Positions 1-64,000 of a stretch of DNA of 64,000 nt are shown in pieces. The first letter of the stretch is position 1. Each line of letters begins with the position of its first letter. The notes beneath the pieces were generated by a model. The model was given only the letters and a program-made list of their open reading frames with translations. It was not told the origin of the DNA and did not search any database. The position numbers and the translations under genes were made by a program. The stretch lies in the NCBI RefSeq assembly GCF_000516985.1, contig NW_006917100.1:2221490-2285489 (forward strand), given 5' to 3'. The stretch is from Pestalotiopsis fici W106-1. Its lineage: Eukaryota; Ascomycota; Sordariomycetes; Amphisphaeriales; Sporocadaceae.

Positions 1-434
1 TGGAAATCTTCACGTCGGACTGGCTGCTGAGGGTCGCTAGTGGCATGATCTTCCTCTGTAATCGCGCTGGGCTGTAATGTTGCTTGCTTCCGAGGTCTAA
101 TTTCTTGATACTGATGTCGTGGCACGTTGGATGTGGGTATCACTGGCCGATGGTCCTTGCTATTTGCAACCTTTGATGACTTGGTTCTCAACCATTCAAG
201 ATGGCTCCCATCAGTCGACTCGTCTGCGGCCATTGAATGTTCAATGAAATGGCTTTTTGGTTTATTCTTGGCGCCAGGCGGCCGGCCGCGACGACCCACG
301 GGACTATACACGCAGGTTCCGCTGCTCTCAGCGCAAGCCATACACGGAGACTCTCCAGAGCACCGGACTTTGAGATCATGACAAGTATCACAGGCGGCTC
401 GGAGGCGACGAGGAGGTGGTGCATTTGGCAACAT
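1..434 (-). CDS. Zn(II)2Cys6 transcription factor, N-terminal part (runs off left edge)
   Basis: Reading the minus strand from the ATG at 434-432 gives 144 codons with no stop up to base 1, so only the N-terminus is present. Residues 15-41 carry six cysteines spaced C-x2-C-x6-C-x5-C-x2-C-x6-C, the canonical fungal binuclear zinc cluster, followed by a basic linker (GRRGRPPGAKNK) of the kind that precedes the dimerisation region. Members of this family are nuclear, sequence-specific regulators that usually bind CGG/CCG triplets. The remainder is Ser/Glu-rich and looks disordered. Target genes cannot be inferred, and the neighbour (tubby-like gene) gives no hint. An N-terminal zinc cluster within the first 45 residues makes this ATG a good start. 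The zinc cluster is seen directly; regulatory role is family knowledge. Confidence 0.88.
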   Translation of the reverse strand, partial: MLPNAPPPRRLRAACDTCHDLKVRCSGESPCMACAESSGTCVYSPVGRRGRPPGAKNKPKSHFIEHSMAADESTDGSHLEWLRTKSSKVANSKDHRPVIPTSNVPRHQYQEIRPRKQATLQPSAITEEDHATSDPQQPVRREDF

Positions 435-1239
435 TGAATCTATCCGGAGTTAAGCTGCCAACGCGGGGCACGAACTCGGCTCGTGGTCGAAATGATTAGC
501 AAAGAGTTCGTGTGCGCAAGTGCAAACAAATCCTAAAGAGGACGCAAAGGATATAAAAGAGGAGAATTAGTGATCAGATCTTTACGTTACAGACCCAATA
601 CTTACGAAAAGTTGCATTGCTTTTGGTGCATCTTCATCGGACTTCGCTGGTGTTGAGTTGCTGAGACGGACGGCCATAAGGTGACATAACGCCGTACCTG
701 GTGCATACCTAGGCCATTGACTAGGAGTTTAGTGCCTAGATACGCTATAGCCCAAGCTCTTATCCATGTACCGACAGTTGTGACCAGGCTTCAAGGTTCA
801 CTAATACAAGTGTACGAAATGCAACATTGCCATTTGCGTGCTAGATCTTCTCTATGATGGAGGAACTATGACCATTTTTGAAACAATTGACATCCATCTG
901 TCGATCAAAGTCGGATGCTCATGCATTCTCAGCCACCTGTACCACGGCTCTCGTGCTATAATTTGTAGCAATTCGAAGAAGCTATTTTAGATCATCGGCT
1001 ATACACATGCATTGTAGCCATTCTCTCACAATCTATTCAAGTTTCGCAGCAGACATGCGCGATGCCAGTATAATGGGGTCACTGCATACTATTTTCTACT
1101 TTCGTAAACGCTTGAAATAAAGGAAATTTTAATTTCTTTTCTTTTTTTTTTTTTTAAAAAAAAAAAAAGTTATTCGAAATGAAGGCATTGAACACCCAGT
1201 GAATCTTTGCATGAAATTAAATACTGATTAGCCATAACT
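435..1239. other. Intergenic, promoter of Zn2Cys6 gene and 3' side of tubby-like gene
   Basis: No coding frame with support. A TATAAAAG word lies at 552-559 on the plus strand, but no plus-strand gene follows it. Near the tubby-like gene end there is a T14 run (1142-1155) directly joined to an A13 run (1156-1168), which could fold as an A/U hairpin in a transcript. Confidence 0.5.
1142..1168. repeat. T14-A13 perfect inverted homopolymer
   Basis: Fourteen T followed immediately by thirteen A. It lies about 70 bp beyond the stop of the minus-strand tubby-like gene, so it would be transcribed in its 3' UTR, where it could form a hairpin with almost no loop. It may also be simple slippage or a retro-inserted poly(A) scar. 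Confidence 0.7.
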
Positions 1240-1889
1240 CTACTTCCTCCAAACATGTAGCATTTCAGCCCGGCATAAGCATATGGCCAGGACCTGGATA
1301 AAATTAGCAACACAGTCAGGAAAACACGGCGCGAACTTACCAAACTGAGGTCGACCCCAGGGGCAACTTTGACTTTCCAGACACTTCTGTCCCTTCCTTC
1401 CATATGAACAACATCGTTGTCCTCGAGCTTGGTAATGGAAGCAAATGAGATGCCATCCACGCCAAGAGTCGTTGTGAGTGCGGAGTGGTCCTGGGGATGA
1501 GTCCTCACGACAACGTCCTCGCCAGCTTGGGTGCGGACTTTTGCCGTGATGGCGGCTGGCCCTTTGGTCCAAAACGACGTGAAATCCAGTGAGCACACCT
1601 TTTCTTTCAAGGGAGTCTCAACTACCCAGCCATTCTTGATGTCGATACTGTTGTGGCGGAGGTCAAAGAGGTGCTGCCCGGTGCCGTCGTATACCTTGCG
1701 TCGCCAGCTCCAGGAAGAGCCGTACGATTGGCCCTCGCAACGGAATACTGTTCTTCCGGAGTCATCTACAGCAGTGACTTGCTTGAAGATCCTGTCATGA
1801 CAGTGAATCGTAAACGTCGTCGACTCCGCCGTCACATGCCCTCTGAGCATGTTCACGGGCGGACTTGGAGAATCCAAAGAGATATCCAT
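1240..1889 (-). CDS. Tubby C-terminal-like / LURP-one-related (LOR) domain protein
   Basis: Two exons on the minus strand, 1889-1341 and 1293-1240, joined across a 47-bp intron (GTAAGT donor, CTAAT branch site, CAG acceptor). The product has 200 residues. It starts at M-D-I-S-L; a longer in-frame reading up to 1985 exists but adds a non-conserved stretch. Almost the whole protein matches the LOR/tubby-like beta-barrel pattern: a FTIHCHDRIFKQVTAVD-like strand pair, then the R-C-E-G-Q-S-Y-G-S-SW-S-WRRKVYD segment, a LFDLRHNSI turn and the closing helix LAICLCRAEMLHVW encoded after the splice. Removing the intron restores this closing helix, which is strong support for the model. Fungal members have no settled function; the fold is related to phospholipid scramblases and plant LURP1. 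Confidence is high for family, low for role. Confidence 0.8.
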
Positions 1890-3860
1890 CTTGTGATTCA
1901 AGATAACTCTATGAATGTAGGCTTTTCGAGAAAAAAGAATCCTGGTTCGGATATAAATCGAGGTGATAGAATCAAGAAAGCCCACTGGGTTCTTTGATAC
2001 GGGATAAATTTCATAGTAAGAATATGATGGTCATTAGACATATTAAACTCCGCCAATACTTTCACTAGATTCGAATGAGGCTGTGTATACTCTGTACCTT
2101 GTACGAGTGACGCAATTATGCAGTCTTGAATCCACCTTGAGAACGCAGCCAAGTCGTTGGTGATCATATGCACGAGCCAGCTCCACTGGCTAGTATGGTG
2201 TTTCAACGTTATGGCGGGTCGACTCATACATTCGACACTACTGCCCCAGATCCATATATAGAATTTCCGACCTCGGTCAATTCTATGAGAACAGGTAAAC
2301 ATTCAAGTTGATGAGTGATAAAAGTTACTATGAATGCCAGTTAATGATTGTAATGATGCAACGACGCTTGAGCTGCAGGACTAGGTACCAATATGATACT
2401 CTGTCCATATCCATCATACTAGGTAAACAAATCGTGGCAGGCATATTTTCACGAAGCCCAAACTCTCATTGAAGAAAGTTAACCGAATAATCAGGCATAC
2501 AAGTGCTCCCTGCACGCCTTGCATGTAAGCATCGCTTTCCAAAAGACCCGATGATCGTGATTTCTTCCATGCCTTCTATGCATGACCTCCACATGCAACG
2601 GTTATCGCGTTGTCCTATTCTTGGCGAGACAACAGGGTAATGGGTAAGTAAGAGAGTGAACACAGAAGGATAATCGACAGGGGCCTTTTGGTGGTAGCTC
2701 GGTAGATATCTTCAGTCGCAACCGGTTCACTTTGACATCGGCAGATCTTCATGGGTAACCTGCTTTGCAAGGGGATATAAGAACGAAGTGCCGACCAAGT
2801 AAAGAACTTCAAAAGGAACCTTACATTAAAGATCAATGTCCGCATTGATGTCTTGTTCTGTACTTGATGGATTGCATCCTTCTCCGGAGAATCTCCACCG
2901 TATGGGTCATTGCCAGCGCCTCTCTATTATCTGCGCCGCCGGAGAATTGCTCCACTGCTATAAACTGTGCCGCATAGTGCGGCGACCGGCACTCAAGCTA
3001 GCCCCGCTGTAGAGGCTTTGGCTTCCGTCCAATCGCCGGAGCGGTAATGTCCATCCTCATGGTGTACACATCTCTGCTTATACCTTTTTCATATCTCCGA
3101 AAAATGAATTAGATGCGATCTCTGTAATCTCTGTAAGGTTGTGGTCCACTCGCATGGGTTGCGAGTGACTGTGCTGCACTGTGTCATCCTCCTCGTCCAG
3201 AAGTGCACTGAATACTTTGGGACCAAAGCTTCAATCAAGGCAAACTATCAAACTGTATAAACTTGGCGATGATGTATGATCCACTCCGATACCATTGCCA
3301 TCTGCCCTTGAACTCTTCGCCTCGTGTAACATCAAGCTGGTACTATGGTGCCATGGAAGGATTTCGGAGTATCAAAGCTCCCGCTCGCTTTATTTGCCTA
3401 TTCTACCACAGATAATGAAGATATATTGGAGTGACAAACGTTGATTCCAATGACAATGGATAAATTAGAAAGTTTCAAGATGAATCCATCACCAGGTTTT
3501 GCTCTGAAGGATGAGTCCACCCGAATATCGACCAAGTCCGTTGCAGATCTGATGCTATTCCGAGTGCAAAGCCTTGTATGAAGGTTCTTGCCATGATAGA
3601 CTTAGTGTAATCAATGGGAATATAGAGTCTATAATAGTGGCGGATGTTTGGTAACTCGTGATGCATAAGATGGCTCTTCTCGTTACCTCGAATTCGATTC
3701 AATTTATCACTCTCATCAACAGTTATACAAGAACCACAATCACTACCAGCACAACGACAATAAAACTCCTCGTGACCTTGACCCTACCTCAAGAATTAAA
3801 TCAACCTCCGTCCAAAACTCTCTACATCAACCCAACACTCTACATCAACCCTCATTAAAA
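1890..3860. other. 2-kb gene-free stretch with dyad-rich segment
   Basis: No convincing coding region on either strand; the short open frames (up to 134 codons) lack family resemblance. A GC-rich segment around 2881-3045 contains several dyads, including a perfect 10-bp palindrome at 2881-2890 and a 6-3-6 inverted repeat at 2969-2983 just after TATAAA (2959-2964). Just before 3861 a 15-bp word (ACTCTACATCAACCC) is nearly tandemly repeated (about 3818-3851). Confidence 0.5.
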
Positions 3861-4380
3861 ATGATTTCCTTTAGCAAGACCGCCACCGTCGCCGCCGTTG
3901 CCCTTGTGCAGGTCACTTCGGCTGGTTTCCTTGCCCTGATCCCTGAGGCCGCATATGCCGGCATCGGTGCCGCCACGGCCACCGTCACCGGTCTGGTCCT
4001 CCAAAGCACCAAGACCCGAACCATCCTCAGCTCCCGCACATCTCGCTGCACCGAGGCCAACCAAGCTGCCTAGGATAGCTGCCACGGCCGGCTCGGCTCG
4101 GCTCGCCTCCACTTCTCTAGCCCTCAGGGCACTGGTAAGCGTTTCTTTCATCTCTTTTGATCTCATGATGATGGGCTTCGCTAACTCTGCAACCTCAGAT
4201 GTCTTGGTCGAGTGTGTTCCCTCTTCCCGCACGACTCTTGCCACCGTCATTACTGGCAGGTTCAATGCCGGCAACCCCATTCCCGAGGGCTTCCACTCCA
4301 TCCTATTCCAGAACATGTCCAACGACGACCTTCCCTCAACACCCGCAATTTGGGGCGCGGATTTCGGCATTACATGCTGA
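3861..4380 (+). pseudogene. Small secreted protein locus, frame-disrupted
   Basis: From the ATG at 3861 the reading frame encodes a good secretory signal (MISFSKTATVAAVALVQVTSA) and an Ala/Gly-rich stretch, then ends early at 4071-4073. A second coding-like exon lies in a different frame: a GTAAGC donor at 4135 and a CAG acceptor at 4196-4198 bracket a clean 64-bp intron, after which DVLVECVPSSRTTLATVITG and a C-terminal WGADFGITC lead to TGA at 4378-4380. No splice choice that I could find joins the signal-peptide frame to the second exon without a frameshift between roughly 3990 and 4080. The likeliest reading is a recently broken gene for a short secreted Cys-containing protein; a sequencing indel or an unusual upstream intron is possible. 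Function is unknown. Confidence 0.45.
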
Positions 4381-6529
4381 GGACCGTGTTTCATACTCGG
4401 ATGAAGGCTTAATATGACTGTGAATCATTGTGGTCGTGAGGGAGGAAATGTTGTATCTTATTCAGGGATTGACGTTCCATTTTAGAATTCTTTTCATTAG
4501 ACTATAGTCTAGACGATGGGTGTTGAATAAGATGCTAGAATTTCCCTGTAATCAATCCTGTCATTGATTTTGAGCTTGTTCCTGCTACAAGAATCTTCAT
4601 CATTACTACTAATGGACTTTGAAACCATGCTATGCACTATGAGTCTGGTGTAAGACGGGAAAGTTGTAAGAATGAAAAGAACAGGGGATAGAGAGCCAAG
4701 GGCATACATTAATGATACAAAGGGCTGCTGGGACGTGGTTTGTAAGCAGATATCTTTCTAGATGACTCGAGCTGGTATTGTAATGATGCAAGGCAATATC
4801 ATGTCAACAAATCTCCCCAGGTCTTCCAGTGATCTTCGCGTTGTCAACGCCGTTTGGAGAGATACCTCCGCTACTAACTTCTGCCACTTTGCAAATAGTC
4901 TTTCCTGTCTTCTCGAAGTGAGCATAAAACAAATGGTGTCAATAAAACGTGTCTTATTCTGTTACCGGTGCACATACACGCATACCCTGTCATGTCGTCA
5001 GCATCCTGATGTGTTTCTGTGCCACGCGACAAGAAACATTGGTGACGGATTTTGCCCTTGGCCCTATTCACCGCCCGTCTTGCGCAATTAAAATGATGAG
5101 ATGCCTTCTGATCTGTCTCGGTGGAAATCCGCAACTTTGATCCGTGTGCAACCGACAGAATAATCGTTCCTCACGTCCATGTCCAAATCTACTCTTATTG
5201 TACCTGGGACAGTGAGGATGTCACTTGGGTGTACTGCTGCGAATCTGATCACATCAGCTCCAGGCAGATCTGGTGTTCGTCATATTATGTGTAGGAACCC
5301 ATGAATGATGTGGTACACCGGCATCCCACAGCATGATGACAATCCAGTTTGATCATTTTCCAGGCCACTTCAAGGTTATACGAACCAAAGTTATTTACCA
5401 AGGAACCCGACAGGTCAGAGTTGTGGCTCAAACCATGATTAAAATTAAATATCCATCTCACCAAATAAGAAGGTTAACTTGTACAGTTGCGGTATTGAAA
5501 GTTGAAATGGATTTTACCCAAGACCAAGAGCCATGTTCTAGGATAAAACGGTAATAATGTGGAGCGGCAGCAACCGCAATTGACGTCGAGACCCGAGGGA
5601 TTCGATTCCTTACCAAACTTGCCGCCTGGAAGAAGAGAAGAGGTGAGCGCGAGGGACTGGCCGCCCATCCCACACGCTGAGAGTAAGAATGCGCGGGCGT
5701 CGGATTGCGCTAGACCGTACCTAGCGAGACAGCCACCCAACCACGTCCACGTCGTGCTGAGAACTGCAGGGGTCTACCACTGACAGATGAACATTCTAGC
5801 GGTCAGCCCACTATGGCTGGCACTCTACTTCTGCAGCTTCATGCACCTCGTCCTTCGTCTATCGAGCCATGACATCACTAGTCTCAGTCTCTCCTCCCCC
5901 CAAAACTCCCCGGACTGAAAGCCCCCCCTGTTCCTCTTTGTGAAACCCCTCTCTGCATCTCCTCCAGTGGCCGCCGTCGCCAAACCAGACGAACGGACAC
6001 ACGATGCCGAGGGTCGATGATGAAATCCTCTCCTCTCTTCTCCTCTCAGTATTGCGTCTCAAATGACCTTTTCCCATCCAGCCATCCAATTGTCTTCGGA
6101 GCATTATGGTGGGAATCCCACCCGGACCCTGCAGATCGCCGTCATTCCCCGTCGGGACCTAAAAGGTTAGGTAGGTAGGTCTCGGTTGGTCGGTAGGTAT
6201 CTGCATTATTACAATATTTGGGGGTCGTCATCGTGACCACCCGTCCATCTGAGAAACCACATATATCTATATACCATGTCCCCACCCTTGTCTTCCTTCT
6301 TGGCGTTGTGTAGTCTACTTCTTCTTACATACCAGTGATCAATACACAACTTCACCGAGACCAATATACCTTTACATTTCTAGACTTGGCCATTTACTTC
6401 ATCTACCATATTTGATTTGTACACTATTCATACCTTTCTGATCATATTCCATTGGCGCAATAAAATCTTGCTGCCTGTTTATCAATCAATCAAACGCATA
6501 TACAACGATATACCTATATTTATTCCAAC
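4381..6529. other. Intergenic, no supported gene
   Basis: Both strands were read; only short frames without recognisable domains. The last 300 bases are pyrimidine-rich and probably the promoter and leader of the gene at 6530. A short GGTAGGTAGGT repeat sits at about 6169-6181. Confidence 0.5.
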
Positions 6530-7060
6530 ATGGGCAGATTCTCGCCGCCCGATCCTCGCAAGGTTCTCCCTTCTCGCGCCGACCCAGAGCACCGATCTCG
6601 CCGGAAGCAACTGGAGAAGGAGCACGGCTACGGCTACACGGAGCCACTCCTGCTCGCGGCTCTAGGCATCGGTCTGATCTGGAACATTGAGCAACAAGTA
6701 GAAAAGCGCGAAAAGCGCAAGGAAGAAGAGGAAAAGAAGGAAAAAGAACGCGAGGAGCGCCGCCGACAGAGGCGAGAGGACCAGATCCGCGATGGCAGCT
6801 GGCGTCCCGGCGACGAGCGAAGCGACCGAGGAAGCAGCCGCTACGATGACGTGCGGGATGGGTCGTCGAGACGCGGTCGCGATGAGTACAGTAGAGACGA
6901 TCCACGTCTGGCGTACAGGGACGACCCGCGACGGATGGACTATCGCGATCACGAATATCGCGGCTACCGTGACGAGTATGTCGATTATCGAAACGATGTC
7001 CGCTACGAAGATAGACGAGACGGCAGTCTGAGACGAAGCAGCCGTCGCGATTCTTTTTGA
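6530..7060 (+). CDS. Single-TM protein with charged coiled coil and Arg/Asp-rich tail
   Basis: Intronless, 176 residues. Residues about 36-54 (EPLLLAALGIGLIWNIE) form one hydrophobic helix. It is followed at once by a strongly charged Lys/Glu/Arg helix (about residues 57-85) that would make a single alpha helix or coiled coil, and then by an Arg-, Asp- and Tyr-rich low-complexity tail with repeated R-D-D, Y-R-D and R-R-D motifs to the C-terminus. The N-terminus is short and polar with no cleavable signal. I do not recognise a named family. A small tail-exposing membrane protein, perhaps with an RNA-binding or condensate-prone tail, would fit the composition, but that is inference. Codon use is coding-like throughout and the ATG at 6530 is the first in frame. 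Confidence 0.75.
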   Translation: MGRFSPPDPRKVLPSRADPEHRSRRKQLEKEHGYGYTEPLLLAALGIGLIWNIEQQVEKREKRKEEEEKKEKEREERRRQRREDQIRDGSWRPGDERSDRGSSRYDDVRDGSSRRGRDEYSRDDPRLAYRDDPRRMDYRDHEYRGYRDEYVDYRNDVRYEDRRDGSLRRSSRRDSF

Positions 7061-7362
7061 TCCATTTGCACGATTTCGCTACAATTTTTACGCTTTTGAT
7101 TGTATTTTGCAAGGAGTTATACAGGATGTCATTTGCGGGCCAGACGCATTGAGAAAGAGAATTACAACAGTCATCACGAAAACAGAAGATAAAAATCATG
7201 GGAAAACCGCTTTTTCCAATTGGGCGGAGGGTCACGACTGATGAAGCATCACGTGTATGAATAACGAAACATATTTATTTTTGCATGTATATAAGAGTAA
7301 TCAAGAACCAAGTCTACATGTATTGGCCATCTATTTGCAAGTCTTTCGAGTGTGTGTTTCGT
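7061..7362. other. Intergenic between convergent genes
   Basis: About 300 bases forming the 3' ends of the plus-strand gene ending at 7060 and the minus-strand decarboxylase ending at 7363. AT-rich, no gene seen. Confidence 0.6.
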
Positions 7363-8970
7363 CTATGCCAGTGCCTTTTCAGCTGCTGCAACCAACACCT
7401 CAAAGTGCTTCACGACGTGCTCTTCTTCCACAAACGGCGTTGCAGGGCAGTGTCTCATGGCAAAGACGCCTCCAACGACCGTGCTGGACAAGAAGATCTT
7501 GCCCTCATTGTTGACCGCATCGTGCGCCGTCTTGGTGAGAGCATTCTGTTCCTCCAAGGTGGTGACGTCGCCCTTGCCCTTGAGCTTGAACACCGTGAGG
7601 GCGAATCTCGGGCCCGTCACGATTTCAAAGAGATCGCTTCTCGTCTTGACTAGCTCGGCAAACTTCTCGCCCAGGCCCACGTGCTTGCGGATGTGCGCCT
7701 GCAGACCCTTGATACCGTAGGAGCGGATGACGAACCAGACCTTGAGACTGCGGAAGCGCCGACCAAAGGGGATCTGCCAGTCGCGGTAGTCGGTCACAAG
7801 CCCAGAGTCCGTGTAGTCGTTGCGTAGAATGGCGAGGGTCACGCTGAGGGCCTCGATGAGCCAGTTGCGCTGGCGCACCCACAGCACGCTGCAGTCAAAG
7901 TTGGTCAGGAGCCACTTGTGCAGGTTGGTGTTGAAGCTGTGGAAGCGGTCCAGGTGCGCGGCAATGTGCTGGTACTCGGGACACACGAGGGCGACCCCGG
8001 CGTAGGCGGCGTCGACGTGGACCCAGACCTCGCCGGGTCCCGGCGGCGCCAGCTCGGCCAGCACGTCGGCGATGGAGTCAAAGTCGTCGGTGGAGCACGT
8101 GTCCGTGGTGCCCAGCGTCGCCGTCAGGTAAAAAGGTTCGAGGCCCTTGGCCCGGAGCTCCTCAATGGTGGCCTGCAGACTCTCGCCCGTCAGCTTGTAT
8201 CCGTCCTTGGCGTGCACTGGCACTGATCGGTATCGCACGCCCGTGATCATGGCTGCCTTTTTGGTCGCGCTGTGCGTCGCGGCGCTGCCCAGTGCCACCA
8301 ACTTGCTGCGCTTGATGGCGATGGCGTCTTCCAGCTCCTCTCCCGACAGGCCGGGCGTCGTCTCGCGGAGGTACTTGTCCCGGGCAGCGACCATGACGGT
8401 GGCAATGGCCTCGGACGCGGTGCCGTGGATCACACCGCCGCCGTGGGTAGAGCCGTTGGACAGGTAGCACTCGGGCAGCGCAAAGGCCTTGGCAAGCCAA
8501 TCCAGGACAATAGTCTCGAGCTCCGTGACAGCAGGGGAGCAAATCCAGTTGAATGCCGCGCCAGTAAAGGCAGTCGAGTACATTTCACCCAGCATTGCCG
8601 GGAAGCTGGACGAGGAGGGAAACCATGCTAGGAAGTTGGGTGATTGCCTATTGGGGCCGTTAACCATACCGTCTATCCTCAACGCTGATGGGCGTTTTCG
8701 TACCAGTGTGTAAGTCCTGGAACAATCTTGGATTCGACGTCCTTTTGGATATCCGACCATGCTTCACCGTCCTCGGGCGCATGATCTGGCAAGAGTTTCC
8801 TCAGGTATCCGGGCTCCACTGTAGACACCACAGGACGCTCTTCAATGGTGTCGTAGTACTTGACGACTATAAAGGCTGGTCAGCAATGGTTTGCCCGGCT
8901 AAGTATAGTGTAACTGCTCACTTTCGTCTATGGAAGCAACAGCAGCTTCGCGAAACTGCTTGGAATCCAT
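7363..8970 (-). CDS. Pyridoxal-5'-phosphate-dependent aromatic-L-amino-acid decarboxylase
   Basis: Three exons on the minus strand: 8970-8922, 8866-8704 and 8647-7363, with introns of 55 and 56 bp; the joins restore family sequence (MDSKQFREAA..., then GLTHW/QSPNF split inside the Trp codon). The product has 498 residues, the usual size for group II decarboxylases of the DOPA/tryptophan type. Visible landmarks are the substrate-pocket region QSPNFLAWFP near residue 71, the cofactor region VHVDAAYAG, and NTNLHKWLL with the Schiff-base lysine at about residue 315. It is expected to be cytosolic and to release CO2 from Trp, Tyr or DOPA to give tryptamine, tyramine or dopamine. Substrate cannot be fixed by eye. 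No pathway partner is adjacent; the next genes are tRNAs. Confidence 0.92.
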
Positions 8971-9639
8971 TGTGAATGGTGACTGTGGACCCAAAAACTA
9001 GAAGGGACTGTGTGAAGGACAAAATCAGGCACCTCTGAATACCGCTCGTTAACTCAGAGCTATAGGAGCGTCAATTGATCGGAAAATGGTGGTATCTTAT
9101 ACAGAAGCGGCCCGTCAAATTGTATACCTCTGGATTGACCACCCTGTTAAATCATGTATTCAAAGCTAAAAGGCGTGATTGGCATTAAATGTCAAGCAGT
9201 TCTTCTCCGATTGGCTAGAGGCTGGCACTGGCCAAAAATTACCCCGTAGTTCAACAAGACGCCGGCGCGATGCGAGTTTGGCCGCGAGATCGGGGCAGTC
9301 CGCGGAACGGCGCCGTCCCCGCTGTTGCCATGGCGAAAGAAATATTTGAGGGTCCCTTTGATGTGTGGTAATTCATTACTATTTGGCATTTTGCTACGAT
9401 TTTAATCGAGGCCCAGCCCTCCGAAGAGCTGTAAGCAGCCGTCCATATTGCTCACAGCGCCCTGATGGGTGCAGTGTCAAATGGCAAGACGCCGAAATCG
9501 CTACAGTTCGGCGTCTCCCGTGGCGGGGTAAAAATGCGGCATTTCTATTACGCAGAGTTTTATGTCTTGCTACATAATTAATTGTATCAGCATCGTCCCC
9601 AACGAATCACGTCTGGATTGGTGTCAACACCAATTCAAC
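8971..9639. other. Intergenic, decarboxylase promoter and tRNA-Val upstream region
   Basis: No supported coding frame. It holds the presumed promoter and leader of the minus-strand decarboxylase and the 5' flank of tRNA-Val. Confidence 0.55.
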
Positions 9640-9713
9640 GGCCGGTTGGTGTAGTTGGTTATCACGTCAGTCTAACACACTGAAGGTCGCCGGATCGAGC
9701 CCGGCACTGGTCA
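9640..9713 (+). tRNA. tRNA-Val (anticodon AAC)
   Basis: A full cloverleaf can be drawn: acceptor arm GGCCGGT pairing with ACTGGTC (two G-U pairs), a 3-bp D stem GTG/CAC, anticodon stem TCAGT/ACTGA with loop CTAACAC giving anticodon AAC, variable loop AGGTC and T arm GCCGG-ATCGAGC-CCGGC. The discriminator base is A at 9713. No intron. A T5 run at 9725-9729 is a plausible polymerase III terminator. The internal B box (GGATCGAGCCC-like) is well formed. Confidence 0.93.
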
Positions 9714-10659
9714 TCCTGTGCTTCTTTTTGCCTTTTTCCCACTTCCCATTAGTGGATTCTGGGCAATTTTTTCTCTCCCTTCTCTACACCCATTTCCTTG
9801 ATACTAGATCGCGGCAGGGTGATAAGATGTTTCCCTCTTATGAACTTTACTTTTGCTACGTATAAAACTCTCTCTTCAGTGCTTGACATTCTCCCCAATG
9901 TACATTTTGCATGTATTATTAACCCAGTGATACGTCCCTATTGCTCGGCCACGGCTTCCTCCAATATTGATTTGCCTTAGTCGTGACCGATATGTATACG
10001 ATGCCCGATTGACAGTAGGGAGGTATCATACGGGCCATTTTATGGTTTGCAACCAAAAGCCATAGGTCTTAATAGCACCGTCGTTATGGAAGAAACTTCC
10101 GAGTGATACACCCGCTAAATGACACTCATCTCAGTCGCGTGCTTGCGGCAGTCTAGGGGGATCAGGTCAGCGAATAATGGCTGGCTATATGCGACGCAGG
10201 CTAGATCGTTACTAACATGTCACCCACGAAAGTATCTGCAGGTACTGGAAAATTATCCTCTCCCTTACCTCTCAAAGCAGTTTGCATAACATGTAGCGGG
10301 CGATTAGCCTTTTGCTTACCTTTTTATGCGTGACAAACCCGGTTCGCTACAAGGAATGCCATTGCAAGTGGCACCTTTTGGGACGGTGATGCAGACTCAC
10401 TTATAACATTTCTGCAAACAAAGTGTGGGAAAAAAGATAACCTATATTTGATTGCCTTGTCCAGGTCGTATTTATGCTGAGTATTGGATCCCTGTAATAC
10501 TTAATAAAGCAGCACAAACATATTCCTTTGAACCAGGTTTTTTTTTTGCCCCCGATTCTGGGAACGTCTGATCGAGACCTCGGGCCAGACCGGAGTGGAG
10601 TCGGCCTACGACAGTACAGTATAATTGTCATTAAAGCTTCCTCGCTCAACCAATACGGT
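9714..10659. other. Intergenic between two tRNA genes
   Basis: No gene seen on either strand; short frames only. The stretch is AT-rich with a T9 run at about 10538-10546. Confidence 0.55.
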
Positions 10660-10744
10660 TCCACCATGGCGCAATTGGCTAGCGCGTCAGACTGTTATTC
10701 CCTATGCAATCTGGAGGCTCACAGTTCGACCCTGTGTGGTGGAG
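10660..10744 (+). tRNA. tRNA-Asn (anticodon GTT) with 11-nt intron
   Basis: The acceptor arm TCCACCA pairs perfectly with TGGTGGA (10737-10743) and is followed by discriminator G. D stem GCGC/GCGC, anticodon stem TCAGA/TCTGG, T arm CACAG-TTCGACC-CTGTG. The anticodon loop reads CTGTTA, then 11 extra bases at 10698-10708, then A, so anticodon GTT (10694-10696) with an intron one base 3' of the anticodon, the normal eukaryotic place. T4 runs at 10749-10752 and 10754-10757 can terminate polymerase III. The unusual first base T instead of G in the acceptor stem is worth noting for an Asn tRNA. Confidence 0.85.
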
Positions 10745-11220
10745 GACCTTTTCTTTTGCTGTTTTAAGCATAATTTTTTTTCTTTATTTTTCTCGCAAAT
10801 ATGTATGTATTCAATATGTATATTTTCTCTCTTTGAAATAACCACTTTGACCGAAGGATTGATTACGTTTCGCAATTTGAACAGCTCTGCTGTTTGAATG
10901 CCCTTCCTTCCATCTTTGATCTGCGGTGCCGTCTGACTGTTTCGTGGTATTTACTCGAGCTATGCGTTCAAGTCCTTATGCGTCTCGGGTTCTTGTTGGG
11001 TCGGTCCTACATGCTTCTTGTCGTCGACAACTAATACCATTTGTCCCATCGCATTTGTTCTTGTTCGGTGTTGGCAGCAGTGGCAAAGCATAAAGTTACA
11101 GCAGCACGTAACAACCAAACTTGTTTCTGTTAAATTATATTCGCTGTCGAAATCTATTACAATAGTTGTTATAGATTAGAGAATACGATGGCTCCTCCGA
11201 CAGCCCACCCAGACACGGTT
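10745..11220. other. Intergenic, downstream of LysM gene
   Basis: No coding region supported. It contains the tRNA terminator and the 3' UTR side of the LysM gene. Confidence 0.55.
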
Positions 11221-14124
11221 TCAATCTTCAGAGACGCCGATGCAGTACGCATAACCAGCCCAGAAATCGGTAGCGCAATCCGTGACAGCCGTGTTCCACT
11301 CCAAGAACTCCTCTCTGGTGACGTTGTACTCGTCATAAAAGGTATCGCACCCTTCTCCGTCTTCGGCAACGGCATACTCATCACAGGTTGAGATAATACC
11401 ACTCTGCGTATCCGCAGGAGGCGTGACCGAGGTCGTCGTGGCAGTGGTCGTCGTGGTTGGCGTCGCAGTAGTAGTAGCAGTGCTGGAGCTGTTTGCCACC
11501 CCGATACAATAAGCCTCGTCTGGCCAGAGATTGGCGCAATCGTCTGTTTGATACCGTTAGTTTCCTAGTGCTCCATGGCATGGCATTCTGAAAAAGGTCA
11601 TGGTGACTTACCTCCCACGGCGGGATTCCACTCGTAAAACTGGTCTAGGCTAATGCCATTGTCCGTGGCGATGGCATAACATCCATCGCCCGACTGAGCA
11701 ACATACCACGCATTGCAGTCGCTTGGCTGGCCAGTCTGCGTCGGCGCAGGTGCAGTGACGGCAGTTGTACTAGCGGTGCTCGACGCTGTCGAGGTGACTC
11801 CGCTTGTGACACTTGCCGTGGCAGTGGATGTAGAATTTTCCGAGCCGTCAGTGATGGAGACACAATAATCATAGCCTTGATGCGTTTATTAGCAAGTCTT
11901 GGGACGATGAAAAGGGCGAGTCTTTTTGACATACCTGTCTGAAGATTGGAGCAGTCTGATTTGACATCAGTGTTCCAGGCGTAGAAATCCGCAATCGTTA
12001 TATCATAGAGTGTTAGGATGGATGCACAGTCGTATCCGTCCCCGTCTTCGAGGTCGAAATATTCGGTACAGCCATTGTCCTCTGTGAGGGTCCCATCCCT
12101 GAGAGTCAAGTCGTCGTTATTGCCCGAGTCTGAGCTTGAGGTGACACTGTCGCCAAACCAATACTGGCCACAATACTGGTAGCCTGATTCAAAAGTACAG
12201 GTGCTCAAACTTGTATTACCAAGGGCTATCGATTATATAAGTCAGTCCAAATTCTTGCAACCATGGAAACAGCTGCGATGCTCCGTAGAGAGGGAATATG
12301 CCTACAAGGGTTCCATACGCCCAGGTCTTCCAAAGTGACGGAGAAGACGTGTGCTGCAAGGTCGCAGTCCGAGGCAAGATAGCTGCCGCTAGATACCTTG
12401 TCTATGTACTTGCTACCATTGAAGTACTGCCAACAATCGGACCTGGTACCGGTAGCGAGGGGAAGAGCCGTTGTAGTCGCCGTGGCCGTCGGAGTGGTGT
12501 AGTTGATGGTCGGCCACGTCGTCGCAGGGTCTCCTACCAGACTGACATATGTGGCCGTGGCCGTCACGTAAGCCGGCATGCCGCTGTAGGTGTTGATATC
12601 ACCGACAGCTTCCACACAGTAACTCGTGTCCGCCCAGAGATTCGTGCAGTTTTCATTGACGGATGGGTTCAGAAAAAGGAAATTATCGAGCGAAATGCTG
12701 TACTTGACAATGATCAGGTTGCAATAGTCACCCTCCACAGTCGTGTAATACTGAGCGCATCGAGTGTTTGTGCCGGAAGCAACATCAGTAGGCACAGCTG
12801 CAGTTGTCGATGCGCTCGAGGCGGAAGAAACAGAAGAGGGCATGGTGCTGTGGAACTTGACATTAGTAATATTCATACCCAAAATATGGCGACGATCACT
12901 GAGAGTGCTGACTGCTGGTCTCCTAGCCTTTCAGGGCTTTGAGAGCTGGACGCGGTCCCGGCCACATGATGTGTGTAGAACATGTAGAAGAAATAGCTTA
13001 CTAAGTACCACCAGGGTTGGAAATGCACAATTGATCATCCACCATGCTATCAACATTGTAGCAGCCAGCATCAATGCTCGGGTTCCAGGCCTTGAGTTGT
13101 GCCTGCGTAATGTTATTTGCCTTGGCTATGCTTGAGCACGTGTCGTTTGTCTGGACCGTGTAAACGTCACAAGTGTTCACCAGACAAAGATCGCCCGAAG
13201 TTGGAAAATCGACACATTTGGCCTTGAGATCATTATCAGTTAGAAGCCACGAGGTTCCGATGCTCATGCTTGAAGAGATGGAGTGACAATCATCACCGTC
13301 TGCAATGCTATAGACAGTGCCCTCGCAACCAGACGTTGCAGTAGCTGTCGAAGACGCAGCCGTGGTGGTACTGAATGGATATAAGTCATGATGCCGCTTG
13401 AATGGCCAAGGAAATATCTCACATGTCAATATTGGCTGCTGTCGTGGTCAACGGCATATCCGTGACGCCGCAGCTGGCCGTCTTGGATTGGTAAAGGGAG
13501 CTGGAGTAGATTTCAGGTCCGTCATAGTAAGGATGTTCTGCCTGGAACTTCAAGTTCTTGATGAGGCAAATGTCACACTCATCGGTGACCTCGATGTCTC
13601 CGTACATGCCCATGGCAGGAACTACAGTGAACGTTGGTCAGCTTGTACTCTGGGGCTTTCATGACTCTGGCAAGACAATATATCTACTAACTGTTGTTCG
13701 TCGTGGCATTCGTGTCGAGGTATGCAGCATAAGAAGCTGCTGCATTGTTACAGAAGCGACCCTCGTCGTCTGTCATGCAAGTCAAGTTATAATGGTAACT
13801 CAAGATCTCGGGAATGATGGCAACCGGCATAGTCTCGTTGCTATAGGCGAGCCATGTGTCGGCAGCACATGCAGCCTCGATGCTGGCTTGGTATGCGCCC
13901 AAGGCATCTTGGCAGTCTGATGTACACGCTCGAATCAAGGTGGTATTGGGGTAATAGAAGCCTGTAACCAGAGCTGGCACTACAACATCGCAGTTGACTT
14001 CAGCAATGAGAGCGTCAGAGCACGCAGATGTGATATTGGTAGGGACTGTGGTGTTTGTGTAGAACTTGGTAGTAGCTTGAGCGAGTGGCAGCATCAATGA
14101 TGCTATGACAGTAAAGAACGACAT
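11221..14124 (-). CDS. Secreted multi-LysM chitin-binding protein
   Basis: Seven exons on the minus strand (14124-13692, 13621-13423, 13370-13002, 12847-12306, 12225-11935, 11875-11612, 11543-11221) give one frame of 806 residues; every junction has GT..AG and the right phase. Residues 1-18 are a secretory signal. Residues 19 to about 225 form a Cys-rich, N-glycosylation-rich module without LysM. About seven LysM units follow, each with the C-x-x-Y...G-D-x-C...WN-P...C pattern, separated by Ser/Thr/Ala/Pro linkers; unit 1 lacks the WNP motif and unit 4 has lost the usual G-D/E-x-C step, so they may not bind. LysM domains bind N-acetylglucosamine oligomers, and secreted fungal versions shield or sequester chitin outside the cell. 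It lies head to head with the killer-toxin-like chitinase, the arrangement described for TAL6 and a subgroup C chitinase in Trichoderma. No catalytic domain is visible. Confidence 0.92.
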
Positions 14125-16581
14125 GTCAAACGACTTGATGAAGAGAGCGGCGTAGTCCTGAGCAGAGGAGATGAGAAAAGCAGGCTGAATGCTTATGACT
14201 ATTCTATCATGGGACGGAATGGCGACCCGTCATCTCTGTGGGATCCACCCAGCATCAGCATCTCTGTCGAATCCGCAAGGTCGGACACTGAGATATCCTC
14301 GATATGGGCCAAGCCTAGGGTATTACGGTAATAGCTGTCAAGGTCGGATAGACTGGTCTCATCTGACCATCCACTAGCCTTGCCTACACCAAGATAGGCA
14401 GACGTCTAATTGGCTGAGCACATGCTCTTGTCGGGTGCTGTGGAAGCGAAACATCATTTCCTCGCCATGCTCCGATAGCCAGTGCAGGATCGCTTAGAAT
14501 TGCATATGGGTCGGCTTGTTTACGTATTGCTCTGGAAAAAGAATTTTGCCATGTCCCATGTCAACCGCAGTAAAGTATAGAAACATCCAGTGGTATGGGT
14601 ATGGATGGGTACGGGTCCGATTGTTGGGCAACTTGATGCATGGTCAAATGGAGGTGGATACTGAGATGTCGAGGAGCCATCGGCCGACACCGCGATGAGT
14701 TTAGATTAAGCTTACCTGTTTGTACTTGTTGGTTTAAAAGAGACATTATGCTTAGGTAGATACTTTATCTAGAATCCATCAAGGATAGGTACCGATCCAT
14801 AAAAGTCCATCTCGTAGCACTTGGGATAATTACATAGGTATCATTGCATGTAGTATGTGTAATTCGGCTATCATGGGCGCCATGGTATGCCATAGCCTTT
14901 GTAGCGTAATCGAAGATTTTCGACATTTAGAAATTGAATCGCCAGTTGCTAATTGTCACCTGTGACAATGAGAACCAAAAATAACGAGAATCAAGTATTA
15001 CGCATGTTTTGAACAATCACGGCCATCTATTGCCAATGACGTTTCCTACTTGGTTACACGAATAGGTAAACCATAGACAGTGAGCATTAACGAATATCAT
15101 GCCTAGTATCATACCTGCTAGTTGGTTAGGTAGTAGTGATTGGAAGGATTTCCGCTTAGTTGAATAGGACCCAGCTAAGTCAGAGTCGTGCCCCATCAAG
15201 TGCCCTGAAGCCAACCCCCCATGGCAGTGCTACGTGATAGTACCTGCATATTATGGGGACCTGACGGACTGTGCCGCAGTTAGACTTTTCTTTAGCGCAG
15301 CGAAGACCCTGGAAGCCGGGTCGAAACCTCGGCCCATCTCCCACTTTGTGTGGTAAGTCGAAGGATTGAACTTGGCGCAGCACAGTTAAGTCTGAGGAAA
15401 AAATCCCGACGCCAAGCCTGTAGTCTGGGCAGACTGGGCTGATTATAGGACTGTCCAGGGTTCCGACGCGCGGCCTATGGAGTATATCAGCAGGAACTTT
15501 GGGGTCGGGATTCCCACGACGCCGGGTCGCAAACTTTTTTTTTTTAGACTTCCGATGGCCTGACTATCGTGACTAAAAGCTTGAACGAGATATACTAGGG
15601 AGAATTCAGTGTATGACCCGATCAATTTCCGCACAGCAGGTTGGGACTAGAGCAGATGGGGGGCCAATCATGAATCAGCATCACACGATATATGGTCCAT
15701 AGCCCGCAATACATGGCCCATTGTCCCGCAGGACGCTATTGTCTTACAGATTACCAGGGCTGGGAACCACAATACAAACTATTCAGACACATAGAAACGT
15801 TGCAATGGTGCAAAGCTAAAGATAAAATCACAGGGAGAGCAACCAGGCTACCAATCATGTGTTACGCTATTCTTCACACAACCTGCATGAACTCCATACT
15901 CGTTGATTACTTTCCAATCCTTCCGCCATTAGGTCAGCTGTCGGCTGCAACAATGGATACTAGCTGGTGATATCGAGAGGCTAGATGCAATGGAGTGACT
16001 ATTGACGAGCCATGGGCAAGGCTCCACGTCAGCCGTATGACCATGCGAGTTACACCATGAAGCAGTTTGTTGATGTCGGGGGCAAATTTGGTCTCGGGTA
16101 AGATCCAAAATAGGAAGAGGCGGAGGTTTCAAAGGCAAGGATTACCTGTATTGACGACAGCTTTATTCCGTTTTCATCCACCGCATCCTATACTGCTGGC
16201 GGCTCGAGCTCGCTACGTAGGTAGTATGCACAATGAGCTACCGAAAAAATAATATCGTGCCTATCGGACCCTTTGGAAAGGCCGGTAATCGGTGCGAGTT
16301 CTCTATCGAAATGAGAAATTTCTCATGATAGTACTGTGGGTTTTCCTCATCGCAGGGAGGGGAGGGCCCTGTGGATCTTCCGGCCTCTATAGGGTCACGA
16401 AAACGAGAATGAGATATGGCTCGAGGATCTTGTGAATATCCACCATCGGTCTCATGGTTGACATGACAGGGTCTTGCCAAGCGACGTAGACATTGCCATA
16501 AGTATCTTGTCACTTCAGGAATAAAGTGAAGTCGTAGTTTCGAGGTTGGAGATGTCGTCCTAGTCAAACCACTCTCATTTT
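14125..16581. other. Shared 2.5-kb divergent intergenic region of LysM and chitinase genes
   Basis: Head-to-head spacing between the two start codons. No supported coding frame inside. It must contain both promoters and could allow co-regulation; I could not single out a repeated regulatory motif by eye. A T11 run lies at 15535-15545. Confidence 0.6.
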
Positions 16582-19500
16582 ATGCCCAAGATGGCATCAC
16601 ACCTTTTTGCTACTGGGAACTATTCCCAGAGACGCTCATTGCTGAAAACAATCCTTTTTACCGTCTTTTGTACTTTCTTATTATCCAATCATCTTGTTGC
16701 GGCTTTGCCCGCGTCCAAAGCTGTCGACATTACAGCGTCACAAGAACTCACATGCCGGAATGAGGCTTACGAGTGAGTACAACACAGCAAAACTATGAGA
16801 TAGTTCTATACTAATATGCACAGTCCTTTCGACTACTCTGTAAAAGTCCGCCGCGACGAGAACGCTCCCGTCTGTGCATCGTCCTCCGGCGCGTCGCTCT
16901 TTGGGAAACGTGATGATGATTACTCCTGCAGCGAGTCCAAGGCCTGCTCGAACGGTACATTCCAATCATGAAACTCTTTTAATCCGGAATTCGAGTTTGT
17001 TGACTTTATCAAAAAGGCGCCTGTTGCGGAAAGACCCAAGGATATTGTGGTTATGGGCCTGACTATTGTGGAACCAACGATATCTCGCCCAACGATGTAT
17101 GCTGGAGCAACTGCGATGCCAAAGCCGAATGTGGCCAGTAAGTCTTGAGCCTCGCACTTGTTGAGTGAAGAGAGTAATTTCTGACTGGAATAATGTCTGC
17201 AGATACGCTGAAGTCGAGGGAGCCGAGTGTACTCTTAACGTGTAAGTCGTAACAATATCCGTACAACGGCTTGCTTAATCATAAGCTAACAAATTTCAAA
17301 TAGTTGCTGCAGTCAATATGGCTTCTGCGGCATGACAGATGAATTCTGCGAGGTTACTGACAACAAAAACACAACTTGTCAGAGCAACTGTGAGCAACCC
17401 GGCTCCGGCTCTTCAGATGGTGACGTCCAGAGCCGAATCATTGGCTACTACGAAGCTTGGAATGCCGACAAAGCCTGCGTTGGAATGGTAAGCATGAAAC
17501 CGAATTGGAGCGCTTGAGTAAATGCTGACAATGCCTTACAGACCCTTAGTCAAATCCCCGTCAACGCCCTCACTCACCTACACTTTGCTTTCCTCTACAT
17601 CAACCCGGGCGACTTCAAGATTGTGCCCATGGACGGGATCGACGAGTCGCTTCTCACTGATTTCACAGCGCTCAAGTCCAAAAACAGTGGGCTCAAGTGT
17701 ATTGCCTCCATTGGAGGCTGGACGTTCAGCGACAATGGCACCGTGACCCAACCGCTGTTTGGCGAAATTGCCGGCGACGCTACTAATCGTGCCACCTTCA
17801 TCACCAACCTTCTGGACTTTATGCGCCAATACGCGTTTGACGGAGTTGATTTCGATTGGGAATACCCCGGAGCGACCGATCGCGGTGGCACTGAAGACGA
17901 CGGCGAGAACTTTACCAAGCTACTCAAGGAGCTCCGTGAGGCCGTCGACGATGAGCCCATTGACTACAGCATTGCCTTTACCGCCCCAACGTCGTACTGG
18001 TACCTTCGCCACTTTGATCTGAAAAAGTCCTCGGAGTATGTCGACTGGATCAATGTAATGAGTTATGATTTACACGGAGTGTGGGACTCGAGCAACCCTA
18101 TTGGTAGCACTGTCTTGGCACACACCAATCTCACCGAGATCAAGTTGGCCTTGGACCTCTTCTGGCGCAACGATATCGATGCAAGCAAGATCAATCTGGG
18201 TCTCGGCTTCTACGGTCGCTCGTTCCAGCTGGCTGACCCATCCTGCTATAAGCCAGGATGTGCGTTCAAGGGTGGCGCCAACGCTGGCTCGTGTACTGAT
18301 AACTCGGGCACGCTGGCCTATTTCGAAATTCAAGACATTATCGAGGCAAAAGGTCTGTCACCATATTATGACAAGACGGCGCAGGTGAAATACATTGTCT
18401 GGGATGACGACCAGTGGGTATCCTATGACGATGAAGATACTTTCCAAGCCAAGATCGAATTCGCCAACAAGCTCGGATTGGGCGGTCTGCTTATCTGGTC
18501 CATTGACCAAGATACAAGCAACTACGAAGCGCTGAAGGCTGTGCTGTCGCCCAATGGAATTGATGCCTTTGAATCCGAGGCGGATGATGCAAGCTACTGG
18601 CAAGAGGCGACCGCGCAGGACTGCTACGTCACTGACTGCGGAGGCAGCTGCAACACGGGATACATCCAGATCGAAGAGCAGCCTTGTGGCTCCGCCAAAC
18701 CAGTCACGAGACATTCGACCAAGGATCCGTCAAAGCTGTGTTGTCCCCTTACGTCTGCTCCTGACCCAGACAACTGCCAGTGGCGAGGCACAGCCCCCAG
18801 TTGCAATGGTCACTGTGAGAACGGCGAGGTCATGCTCGAGATGAACAAATGGGGTGACGGCAAGTACTGCGAGGATGGACACAAAGCATATTGTTGCGAG
18901 GCATCCTCTCAGGAGACAGAGAACTCGTGCTACTGGACGGGTGTCGCAGGTAGCTGTGCCTCGGACGAGCTGCCCCTGACTTTTGCCGGCACGTTCCTGG
19001 AAGACCTTGCCGATATTGCCTCTCTGGGAGGCTTGATTGGCCAAGTACTAGCCGACTTTCTCGATACTGCGGATATGGACCTGCGACGTCTTTACTGTTG
19101 TCCCAAGGACGAAATTAGCCAGTGGGAGAATTGCGGCTGGCATGGTACTCCTGGCACATGCTACGATAACCACTGCGACGAGGGCACCCAAGTCCAACTC
19201 ACACAAAGCGACTATGGCGCTGGCCAGAGCTGTCTGCCCCGTATTGAACGTACACGCACATTTTGCTGCGACCCTGCAAATGGTGCCAGCCCTTTCCTTC
19301 CTGTTCCACTGGAGTACCTCTTTCCCAACGCGCCCGATGGTGACGATATCGAGACCGACTACGATCTAGAGATTGACGACACATGGGGCACTGGAAAGGA
19401 TAAGACTAGCACGGAAGACGATCCCAATGATTCCACTTTCGGGTTCTGGGTCATGGTCAGTCCGACGGAGATCCAGACCTCGTTGGACAAGCGTGATGGG

Positions 19501-22418
19501 TCGCACTGGGAACTGTTCAACTGTAACGATGCTGTCAGCACAGAAGAACAGACTGTCCAGATGGTCTGCATGGACGACTCTGCAGACAGCAATTGCTATA
19601 AGATCGGCCTCGGCCATGGAGTTCCTGGTACTATTCTCGAGATGCCCAGAGGCCAAGGTTGTGGCCCAGCCAAGTATGCCGTTGCCAAGTCCATGGTACC
19701 GTCTGCGAATCAAACATTACCTCATCACCTGGTAAAACGCACCTCGGGACGAAAGCCCATGGTTTACGACTTGACCTTTGATTATGATTGGCTCAGGGTC
19801 CCGAGAGACCTTGGAGACACACAGGTCCGGGTCGACTACAGTAACGAAGACGGCTACTGGGATGCCATTGTTGACAAGGCCGCAGAGAAGCGAAGAAAGC
19901 GATCTCTGGACGAAGTCAATGGCAGTCATCGGAGATGGCTCGAGGAGGAATGGCGCGACGATGTCCACTTTAGCAGCTTGAGCGAGCGCGAGCTTCATGA
20001 GCGATGGTTCGGTGAAGATGTCATTGCCTGGCTCAAGGGCCTCTTGAATGGCGAGATCGAGCCCAAGTACACTCATGACTACGACGAGTCCGTCACTGCC
20101 ATCATTGTCCAGGAAGACTGGTCTTGTCAGCCCAATGACTACACCAAACTGGAGGCAAGCCTAAGCGCCAAAGCCTCGGCCAACATCAAGGTGTCGTCCA
20201 CCTTTGGCATGACACTCATCTTCACGCTCGGAACCAGCATGGATCTCTCCAATTCTTACGTATATTTGAAGACAAGTGGCGAAGTCACGGCGATTTTCTC
20301 CATCGATGCAATGGCCAAGGCTAGCTTTGATAGTGGAGAGTTCTCCATCGTCACCGTGCCCATGCCCGGCGCCTCATTCACGATCCCCAATATCCTGACG
20401 GTTGGACCAAAATTTGTACTCAATGCCCAGGCTACGGCAGACGTTACGCTAGCTGGTCACTTTGAGACAAAGGTCGAGATTGCCTCGTGGGACTTTCAGC
20501 AGACCTATCCAGAGGCCAGCAGCGACTGGGAGCCAAAGTCCTTAGAGAGTCCATCCCGTGACTTTACCTTGGACGGCCTCAACGAGCCAACTTTCAACCT
20601 GACTGTTACTGCCAAGGGTCAAATGACGGCACACTTGAAGCCTACACTGAGCTTTGGAATTGAATTTGATGACCGCTGGGGCATTGACTCTGCCAAGGCT
20701 GAGTTGCTTGCCGATGGCTGGGTGCGCGTCCGCGCGCAGGCGAATCTTGCCGGTGACGATGCATCCACCTGTCCGTTCAAATACGGCATCGACGCTGGCG
20801 CCTCTTTTACTGCCCGGGCATCCGTCCCAGACAACTTTGGCTGGACTCCCGAGGATAAAACCTTCTACTCCCTTAGTAGCAACTTGATTCCCGGAGACGG
20901 CACTGATGACTATGTCTGCGTGGGAGTTGATTCCGAGACGGAGACGAAGCGTAGCTTGTCCAGACGCGATCCCTACGTTGCCTCTGGGGGCGAACATGAG
21001 CTTTTATCGAGCCACGGCAATGTCACCAAGCGCTCTGTAACGTACGGTCCTCTTTTCTCTATCCCCGTCAAAGGGCAGTTGTGCCCGAGCATTGAAGCAA
21101 CCACAACAACGGCATGCAATAGTATTAAAGGATTCGACGATGACCAGTTCAACGACATTGATTACATGAGGAAGAGAGACCTAAGCCCCTTGGATCTCGA
21201 TTTCTCAGACATTGAGAAAGCCAGCGGTATCGACATCACCGGGCTCCTCAAGCGTCGCAGTGTGGAGCTTGATGTCGAATCGGATGACAGCAGATCCGCC
21301 CTTCTACACGACATGATTGAGGACTTGTTTATGAACAACACGGAGCTGCTAGAGTCTTACCATGAGCTGAACAGGCGTGATGGTGCCGCTCAGATTTATG
21401 ATATCTGTTTGAACGATGCCAAGATGACATACCGGACGGCAGCATATCCCGAGAGCGGAACTCTTTACGATAACGAGGACTGGGGCGAATGCAGCAATTT
21501 CAACCTCATCGTTGCCCAGGGCCAGACGGCAGGACACAACTACGACTGGGAACATATTCTTGAGAGGCAGATCATTCAAGCATTCTCCGCATACGTAAGT
21601 GGCTCCCCAATTATGCTGCAAACACATGGAGTAGTAATCGATCTAACACCTTGTTAGTACTTTGAAGGCCAGGCGAGCCCCGTTGCAGGCTATGGTAGCT
21701 TTTGCAAGTACCTCAAGTACTTCTGGGAGAATCGCAACAGTCAAATTAACGGGGCGACTCCTTGGTCCATCATTGGTCAACAATGGCCGAATACTGCAGC
21801 AGGCACTGGGTAAGTCGTACCAAACACGCATCATATGCTATTCCCCCTCACCCTTTTGCTGTGCTGACAAGATACCACGTGAACAGCGGCGAGATGGTCC
21901 AGACCGAGCAGGAGATCAATCTGGCCAAGGCCCGTGCCTTCAAGTACGATGTAGCCATCAACGCGGTGGACACGATGAAGAAATGGGTCTCTTCGTACGA
22001 CGAAGTGGAACGTGTGATCAAGAATCTAAAGGACGTCATCCTAATGGTCAAGTACATGAGCGTCGCCAACGTCAACAACATCTACAATACACAGGGCCGA
22101 CGTGTGGCTACCGCTTTCGGTACCGTCGAGCAGGGCATCGCCGCCAACTGGGCCAATACGGCAACTCCATACACGGTCTTGGGCCTGGACCAGACCTTTT
22201 TGGTCTTTATGAGAGACTACACGACCCAAGTCAGTTCAAAGATTGACGATTACCTGCAGTTCTGGAGCGGTCAACTCCAAGTGTTTTACGACACGGAAAT
22301 CGGCGCGGGAGGAGGATCGACGCAGGACGAGCAAAATATCCTGGTCAAGATCGAGGACGTCAGAGCAGAGATTGATACGCTGACGGCGGCCACTCCCTTG
22401 TTCAACAACCCGTTCTAG
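16582..22418 (+). CDS. Killer-toxin-like GH18 chitinase (subgroup C type) with CBM18 modules
   Basis: Eight exons (16582-16772, 16824-16954, 17017-17137, 17203-17241, 17304-17487, 17542-21594, 21658-21809, 21887-22418) encode about 1800 residues; all junctions keep phase. A second in-frame ATG at 16591 is equally possible. Residues 22-41 are a signal peptide. Two CBM18 chitin-binding modules follow (about 97-147 and 149-193), then GH18 (about 203-545) with the SxGG strand at 278-281 and the catalytic D-G-V-D-F-D-W-E at 322-329 intact. Four Cys-rich modules with repeated W-x-G-x-x-x-x-C and closing C-C occupy about 575-800. The final 1000 residues contain no domain I can name, several dibasic K-R or R-R sites and a beta-strand-rich stretch (about 1090-1350). 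The family resembles the alpha/beta subunit of yeast chitin-targeting killer toxins; it hydrolyses chitin in walls outside the cell. No LysM lies in this chain; the neighbour supplies LysM. Exon 4 is only 39 bp. Confidence 0.92.
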
Positions 22419-22964
22419 GAGAAAAGTAAAGAATAGCAGCTCGCGAGATTATCCGCGGCCCATGATCGAGTAATTACATATCAGTATAGTGAATATTAAC
22501 TACATAAGAAGACAAAACTACATAAGCATATTCTGGAATGACCAGACAATTGCTATCCTTGTAGTGAGTACTTCGGTTGTTGAATAAATGCAAGGCCCTA
22601 GTATGCACGTAGTATACTCGGATTGACCATAGGTGCTAGCTTATTGTGGAAATATATAGACACTTTAAAAGAGGCACTGGTTTGCATGCACAGTGGTCCG
22701 ACTGCGGTACCTCCCGTTATCTAACACCTACAGGGAGACCCTAGTCGCAGTGGATCAGCAATAGTCAGGTACCAATTCAAGCCTCCGTGGTGCTAACCTA
22801 GTGTTATGTAGCTAGTTGCCAGACCTAGTTCGGGACGCGCACTGCACTAGATTGATATATAAATAACTTCTTCTTCTTCTTTCATCTCCAATGTTTCACT
22901 CCTCGCACTATTCTGGGATCCAAAAAAAAATAAGAATAGGAAGCAGCAGCAGCAACAGCATACC
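22419..22964. other. Intergenic, promoter of F-box-like gene
   Basis: No gene. Contains the chitinase 3' UTR side, a TATA-like word at 22856-22865 and a CTT microsatellite at about 22868-22881. Confidence 0.55.
22856..22865 (+). promoter_or_regulatory. Candidate TATA box of F-box-like gene
   Basis: TATATAAATA about 100 bp before the ATG at 22965, followed by a pyrimidine-rich CTT tract typical of fungal leaders. Confidence 0.4.
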
Positions 22965-24515
22965 ATGTCAATGGACAAGCTCAGTCCCGAAATCGTCTCC
23001 CTCGTGGTTTCGCATTTCCTTGCAAAGCCGCAGTCCGTCGCACCTATTCTGCTCAGCCGGCCTCTACTTGGCCGGCTTCCTCTTGGCCGGGCTCCTACAA
23101 AGCCACAGCGCGGCCCGTATACCCTCTCACGCACCTGGCAGCGCGCCGTGGAGACGCACACTTTTGCCAGCATCCGCCTGAAAAGCACCGAGCTGTCGGA
23201 ATTTGCTGCCATCTTCTCTGATGTCCGCCGCCAGCGGCTCCTTCGCCACCTCACGTTTGTCGTGTGCTTGCCTACCCACGGCGACTCCCGGGAGGACCAC
23301 GCCACGAATGTGGCGGCCTTTACTGATGCGCTAAAGGATCTCTTGGGTCTTCTCGCACAATGGGATCAGAACGCGGCCGGCGGCGAGGCTCTGCCGGACC
23401 TCAAACTCTGGCTGTGGTTTGCCTACGACATTCGCTCAGAGGATGGCCCGGTGGATCACCACTTCAACGCGGAGAAATCCAGCGCAGCTCGTCGCTACCT
23501 CGATGGAAACTTTGATGGGTTTCCTCTTGTCCAAAGGATCTCAAGCTTCAAAATTGATGTTTCCCTCGGCAAGGCACCTCACCCGGGTACCATATGCCGG
23601 ATCGCAGGTCTGTTCCCACGGCTGCAGGAGCTCGATATTGAGTACCGCGACCCGGCAATCAAACGGCGCGAAATGCGCAGAGAACATCGCCTCGCATTGG
23701 CTGCTGGGCTAAAGGACATGTGCTCGCTACTTGGCCTCACCAAGCTCCACGTCAGGCGCCAGGGCGGATGGGATCCAAGGAACCACAGCTTCACCTGTCA
23801 GGATCTCGAGGACGAGGAACACATAGACCCCCTCTGCGAATCCATTCGACAAGTCGCTGAGCAGGGAAGATTGACTGACCTGAAGTTGAATAACGTGCTC
23901 GTCTCGCCCGACCTCTTCCGGAACCGTCGATCTGGCGCAGTCTCCGAAGACAGGCCAATGCCAGCGTTGCGACGGCTCCACATTGAGGACGGAATAATAT
24001 CTCCTAGCGGTAAATGGTACTATACGGGCAACCCGAATGCCGTCGAGGCGGAGTCGTCACGCAATTCTGCTGAGCCCGACGACGAAGACGACGAGCTTAG
24101 TGACAGTGACTCCGAGATAAGTAACGACGAAGATGACACAGATCGCGACGTCATTGTCAATGGAGAGCGGCCGGTTCACATGTGGCGAACGCGCCCGGAC
24201 CCCGAAACGTTTGATCCCCTGATTGCAGACATGGCTACTGCACTTCAGCGCATGCCGGCCCTCGAGAGGGCTTGCTTGGACATTGGAGGCAACCTCGAAG
24301 GATCAGTGGCAGTCATTATCCAGTGTGTACAAAGAGGCCAAGGTTTCTTCATGCCGCCAGATCGAATTCAGGACACGGAGGCGGCCAAGCAAGTAGCCAG
24401 ATGTAAAGCGTGGGTTGGCGCCGCTACCGAGTGGGAGGTGCCCAGAGAGGCCACGGCCGCGTGGAAGGCATGGGTAGGAGAAGAAGGACAGACCAATGTG
24501 GCAAGATGGGGTTAA
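22965..24515 (+). CDS. F-box-like / leucine-rich hypothetical protein
   Basis: Intronless, 516 residues; start at 22965, with a second in-frame ATG two codons later. Residues 3-20 (MDKLSPEIVSLVVSHF) resemble the first helix of an F-box, and a conserved-looking RTWQRAVETHTFASIRL segment follows, the pattern of the many fungal F-box proteins in which an N-terminal F-box is followed by irregular leucine-rich helices. Residues about 365-395 are a strongly acidic Asp/Glu/Ser stretch. F-box proteins select substrates for SCF ubiquitin ligases; here the match is only to the pattern, and no target is suggested. It is convergent with the EthD gene (241 bp apart) and may or may not belong to the polyketide locus. 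Confidence 0.7.
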   Translation: MSMDKLSPEIVSLVVSHFLAKPQSVAPILLSRPLLGRLPLGRAPTKPQRGPYTLSRTWQRAVETHTFASIRLKSTELSEFAAIFSDVRRQRLLRHLTFVVCLPTHGDSREDHATNVAAFTDALKDLLGLLAQWDQNAAGGEALPDLKLWLWFAYDIRSEDGPVDHHFNAEKSSAARRYLDGNFDGFPLVQRISSFKIDVSLGKAPHPGTICRIAGLFPRLQELDIEYRDPAIKRREMRREHRLALAAGLKDMCSLLGLTKLHVRRQGGWDPRNHSFTCQDLEDEEHIDPLCESIRQVAEQGRLTDLKLNNVLVSPDLFRNRRSGAVSEDRPMPALRRLHIEDGIISPSGKWYYTGNPNAVEAESSRNSAEPDDEDDELSDSDSEISNDEDDTDRDVIVNGERPVHMWRTRPDPETFDPLIADMATALQRMPALERACLDIGGNLEGSVAVIIQCVQRGQGFFMPPDRIQDTEAAKQVARCKAWVGAATEWEVPREATAAWKAWVGEEGQTNVARWG

Positions 24516-24756
24516 CGCGGCAGCGGGCTTGACTTCCCGCTGAAATATTATGAAAGAAAGATACCAAAATTGATTGGAATAAGATGAATCTAGAAGTGTT
24601 CGCTCCGATTCAAATTGAAGAAACGTGAGGAGATGTGGCCAATTATCAAGGAAACGTTTTTCTCAATAGCACGGATAGAAAAAAGCAACGAATCCGACGA
24701 CTCATGAATATCAATTGATAGTATATGAGCCTCTACGCAGTTGAAGTGGCTTGCTC

Positions 24757-25161
24757 TCAAGATGTGATAGTTTCAACAATCATGCCCCTCATTTGATCCT
24801 CCACGAACAGTTTATTCTCGTCGTCCAGGACCCGGGCCCTGTTCTCCTCGACCTTGTACATGATTCTCGAGAACTCGACCGCATCCGCTCTAGTCGCAAA
24901 CGTGACTTCATTGACCATGTCGTAGGGCACCGTTGCCGGCGGCGAATCGCCAAAGACGGTAAAAGGGTTGCCGAGAGACGGGTCCGAGGCTGCGTGGTCG
25001 AGGTAGCGCCGCGTGTACGTGATTAGTCCCTTGGCCTCCTTGGCCACCTCGAGAACGAGGGGAACGTGATTGGCCTCGTAATAGGCTTTGAACTCTGACG
25101 GGCTGAGGCTTGGATTGCGCTTGAAGAAAAGAAGCATGGTGTATTTGGGTTCGGAAGACAT
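24757..25161 (-). CDS. EthD domain protein (dimeric alpha/beta-barrel)
   Basis: Minus strand, 134 residues starting at MSSEPKYTMLL (ATG at 25161); the open frame continues upstream to 25302 but that part is low-complexity and probably leader. The chain is one EthD-like ferredoxin-fold domain: beta strand MLLFFKRN, S-P-S-E-F-K-A-Y-Y-E-x-N-H-V-P helix, then ITYTRRYLD, and a second helix F-A-T-R-A-D-A-V-E-F. The H-x-P step in the first helix is typical of the family. EthD proteins are small and dimeric; several act in bacterial ether degradation and in fungal aromatic polyketide pathways, for example ring dehydration or decarboxylation. Being divergent from a PKS 1.8 kb away makes a tailoring role possible, but not shown. 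No signal peptide. Confidence 0.82.
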   Translation of the reverse strand: MSSEPKYTMLLFFKRNPSLSPSEFKAYYEANHVPLVLEVAKEAKGLITYTRRYLDHAASDPSLGNPFTVFGDSPPATVPYDMVNEVTFATRADAVEFSRIMYKVEENRARVLDDENKLFVEDQMRGMIVETITS

Positions 25162-26656
25162 TGTGCTGGAATCTAGGACGCACTTTTTTCTGGTGTGATG
25201 CAGATCTTGATTATAGATAAGAGACGGTGATAACAGATTTGGTCGTTGCGACACACCTTGATATGGCGTAGTGGTCGGGGTATTTATGGTATGAGCCGTC
25301 AAGTCAAGTCAGATCAGGCTGGGTATTGGACAGGCGCAGCCGCATCTTTGCGTCCTAAAGATCAGCACAACTGTTTGCACATGACACGATCCTTCCAATG
25401 AATCCGTGATTGCACTCTGTTCGATCAACAGTACACTTACTTTTGCAAAAATCAATTATTCTCTTTCATGGTCAAAGTCCCTGGGAGAGATTGATGATTT
25501 TCGTCTTCTGCTTCCAAATGATCATCCAGGATCAGGATTGGGAACCAAAGTGATGACGGAGTATACGTTTTAGTCCATCGAACTAAAATGTGATCAAAAT
25601 ATTCTATAGCCTTGCCTGCTCAGCTAGTGTAACCTCACTATCCCCACATGACCGCCTGTGAAGCAATATCTATCAGCCACCATAAGGTGGAACCCTGTCT
25701 GACCGTCTCACCGGTTGAGCCTTGAGGTATGTAAGCCGGGCGAAGCTTTGCGATCGGAGTGAGTCGGCTTCCGATGCAGAGAAATTACCCAAATCGTCGA
25801 CCGGACCCAATGTATAATTTGAAGCAATTGATGATGGGCGATATCCCCCCATAATTGCGGGTAGCTGCTGCAAGGACTCATGATATCCCACGCGGCTTTG
25901 CGGCTTAGCTTTGAATCTCTTGTGACTGGTTGCACACCTGGGCAACCAGGGATCAGACCAAAGCAAGGCCAATCAGCTTGGCGGCATCATACAATGATCA
26001 ACCTATAACCAACCGGAATGACCCCAACTCACAATCATGGTTGCAGTCAGCAGGCGGACTTGCCCCAATTGGGCGTCAATTTTATGTCTATCACTTGAGG
26101 ATATCACTCGTATGATCCCTTTATCTTACCAATTAACGCACAGCATGTGTGACGGAATCCTTCTTGATATGATTCTTTGGTCAGACCGCATCACATGAAT
26201 ATGAGCAAACGTAACATCATTCATTGGGACTCTGCAGCATTAGCTCACCCGGGGAAAATTCTACATGAGGACAGAAAAATGGGCCAAGGAATGCGGATCG
26301 GATCTGGGACGGCTAAAATAATGATGGACATTTTCGGTACCCAATAGAACTTGCGACATCAACGACGAGCCCAGCTCGATCGAAGCTGATCTTATATGTA
26401 GACTGCAGATAACATCACTTCTTTGATTGGTAATCGCTCCGACGTAGCCCTGCAGGCTTATGCTATGCATAATTCTAGATTTGCACTTGTTCGGTGATGG
26501 ATGATGGGATCCGATAATGCTCTGCTTTGCGACCAGTAGTGGATTCGATGACTTCTCGAGTTCCTTGGAACCAGTTCGTAGCAAATTGTGCCGCTCTCGG
26601 AGTGCTATCCTATTGGGAAGTGTTGCATTATCTACTCGGCCTTCAGGGTCGTGACC

Positions 26657-26679
26657 AAAAAAAAAAAAAAAAAAAAAAA
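26657..26679. repeat. A23 homopolymer upstream of PKS
   Basis: Uninterrupted run of 23 A about 300 bp before the PKS start codon. Poly(dA:dT) tracts disfavour nucleosomes in fungal promoters, so it may open the promoter; it is also length-variable and prone to sequencing error. Confidence 0.7.
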
Positions 26680-26775
26680 CCAAACAGAAAACCAGCCAAG
26701 GCTGTCCGTGAAATATGGATCAAAATGATTGCTGATCCCCCAGAAGTTACTTGACCTTCTCACAGCCGTTCTCTT

Positions 26776-26783
26776 TATAAAAG
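26776..26783 (+). promoter_or_regulatory. Candidate TATA box of PKS gene
   Basis: TATAAAAG, about 200 bp before the ATG at 26981, between the A23 tract and the start codon. Confidence 0.45.
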
Positions 26784-26980
26784 TCCCCTGTCAACTTGTT
26801 GTTGTTTTCTGAGTGATTTTGCTCAAAAGACCAGTTTTCACACAATTTTCTAAAGACAATTCTTTCAGAGTTTGATCTAAAGACGATAACCAGGATATTG
26901 ATCTCCATACTCCCACATACTGGTATGATCATCAAGTAGATATAGCAGGACCTCTGATATTTCGAGCAACAGTTGCTACA

Positions 26981-29900
26981 ATGGAGGTCGTCAACGACAT
27001 TCCAACCGCCCCGACATCCAAGCCAGGCTCCGGTTGGTCTACACCAGTTTCGCAGGACTCTTCCATCTCTTCCGATCAAGTCGCAAGGGATGATGTGGCT
27101 ATCATTGGCATGGCTTGTCGTACAGCAGGCGGTAATGATACGCCTGAGAAACTCTGGGACTTTCTTATGGATAAGAAGGATGCTTCCGGAGACAACCCCA
27201 GCTGGCGATGGGAACCTTGGGTCAAAAGAGATCCCCGAAACGCAAAAGTCATTGAGAAGACCATCTCCAAGGGCTACTTCATTCCCGATCTGGAGAATTT
27301 TGATGCTTCATTCTTCAGCATTTCTCCCAAAGAGGCTGAGCAAATGGACCCGCACCAGCGACTTGGCCTGGAGGTGACATGGGAAGCCCTCGAAGACGCC
27401 GGCCTTGATCCGAAATCCCTCTCCGGATCCGATACTGCCGTGTACATGGGTGTTGATTCCGACGATTACTCGAGACTCCTTCTCGAAGATATACCAAACA
27501 TAGAGGCATGGATGGGCATAGGAACAACTGCCCATGGCATTCCCAATCGGATATCTTACCATTTCGACCTCATGGGACCTAGTGTTGCCGTCGACGCTGC
27601 CTGCGCATCGTCACTGTGTGCAGTCCATGCAGGGCGCCAGGCCGTCCTAAACGGCGAGTCCAAAGTGGCCATAGTCGGCGGAGTCAATGTTTGTCTATCT
27701 CCAGCTTTGTTCCACATGTTGGGTGCCGCGGGTGCTCTCTCCCCCGACGGCGTCTGCCTCTCCTTTGACGACGATGCTCATGGGTATGCACGAGGAGAAG
27801 GGGCGGCCGTCTTGATCCTGAAGCGCCTCTCCGACGCCATTGTGGACGGCGACCGCGTTCTCGCCACTCTCAAGGGCACGGCCATTGCGCAAGACGGCAA
27901 GACCAACGGCATCATGGCCCCGAATGCCAAGGCCCAGGAGCTGGTCGCGCGCAAGGCGCTGAAGGTGGCCGACGTCGAGCCCCTGTCCGTGGGCTACGTA
28001 GAGGCGCACGCGACTTCAACGTCTCTAGGCGACCCGACAGAGATATCTGCCATTTCTGCCGTCTATGGCGCTGGACGGCCTCGAGATGCGCCTGTCCACG
28101 TTGGGTCCATCAAGCCCAACGTCGGCCACCTCGAAGCTGCGGCTGGAGCCATCAGTCTTGTCAAGGCCGTCATGGCTGTTCGCAGAGGGGAAATTCCACC
28201 CCAAGCAAGGCTGAAGAAGCTCAATTCTAGAGTTGATTGGGACAAGTCCGGTCTGCAAATTGTCAGAGAAAAGGTGGTTTGGGATGAGTCAAATGGCCCT
28301 CGTCGCGCTGCCGTCTGTTCCTACGGATACGGCGGTACCGTATCGCACGCCATTATCGAGCAATCGCCACTTCCAGTCGCCGTCAGCCAGAATAGAAGAT
28401 CAGACACTCCCACGCTACTAGTTCTATCGTCACCGCAGGAGAAGAGATTGACGATCCAGAGCGCCGTTCAAGCCGAGTGGATCTCTGACAAAGGTCGAGC
28501 TCAGGGCCTCGACACTATTGCCTCCACCTTGGCGCTGCGTCGCGCTCACCATGACCACCGCGCAGCATTTGTCGTGTCCAATCATGACGAAGCCTCTGAA
28601 GCATTACTTTCGTTCACCAAGGGCATGACCCGCGATTGGAGCGCACAAGGCCGCACTTTCGCCAGCGGCCCCAGTAAAGACGTGGTCTGGGTATTTTCCG
28701 GACACGGCGCCCAATGGGGAGACATGGGAAAGGAACTCCTCCTGGATCCCGTCTTTTACCAAACAGTGTCTCCACTGGATGATATCGTTCTTCAGGAGCT
28801 TGGATACTCTGCGATTGAGACTCTGGAAGCGGGCAACTTTCAAGACTCGGACGTGATTCAGGTTCTCACCTATCTCGTGCAGGTTGGGCTCAGCGAGGTC
28901 CTCAAGTCCAGAGGGGTGCAACCTCGAGCAGTCATCGGACACTCGGTCGGAGAGATCGCAGCATCAGTTGTCGTTGGATGTCTGACTCCAAGTGAGGGTG
29001 CTCTTATAGTGACGCGACGTGCACGCCTGTACGCCCAGGTCAAGGGTCTCGGCGGGATGGCTCTGGTCAATCTGCCCTTTGCCGAAGTGGCGGCTGAGCT
29101 AGGGGACCGTGAGGATCTTGTAGCTGCTATTGATTCCTCCCCAAACTCATGTGTCGTCAGTGGTGCCATTGCTGCCCTCGCCGAGTACGAAGAAAAGTTG
29201 AAACAACGCAATATCAGGTCCTTCAAAGTCAAGACTGATATTGCCTTTCATAGTCCCATGCTGAAAACTCTGTCAGCATCACTGGAAACTGCACTATCCA
29301 AGGTCCTGAAGCCCCAACTACCCGTCATCAAATTGTACTCGACTTCAAGGAAGGATCCAAGATCTCAAGTTGCGAGAGATGCTGACTACTGGATTAATAA
29401 CATGGTTCATCCCGTCTGGCTCACCTCTGCAGTCAATGCTGCAGTCGACGATGGCCACCGTGTGTTTCTAGAGGTCTCGTCTCATCCCATTGTGTCGCAT
29501 TCGATCAACGAGACGCTGATGGAGAGAGATCTCAAGGAGTTTGCCATTATCCCCACAATGAAGAAGAGCCAGCCTACCGAGAAGAGCATTCTCCATGCCA
29601 TTGCCCAATTGTACGTGGCGGGTGCTCAGGTGAACTTCTCGGCCTTTATCGGGAGCCAGTGGTGCGCCGAGGTTCCAGGATTTGTATGGAGCCACAAGCC
29701 GTTCTGGAAGGACGTCTCGACAGGCTGGTCGGGTGATGAGGGCATACACGATATCGACAAGCATACCTTGCTTGGCAGGCGTATAGTCATTGCGGGCTCT
29801 AGTACCACTTTATACACCACCAGGGTCACCGAGGCGACTAAGCCCTTCCCAAGGGCTCACAAACTGCATGGTACTGATATCGTTCCTGCTGCAGTCTACC

Positions 29901-32438
29901 TGAATACCTTCTTTCACGCGACGAGCGCCGCTGTCATTTACGACATGACGTTGCGAACCCCACTTGCTGTAGGTTGTTGTCTTTTCGCAGTGTCTCTCCA
30001 TGCCAGTCAAATACTGAAACCTATTTTTTTGACAGATTACCGATGCCCCTCGAAATATTCAAGTCATTGCAGACGGTGAAAATGTCAAGATTGCTTCTCG
30101 TCTTGGCTCCTCTGACGACAAATCATGGGTCACGCACAGCGCAGCCCGCTGGGGTGTCGATCCCCTTGAGCAGACTGCCTCGCCGGCCAATCTGGACGCC
30201 ATCAAGAAGCGCATCGGCAAAGTCCTACCAAACAACTTCTCTATCGACTACCTCACTAGGGTTGGCGTGGCTGGTATAGCCTTTCCGTGGGCCGTTACTG
30301 AACATTACGGCAACTCTCGAGAAATGCTTGCGAGAGTGGATGCAGACCCAGACAGCGCAACAGTGTCGTGGCACTCAAGCTCTTGGGCTCCCATCTTTGA
30401 TGCGGCTTCGTCAGTTGGCGCCACCATCTTTTCCGACGATGCGAAATTGCGAATCGTCTCGAAGGTTGGAAAGGCCATGCTGTACTCGTCCCGACCGGCT
30501 CCAAAGATCTGCTACCTCTACGTAGTGGAGACTGAAGCTGCTGTTAATGATTCTCTGAGCAGGTCTGCAGATGTCTCGATTCTCAGTGTAGAGGGCGAGC
30601 TCCTGTCCAAGTTTGAGGGACTGACGCTGACCGAAGTGGATCCCGTGCCGAGAATCAGCCAAGGTATCGAAGGCCTGGTACACCAGCTGGCATGGGCACC
30701 ACCTCGTCTGTCTGAAAAACCGCTTGTGTTTGATCAGGTAGTTCTCATCTCAGAGGATGGCAAGCTGCATGACCGATACAAGATGGACTTGGAGGGACAG
30801 TTTCCAAAGGTGATCGGCTTTAACAGTGCCCAAGAACTGAAGCAAGAGGCAGCATATAAGTTGCTGCATGGCAAGACGTCTGCAGTAGTGTACTGCCCTG
30901 GGTCGATTGGATCGGCTGGCGACATTGCCGGGTCAGCTCGCAAGTTCATCTGGGATGCGGCTACCGCAATCAAGGCCATCGTCCACAACAGCCTGGCTGT
31001 CAAGTTTTTCATCGTCACCGATGGAGTCTTTGCTGCCGGTTCCGCTGCGGCTCTCGCTCAAGGACCGCTCTATGGCCTCGCCCGTGTCGTTGCCTTGGAA
31101 CACTCCGATATCTGGGGTGGTTTGATAGACAATGAAGGTCCAGCATTCCCTCTGTTGCCATTCAAGTATGTCCAAGGGCACGATATCATCCGATTTGTGG
31201 ACGGCTTGCCTCGAGTAGCGCGAATGAGGCCCTTTTCAAAATATCAACTACTCCCGGCCTCGAGCAACAAGACGTTGTTGCCCAAGTCCGAGGGCACCTA
31301 TGTCATTACTGGAGGTCTTGGTGTCCTCGGTCTTGAAACGTGCGACTGGCTCATTGAGAAGGGCGCGCGTCGCATCGTCATTGTCTCTCGCCGTGCCTTG
31401 CCGCCTCGTAGCCAATGGACAGGGGCCGCAGAAAAGATTCTTCCAATTCTGAGGAGAATCCAGGCCATGGAGAGACTCGGTGCAAGCATTCACGTAGTCT
31501 CTCTAGACATTGGTGCTGATGATGCACATGATCAGCTACTCGCCTCTCTAGAGAGGCTTTCACTGCCCCCCGTCCTCGGAGTCATCCACGCCAGCGGAGT
31601 GCTCGAGGATTCACTGCTGTGCGACACCACAGCCGACTCATTTGCGCGAGTGCTGTCACCTAAAATCTCTGGTGCTCTCGCCCTCCACCGGGCCTTTCCT
31701 CCAGCCGCTGGACTTGACTTTTTTGTGCTCTTCTCATCCATTGGCCAACTCGTCGGCACATCCGGCCAGAGCTCGTACGGTGCTGGTAATGCCTTTCTCG
31801 ATACACTTGCCGCGCACCGTCGCGGGCAGGGCGATAATGCCATTGCGTTTCAGTGGACCGCGTGGCGAAATCTTGGCATGGGCACATCCGACTTTTTGGC
31901 CCTCGAGCTCGAGAGCAAGGGCATCACGGATATCACGCGCAGCGAAGGCTTCCAGGCCTGGGAGCACATGTCCAAGTACAATGTGGACCAGGTTGTCGTG
32001 ACTCGCTGTAGAACTCTGGACGCGGTTGAGCCGATACCTTGCCCATTACTCGAGGACATTGCCGTGCGTATTCCAATTGCTCGAACCAGCGCTTCTTCGT
32101 CGATGACGCCGGTTGTCAAGGCTGGAGAGGGCGGCGGCGGCAGCAAAGCCAGCAGTGGAGATGCCCGCCCGACGAGCACAGTCGAGCTCAAAGCCTGGCT
32201 TAATGTGAGACTTCGCGAGTGTCTCGCTTCTGTTTTGAAGATTGACGATATTGAGGAGATTGATGATCGTGTCGCGCTGACTGACATTGGCGTCGATAGC
32301 GTCATGACCATTGTGCTGCGCCAAAAGTTGCAGAGCGTGCTGAAGATCAAGGTGCCGCAGACACTCACGTGGAATTATCCTACTGTCGTGGCCATGGTGG
32401 ACTGGTTCTTGAAGCAATTTCAGGATGAAGCTGCTTGA
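26981..32438 (+). CDS. 6-methylsalicylic-acid-synthase-type partially reducing polyketide synthase
   Basis: Two exons, 26981-29968 and 30036-32438, with a 67-bp phase-0 intron, give 1796 residues, close to known fungal 6-MSA synthases (about 1770-1800). Domain order: KS (about 38-460; active Cys208 in DAACASS, then the His in EAHATST and the His in NVGHLE), AT (about 565-880; Ser655 in GHSVGE), thioester-hydrolase/DH-like domain (His928 in KHTLLGRR, Asp1118 in IFDAASSVG), KR (GGLGVLG near 1422, Ser/Tyr in SSIGQ and SYGAGN near 1562-1576) and ACP (Ser1751 in GVDSV). There is no ER, methyltransferase or C-terminal thioesterase, as expected for this class. The family makes a tetraketide aromatic such as 6-methylsalicylate, or a mellein-like pentaketide, from acetyl- and malonyl-CoA. 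All catalytic residues look intact. No obvious P450, transporter or regulator lies adjacent; the EthD gene is divergent. Confidence 0.95.
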
Positions 32439-33093
32439 TTTCTGTATAGTCATATATTCTTGCTTCTTACGTAGATGCTTAGGGCAATAGAATCATAGAT
32501 AGAATTTGCTACAATCTTACCAAAAAGAATCATGGCAAAGAACCCATACACGTCAAAATGAGAATTTATTATCAGTCTCAGAGTGGTGGATATGAGCCGC
32601 GATGCCTTTTAATATTGCTCCTTAGCGCACAGTGATGAAATGAGATAAGGCAATGTGAAAGCTGAGTATTTGTTGTAGACTTTGTAACTCCAACTACCTC
32701 TTTATTCACATGTTGACTATTCAAACGCGAAAGGCTGAATTACAGCAAGTATGAATACCCTGACTTTCGTTCAGAGTTAAAAACGAGCTTCTGGTATCAT
32801 TAGAGATAAGTCTCTGAAAATCACGCAATTTCCTAGCTGCAGTTCACATTCAAGGAAACTTGTCTCGGTTATTAAACTGCTAGATTTATATGCTTCACAA
32901 GTGCTTTGCAAACTGGTCATTATAATGCTAAAGGTTTGTACCTGATTCAGCCAGCGATCTAAATAAACAGCATGCAGCACATCACATAAAAAGAAAAATG
33001 CGCAACTCGAACGTGTATGGAAGACAGATGATGAATGAAAAAGAAAGAAAGGCAAAAAAGAAAAAGCTGGTCTCAGATTGAATCTGAGGGAAG
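32439..33093. other. Intergenic, 3' of PKS
   Basis: AT-rich, no gene seen. An A/AAAG-rich stretch precedes the tRNA terminator on the minus strand. Confidence 0.55.
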
Positions 33094-33192
33094 TGATGAG
33101 AGTGGGACTTGAACCCACGCACGTTTCCGTACCAGGAAGTAGGTGTTAAGGTGACCTTAACCTGGCGCCATAACCAACTCGGCCATCTCACC
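33094..33192 (-). tRNA. tRNA-Leu (anticodon AAG) with 17-nt intron
   Basis: Minus strand. Acceptor GGTGAGA (33192-33186) pairs with TCTCATC (33101-33095); discriminator A at 33094. D arm GCCGAGTTGGTTATGGC, anticodon stem CCAGG/CCTGG, loop TTAAGG then 17 extra bases (33154-33138) then T, giving anticodon AAG with an intron one base after the anticodon. A long variable arm (TACGGAAACGTGC) marks it as class II, as for leucine. T arm GTGGG-TTCAAGT-CCCAC. An A-run on the plus strand at 33061-33065 gives a T5 terminator in the transcribed direction. Confidence 0.92.
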
Positions 33193-35678
33193 GGTGATTT
33201 GTTGTTGACAGTTTGTGCTTATGCAACACTAATATGTGACGCCAATTTGTGGAGCAGTGACTGTTTGTTGACCCCGCATAACGACATATGCTAGGGTAAC
33301 AAAGGTGGAGTTCCATATATTTACCACCCAACTTTTAATAAATATTCGGTCCTGGATCATGCAAATGTGGAATACTTTGGGATTACTGTTTCCATGGTCA
33401 GGGAGGATTCGATGGAGTATCATGACACTTCATTTCTCTTTGCATTGGCCGTTCTCTCAAGTCTGGCACCCATCATTGCTCACCGATTATCTTTTTTTAT
33501 CTTTTCGGAAAGTCCGCGACGAATCCCAAGATACAGATTAATGATCCGATTACCATGGGGAACCGAAGACGAGACATGTCGGATTCGCATGCAAGGCCCC
33601 TTACCGAATACGTCCAGAATGCGCATCCTTCAAGTAAAGTATACCCGGCCGTGCTTAGGTTATCAAGGTGCAATTCAGTTGGAAAACGGACTGCATAGTG
33701 ACGTGACATTCTTCTCGCTTTGCGAGTTTACTCGAATAGTGTATCGACTTGGAAATAGACGCGTCCTTGTGGCACATGTTTGTGAAGGTGTCGTTCTAGT
33801 TTTTGTTTTGATTTTATAGACTTTCTTGCTCCGTTCAGTCAAACTGCGAGCGCTCACTTTCAGTTGCAAGCCCGGTACGGATCCCCCAGCCCACCCCCTG
33901 GCAACTGCTGAACCTTGCATGTCAAGGAGAGAAAAAAGCGGTCTCGTGCGTCCGGGCTCCGAAAGGACAAAGTACCTGGCAGATACCTTGGTTTACATGG
34001 ACCTTGATGTTAGCTGCACGGCCCCCATTGCAAGCATGATAACATCATGTCTCATGATTCTCGAAATTTAAGGTAGTCCCACATCCACGGGTCTGGGAAA
34101 TTCCTTCTTCTTTTTTCTTTTTCCTTCCCGGCAACTGATGTGCGCCTCTTCCTTTTTGACAGTGTACCTGCTTGCCGCCGGGCTGGGCGTCTGGATGAGG
34201 CAGAGCAGGGCGAAAGCTAAAAGCTCTCCTCACCTCCTTCCAAATCATGTCATGTCATTTGAGAATGGGAAAAACACTGCGCCACGACTCTGGCCCATTG
34301 AGCGCGAGACATTTGGACTCCTCAGCCCTAGCCGTTTGGACCAATTCAGATCATATTGAAGATAGTGTCATTGAACCCTGGTTGAAGACCCATCTGCGGC
34401 CCCCGTGCGGAAACTAGAGAAATGAACAAGTATTGCCCATGTCTGTGTTTCTTGTTTGTCCTTGGGGATGATTCTCCCCGGTGCTCCTTGCGCTACTGCC
34501 TCTCCGGGGAAGGTGTCCGGATCGTTTCCGTGCGGACTGGGCCAGGCCAAAGATGAAAGAGGATTAAAAAGAGAGGAGAGCATCTGAGGATAATGCACTC
34601 TGATTGACCAATACACAAAAGGGCACTCCCTTAATGTGAACGGGAACGCTATGTTTGTGGGCTGGGATCGCCCCTCTACCAGGATCGATTCTAGCTAGAC
34701 TGGGACTGTTCGAAAGGATCTTGGCGTACATGATCTGATCTCGAAAGAAAGAAAAAAGGCACTGGGCCAATGTACTCTGCAGGTAGGGTAACTTAATGGC
34801 TACGCTGTAGAGCAGTAGAGTGCTCCGATGGAGAACAAGCACGATGGACTAGCTTTCATTGTTCAGGGGTGTCATTGATTGTGGATAATACATAGTCTTT
34901 GCGAGGTCTTTTGGCAGGCAATCGCTCGATTAGTCATTCTATATCCTTTCTCAATTCGATTTTTGTCGATGCCTACGATAACACGAACCTGGACAACCCT
35001 TAAAGCTATGCCTTCGTTTGGGCTGTCAAGTACCAGCTATGATGAGCTGTGTGGCCAAAAGAGGAGTGAATCTGTAAACATGAGTTGAACGAAAAGAATT
35101 ACATATCCAGGACGATCACTGGACACAGCCTCGTCATACTCGGGGTCGCCTTGCTGGATTGCCATCAAGTCTGATCTGAGACTCTGGTGAGCTACGCACC
35201 TGGAACATGAGAAACTGACTTGGCGTAGGATCGCGCATCATTCGCTTACAATTGCAAGTCGCGTTATGATTCACGCTGGATAAGCGCCACAAGACTTTTC
35301 AAGTTTTGCTCTATATTTGTATTGCTGGAAGCATTGACATCCTGCTTGTGAAGCAATGTCGGCAGATTTGAATGTGCATTGATAGTAATTGTGGAATGCA
35401 CATGCCGAATTTTGTTGGCAACGAATCCTCGAAAATGGTGTCTGTTCATGTGTCTTTTCTACCTGATGAAGAACCAAAAATTGGCCAGTTATGAATGTTC
35501 CGCCGTATTTATCCTGAGGTAATCGCTCAACTCAATAGATCAACCCCAAACTCCACTTGTGAAGTATCCTTTACGCCTGTTTATGATGAATCGGTATAAG
35601 TCAATATGTATAAGTCTCATGAAAGAGAAAATCATGCCTTTGGGAAAATCAGTCCTGAGGCTTCGTGATCCCATCTGG
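33193..35678. other. Intergenic, no supported gene
   Basis: 2.5 kb. A 150-codon frame at 33367-33819 (plus) and smaller ones at 33.8-34.8 kb have no recognisable family, atypical codon use and no splice support, so no gene is called. Confidence 0.5.
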
Positions 35679-36909
35679 TCATACGGGCCCTGTGGGGCCC
35701 ATCCCCTTTCCATAGTCTTTGTCGGGTCTTGCCATGGCCCACCTCAACCTCTCTACATTTTCCTTTAGCTCGTCTCTCTCTTCCTCCATGGATATGAGCT
35801 CTCTCTCGAGGGTGACAATGTGACGTCTCGCCATCTCTAGCACCTCTGCTTTGCTAATCTTGCGATCTCCATCGTCGTCCTCTTCGTCCTCTCCGCCTCG
35901 CATGTATTGCGGCAAGGTGTTTAATAGTGCCTCAAAGTGCGCATTCAGCCGGTTTCGATACTGCTTTTCCACCTGGTTGTGGGAGGCTCGGTTCTTTCGT
36001 TCCTCCTCTGTTGCGGGCGGGTTTAAATGGTTGTTTTTCGAGGCCCTTGATGCTGAGCGTAGTTTTGAACTGGTTGCAGATCTAGTTGTGGTTGGCGGTG
36101 GTGGTGAGAGTGGATATCTCCTCCTTGTCCGCGTCGAAGCCGAGGACTCCATTTGTTTCGAGCTGCGGCGATAGTGATTCGCGTTGCCAGCACCAGCGGC
36201 ATCGAGAAATGGGCTCGCGGCTGCTTCGAACTCGCCATGATATGGGTAGCTGTAGGGGGTGCTATACCCGTGTGACCCCATGCCGCTATCGTGCATCGGG
36301 ATGTCAAACCCGCTGGCTGGAGAATGTGAGAATGAGTTCCGCACAGACGACCATTCTGTATCACTGGGATAGCCTGCAGAGCCGGTGCGCGGCATGGCGA
36401 GACTATCTCCGTAGTGAATTGGAGACGCACCTTGTGGTGCTGGATAAGTCGCCCATGCTTCGGTGGTCACGGGATAATGCGACGAGCTCGTCGCTGTCAC
36501 AGCCGCAATTGTGGTTAGGGACAGAGACGAAGACAGCTCTACCTGTGCAAGTAACATAATTAGCAAGAAATTCCATTTTATCGCTGAACATAACAATCCT
36601 GTAGCATTTTCGACCCGCTTGGGGGACAACGGCGGATGGTGCTCAAGCAAGCTCTCACCGCGGTTGAGTTCAGATGGATGCGGATTTGCGACTCTCGAGA
36701 GATCCGTCGCCTGATTCTAGATGCATCCCCCCATCGGGAGTTTGCTATCCTGACCAATTTTCAAACATAACAAGCTGGCTGCTCCAGCATCCATCAAATG
36801 GTAGCCAAACTAGTCGGCATGCTATTGCGTATGTGAGGAAAGAGAGGGGCTACATTTGACGACTTACCTCTGTGGGCTGATTTGTAGAGTTGCCAATAGC
36901 AAACGTCAT
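35679..36909 (-). CDS. bHLH-leucine-zipper transcription factor with SREBP-type tyrosine
   Basis: Two exons on the minus strand: 36909-36868 (14 codons, MTFAIGNSTNQPTE) and 36542-35679, separated by a 325-bp intron with GTAAGT donor, GCTAAT branch site and CAG acceptor; 301 residues in all. The N-terminal half is Ser/Pro/Tyr-rich and disordered. The basic helix-loop-helix runs from about residue 195 (ASHNQVEKQYRNRLNAHFEAL), has an acidic loop (GGEDEEDDDGD) and continues into a Leu/Met-spaced heptad region. In the basic region the usual ERxR is EKQYR: the tyrosine is the mark of the SREBP/Sre subgroup, which lets the protein bind sterol elements as well as E-boxes. No membrane segments follow, so it is not a full SREBP precursor. 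A longer open frame upstream in exon 2 is intronic. It could regulate the nearby PKS, but 3.2 kb lie between and nothing shows this. Confidence 0.83.
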
Positions 36910-37727
36910 GTTCGCGGGCAGAGAAGGTAAGACGGGTGGTGTGTGTATGTTGACATATAAAGGTGGTCTTTGATTATGTCCTGGAGTGGTGTCACGTCGA
37001 GTCAATTGGTGAATTTGATCGCGATTCTTGAGTAACACCCTTAAGCGTTATGCTTGAGTGGCTCACCACAGTCTTATATTTCTGCAGCTTGGTCCAGCTG
37101 CTTGGCATCGAGGTCCGGGATCAAGGGTGGGTTTCTAGAATGCCCCGTTAAAATCCTCTGGGTTAAAATAACGGCGTCGTTCAGGGCGAAAATAGCCTGG
37201 TCTAAAGATTCATAATCCTTTGATCTATGTATATGCTCGCAGAAACGCCTCGCTTTTGAACTGACGTAGGGCACCATGTACGTATCCAGGCAGACAGAAA
37301 GAAAGGAATGAGCCTAGATGAAAAGAATAAAACCCTAGCGAATTTGGTACGTAGCTATTCGGCCTGCCTAGGATACCCCCAGCCCCTTCCCGCCATTGGG
37401 AAAGCAAGTACATGGTGGTATATAGGGGTCTTTGTACCTTCATGCCGGTGATCTATAAGGTAGGTATCGTTAGGGTCTAGGAGCGGCTATCATTGCGGGA
37501 GAACGATCTCAAGCTAGAGAGGAGAACAGATAGGTTGGTACAGTTATGCTATCTCGCGCTTATTAGCCTCTTCGCTACTAGGGAGGGGAATTCAAACGGG
37601 TCACCCGTTGTTTTAGCGTTCATAACGACGAAAGGACCGTTAGCCTCTCTAGGGTAAGGGTGATCCGTAGGCGGTTTTGTGTGGAAACGTATTCAACGAT
37701 ACGGAATACTACCTAGTTCGCTATACT

Positions 37728-38021
37728 ATGAAGCCTCCTCGCAAGGTCCTGCCCTGGGAGCTATGGGCAAGCATTCAGCTTGGCGCTACAACGTGATTGG
37801 CTGCCACGACTGTCTATGGCCTTGTCGAGAAGGACATTGCAGCGAGCGAGGCAGAGACGGTTGTCTCCGCTTTTTCACTTGCTACCGTCGGCCGGTATTT
37901 CTGCTAGATCTTCTACCTCACCCCGAACGAGGTTGATGATGATTGGCCCACGTGCAAAGGTCCAACGCAGGAATGGGTCTCCCCTTAGGCTGCCCTTGGC
38001 GAGTGGGCGGTCATGACCTAA
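37728..38021 (+). pseudogene. Possible decayed coding fragment with in-frame stops
   Basis: One frame over 97 codons has coding-like composition (MKPPRKVLPWELWASIQLG at its start, later VEKDIAASEAETVVSAF and FYLTPNEVDDDWPTC) but contains three internal stops: TGA, TAG and TAG. Each could derive by one C-to-T change from CGA or CAG. I recognise no family. It may be a remnant of a gene or mobile element, or chance. Confidence 0.25.
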
Positions 38022-38736
38022 TAATCCTGGCTGGCAATAATGCCGCTAACCAGTACTGTGAGTGTACACAGTAGCTTGGTTGACAAGCTTTCCCTGCTTT
38101 TAGTTATGGTCCTGTGCCTGAAGCGCTTGCATAACTTGACATTGGTAATAAGTTCGCAGACGGAGCGTAGGAACGAATGGTAGTAATAAGGCTGAGTCAC
38201 TCTTCCAGGGTGAAATCATCAGACAGGAGACAGCTGGTACTGTCACCACAGCGATAGGGCTGATATGTCAATGTCAACTTTGGGGGCTGGAACGTGGAAA
38301 AGAATAAGTTTCTTACCAAGGGGGGAAACCTTCCTTCTCAGCGGCTCGTCATAGGCACGGCGCAGGTTCGTGGCGTTTCTCGGGAGAGGAAGAAAGCTCT
38401 GTTGCACAAGATGTGTCTTCTGTGTCTCTTTCCACGTGTTTTCTGCGGCACAATGCGGGCTTTGGTCGTGGCTACATCCTTCATCTGATTATGGGGAACA
38501 TGGGCCAGCCCGGTCTGATCAGTCAACCATTTTTCGTTGACTGTGTGAATAATAGTTAGTACGTCGGTGTAAATCTGATGTCCAGTGCATGTGGCCGGCG
38601 ACACCCGTCGTTCCCCTTCCAGTTGGGTCGGCTTCATACTGGGAGTAGGTGAGGCGATGGAAAATATGCGGCGAGCTAAAATGGCAGCGTTATGGTATGG
38701 AGTTATTAGATCAGGTAAAGCTCCGTACTGATAAAC

Positions 38737-38753
38737 TTTTTTTTTTTTTTTTT
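38737..38753. repeat. T17 homopolymer
   Basis: Seventeen consecutive T in the gene-poor stretch. An A16 run lies 230 bp further on (38983-38998), so the two face each other as inverted homopolymers. Confidence 0.7.
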
Positions 38754-41700
38754 CACTAGGTACGCACGTATGGAATTGAACTAATGAAAAACAGCTTTTA
38801 AAACGCCTCCACTACCAGTAAAATTAGCAGGCAAGCACGACGATGGCGGCCCTTCTAACCGCCTCCAGCCCTAGAGCCCCTGCAGCAGGTTGCAACCGCC
38901 CGGAAGCTACATTTAAAACTTGACGACCGAAATACCAGTGGATGATTACGGAGATTCCTTTGTTTCTTTGGACTTGAGGTTTAAAAAAAAAAAAAAAACC
39001 AAAGAACAGCATAAAAAACGGACTGTGAAACCAGAAAGAAAGAAAGAAAAGTGCCGAATGAATACGATTGGTTCCAGGGAAGGGAGGGAAACAGCTGCAT
39101 TGCAGTAGCGAGATGTCAAGACTTGGCAAGAATTTCCGCCTCCAAAGGCAGGAACCATCGTGGTGCACCTCAGTAAAAGGGCGGAGAGATCGTCGTGCTG
39201 GGTGCAGGGAAGGCAAGCGGAGGGGTTTGTAATTCTCCAACCGTCTGCATGCTGGTCCCGGCGGTATGTCGTGTCACAGTGACTGCAGGTGCCCAGCAGT
39301 TGGGTCTTGCCAAGCTGGTATGTACTATGTAGCACTGTAGCTCGTAGAATGCTCAGAGCCGTGTCTTTTCTGTCTGTCTGCAGCATGACATGCCTGTACA
39401 CAGTAGTATACATGGAGAAGAGTAGCTGCAATGCTACCCTGTACCTTGGTACTATGTCAGTAATGTATGTAGGTATGTAGTGTAGCTTCATGTATGGTAC
39501 TTCAACCAGATTTGGTATGTACATATCTTTGGTAACCGACCCGATTCTTCAATTGATGTATCAAGGATGCCTAAACAAGATGCGATAATCCATTGAGACG
39601 CGTTATATCCAGCCATCCCCCCTTCTTCTCTCTCACCTATCCATCCATGACTGATGCAGATTTTCGGAAACTGCTTGACCGAGTCAACACCCGGGCAGTT
39701 GCCCAGACAAATAGTCTTTGTCGCTACGTACATTACTGCTTCCAGTGTCCAATGTATCGAGGCAAAATGTCCGGAGCTGCCCCCGAGACCCAAACCAAGC
39801 ACACATTTCAACAACGGAAATGATCCACAATCCGAGCCTAGCTAGCGTGATGGCGCGGGAAGTGGAAGTGTCCCGTTTGACAAGCTCATGGACATTCATC
39901 GGTTCCAGTTTTGCTAGTTTAGCGGTTGACAAGACTGAGAGAAAAAAGACCCTCTACACAGTAGATGGGTTACCCTTGGAAAGGTGACAAAAGTTCCGCT
40001 AGCTTGGCTAGGATTAGATTCCCTGTGCAGATTAGCTAGGTAGGTATGGAGTTACCCAAAGGTGTCTAGACCTGCTACGGAATTACCCTTCTCAGGCAAA
40101 CGGCCATGCATTTCATTGCATTCATCGTGATCTTGTGGATACGGTATCAAGGACTGGCAATTGCTTAATAGGTACCCTAGTGTCTATTCTTGCTGTCGTT
40201 ATCATGGGCTATTTACCTCGGTTTCATTATTAGCTATACCCTGTTGTTTACTTTCTATGCCTCTTCTGCTTCTCTTGATCTCCTCTACCAGCGAAGCGGG
40301 AAAAAGTTGATGTCGAGTGGATCAAAGGACTAAAATCAGTTGAGTGTGGCAGAACATTCGACGGAATAGATGTATCTAGGTACTCCACAAGAAACTTGTC
40401 CGCCCTCTCTCGGACCGCCAGTTTCGAAAATGGCAATCGGCTCATGCATCTGTGGACTTTGCTACAGACCTACTTTGCCAAGTGGCTACCTGTATCGATG
40501 ATTTGGGAAGAGGGGGTGGTGACCTACACAGTACATAGTACCTACATACGGCTCATCACTACCGCCCCGCAAATCACCTCCCTGTGAGTAATTCCTTCGT
40601 CAAAGTTGCAATCATCAAAGGCGGGGAGATAGAGAACAACCAGTCAGAGTCCATAACGGAGGAGAAAAGACCCGTGCAGGGGGGTTCATGTCACAGACTA
40701 ACAGGTAATGGTGGGTGGTAAATAACTTTGTAAGAATCTGTGTAAGCAGTCTATCTTTAGCCAGGGTCGCACCGCCGACACGTGGGAACGCCTCTTTCTA
40801 TTGATCCCCCATGCTTCTACTATGTACACGTACGATCTCCCCCCAAAGAGCGGGATTGGGTTACATTTCGGTCATCGTGTCATAATGTTGCTGTGGCAGA
40901 TAGAAGTGATTGCGTCCAGGGACTCAGGTAGCAGGCAAGGGTCGTTCGAAAGGACCATTCTGGTATTGGTTGAAATGGGGTTTGGAAACTTTCTGAACTT
41001 TATTTTCTTCTGAGCATCAAGTAATTTTGTCAAGATTATCGCATGGAGCGGTATGAATAATGTGTCGAGTATCCCAGACAATCCATTGGGACATAATCTG
41101 CGGCTTCTAGCATCACTCTGTGCCGTGATTTCAGAGTACGGCCATTCACTCGGCACAGCACCACCTCAATCGCCTGCATCACTTTGAACAACAGGGATTA
41201 TGGATCAGCCCAGCTGTCCTGGCCCGGGAAGTACGTGGCGTGGGTGAAGGAAGGCTTCGGTTGCCAAGGCCAAGGCAAGATCCAACAGCTGAGTGTCAGA
41301 GAAGGATCTAGTCATTTCCCGTCTCCAATCAGTCGGGACAGTTATGGCTGAAGTCGTTATGCAAGATGGACACGGCCCGGGCGCACCACGACCATCATAT
41401 CAAGGCCTCGAGTTCCGTCTCATCAAATGCGGTCAAGCTGAGTAGAGGTAGCCGAGTTGGATATCACCCATGCTCGAAGATGCTATCGTAGACCCCCAAT
41501 TGCTTGCACTAAATGTGTAGGGCTGAGAGACTGCCGTCTTGTTACCGGTCTCCACTGGTCAAGACTCCAGAATTTAAGTGCTGACTGTAACGCTTGACGC
41601 TTCCGCTGGCTAGTTGGGAAATACATACGGCAATGTTTGAGATATGACAAATGGAGACCCAACTTGGCGAATCAAGGTCAACTAGTCACATAAGGCTGAC

Positions 41701-44700
41701 TGGATTTTATACTCCAAACTATCAACATTTGTGTCTATGAATGGTGCCAGGACAAGAGTAGCAACATTTCTCCTCTAGCCGGGCCCCAGAAAGAAGTTCA
41801 TGGTCGCTACGCGTAATGCTCACAAGCTACATCTTTTGATCCTCCAGAAATAAAGGGGGAAGAAAGACCATCACAATACGAAAGGGGTACACGACCAATA
41901 GTGCTCATGAGTGGAGCTTGAATGGCTGTTGTAGTAACTCTTCCTTGCTGAGAGGGGCTATATTCGCCTGATACTGGGCCAGATCCTTCAGGTGGATCAG
42001 CCTTGAGCAAAGACCACACGTTTGTAAATTGCTGATACAATCGTTAGCATAACAATTCCTTTCATCTTGAAATAGCTTATTTGGTCAGTTGTATCATTGG
42101 TTGTCATTCTGAATCGTGCTGCAAGATGATCCGATGATGCTCGGAAAGGCCAAGAGCAACAAGGATGGCAATGATTTTTTTGCCTTGGGAGCGGGCTATT
42201 TGCAATCCATGGATGGCACGATACAGAGTATAGTCCGAAGAATGACTAGCATAAAAATAACGGCTCTAGCAAGGCACGTGTACCAGTAACACTTTCCACA
42301 TTGACTCCATTCCATTGCAGCGTCCCGCAGGGGGCTCGGGACTGTCAATCAGATCATATCATGCTTCTGGGTCTCGATCGTTAGGGTATTTGAAAGTCAC
42401 AGGCTCCGGCCTTGTGGGGGGTTGTCGCGGGATCTCATAGCGGCTGTACGGTTGAAGCAACCGGCAGAGCTACCATGGGAAAAGAAAAAAAAAGAAAAAA
42501 AAAACCTAAACTAAACTGAACCATATGATAACCATGATTGCTCCAACACTGGCGGCGCCATCACGCTTCAGGAGCCCTGTTTCGAGTCATCTCCGGATAT
42601 AAAGGTGGAGTATATCCATGTTAGTGACCTATTCAAGGATGTATTCTTGCATTCAGAAGTGAAGTAGCATGATTGGGGAAGCGTCACACAAGCCGGAGTG
42701 AGGCAAGAACCTCGAGCTTGTCGAGAAATACTAGTAGATATGCAAGATAGCTCCTGGATATACCTACCCACCAGTATAGTCACATGCACGGCGCTTAAGC
42801 GTGCTGCCGCTTTTGCATGCAGGGTATGGATTCTTTGTTGGTCCACGGCGGCCTACCATGTACACTTTTAATGTACATTCTATTTCAAGCATTTGCCCTG
42901 CTTTCCATCTAATGGATGTAATATTCCAGCCAATGCTTTGAGAAGTACATTGCATTCAAGATGTCTTGACATCTACAGTGTCCCTGCAGTGCTGCGGAGA
43001 ACCCAATCTTCTGGTAACGGGTCCGACAAGAAGAACCCAGATAAAGAATCCTTGGTTCACAGGGCCGAAGGTGTTGAAGACTATCCATTGGTGTTGCCCG
43101 ATTTCATGATTATATATTCACTGCAGAGACGGTTCTAGACAACGTGACACAGTAGTCTGAGCACATACCAAGGTTGGCGGTGTCATATTTTTTCTCCGCT
43201 ACTTCAACTCCCCGAACACACCCAGCACAATGAGACTACGAGTGGGTTGAAGCGGTGATTGTATAATCAGATTATTTTTAGAAATCATGACTGCATTGTG
43301 GGACTTTTGGCTTTGTCTATTACAGTTTCGTCATAGGTGCAGGAATAGACTTTCGACTTGGCCTGCCATTTTACTGCGGTGCTTGGTGTTGGCGGGACGA
43401 TAGATAAGTACCCAGAAACCAGGTGTCCAGTCAAACGTTCTCTGCAGACAACCGGCTCGTGGAGAATTAGAATACCTACGATCTTACATTATCATCTATC
43501 GATTCCCAACTGTCCCTGTCTTATTCTGAGCCGGCGTCGATAGAGCCGCTCGGAGACTAAAACACCATCTCGCAGTTTGCTCTATTACGTATTGAATGAA
43601 TCATAACCTATCAACTGTAGTTTACATGCCTCGAAGTCAAGACACACAGGCCGTCTGGCTCTGGTCGTCACAGAATGCAGCAGATGGAAATGTTGAATGT
43701 CAGAGTATGGAATATCTGTAGCGGTTATCTGAAATGCACATGCGGCAACATGAATACCCTAGTAGGTATGCCCCCGATTAGTCGAGTTGAGTAAGATGAA
43801 CTATTGCGCCAAGTAACATTTTCATAGGTGGTGATTCAAGTATTGATTGGTTATGGTACTATCATAAAAGACCGGCGCCAACCTTGAAGGGGTAACACAA
43901 GTAGTGAGTATTTCATAGTAGATTAATGTAGAGCTTGTCACAGTCGTAGACGGGAGTTGGGCATTAGCTCGTCCAACAGGAGACACGATTCTTCGATAAG
44001 AAGCTTGATTCCTCTCTACTTCAGTCACTCAAGTCGCTCTGCGATTCGTAGCAACCAGATTATGCAAACCACGGTGCCTTACTACTCACTGCTGGGGATG
44101 TGATACGTTCTAAGCCAAGACGCTTCTATTGTATGCAGTTGGTTTCATATTAATCCTTCTATCCTGAACTCGGTACCAGCGGGCATAATGGGCGGAAAGC
44201 AGCCACCTTCTGAATTCCCTTCTCGGTATCTAGGGCTTTGCTTGGATACGTAAATGAGACGTTATGCTCGTCCAGCCACATGTCTCAATGCTTGCGCTCA
44301 CCTCACTCTCGACCAGCATCAAAACCTATTCCTTGAACAAGGACCAAGCCACCATTGGTACTGTAAGTCGATCATTGATCAAACCAGGAGCTTGAGTCTT
44401 TGTCTGATCTTGTGCCAAAACTGGATTGAGTTTTTCTAGAGATATGGCCCAATCACCTTTTACCCAGTGAGGGGTGTCATCCACCGCGGGAGGCATTCTT
44501 CTTCCTACAGGATTTGTAAGCCTCAAACTATTGATAGCATCCGTTCTTTCAGACCCCCTTAAATCTTAAAGCATAGAAGAGAATCATGGTTGTAGTGTCA
44601 ACATGCCATCTCGTGGCCCTTTATCACCCACGATGATCCTTGAACTGCAGTCTTCACCTCTGGTCTGATGACAACCATGCAGGTAGGGCACTATAAGACG

Positions 44701-45469
44701 CCGGGTACTACTAAATCACAGAGGTTGAAGGAGGTTGAGTGGCTAAGATATTGGCAGATCGGACCAAAGATTATGATATTTGCAGCCACTTGCCATATAA
44801 TCCAGTTTCAATGCAATGTCTTCAATGAGAACCACTTGCCATGACTTGCTGTTCTTCCATACAACACAAATGTCCGCTGACTTGAGATGCCAAGTCTCTA
44901 CTTCGAAATAATGGAAACGGTGCCACTAATGTTCATCTCAGTAAGACATGTCGGGATCATAGATGATGCAGACCTGGACTATGATAGTAATTCGGAAAAG
45001 GTCTTTGTGCTTTACCTAGGCCTATAGTGGGTTAAAAAATTACATTGGATGCTGAACAAGGTTTCACACGGAGACTTTTATTATCTCAGTCCAATAACCA
45101 CCCTTTCAAAACAAATCGGGAATACACTATTTGTTTGTCTTTGTGTGTTTGAATTATCCGTAAAGCTGAAACTTTCTCACCACAGCGAGCACCTCGTGCC
45201 TTAGAAGAACGCACTCATGATACGATATTGATAACATTATTTTCAAAGTGATGGTAAAGTCACTCAGGTTATGCGAAATGGCTGGCTGGTAAACAGGAAC
45301 CCGCCCTGAGGGTATTATGTAAAACGGAATCATTCCCAACCTAGCCGTTTGTCGCATGGTTTGAAGGGAAATGCATCCGGTGAACTCCTATCCAATGCAT
45401 TGTATGGAAAAATCTATGATGTTTGTGAATTCATTGCATGTGGCCATGCATGCCTTGGGGTCGATGCTT

Positions 45470-47589
45470 TCACCGACCATTCAGCGGTGCGTCCGCCCTG
45501 TCAACCTCATCGGTACTCTCGTGGCTTCGACTGAGTCCAGCTTCAGGATTCGTGTTACGACGGTGCCTCTTGCGGCTGAGGAGACCGCCGAGGGTGTTGC
45601 TTAGACTCCTAGCTCGAGTTCTCAAGCTCTGATTACCCTGATTAGAAGTTTCTCCGTCGGCTGCTGGAAGTTCTTCAGTTGCAGGTCGGATCAGTGGATC
45701 TCCTTCTGGAATCTCTTCAGTGTCACTATACGGGACAAAGAGGCTCGATCGAAAGCCAGGACGCAGGCGACGAATGGATCTCTTGTGGATAAGCACTCCA
45801 TCCTCGTCGCGAAGGAGTCCATCGCCGACAACAGCGCTCACAGTTGATGAAAGCGGTGATGGTGAAATGATCGCATTTGAAAGATGATGACTATGAGGTC
45901 TAGACGAGGAAAAGGACGGCCGAGGAGTTCGTGGCCTTCCTGATGGTGAGGGTGGCGCAATAACTTGAGGAGGCAGAGTTGTGTCGACTGGTAATGGATC
46001 CGTGTTTGTTGAGGTCATGGAATGTATCGTCACGACACTCTCATCGGAGAACGCTGACGGTAACCCCGGATGCGGGTGGTGATCCCATGGGCCGGTGAGC
46101 AATGGAGATGCTTCTGTGGGAGTTCCCTTCACAGTAATTGGAGCCCGGGCACCTGCAGCATCTGGTTTTCTTGGCGACGGCACGCCCGAGTCGTGTTGTA
46201 TAGTTTGAGGCCTTGCAGCAAAACTGACCCGAGAGGAGCGTCGTGAAGACCGCGTGACGGATTGGCGCCTCTCATCGTTGGGTTTGGCTCCCTCACCAGT
46301 GTTTGCTTCCTGGTCCGATAAGCCGATCGTCTCTTCAATACCCTCTTCGTCCGACAAACAATCATCATCGTTATCCTGCCGTGGCCTGCCACTTGTTATC
46401 AGGAATACTGCGAAGAATGTAAGTAGGCAGCCGCCCACAAACTTGATGGCTTGATGGGCATTTGTCCGCTCAAAGTCACGGTATAGGACTGCGCTTCCAA
46501 TGATCACAGACAATGTGAACATGACAAACTGAATTGGAATAACCTGCGTCGAGTCAAATCGCTGGAGTGCCTTATTCACATAGCGCACTTGCATAACGGC
46601 AGTTCCCAGAAGGATCAATAGTAGCACATATGTGACCGGTGTCGTGAAGGCTCTCCAGAGGGTCGATGACAACATGGAGGAGACACCCTTGGTCGAGAGC
46701 GCAGTATAGGCGCCTGCGGCGATGTCAGTTACGTGATCAATCTGCTGTATTCGCACCACTCACCAAATAAACCAACAAGACCGAGGTCAATGAGAATAGT
46801 CCTGTTGCCGTACTTTGGACTCAACCACATGAGCACAACTATTAGCGAAATGGAGACTGCCATGTATATCTCGAATGCCAGGGTCGATATCGCATCCCAA
46901 ACATCATGCGGTTCCAGTTTCGTTTCTTCTTGGTTTGCGCTCAGCACGACAACGACGGCGCCTGCGACAGCAATGACAACACCCCAAAAATCTCTTTTGC
47001 GGAAGATTTCCCCAAAGAATAACGGCGCAATGATACAGTTTGAAACCAGGGCTACCACGCCCAGGGGCGACACAATAGAAGCCGGGGCGAACCCGTAGGC
47101 AAGAAAGTTACCCATCTCGCCGATGGTCATCAGTATCTGGCCTGCCCACCACGAAGGAGACTGTAGATAGTTTGAAGACTTTGCCTCCCTGCTCCGGTCG
47201 CCATTAGACAAGCTCGAGTCTCCAGGCTGGTAAGATTGGGTAAGCGGTTGCGTTTCCGATGCATCGTTGATGTCATCTGTTGCAGAGTTGTTTTGTGTAT
47301 TATTGCTGGCGTGGGAGTTTGTTCCTCCATTGCTGTTGCGCTGCCCGTGTTGGAACCTCCTTTCGGCTTCCCTAGCCTGTTGTCTCGCCTCCAGTTTTTT
47401 CTTATGTAATTGCAAGTGCGTATATCGTTGGACGTTGAGCGCGAGCGCAATGAGGATGTTTCCCACAATAGCCGTGATTATGCCGATCAGTGAACTCCAT
47501 TCCCCCAGATTGCTCCTGTCTTCCTTCCTGTCGCCGGCGACTAGGGTCCAACCCGGATCCAGGTTCTCGAAATCCGGGATTACCGGCAT
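45470..47589 (-). CDS. NIPA-type magnesium transporter (DUF803)
   Basis: Two exons on the minus strand, 47589-46764 and 46713-45470, with a 49-bp intron (GTGAGT..GCAG) that falls inside a membrane helix (LVGLFG/AYTALSTKG), giving 689 residues. About nine membrane helices are visible: one at about residues 33-53, then a cluster from about 150 to 360 including FAPASIVSPLGVVALVSN, the strongly conserved NIPA segment, and RKRDFWGVVIAVAGAVVVVLSA. A hydrophilic insert of about 95 residues (Gln/Asn/Ser-rich) lies between helices 1 and 2, and a disordered Ser/Pro-rich tail of about 290 residues ends the protein. NIPA proteins carry Mg2+ across plasma or endosomal membranes. It is divergent from the WDR70 gene with 948 bp between. 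Confidence 0.88.
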
Positions 47590-48537
47590 TTTAACGTTGA
47601 CGAGCTGCAGGAAAGCTCAGGTGTCGGGGTCGTAAGCAATAGCGGCGCAGCACAGAATATATCGTTGTGATCTGTTGCGCTTTGACAGGTTTGCGATGCT
47701 CGCGAGCAGCACGGATTCCCACTGATGCCGTCAAGGCATGGGCAGTGACGCTGAGCGCCTTGAAGTAGCGGAACAGGTTCGCGAAATCATGTGTCGCGGG
47801 TCAGTTCAAGATACGGCCAGTTAATCGCACGCGGGGCAGCTGAGACAGTGTGTTCGGTAGAGGTTTGTCGCAAGAGCGGAAGCGCCGGGGAAATCGATGA
47901 ATCTGAGATCTAACCAACGATCAGGTGGACAGTAGAAAACATTTAAAAGCAGGGTCAGCAAAGCAACGATTTGAGAGTGCTGTACTTGGGTTGGACGGCG
48001 CCCAGTGTCGTGGGTCGAACCCGTACGTGCGAGTGGATGATGGAGATTTTGTGGCTTGAGCTTTTCATATGCCTAAGACGCGAGGAGTGGACCTGCTGCG
48101 AGGTTCCGTCATAATTCTGCTGGATAGCTGCTGATAGCGCCGTTGATCCCCATGCTTCTTGAATTTTTAGGGGCCTTTCCCCTAATGACCTTTGCCTCTT
48201 CAAGCGCGACGTCAGTGTGAATTGGCGTTGTAATAACTCTCAGCACGTCTCAAGCTTGGCAAGGCAACTGCGACGTCAAATTCTCTGAAAAGCTCGGGCA
48301 GTCTGGAGGTCGACATCACTGCGCAACCTTGCAAAAATATCCTCGACATAACCAGGAAAAATAATACCTAGCTGCCTGTGTTTTTTTTTTCTACACACAT
48401 ACTTGCAGCACGATAGCCAAGTCGCGCTGTGTCCCTCCTCTGCCTCGCTAGGTGCAGCTGATTGCGAGTAACCATCCGCATTATTATCTTCTGCTTCTTT
48501 GAGTTCCACCTACCTTCCAACGTCCCAGCCAGTCGAG
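47590..48537. other. Bidirectional promoter region NIPA/WDR70
   Basis: 948 bp between two divergent housekeeping genes; no coding region. A T10 run lies near 48381-48390. Confidence 0.6.
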
Positions 48538-50277
48538 ATGAGCGACGAAGAGGATATCCAGGTTGAAATGCCTGAATTGGCCGAGGACGACCCTATGCGC
48601 GCCTTTCTTCCAGCATCTTTCGGTAAAAAATCGAGGGAGACAGATATCGCCGCCCAGCTCGATCGCAGCAAGAGAACGTCTGACAAACCAGCACACACGG
48701 AAGCCCAAACTGCACAGAAAACATCCACTTCAGGCTCGGATAGCGCAAGCAACAGCGACGATGATTCCGATGATTCTGACGACGATGAAGACGAGTACCC
48801 GACGTCACATGAAATGGTCATCAAGACCCATGATCGCGCGGTCACTACGGTCTCGCTAGACCCGGCCGGCGGCAGACTGGCTTCCGGATCTATTGACTGC
48901 ACAATCAAACTGCACGACTTCTCCGCCATGACTCCTACAACGATACGCGCATTTCGATCAATAGACCCCTACCAGTCAAAGCCATCATCCGCAGGTTCCG
49001 AGGCGCATCCTTTGCACCATGTCGAGTTCAATCCTTTGGCGGGAGGAGTGGTTCTCTGTATTTCAGCACATCCACAGGCCAAGATCATGTCACGAGACGG
49101 TGACATTGTGACTGAGTTTGTCAAGGGAGACATGTATCTTCGAGACATGCACAACACTAAGGGTCATGTTTCCGAGATTACGACTGGAACTTGGCATCCC
49201 ACCGATAAAAATATTTGCGTCACTGCAGGAACTGACAGTACACTACGTATATGGGATATCAACAATAAGCGCAGCCAGAAAGAGGTTCTCGTGTACAAGT
49301 CCAAGACTGCAGGCAATGCAGGGAGGACCCGGATGACCGCTGTCGCCTGGGGCACACCCGTACAGGGAGGCAATAATGTCCTCCTCTCAGCAGCTCTCGA
49401 TGGAAGTTTGGTCATGTGGAGCGGCAATGGCCCGTTTACACGGCCCGCAGCAGAGATCAGGGATGCCCACAAGCCGAATACCTGGACCGGTGGGATTGAT
49501 ATCAGCTCAGACGGCCGAATGGTGGTGACTCGCGGTGGTGACAACACGATCAAGCTGTGGGATACCCGCAAGTTCAAGGAACCGCTTGTCTCTGTCGAGC
49601 ACCCGTCGACGTCGGATCATTACCCAATGACAAACATCAAGTACTCTCCAAACTCCACAAGTATACTCACCGGGTCTGCTACTGGCCACCTGCACATACT
49701 CAATCCTGGAAATCTGCAAGCAGAGTACACAACACCGATCACGCCTGGCTCACAACTGATAACGGTGGACTGGCATCCAAAGATCAACCAAATCGTCACC
49801 GGATCGGCCAACGGGGAAACACATGTTCTCTATAATCCGGCCATGTCGGTTCGTGGCGCGATTGATGTTATGTCTCGAGCACCGAAGAGAAGGCATATTG
49901 ACGACAACCCTGAGTTTACCATGGACCAGACTCTTGGCTTGTCTGGAGACTCTATTGTGACACCAGGTGCCATGCCTGGTTCGAGGAAAGCTGGTGTTAC
50001 TGCGACTGGTAGGTCCAAGGACCCTCGCCGACCACAGGTACAGCAGATCACGCCCTTTATGCGCAGCCAACCCGACGAGAAGCACATTAGCGAGAACATT
50101 CCATTGAGCAGAATGTTACATGAGGATCCCCGTGAAGCTCTCCTGAAATACGAAAAGCTTGCCAGAGAAGATCCCATGTTCACCAAGGCCTACGGCTCTA
50201 CACAGCCCGTCACTCAGTATGCCGACTTGAGTGACGAAGAGGAGGACGGCCCAGACAAGAAAAAGGTGAAACGATGA
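48538..50277 (+). CDS. wdr70: WD40 repeat protein, WDR70 / gastrulation-defective 1 homologue
   Basis: Intronless, 579 residues from the ATG at 48538. Order: acidic N-terminus (MSDEEDIQVEMPELAEDDP), Ser/Asp-rich acidic stretch (about 60-85), then a WD40 propeller starting HDRAVTTVSLDPAGGRLASGS with at least six blades (visible GTDSTLRIWDI, AALDGSLVMW, GGDNTIKLWDT), followed by a conserved C-terminal segment with RMLHEDPREALLKYE and a KKKVKR tail that may be a nuclear signal. The layout and the C-terminal block match WDR70. In fission yeast and human this protein is a substrate receptor of CUL4-DDB1 that promotes histone H2B ubiquitination and DNA end resection (family knowledge). The location is expected to be nuclear. 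Confidence 0.88.
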   Translation: MSDEEDIQVEMPELAEDDPMRAFLPASFGKKSRETDIAAQLDRSKRTSDKPAHTEAQTAQKTSTSGSDSASNSDDDSDDSDDDEDEYPTSHEMVIKTHDRAVTTVSLDPAGGRLASGSIDCTIKLHDFSAMTPTTIRAFRSIDPYQSKPSSAGSEAHPLHHVEFNPLAGGVVLCISAHPQAKIMSRDGDIVTEFVKGDMYLRDMHNTKGHVSEITTGTWHPTDKNICVTAGTDSTLRIWDINNKRSQKEVLVYKSKTAGNAGRTRMTAVAWGTPVQGGNNVLLSAALDGSLVMWSGNGPFTRPAAEIRDAHKPNTWTGGIDISSDGRMVVTRGGDNTIKLWDTRKFKEPLVSVEHPSTSDHYPMTNIKYSPNSTSILTGSATGHLHILNPGNLQAEYTTPITPGSQLITVDWHPKINQIVTGSANGETHVLYNPAMSVRGAIDVMSRAPKRRHIDDNPEFTMDQTLGLSGDSIVTPGAMPGSRKAGVTATGRSKDPRRPQVQQITPFMRSQPDEKHISENIPLSRMLHEDPREALLKYEKLAREDPMFTKAYGSTQPVTQYADLSDEEEDGPDKKKVKR

Positions 50278-52113
50278 AGTAAAAGGTGAGAGGCGGATCG
50301 CGATTGCTGCCCTAGGCTGAAGTGGGGTGCAGACATGGTATAGTATTCTCGGGCCCCCGTTTCCGTAAGATATAGCTACCGGGTTGGCATCATACAATTC
50401 CTCTGCAAAATCGAAGTCAGGCCTGCTTTCCAGCTGCACCCGATCGCATTGCCTATGGCATGGTTAATATCAATCCTATGAGGACCAATACATGCATCAG
50501 TGCAGCGGCAGTAATGCGCAATGCATCGCTTCTGGACGATATCTATTTACGGCAGTCTAGTTTTTGCCTGACCAAGACCACGAGGCAAGGTCTGACACCG
50601 CGGTCATTTTTCTGGGCCAGTGAGAAACGGAGAGGGCATTGAATTTAGCTAGCTGATTGGGCTATGCTGTGTTCCTACCAAGACTGAGCGCCACACACGA
50701 CTTGCTAGATTTCAGTGATTAGATTGCAGTTTATGATGGGACATGACGGCATGGGTCTCTCTCATGCACGCTAGCGAGTTGGAAAACGCAGATGGTACCT
50801 AGATTGCCGAGAAGCCAATCCCTCACAAACTGATCATATTAGACTGCGTACTTGGTAATCAGGGCCAAGCTTTCTTCTGCATATCATAGGCTGTGGACCG
50901 ATTGGATGACGAGTTGCACAGAAAGCCAGGTATGGAAGGCGGGTCAATCAAGATTAGGTATTTGGTTGGTTTCGGATCAACGGCGAGCACGTTTCGATAT
51001 ATAGAGAATTGGTTCTGCTTGCATTTGCCCATGTGATAAGCCGCTATAGTCAAAGCAGATCAGATGAGTTGGCTTTTGAATTAAAAGCCTTGATAATAGA
51101 TATATTTATGGCTCCAACCCCAAACCTCGAATTACGATGGGTTTCATAGCCGGTCCGGTAGACAATACCGAACAGCCGCCCGTGCTTGCAAACGAGTATG
51201 GAACGCACGGTGCGCAAAGGGAGACGAGAATGGCAAATCTGATCGCTGGGCTGTGAGTGCCCAGGTGATTGATTGGCGCGGACAGCAAGAAAATCCGAGA
51301 CCCGCAGTGGAGCACTGCCCGCGCTATCTGCCTAGGGAAGGGGCGCTCGGACCAAGTTTTTCCCTCAGTCGCGGCTGGTTTGTGTCAGCGCAGCCAGCAA
51401 TCAAACCTCTTCCTCTCGCTGAGAGAAGATTGAGAATCCATCCACCCCAAGCCCAGAGCCATCACACAGCGTGTCCGCGCCAACCCACCCCGACCGCGAA
51501 GCATCGAAAAGCATCGCAACAAGGTCAGACGTCAACTTTGCGCGCGATTTGGGACCACGACTGCCACTTTTTGGCATTCCCCAAGCACCCCGTGTGCATT
51601 GCACTGCGACCAGCTCCCATCCGCACAATCCCCACCTGTAGTTTGCCTGTGCAGTGCAGCTGTTTCCTCTCTGGCCCCAAAAGGCACGTCGCACCTTTCC
51701 GCTCGTTGCAATTCGACATTCGCGCCTCTGTCACCACCAACCCGAATCGCATCAATCGACCCTTCCCCCGACGACGATTTTTACGACCTTATTACCGGCC
51801 AACCCCCACAACGCGATCTCCTCAATCGCTGTCCACCCCCTCCCTAGTCATCGTCTGCCCTCTTGTCGCGACTAATTTTGCGACGCGCCCACGTCGCCCT
51901 TTGGCATCCGCCTTGCGTGTCATTCATCAACCAAATCATCCACGCTTGGGATATACGCACCCACATATAGCTATTCAACCATAAATTGGCTAGATGTCGC
52001 AAGACATGCAAGCTTCGCTGTAAACCAGAACTCTCGGAGAAGTTTTTAATAAACCCAGGACCTCTCATTTGGTTCCTCCCGTGGTATCGAGCAACGAACC
52101 CGACGCGATCAAT
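50278..52113. other. Intergenic, leader region of STH1 gene
   Basis: No gene called. The last 700 bases are C/T-rich, as in long fungal 5' leaders; the 243-codon frame at 51253-51984 has a Pro/Arg/His-rich composition typical of such leaders, no ATG near its start and no domain. An intron within the leader cannot be excluded. Confidence 0.55.
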
Positions 52114-55100
52114 ATGGCGTCTGTTCAGGCTGCCCCCGCGGTTCAGCATGCTGTTCCTCAAAGCATGTCCCAGCTCAATGGTCAACAGATCAAGGAAATG
52201 TACATGGTCAGTGACAGCCTATATCCTCGTTTCCCCCGGATCACATACCTGTCATTACCTGTTCTGCCTTTTGCAAGCATTCGGACTGGATATGACCACC
52301 AGGTTCTTACTGCCGCTTGAACAAGGCCACTTACTGACATTGTTGTACAGCGTTTCAAGCAGATGCAAGAAGCAGGCGTTTCCCGGACAGATCCCGAGTT
52401 TCAGAAGCTTAATCAGTTTCTGCAGAGTGTTCAGCACCAGCAACAAATGCAAAATGCCTACCGTGCACAGCTACAGCAGAAGCAGGCCGTTATCGCCAAC
52501 GGGCAGCTTAATGGCACATCGCAACCCCCGGCCTCTGCCTCGCTCGGCGCGTCTGCTCTGCCTTCCGCAACGAATCCGGCAGCACAGCCTCATGCCTCTT
52601 CACCCTCGACCGCATCGCCCACTGCCCAGTTCAACCAGCAACAGCTGAATCTTCTGAAGCAGCAGATCCACGCATTCAAACTTTTGCAAAAGAATACCGG
52701 TGTGCCATATCAATTGCAACAGGCACTGAATTCGCAACGACAGCGCAGACAAGCTATTGCTGAGCCATCAGCACAACCTCCAGCTTCTGTCGCCGCCACA
52801 CCCACGAACGATGCCACCAAAGCCGGTTCCGCTGCTCCTGATGGCGTCCCCGAGTCCGATGATTCTGCTGCCACCAACAGTCGGACTTACAAGACCGTGA
52901 AGACACCCTACGAAGCTGGACTTGTTAAGAAGGACATCAGCTACTATGAGCACGGACAGCGAAGCAACCGCCTCATCATCCCTAGCATCACTCCTACCGG
53001 CGTCGACTTTGAGCAAATAAGGCACGAGCGTGAGATCATTGTGTTCAATCGCATGAAGGCCAGATATACCGAGCTCAAAGCTGTTCCAGGTAACTTGGCC
53101 CACTGGGACACAACAAAGGACACAGTTGAGGCGGATGACACAATCAGACGGAAAGCCATAATAGAATTCAAGGCCCTCGGTCTCTACGCCAAGCAACGTG
53201 CTCTCCGGGAAAAGGTTGGACGCCAAATGATGCATTTTGACAACTTGGCCATGACCACGAACCGAAGTCAGTACAGACGTGTCAAGAAGCAAAGTGTCCG
53301 GGAAGCTCGGATTACGGAGAAATTGGAGAAGCAGCAGCGCGACGCAAGAGAGCATCGTGAGAAGAAGAAGCACACCGATTTCCTCGACTCCGTTCGCCAC
53401 CACAAGGCAGAGATCCACAACTCAGCGCAGGCTGCTAGAAGCAAGATGTCTAAGATGGGACGTGCCATGTTCGCTCAACACTTCAACATTGAGAAGGAAG
53501 AGCAGAAGCGTATCGAAAGAACTGCCAAGCAACGTCTGCAGGCTCTTAAGGCAAACGACGAGGAAGCTTATCTCAAATTGCTTGACCAGGCCAAGGATAC
53601 ACGTATTACACACTTGCTGAGACAAACCGATGGCTTCTTGAAGCAGTTGGCCGCCTCTGTCAAGGCGCAACAGCGCCAGGCAGCTCAATTGCAGAACGGC
53701 GAGGAGATCGAGAGTAGTGAGAGCGAAATGGAGGAAGAAGAGGACGAGGAGAGCGGTCGCAAGATCGACTATTATGCTGTTGCTCATCGCATAAAGGAAG
53801 AGGTTACCCAGCAAGCCAGTATTTTGGTGGGTGGTTCGCTCAAGGAATATCAGCTCAAGGGTCTTCAGTGGATGTTGTCGCTCTACAACAACAACCTCAA
53901 CGGTATTCTCGCCGACGAAATGGGTCTCGGAAAAACCATTCAGACTATTTCTTTGGTCACTTACTTGATCGAAAAGAAGCTGCAGAACGGACCATATCTG
54001 GTCATTGTACCGCTGAGTACCTTGACAAATTGGACTCTTGAGTTCGAGAAGTGGGCCCCTGCCGTTACCAAGATTGTCTACAAGGGTCCACCCAATGCCC
54101 GCAAGCAACAGCAAGAAAAGATCCGTCAGGGTCGTTTCCAAGTTCTGCTCACAACCTACGAGTACATCATCAAGGACAGACCTATTCTCAGCAAGATCAA
54201 GTGGTTCCACATGATTATCGACGAAGGTCACCGTATGAAGAACGCCAACTCCAAGCTCAGTGCTACAATTGCTCAGTACTACAGCACTCGCTTCCGTCTC
54301 ATTCTCACTGGTACTCCTCTTCAGAACAATCTCGGTGAACTGTGGGCTATGCTCAACTTTGTCCTGCCAAACATTTTCAAATCAGTCAAGACGTTTGATG
54401 AATGGTTCAATACTCCTTTTGCCAACACTGGAGGTCAAGATAAGATGGAGCTCAATGAAGAAGAACAGATCCTTGTCATTAGGCGTCTGCACAAGGTTCT
54501 ACGACCGTTCTTGCTGAGACGTCTCAAGAAGGATGTCGAGAAAGACTTGCCTGACAAGACAGAAAAGGTCATCAAGTGCAAGTTCTCTGCGTTGCAGACT
54601 CGTCTGTACAAGCAGATGGTTACGCACCAGAAGATTGCTGTGTCCGACGGCAAGGGCGGCAAGGCTAATGCTCGCGGACTAAGCAACATGATTATGCAGC
54701 TCCGAAAGTTGTGTAATCACCCCTTCGTCTTCGATGAGGTCGAGAACCAGATGAACCCCACGAATACCAGTAATGACCTCCTGTGGAGAACAGCTGGTAA
54801 ATTCGAGCTTCTGGACCGCGTTCTCCCCAAGTACAAAGCGAGCGGTCACAGAGTTCTCATGTTCTTCCAAATGACTGCTATTATGGACATTATGGAAGAC
54901 TTTTTGCGTTTCCGTGGTATTCAGTTCATGCGCTTGGATGGTACGACCAAATCCGAGGACCGTTCTGACCTGCTCAAGGACTTCAACGCACCTGACTCAC
55001 CGTACTTCATGTTCTTGCTCTCTACTCGCGCTGGTGGTCTGGGTCTGAACCTCCAGACCGCCGACACCGTCATCATCTACGATTCCGATTGGAATCCTCA

Positions 55101-56563
55101 CCAGGACTTGCAAGCCCAGGATCGTGCTCATCGTATCGGACAGAAGAACGAGGTTCGTATTCTGCGACTCATCAGCTCGAACTCCGTGGAGGAGAAGATC
55201 TTGGAGCGCGCTCGATACAAGCTTGACATGGATGGCAAGGTCATTCAGGCCGGTCGTTTCGATAACAAGTCTTCGGAAACTGACCGTGACGCTATGCTGC
55301 GAACTCTACTTGAGAGTGCTGACATGGCCGAGGCTGGCGAGCAGGATGAGATGGATGACGAGGAACTCAATATGATCCTGGCGAGAAATGAGGACGAACT
55401 TGCGCTTTTCCAAAGACTCGATGAGGAACGATCAAAAGATCCCATCTATGGTACTGTTGCTGGCAACAAGGCTGTCCCGAGACTGATGGCGGAGAATGAG
55501 CTTCCCGAAATCTACTTGTCCGAGGGTAATCCTGTTGAAGATATTCAAGAGGAGGTCCTGGGTCGTGGTGCTCGTGAGCGCACCAGAGTCAAGTATGACG
55601 ATGGTCTCACTGAGGAGCAGTGGCTCATGGCCGTTGATGATGATGAGGACAGCCCGGAGGCTGCGGCTGCGCGTAAGCAAGCCAGAAAAGATCGACGAGA
55701 GGCCAATAGGGTCAAGCGTGCCGGTGGGGTTGCTGCTTCCGACGCAAACTCACCCGCTCCAAGTCGCGCAAGTACAGAAGAGGTTGAGACGCCGCCAAAG
55801 AAGCGTGGCCGCAAGCCTGGCAGCAAGAACGATAAGCGGAAGGCTGATGAGGAAGATGCCGAGCCACCTGCCAAGAAACGCCGCGGACCAGGCGGACGCC
55901 CCAAGGCAGTGGCAGTCAATGGCAACGACGCACGTCTGCCTGGTGAAGTTCGTGCTGTACTGCAAAGGTCTCTACGGTCCTTGTACGATGGGCTCATGGC
56001 TCTCGAAGCTGATGACCCTGAGCCCGAGGAGAAGCAGGAGGATGACGACGATGAAGAGCCTCTGAAGCGTCTCATCATTGGTCCGTTTGTCAAGCTGCCT
56101 TCGAAGCGCGACTACGGCGACTACTACCAGTTCATCAAGAACCCGATTTGCATGAATCAGATACAAGCCAAGATCAAGAAGGAGGAATACAACAGCCTTG
56201 ACGATATGCGCAAGGACATCACATTGATGTGCAACAATTGCCGGACATACAACGATGATGGTAGCTTGTTGTATGCTGACGCTAATGTCATGGAGGTAAG
56301 TGGTGGTGATTTCCGAGACGTGTGCCCACAGCAGACTAACTTGTTCTTAGAAATTCTTCAACGACAAGGCGCAGCAGGTGCTGAGTGCCCATCCCGAGCT
56401 AGCGGAACTAGAGGACCCGTCAGTGAAGGAGAGTAGCGCTGCTCCCACGACAAATGCCGGCACACCTCAACCAGTTGCGGCTCCAACGCGGATAAAACTT
56501 GTGACTAATGGCGCAAGTCAAGCCAATGGCGGTCCGAGTGGTCCTCAGAGTGAAGGAGAATAG
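52114..56563 (+). CDS. sth1: SNF2-family chromatin-remodelling ATPase, STH1-like (RSC catalytic subunit)
   Basis: Three exons (52114-52206, 52351-56295, 56351-56563) encode 1416 residues; both introns are phase 0. Order: Gln/Ala-rich N-terminus with QMQ-type repeats, HSA-like highly basic helix (about 340-425), SNF2 helicase with motif I DEMGLGKTIQ at about 553, motif II DEGH at about 655, TGTPLQN, and STRAGGLGLNLQ in the C lobe, then a SnAC-type acidic segment, two AT-hook-like basic patches near 1180-1210 (KRGRKPGSK, GPGGRPKA) and a C-terminal bromodomain (about 1278-1366) with the YNDDG acetyl-lysine pocket. The last intron cuts just after the bromodomain core (NVME/KFFND). This architecture is that of Sth1/Snf2. 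The length and compact N-terminus favour Sth1 of RSC rather than the longer Snf2. It slides and ejects nucleosomes in the nucleus using ATP. Confidence 0.93.
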
Positions 56564-58183
56564 GGGCTTCATCATGGGCACCATCGAGGACCACGTCATG
56601 CAACGCGATAATTCTGGAAAGGTCGTCTGATTTGCTTGAGATTTCTTGGACGGCATTTTCGTGATTAAGCTCTCAAGTCCCAAAAGAAAATCACCTGCAC
56701 CATTCAGAACATGTATTCATTGGGACGTCCATCAGTTCACTTCGACGCCTCCGATTCCCACATTGGCAGTGGCCTGAGAGCTTACTGGAACAATTGTGGT
56801 AGTGTCTTTTTTCTTCGGCGTTCAGGAAATTGTATGATTTGGAGGAACCATAGGGCAAAGGTGTTCAGCGGAAACGACTGGGACGTGTATCGGAAGAAAC
56901 GCCCGAAGCCCGAAAAACAAAAGGGAGAAAGATGCCAGACAAATACCCTATGCCTCCCTCGCCTTGGTTTGCAGCAGCACATTTTCTGAGGTTTTGGCTC
57001 GCTACAAATAGATGAGTGCATTAAACAATGATTGCGCAGGCACATTCTGCGATTATGTATTTAATAGAGACGCTGTTAAGCAATGAAAACTGAGTAGCTA
57101 CATAGTATAATTTGCAGTCAGACTCGACATGATCACAGTGCTGCTTCTTCTTTTTCTTTCAGGTGTAAAGCCGTTCGATGGGAGTAGCAGTATGGTTGTG
57201 ACCGTCTCAAAGGTTAAAATGATGTATATCTACACGCGGTCAGTGCCTTTTTTTCTTAAAAGGCATTGGGTCTTGGGTCTGCTGTAGATGATAATAAAAG
57301 TTGGCCTCTAGCATCGCGTTCAATGTGTCACTATCAATAGCAATAATTTCCTTTTATATTTGGATGATTTACAGTTTCTTGCTTGTCAATGGCCCTACCT
57401 ACTGCATGTGGCCTGTGTAGCTAGCTACCATGAGTGAAATGTAAAGAGGAGTGGGGGACTATGGTCATGATTGATGGTTATCATTTCTATGGATTCATGT
57501 AACAATGGAGAAAGCAATTAATTATCTCGATTAGAACTGCAAGTTGTGTACACTGTAGTGGTATCTAAGCGAGGCGGCAGGGAGGGGGGATGCCGCAGAG
57601 GACTACGTGCACTGTTGATCATCGTCTTTCCTATCCACTTTGTTGATAAAATGGCCCAGCCACATATCGCAAGAGGAGTCAGTCACTGTCCATCAACTAA
57701 CTAGTACATATGTACGGAGTATGTGCGTATGTATTTGTTTACTTGGCTAGGTATCTATAGTAGCTCCTCGCATGGCCCGATACGGTCCGGCTGCAAGTCC
57801 AGTATGGGGTTGGGAGAGTCGTTTCCCCTCACAGCTTTTGGGGCGCCATGTCCGTATGTAGTAAAACCGCCTTTTAAGGTTTCATTGGATCTATCGTCTG
57901 TGGATCTTTCCTCCTTGTAACGTCTCATTGATAACCTTGGAAAATCGTTACCGCTCAACTTCCTGCAGCCAGGTGACGACTGGAGTGTTCGCTAAAAGAA
58001 ATGATAGTTGGTAGTAGTTGTTGAGTACACAGTACAGGTACGTGCGTGCCTGTGTAGGCCAGAAATGGCGGCGATATATAAATCTGGGGTAATTTCCTCA
58101 CCATGCGGCTCGCGTGACTAGAAAAAGACGACGGGATGTACCTAATTTACTCGACTTTGTGTGCGAGACTGTAACTGGCAAAG
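56564..58183. other. Intergenic, no supported gene
   Basis: 1.6 kb; first part is the STH1 3' UTR. Short frames only. A TATATAAA word at 58075-58082 precedes the next gene. Confidence 0.6.
58075..58082 (+). promoter_or_regulatory. Candidate TATA box of secreted-protein gene
   Basis: TATATAAA 102 bp upstream of the ATG at 58184, in a sensible position for a fungal promoter. Confidence 0.45.
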
Positions 58184-59961
58184 ATGTTGTTCTCGTTAAG
58201 GACGTCTCTCTCCGTGCTTTGCGCCGTCCTCGCGACGGAGCAAGCAACGGCGGCAGAGCTCAGTGGTCATGCAAAGTACCTGTTTGACGAGTCAATGAAC
58301 TTTTTGGACAACATCTATGATCCCACGGCAGGCTACCTGAACTATTTCTACTACCCGCTCGCCGCCAACAGGCACGAGACACGATCTTCCATCTGGTATG
58401 CGGCCGGTCTCCTCCAGCGGAATGAGGGCACCGATGCAGACGAGGCAATCAAGATTATCACTAACATAATCGGAGGCCAAAACAAAAATGTTAGCGCACA
58501 ATGGTATGGCGATTATACAAAGTATCCAGAGGAACCCACTGTGGGAAGTCCGGCCTATGAGCCTGTAGTGAGTGTCTCTCGTATCCAATGGCAATGATAG
58601 TGCAATGTGGCAAATGGCTGATGGTTATAGATTTATAATTCTTGGGATCCAAACTGGCGAGGCTTTATTGGCACTACGTTGATCGTCATCTACGAGGAGT
58701 TTAGTAACATACTGCCCGACGATGTTCAAGATTTGATCCTCGAAAGCATGTATAACAACACTGTAGGCGACAGCTATCGTGTGGGCGGCGTGGACGGAGA
58801 CAATTTGTACCCATCGTATAGTAACCCGTCCTTGATGCGCGCCGTTGCTTCGGGCTGGACTGGTCGCAAGTTCAACGACGCCAACATGACGGCGGCCGGA
58901 GAAATGTACGCAAATGAGATACTCGATCTGTTCAACCCAAACAATACCCTTTCCGAGTTCAACAGCCCAACGTATGCCGGCGTGTCCATTTACGCCCTGA
59001 CGCTCTGGGCAAAATACCTACCAGACGACTCAGTCATGGGCCAAAACGGCAAACGTCTTCTCCAGGAAATCTGGGCGACAGAGGCGGCGCTCTACAATGC
59101 CAACATGAGGAACCTGGCTGGGCCGTGGGACCGTGCCTACGGCTATGACATGAAGAATTACGTCGCCATTGTATCTCTACAGATCGACACCCTGGTCGGA
59201 AGGGCGCAGAGTCCGCTGAGCTCCCGGCCGTGGGCCATGGCGCATGCCGACGACTACGAGTATGCCCCTCTGATCGCCTTGCTCGCGCCCTACCACAACT
59301 CCCTCCTGCCAAACGAGACCGTGAGCAGCTTTGTCACGTTCCCAGGCGAGCACACGTACACCACGGCGGCCTTTTCGCCACCCACAGACACGTATCCCCG
59401 CAACTACACCACCTGGCTGTCGGCCAACCTGACCATTGGCGGGCAATCCTTTGACGAGGACGCCGTCGGCGGCCCGCGCTACGACTCGTCCCAGTGGACG
59501 CCGGCCGCCGTGCAGTGGCTCCGCAGCGACGGCTCCGTCGGCTTCTTCACCTGGTACGCGACCGAGGCGGCGTTTACGGCGTCGGTGGCGCCCAATGCGC
59601 TGAACCTGACGTGGCCGCACGGCAACGCGTCCAGCGCCTTTAGCTTCCTGGTCCAGTCCAACCCCCTCGGTGGCAAGCGGGATATCACGGGGCTCGAGGA
59701 TATCCAGGATCTCAGTATTACGGCCGTGTCGGGTACCGTGGACCTGGAGCCTACTATTAGCTTTTGTGGGCTCGCCGGCGGTACCTGCGACCCTATTCAG
59801 TAAGTTGAAGAAAAGAAAACCCGTATATAATCACCTTGAAGTGCAGTTCCGTGGCTAATTTCATGCGTAGTGGCTTTGAGTTTTGGAACTTTACTTTTAC
59901 CTTGCCAGCAAACAGCTCCGAGGTCCCAAGTCTAAACTTTGCGATTGAGCTACTCAACTAG
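58184..59961 (+). CDS. Secreted protein of unrecognised family, possible alpha/alpha-barrel
   Basis: Three exons (58184-58567, 58631-59799, 59871-59961) give 547 residues. The third exon (30 codons) is reached only by splicing; read straight through, the frame stops at 59803 and loses the C-terminal strand HGFEFWNFTF. Residues 1-23 are a signal peptide. The body has many aromatic helices with repeated short motifs (SIWYAAGLLQRN, IYNSWDPNWRGFIG, GWTGRKFNDANM, SPTYAGVSIYALTLW), the look of an (alpha/alpha)6 barrel, followed by a beta-rich Thr/Ser/Asn tail with several N-glycosylation sites. Such folds occur in glycosidases and in linalool dehydratase-like enzymes. I cannot name an active site, so no activity is assigned. 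It is convergent with the transporter gene, stops 167 bp apart. Confidence 0.8.
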
Positions 59962-60128
59962 AATCCATCTATGCTTGAAATGAATAGCTAGACAAGGGCG
60001 GTCAACCTCTCAAACTAAAGCATTGTTGTGTTTTTGATAAGATCGGATAATCAGGGTTAACACAATTTTCCAAAAGATTATATTCCAAAGGTTTGCTGTA
60101 CTACAAGCAAATTTGACGTGAATATTGA

Positions 60129-62050
60129 TCACAATATATACCTAAATTCCGGGTGACGATGGCCAAGTCTGGATCCGTCGCTATTGACCAACCTATCATC
60201 TCTGCGTCCTTCTTTTCGCTGTCTGTTCTCCCAGGCGCAGTAAAACATTTGTGCACAGACTGTCAAGAAACAGAGACTAAGCGCACCAATACAGACGGAG
60301 TGACCGAGTATATAGTCTGGTCTATACCAATATCAGCTCGACAGTCCATATAGCGATTGAATGTCCAAATTGATATCCAAACTTACGCATCCTTTTCTAG
60401 GTATATAAAGGTAGCAACAAAGGCCGAACAATTGGCAAACGCAATGAGGAATCCAATTCCAGTGGCTCTGACATAGTGTGGTGCCAGATTGTTGGACAGC
60501 CAGCCCTGGTCATGGCATCAGCACTATCATTCATCAAACACACAAAGTGAGCCACATTACCATGATCATGGCGGAATTGGGAAATACCCCCACGGCCACC
60601 AGAAACGTCCCGCCATAGCGTACCGAGTTTTGCTTGGCGGCCAGAAGCATTATATATCCCCCAATGGCAACCAGGCAGCCTACAGCCATTATCGGGCCGC
60701 GGGCTCTGACATGGTCCGAGAGAAAGGAGGCCCCGACGACGATGAAAAAGGCGGCCATGTTTGGTGGTACTGTGAAGAGCTGCGCAATGGTATTTTGATA
60801 GCCAAGGCCTCTGATGATGGTAGGCAAGAAGAGGGAAAAGCTCTGGCACGCAAGATCAGCTCCATGAAGAGGGAAGAGAAAAAGAAAATGCACGGAAACA
60901 AAAGCTTACATAAAGGGAAATGAGGAGAAAGAACCATATGAAGCAGCAAAACCACAGCTGTGGTGCCTTGAAAGCCATTCGCACCCAATGCCAATCGAAA
61001 TGCTCCTCATTGACGTCGCCGCTCTTGACCGCGCCGTGGCTATCTAGCTGAAGTCGTGACAAGGCCCGCTGGCGCTCCTCGTCGCTCAGGAACTTGGCGT
61101 CCATGGGCGTGTGCGGCATGGTGAAGAAGCAGAGGATACCGAAGAGCGTCGTTATGATTCCCTCGACTAAGCTGCGCTGTCAGAGCTCATTGAAAAGGAA
61201 AAAGAAAACGGAATACTTGAACATGAAAAAGAATTGCTCCCCTATTATGCTTACTGAAGAAGATCCAAGGCCATCGGTTATACCCATTGAAGCTGATTTG
61301 TGCCAAGCCCGTGGCCAGCAGGCCGCCAAAAGCACCAGACAGCGGCGCCGCGCAGTAAAAGTAGCCAATGCGGCGTAGCATCTGGTGACGCTGGTAAAAC
61401 ATGGCGAGGTAGACGACGATGCCGCCGAGCAAGCCACCCTCAAAGGCGCCGAGGAACAGCCTTGCGACAATGAGACCGGCCAGTGACTTTGTAAAGCCCA
61501 GGAACGTCGAGACTATACCCCATGCCGTGATGAGAGCGGGTAGATAGTAGCCTGCTTTGAGACGCTTGACGATCCAATTGCTCTGTACGACGACGGCCTG
61601 TGAGCCAACAAGTATTTGGAAGCGCGGCCGAGCGGGCAAGAGAGAACCAAGTGACACCGTGCTCGGCGGCTAGCTTACCGGAACATCGACGAGAATGTAC
61701 GGAATGTAAAACACCAAAAGGGCCAGATTATAACCCGTTCCTTGTGCTATCCCCAGATCCTCGACCAGACCATCAATACGCGCATTGCCAATGTTGCTTC
61801 GATCGATAAAGGCAAAGAGCCTGTCAGGGCGGGTGAGTCTATGACTATAGAGACAAGCAGATGTAGAGTTCACTACTCACCAGATACCAAAAACCCAAGG
61901 AACGATGTGCAAGTCAAACTTTCGATCAATCTTCCTATCAATGCTCTTCAAGTCAACGTCTTGTGATGTCCCAGCTTCTTCTAGATGGTTGGCATCTGCT
62001 TTTGTAGCATTGATCTCCTTCTCGGCACTTTCTTGGGTCGAACTCGCCAT
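60129..62050 (-). CDS. Major facilitator transporter, DAL5/allantoate-permease (anion:cation symporter) type
   Basis: Seven exons on the minus strand: 62050-61881, 61820-61679, 61597-61255, 61166-60910, 60842-60561, 60505-60387, 60321-60129; phases agree at all six junctions and give 501 residues. About 12 membrane helices are visible. Signature parts: FAFIDRSNIGNARI in helix 1, the loop and helix GLLGGIVVYLAMFY, the central loop with DEERQRALSRL, and the helix GWLSNNLAPHYVRATGIGF; the C-terminus LGHRHPEFRYIL is the usual tail of this group. Relatives import carboxylates, vitamins such as nicotinate, biotin or pantothenate, or allantoate, with protons, at the plasma membrane. The substrate cannot be told from sequence. 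It lies 614 bp from a same-strand CoA-transferase gene, which suggests an organic acid substrate, as inference only. Confidence 0.9.
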
Positions 62051-62664
62051 GGCTTTTGATTCAATGTAGCAGCATGCAACTAAAAGAACGCCGACTGATT
62101 CAAATTATACAAGGAAATTTTATTCGACTCAGATTCCTCGATACAGTTGTCAATCATGAAGGAGAATTCGATTGCAAGTAGGCAGTTTGAAATGTTAGGG
62201 TGATGACCTCTACAAAATGTATTTCTATTGCTCCAGCTGATTGATTACTCACCCACCTCGCTACCTATTGTCCGAAGAACTGATAACTTTATCCCGCAAC
62301 CAGGGGCCCGGTTCTTTCCTTCTGCAAATACCTTTCTCCAACGAAGCCATTAGAAATTTCGGGCCAGACAAGACACTCGCCCCCCACGGGGAAGAACGGG
62401 GAAAGGGATGCTAACAAAGTATGTATAATGATAACGCGGGGTAAAAGAAAAAGGTTCATCGGTGCTAGATGAGGTGTCTATACCTACCCAATGCGGATAG
62501 GTGAGCCCAACGGCTCTCATAACAGTCGCCCCATGCCTTTGAGACCGAGGCCACTGGACTCACTCGCTTGAGCTTGGCAGACGCGTACTTTATTCTATTA
62601 GGCTTTGGCTTTGTGAGTTTTGCAATGTGCGAATAGTTTCCCAATCTTATAGCTCTAGTTTGCC
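62051..62664. other. Intergenic between transporter and CoA-transferase
   Basis: 614 bp, no gene; holds the MFS promoter and the CoA-transferase 3' end. Confidence 0.6.
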
Positions 62665-63927
62665 TCAATTTGAATTATCTATGCCTAGTTCTTGCAGAAT
62701 AGCCCGGTTGTGCTGGCCGATAGACGGCACTTGATCCATGCGGACCTGCGAAGGCCGAGCCGCACCCGGTGGAAGCAGGGCCGGTATTCGGCCGGCTGGC
62801 GTCTCAATCTCGGTCCATCTCCCTCGAGCCTTGAGTTGTGGGTGCTCCCAGACCCCAGCCATGTCGTTGACCTTGGCATTGGCCACGCCGGCGGCGTCCA
62901 GTCGCGCAATCACCTCATCCGCCGAGAGGCTGGCAAACTTGTCCAGCATAATTTTCTTGAGCGCGTCGCGGTTCTCGACCCGCTTGAGATTGCTTGCAAA
63001 TCGCACGTCGGTTGCAAGCGTCGGGTCGTCTAGGACCTCGGCACATAGTCGAGCCCATTCCCTTTCGTTCTGAACCCCCAGCATCACAGAACCCCTTCCA
63101 CCCGTGTCAAAGGGCCCGTATGGATAGATTGCCGCATGAGAAGCACCAACAGGCTTGGGACCCGGCTGGCCTTGATATGTGTAGTAAAGCGGAAAGGTCA
63201 TCCACTCGGCCATGCTCTCGAGCATGGATATGTCGATCCGGCAGCCTTTGCCCGTCTTGTTGCGCTTCATGAGCGCTCCCAGTATGTTGGTGTACGCATA
63301 CATGGCAGCGGAAATATCAGCAATGGAGATGCCGACCTTTGCCGGCTCCTGGTCCGTACCCGTGACGGATAGCATACCAGCCTCGCTCTGGACTAGAAGA
63401 TCGTACGCCTTCTTGTCACGGTACGGCCCGCTGTCGCCATAGCCTGACACGTCGCACACGATGAGCGAAGGGTGCTTTTCTCGTAGTTTTTCATAGGACA
63501 ATCCTAGACGGTCTGTCGCGCCCGGCGCCAGGTTCTGCACCAAAACGTCGGCCTTTGCGATCAATTTCCGGAGGGCCGACAGATCCTTTGGGTCCTTTAG
63601 ATTGAGCGCCAGGCTTTCCTTGGACCTGTTCGACCAGACAAAGTGCGAGGACATGCCATTGACTCTCGAGTCGTAATCTCGGGCAAAGTCCCCCACTACC
63701 GGTCGCTCAACCTTGATAACGCGGGCGCCGAGGTCTGCCAACTGCCGTGTGCAGAACGGGGCGGCTATGGCTTGCTCGAGACTGACTACGAGAATTCCTT
63801 TCAAAGGCAGTTCATCATCATCAGTCTGTTTCTGTTGAGAACTTGTGGCCAAGTGTCTTGCGAGCATGGTCAGTCTCGAGCAGCCATTGCTCAGAGCAGA
63901 CCAAGCTGGGTTCTGTGGGCGACCCAT
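62665..63927 (-). CDS. Class III CoA-transferase (CaiB/BaiF family), probably mitochondrial
   Basis: Intronless on the minus strand, 420 residues from the ATG at 63927 (MGRPQNPAWS); another in-frame ATG at 63867 (MLARHLATSS) is possible. The N-terminus up to the acidic DDDELPLKG is Arg/Ser/Ala-rich with few acids, a likely mitochondrial presequence. The body shows the family layout: GILVVSLEQAIAAPFCTRQLADLGARVIKVE, then the NLKD loop, SGYGDSGPYRDKKAYDLLVQSEAG with Asp176 at the position of the catalytic aspartate, and the linker GARPSQVRMDQVPSIGQHNRAILQELG. These interlocked dimers move CoA between carboxylic acids, as in SUGCT (succinyl-CoA:glutarate) or formyl-CoA transferase. The overall features resemble SUGCT-like fungal proteins, but the substrate is open. 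Confidence 0.9.
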   Translation of the reverse strand: MGRPQNPAWSALSNGCSRLTMLARHLATSSQQKQTDDDELPLKGILVVSLEQAIAAPFCTRQLADLGARVIKVERPVVGDFARDYDSRVNGMSSHFVWSNRSKESLALNLKDPKDLSALRKLIAKADVLVQNLAPGATDRLGLSYEKLREKHPSLIVCDVSGYGDSGPYRDKKAYDLLVQSEAGMLSVTGTDQEPAKVGISIADISAAMYAYTNILGALMKRNKTGKGCRIDISMLESMAEWMTFPLYYTYQGQPGPKPVGASHAAIYPYGPFDTGGRGSVMLGVQNEREWARLCAEVLDDPTLATDVRFASNLKRVENRDALKKIMLDKFASLSADEVIARLDAAGVANAKVNDMAGVWEHPQLKARGRWTEIETPAGRIPALLPPGAARPSQVRMDQVPSIGQHNRAILQELGIDNSN

Positions 63928-64000
63928 GAAGAAGCCGGGTCTGCGTGTGCGCTGCAATGATACAGCTTGGGTGCTGATCAGATACCTGCTAGCAAAGCTG

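What the first reader, a model, noticed from the sequence alone, without database searches (positions are those of the whole stretch)
11221..22418. Head-to-head pair: seven-LysM protein and killer-toxin-like chitinase
Two very large secreted chitin-acting proteins are transcribed away from a 2.5-kb shared region. One carries about seven LysM units and no enzyme, the other two CBM18 modules, an intact GH18 domain and a 1000-residue tail, but no LysM. In the yeast killer toxins and many subgroup C chitinases, LysM and chitinase occur in one chain. Here the two functions are split over two genes, which suggests a two-part system: a binder and a cutter, perhaps for attack on other fungi or for self-protection. 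A similar TAL6/chitinase arrangement is known in Trichoderma, so the pairing itself is not new.
Basis: partly seen in the sequence, partly recalled or inferred. Interest (0 to 1): 0.75.

Follow-up and report, generated by a model that had tools for sequence, protein, structure and literature searches.

The report
Paired fungal chitinase and LysM genes
A fungus carries a chitin-cutting enzyme gene back to back with a chitin-binding protein gene, an arrangement already known from other fungi but found here to be repeated about eleven times in one genome.

Summary
Confirmed. Minus strand 14124-11221: an intact seven-exon gene for a secreted protein with seven LysM-like modules. Plus strand 16582-22418: an intact eight-exon gene for an 1800-residue chitinase with two CBM18, GH18 (DGVDFDWE), a long tail, no LysM. 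2457 bp without recognisable gene lie between the start codons. The pairing is known: Trichoderma Tal6 (seven LysM) lies beside, and is co-regulated with, subgroup C chitinase tac6. The LysM-less chitinase is the ordinary C-I form; LysM in one chain is mainly C-II. So 'split over two genes' is only partly right. Added here: the genome (probably Pestalotiopsis fici) has 17 C-type chitinase loci; 11 face a chitin-binding partner head to head (one with a likely third gene between), the 3 fused LysM-chitinases do not, and the three closest of 36 locus pairs are the same for enzyme and partner. The tail has conserved dibasic (Kex2-like) sites around an all-beta domain with amphipathic strands, as a processed killer-toxin-type precursor would. 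Function is inferred: cutting chitin walls while the LysM protein shields own chitin. Synteny in other species and co-expression could not be tested.

The parts
11221..14124 (-). LysM gene (TAL6-like), 7 exons, about 806 residues: signal peptide, N-terminal Cys-rich domain, seven LysM-like modules
   Evidence: exon table; Pfam; motif
13423..14124 (-). exons 1-2: signal peptide (by eye) and N-terminal domain; its exon-1 part is shared by the LysM partners of other pairs in this genome
13002..13370 (-). exon 3: LysM 1 (degenerate) and LysM 2 (Pfam 4.4e-11; PDB relative 4pxv, a LysM of 'Chitinase A', 3.7e-5)
12306..12847 (-). exon 4: LysM 3 and most of LysM 4 (degenerate)
11935..12225 (-). exon 5: end of LysM 4, most of LysM 5
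11612..11875 (-). exon 6: end of LysM 5, Thr/Ser-rich linker, most of LysM 6
11221..11543 (-). exon 7: end of LysM 6, linker, LysM 7, stop
14125..16581 (.). shared upstream region, 2457 bp; no recognisable gene; no 8-mer shared among the 11 pairs more than in shuffles
16582..22418 (+). subgroup C (C-I type) killer-toxin-like chitinase gene, 8 exons, about 1800 residues
17017..17137 (+). exon 3 with CBM18 number 1
   Evidence: motif; Pfam only 0.44
17203..17391 (+). CBM18 number 2 (across an intron)
   Evidence: Pfam 1.6e-7; motif
17434..18513 (+). GH18 domain (interrupted by one intron), DGVDFDWE at 17839-17862
19459..21594 (+). conserved tail with dibasic sites; relatives in many Pezizomycotina classes
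20044..20898 (+). all-beta domain of very long strands, most of them amphipathic (AlphaFold2 pLDDT 86.5, pTM 0.67)

Best explanation
This is one copy of a known kind of fungal gene pair: a C-I killer-toxin-like chitinase and a TAL6-like multi-LysM protein, transcribed divergently and probably co-induced. Shown: intact genes, domains, head-to-head repetition in this genome, agreement of the three closest copies for enzyme and partner, conserved dibasic sites in the tail. Inferred: the chitinase precursor is cut by a Kex2-type protease into an alpha-like piece (CBM18-GH18) that opens chitin in a fungal wall and a beta-like piece (amphipathic all-beta domain) that acts at the membrane. The LysM protein, made at the same time, coats the producer's own chitin or soaks up oligomers, so that the enzyme does not lyse or alarm the producer.
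For: Gene anatomy. Relatives with the same architecture in many Pezizomycotina; none of the 120 listed (of 279 found) shows LysM among its precomputed domains, nor do 5 of them rescanned. 11 of 17 C-type GH18 loci have a divergent binder against 0 of 10 other GH18 loci, Fisher p 0.001. The three closest of 36 locus pairs are the same for GH18 and for the partner's N-domain; two of them are sisters in both trees (100/99 and 100/94). Dibasic sites kept in up to 74 of 76 full-length relatives; 1.52 per 100 residues in the tail against 0.18 in GH18. Passages: Tal6 beside and co-regulated with tac6 (PMC4392113); multi-LysM genes without enzyme 'in most cases' adjacent to chitinases in Trichoderma (PMC3218866); Clonostachys lysm2 beside chiC1, both induced on chitin, lysm2 deletion gives hyphal disintegration (PMC7176902); Tal6 protects hyphae from chitinase (PMC6773873).
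Against: No expression or binding data for this fungus. Tal6 was earlier reported to inhibit germination and to show no protection (PMC4392113), against PMC6773873. No 8-mer shared between the 11 intergenic regions above shuffles. The whole-matrix co-divergence test is weak (rho 0.30, permutation p 0.04, 9 loci). Three C-type loci without LysM in the chain have no divergent partner. Single arginines are not better conserved in the tail (14 of 33) than in GH18 (6 of 7), and five of the 14 dibasic places are poorly kept. The beta domain has no significant fold match (Foldseek: 0 with E <= 0.001).
Confidence: 0.6

Rival explanations
1. Wall-remodelling pair (not exclusive of the others): the chitinase acts on the producer's own ageing or branching hyphae and the LysM protein sets where and when it may cut; no attack on other fungi.
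For: [quoted passage not shown] Clonostachys lysm mutants change germination and hyphal integrity (PMC7176902).
Against: Many strongly diverged copies (pairwise GH18 identity 0.40-0.68 among 9 loci) and a killer-toxin-like precursor tail fit biotic conflict better than housekeeping. A GH18 gene with chitin-binding and Hce2 domains is up 3-fold in the Podospora non-self reaction (Pa_5_1150; PMC3689799), but with Hce2 it resembles the fused type, not this one.
Confidence: 0.3
2. Plant-interface pair: the LysM protein hides chitin oligomers released by the chitinase from plant receptors during endophytic growth.
For: Probable source is Pestalotiopsis fici (endophytic habit recalled); Tal6 lowers plant defence-gene induction (PMC6773873).
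Against: The modules look like the fungal-specific cysteine-rich type of Tal6 (by eye), for which binding of chito-oligosaccharides was not detected by calorimetry (PMC4392113); an 1800-residue chitinase is not needed for hiding.
Confidence: 0.2
3. The neighbourhood is passive: divergent pairs were copied by segmental duplication and kept without joint function.
For: No shared promoter motif found; the closest copies agree between enzyme and partner, as block duplication would give.
Against: Copies are old (partner N-domains 16-43% identical) and lie on eight contigs, yet 10 of 11 pairs have no likely gene between them. One partner was replaced by CBM18 repeats and one carries an extra pectate-lyase-like part while keeping position.
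Confidence: 0.1

Closest known systems
Trichoderma atroviride tal6 / tac6 (Tal6 LysM protein and subgroup C chitinase)
   Same: Seven LysM modules without enzyme; gene next to a subgroup C chitinase gene (PMC4392113 passages)
   Different: Other fungus; the orientation of tal6/tac6 was not seen in the passages read; the sequences were not compared directly
Clonostachys rosea lysm2 / chiC1
   Same: LysM-only gene adjacent to a killer-toxin-like chitinase gene, both induced on chitin (PMC7176902 passages)
   Different: lysm2 has two LysM modules, this one seven
[quoted passage not shown]
   Same: GH18 plus CBM18, long secreted protein
   Different: LysM in the same chain; separate clade in this genome (C6:641k, C3:1218k, C11:1715k)
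Kluyveromyces lactis zymocin alpha/beta precursor
   Same: Chitin-binding and GH18 parts at the front of a long secreted precursor; dibasic sites (zymocin facts from passages of PMC2614207, PMC8472843, PMC8715425 and partly recalled)
   Different: No LysM in the chain here; no gamma-like gene recognised beside the pair; sequences not compared here

Membership tests
Subgroup C (C-I) killer-toxin-like chitinase | GH18 with intact DxxDxDxE | tested here: met
Subgroup C (C-I) killer-toxin-like chitinase | CBM18 module(s) N-terminal to GH18 | tested here: met
Subgroup C (C-I) killer-toxin-like chitinase | no LysM in the chain | tested here: met
   definition from passages of PMC2614207 and PMC8042737
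Subgroup C (C-I) killer-toxin-like chitinase | groups with C-I reference GH18 domains | tested here: inconclusive
   apart from the LysM-bearing chitinases of this genome, but no named C-I reference was put in the tree
Subgroup C (C-I) killer-toxin-like chitinase | long C-terminal tail shared with proteins annotated 'killer toxin subunits alpha/beta' | tested here: met
   (P0055 and P0091 bear that name and align to the tail)
TAL6-type LysM protein | several LysM modules, no enzyme domain | tested here: met
   five of seven modules by motif, two by eye
TAL6-type LysM protein | fungal-specific four-cysteine LysM and secretion signal | tested here: inconclusive
   seen by eye in the exon translations; no predictor or reference alignment run
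TAL6-type LysM protein | gene adjacent to a subgroup C chitinase gene | tested here: met
TAL6-type LysM protein | co-regulation with the chitinase; germination inhibition or hyphal protection | not testable with these tools
   needs expression and protein work
C-II killer-toxin-like chitinase | LysM and GH18 in one chain | tested here: not met
Zymocin-like three-subunit toxin | Kex2-type cleavage separating alpha and beta parts | tested here: inconclusive
   conserved dibasic sites; cleavage not shown
Zymocin-like three-subunit toxin | separate gamma (tRNase) gene | tested here: inconclusive
   no such family among 10 of the 35 open frames scanned with Pfam; no genome-wide search made

The most novel reading that the evidence does not exclude
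C-I chitinases are two-gene contact weapons with LysM 'in trans', C-II ones carry LysM 'in cis'. The C-I precursor is cut at conserved dibasic sites to free a beta-sheet domain with transmembrane-like amphipathic strands that permeabilises the victim, and each divergent LysM partner is the matched self-protection for its own enzyme, so that a genome holds about a dozen separate weapon-and-shield cassettes.
Probability: 0.12. Interest if true: 0.75.

Novelty: new member of a known kind. Interest (0 to 1): 0.4.

Why it matters
Killer-toxin-like chitinases are very large secreted enzymes of little-known function. Eleven head-to-head cassettes in one genome, no partner at the three fused loci, agreement of enzyme and binder among the closest copies, and conserved processing sites around a confidently predicted beta domain give concrete tests of whether these are matched cutter-and-shield pairs and whether the tail acts on membranes.

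Tried and rejected
Split from a fused ancestor: rejected as the simple reading, since the fused loci form their own clade and the window type is the ordinary C-I architecture. The partner's N-domain was not found at the three fused loci (best E there above 5), so no fusion of the whole partner to the enzyme was seen in this genome.

A third gene in the shared region of the window: no open frame over 127 codons. A shared promoter motif: the commonest 8-mers occur in 6 of 11 regions; in 100 shuffles the maximum was 5 to 8.

A gamma-like toxin gene beside the pair: none recognised among 10 of 35 listed open frames. Neighbours recognised are a pyridoxal-dependent decarboxylase, an EthD protein and a polyketide synthase.

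Synteny in other species: not tested.

Papers: 12 papers were opened for passages only (PMC3689799, PMC7176902, PMC3218866, PMC4392113, PMC4169460, PMC6773873, PMC8042737, PMC2614207, PMC5773674, PMC7829358, PMC8472843, PMC8715425). Gruber 2011, Seidl 2005, Seidl-Seiboth 2013 and Tzelepis and Karlsson were not opened and are known only through these. The cis/trans rule and the eleven-fold count did not appear in the passages or listings of searches; Gruber 2011 may contain parts of it.

Full report
What is there. The LysM gene has seven exons and the chitinase eight; every intron is GT..AG and every exon is open in phase, with boundaries chosen by eye. Five modules match the motif; the first and fourth are degenerate and were called by eye; on single exons Pfam confirms two. 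The chitinase (1800 residues) has two CBM18 modules, a GH18 with DGVDFDWE and a tail of about 1250 residues; it has no LysM. Between the start codons are 2457 bp with no recognisable gene.

Where it is from. The window lies in a 51.7-Mb genome of 20 contigs. A paralogous LysM protein of the same genome (C10:117934-119322) is 100% identical over 95% of the query to Pestalotiopsis fici W106-1 PFICI_12255, so the source is very probably that fungus (Sporocadaceae, Amphisphaeriales). The tail of the window's own chitinase gave 67% as its best hit (120 of 279 hits listed), so the naming rests on the paralog.

How common the pair is in this genome. I collapsed the 47 GH18 matches into 27 loci. Seventeen are C-type by a CBM18, LysM or tail match. 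Eleven of the 17 have a divergently transcribed chitin-binding neighbour: the window, C11:998k, C3:634k, C9:1545k, C3:1872k, C1:6823k, C2:4783k, C8:1737k, C10:121k, C5:2336k and C11:557k (looked at closely). Landmark-to-landmark gaps are 1.2-3.3 kb. At C3:1872k a 247-codon frame without a Pfam match, judged a likely gene by its length, lies between; in the other ten the longer frames are parts of the two genes or under about 165 codons and unassigned. Three of the 17 carry LysM in the chitinase chain (C6:641k, C3:1218k, C11:1715k). In the 5 kb upstream of these there is one LysM-motif hit, in a 67-codon frame at C6, judged spurious. Three have no divergent partner: C11:754k and C6:3882k (6 kb looked at) and C9:1352k, where a LysM gene on the same strand lies about 6 kb upstream behind two other frames. 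None of the other 10 GH18 loci has a LysM or CBM18 match within 10 kb in the whole-genome searches. Fisher: 11/17 against 0/10 p 0.001; 11/14 against 0/3 p 0.03. Both tests were made after seeing the data, and the genome searches give lower bounds.

Are they units. The window's exon 1 alone finds the partner's N-terminal domain at six other divergent partners and at one further place, C9:1749k, that has no GH18 near. A profile built from ten partners hits those ten and one LysM gene not used in it, C9:1361k, at 1e-16; it misses the C11:557k partner, which is a CBM18-repeat protein, and the three fused loci. The three closest of 36 locus pairs are the same three for GH18 and for the N-domain: window with C11:998k (0.68 and 0.43 identity), C10:121k with C2:4783k (0.60, 0.40), C3:1872k with C1:6823k (0.61, 0.34). 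In trees the last two are sisters with ultrafast bootstrap 100 and 99, and 100 and 94; window and C11:998k are not a supported clade in the GH18 tree; the fused chitinases form a clade (100). Over all 9 loci the distance correlation is modest (rho 0.30, permutation p 0.04). The GH18 rows were anchored on the window sequence, which shortens its branch.

What is known. From passages: Tal6 has seven LysM, its gene lies next to tac6 and is co-regulated with it, and the same order was found for other tal genes (PMC4392113). Multi-LysM genes without enzyme are in most cases adjacent to chitinases in Trichoderma (PMC3218866). Clonostachys lysm2 adjoins chiC1 (PMC7176902). C-I members of one Aspergillus have CBM18 only, C-II also LysM (PMC2614207); LysM is mostly in C-II (PMC8042737); the second architecture of subgroup C has no CBM50 (PMC4169460). 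A killer-toxin-like permeabilising role was proposed long ago (PMC2614207; PMC8715425). So this is a new member of a known kind.

The tail. Of 14 dibasic places in the large exon none lies in GH18. Against 76 full-length relatives (those of at least 1400 residues among the 120 listed) they are kept as follows: residue 650 in 74 of 76, 732 in 63 of 76, 786 in 73 of 75, 797 in 58 of 76, 1136 in 49 of 63, 1163 in 67 of 75, 1237 in 53 of 70, 1278 in 50 of 75, 1211 in 6 of 7 (41 of 47 in the other alignment); poorly kept are 515 (4 of 68), 783 (24 of 70), 784 (24 of 72), 1141 (4 of 49) and 1238 (6 of 41). Density is 1.52 per 100 residues in the tail and 0.18 in GH18; single arginines are not better kept in the tail (14 of 33) than in GH18 (6 of 7). 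Between residues 797 and 1136 lies a domain predicted with pLDDT 86.5 as very long beta strands. The summed alternation of hydrophobicity along eight strands exceeds all of 5000 shuffles, though the first and last strands alternate little. The nearest solved structures are sheets of outer-membrane barrels and beta pore-formers, without significance. This fits a processed alpha/beta precursor with a membrane-acting piece, but shows neither.

Mechanism. Most likely the pair is a cutter with its own shield, used against, or in contact with, other chitin-walled cells; the wall-remodelling and plant-interface readings remain open and do not exclude it. Expression, cleavage and binding are untested.

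Noticed in passing
G000 C2:4777307-4782037 (L039): LysM partner whose upstream frame is pectate-lyase-like (PF12708; GH55-like by eye) in front of the N-domain and LysM; that these frames are one gene is by eye. A Colletotrichum protein named btgC (P0170) aligns to the N-domain and LysM part of a paralog.
   Followed up: partly
G000 C11:553477-554895 (L045): Divergent partner of a chitinase made of many CBM18 repeats (by eye about nine) instead of LysM.
   Followed up: partly
G000 C10:118k-127k: One chitinase (C10:121k) has LysM matches on both sides (118.0k minus, 126.7-127.5k plus).
   Followed up: no
G000 C9:1359k-1364k (L040, L006): LysM frames on opposite strands, head to head with each other, several kb from a C-type chitinase at 1352k.
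   Followed up: no
G000 C6:3882165-3883043 (L016): A CBM18 match (3882369-3882494) lies inside the span of a GH18 match, as if the binding module were inserted in the catalytic domain.
   Followed up: no
G000 C9:1749515-1749835: Match to the partner's N-domain with no GH18 match near; not fetched.
   Followed up: no
window 26876-32435: Polyketide synthase frames (KS-AT-DH, then KR-ACP) with an EthD protein at 24760-25308 and an HLH protein at 35682-36716 close to the chitinase gene.
   Followed up: partly
window 20290-20442 (residues 917-967 of the large exon): Sub-threshold match to DUF7223 (18 bits, cut-off 27) in the beta domain.
   Followed up: no
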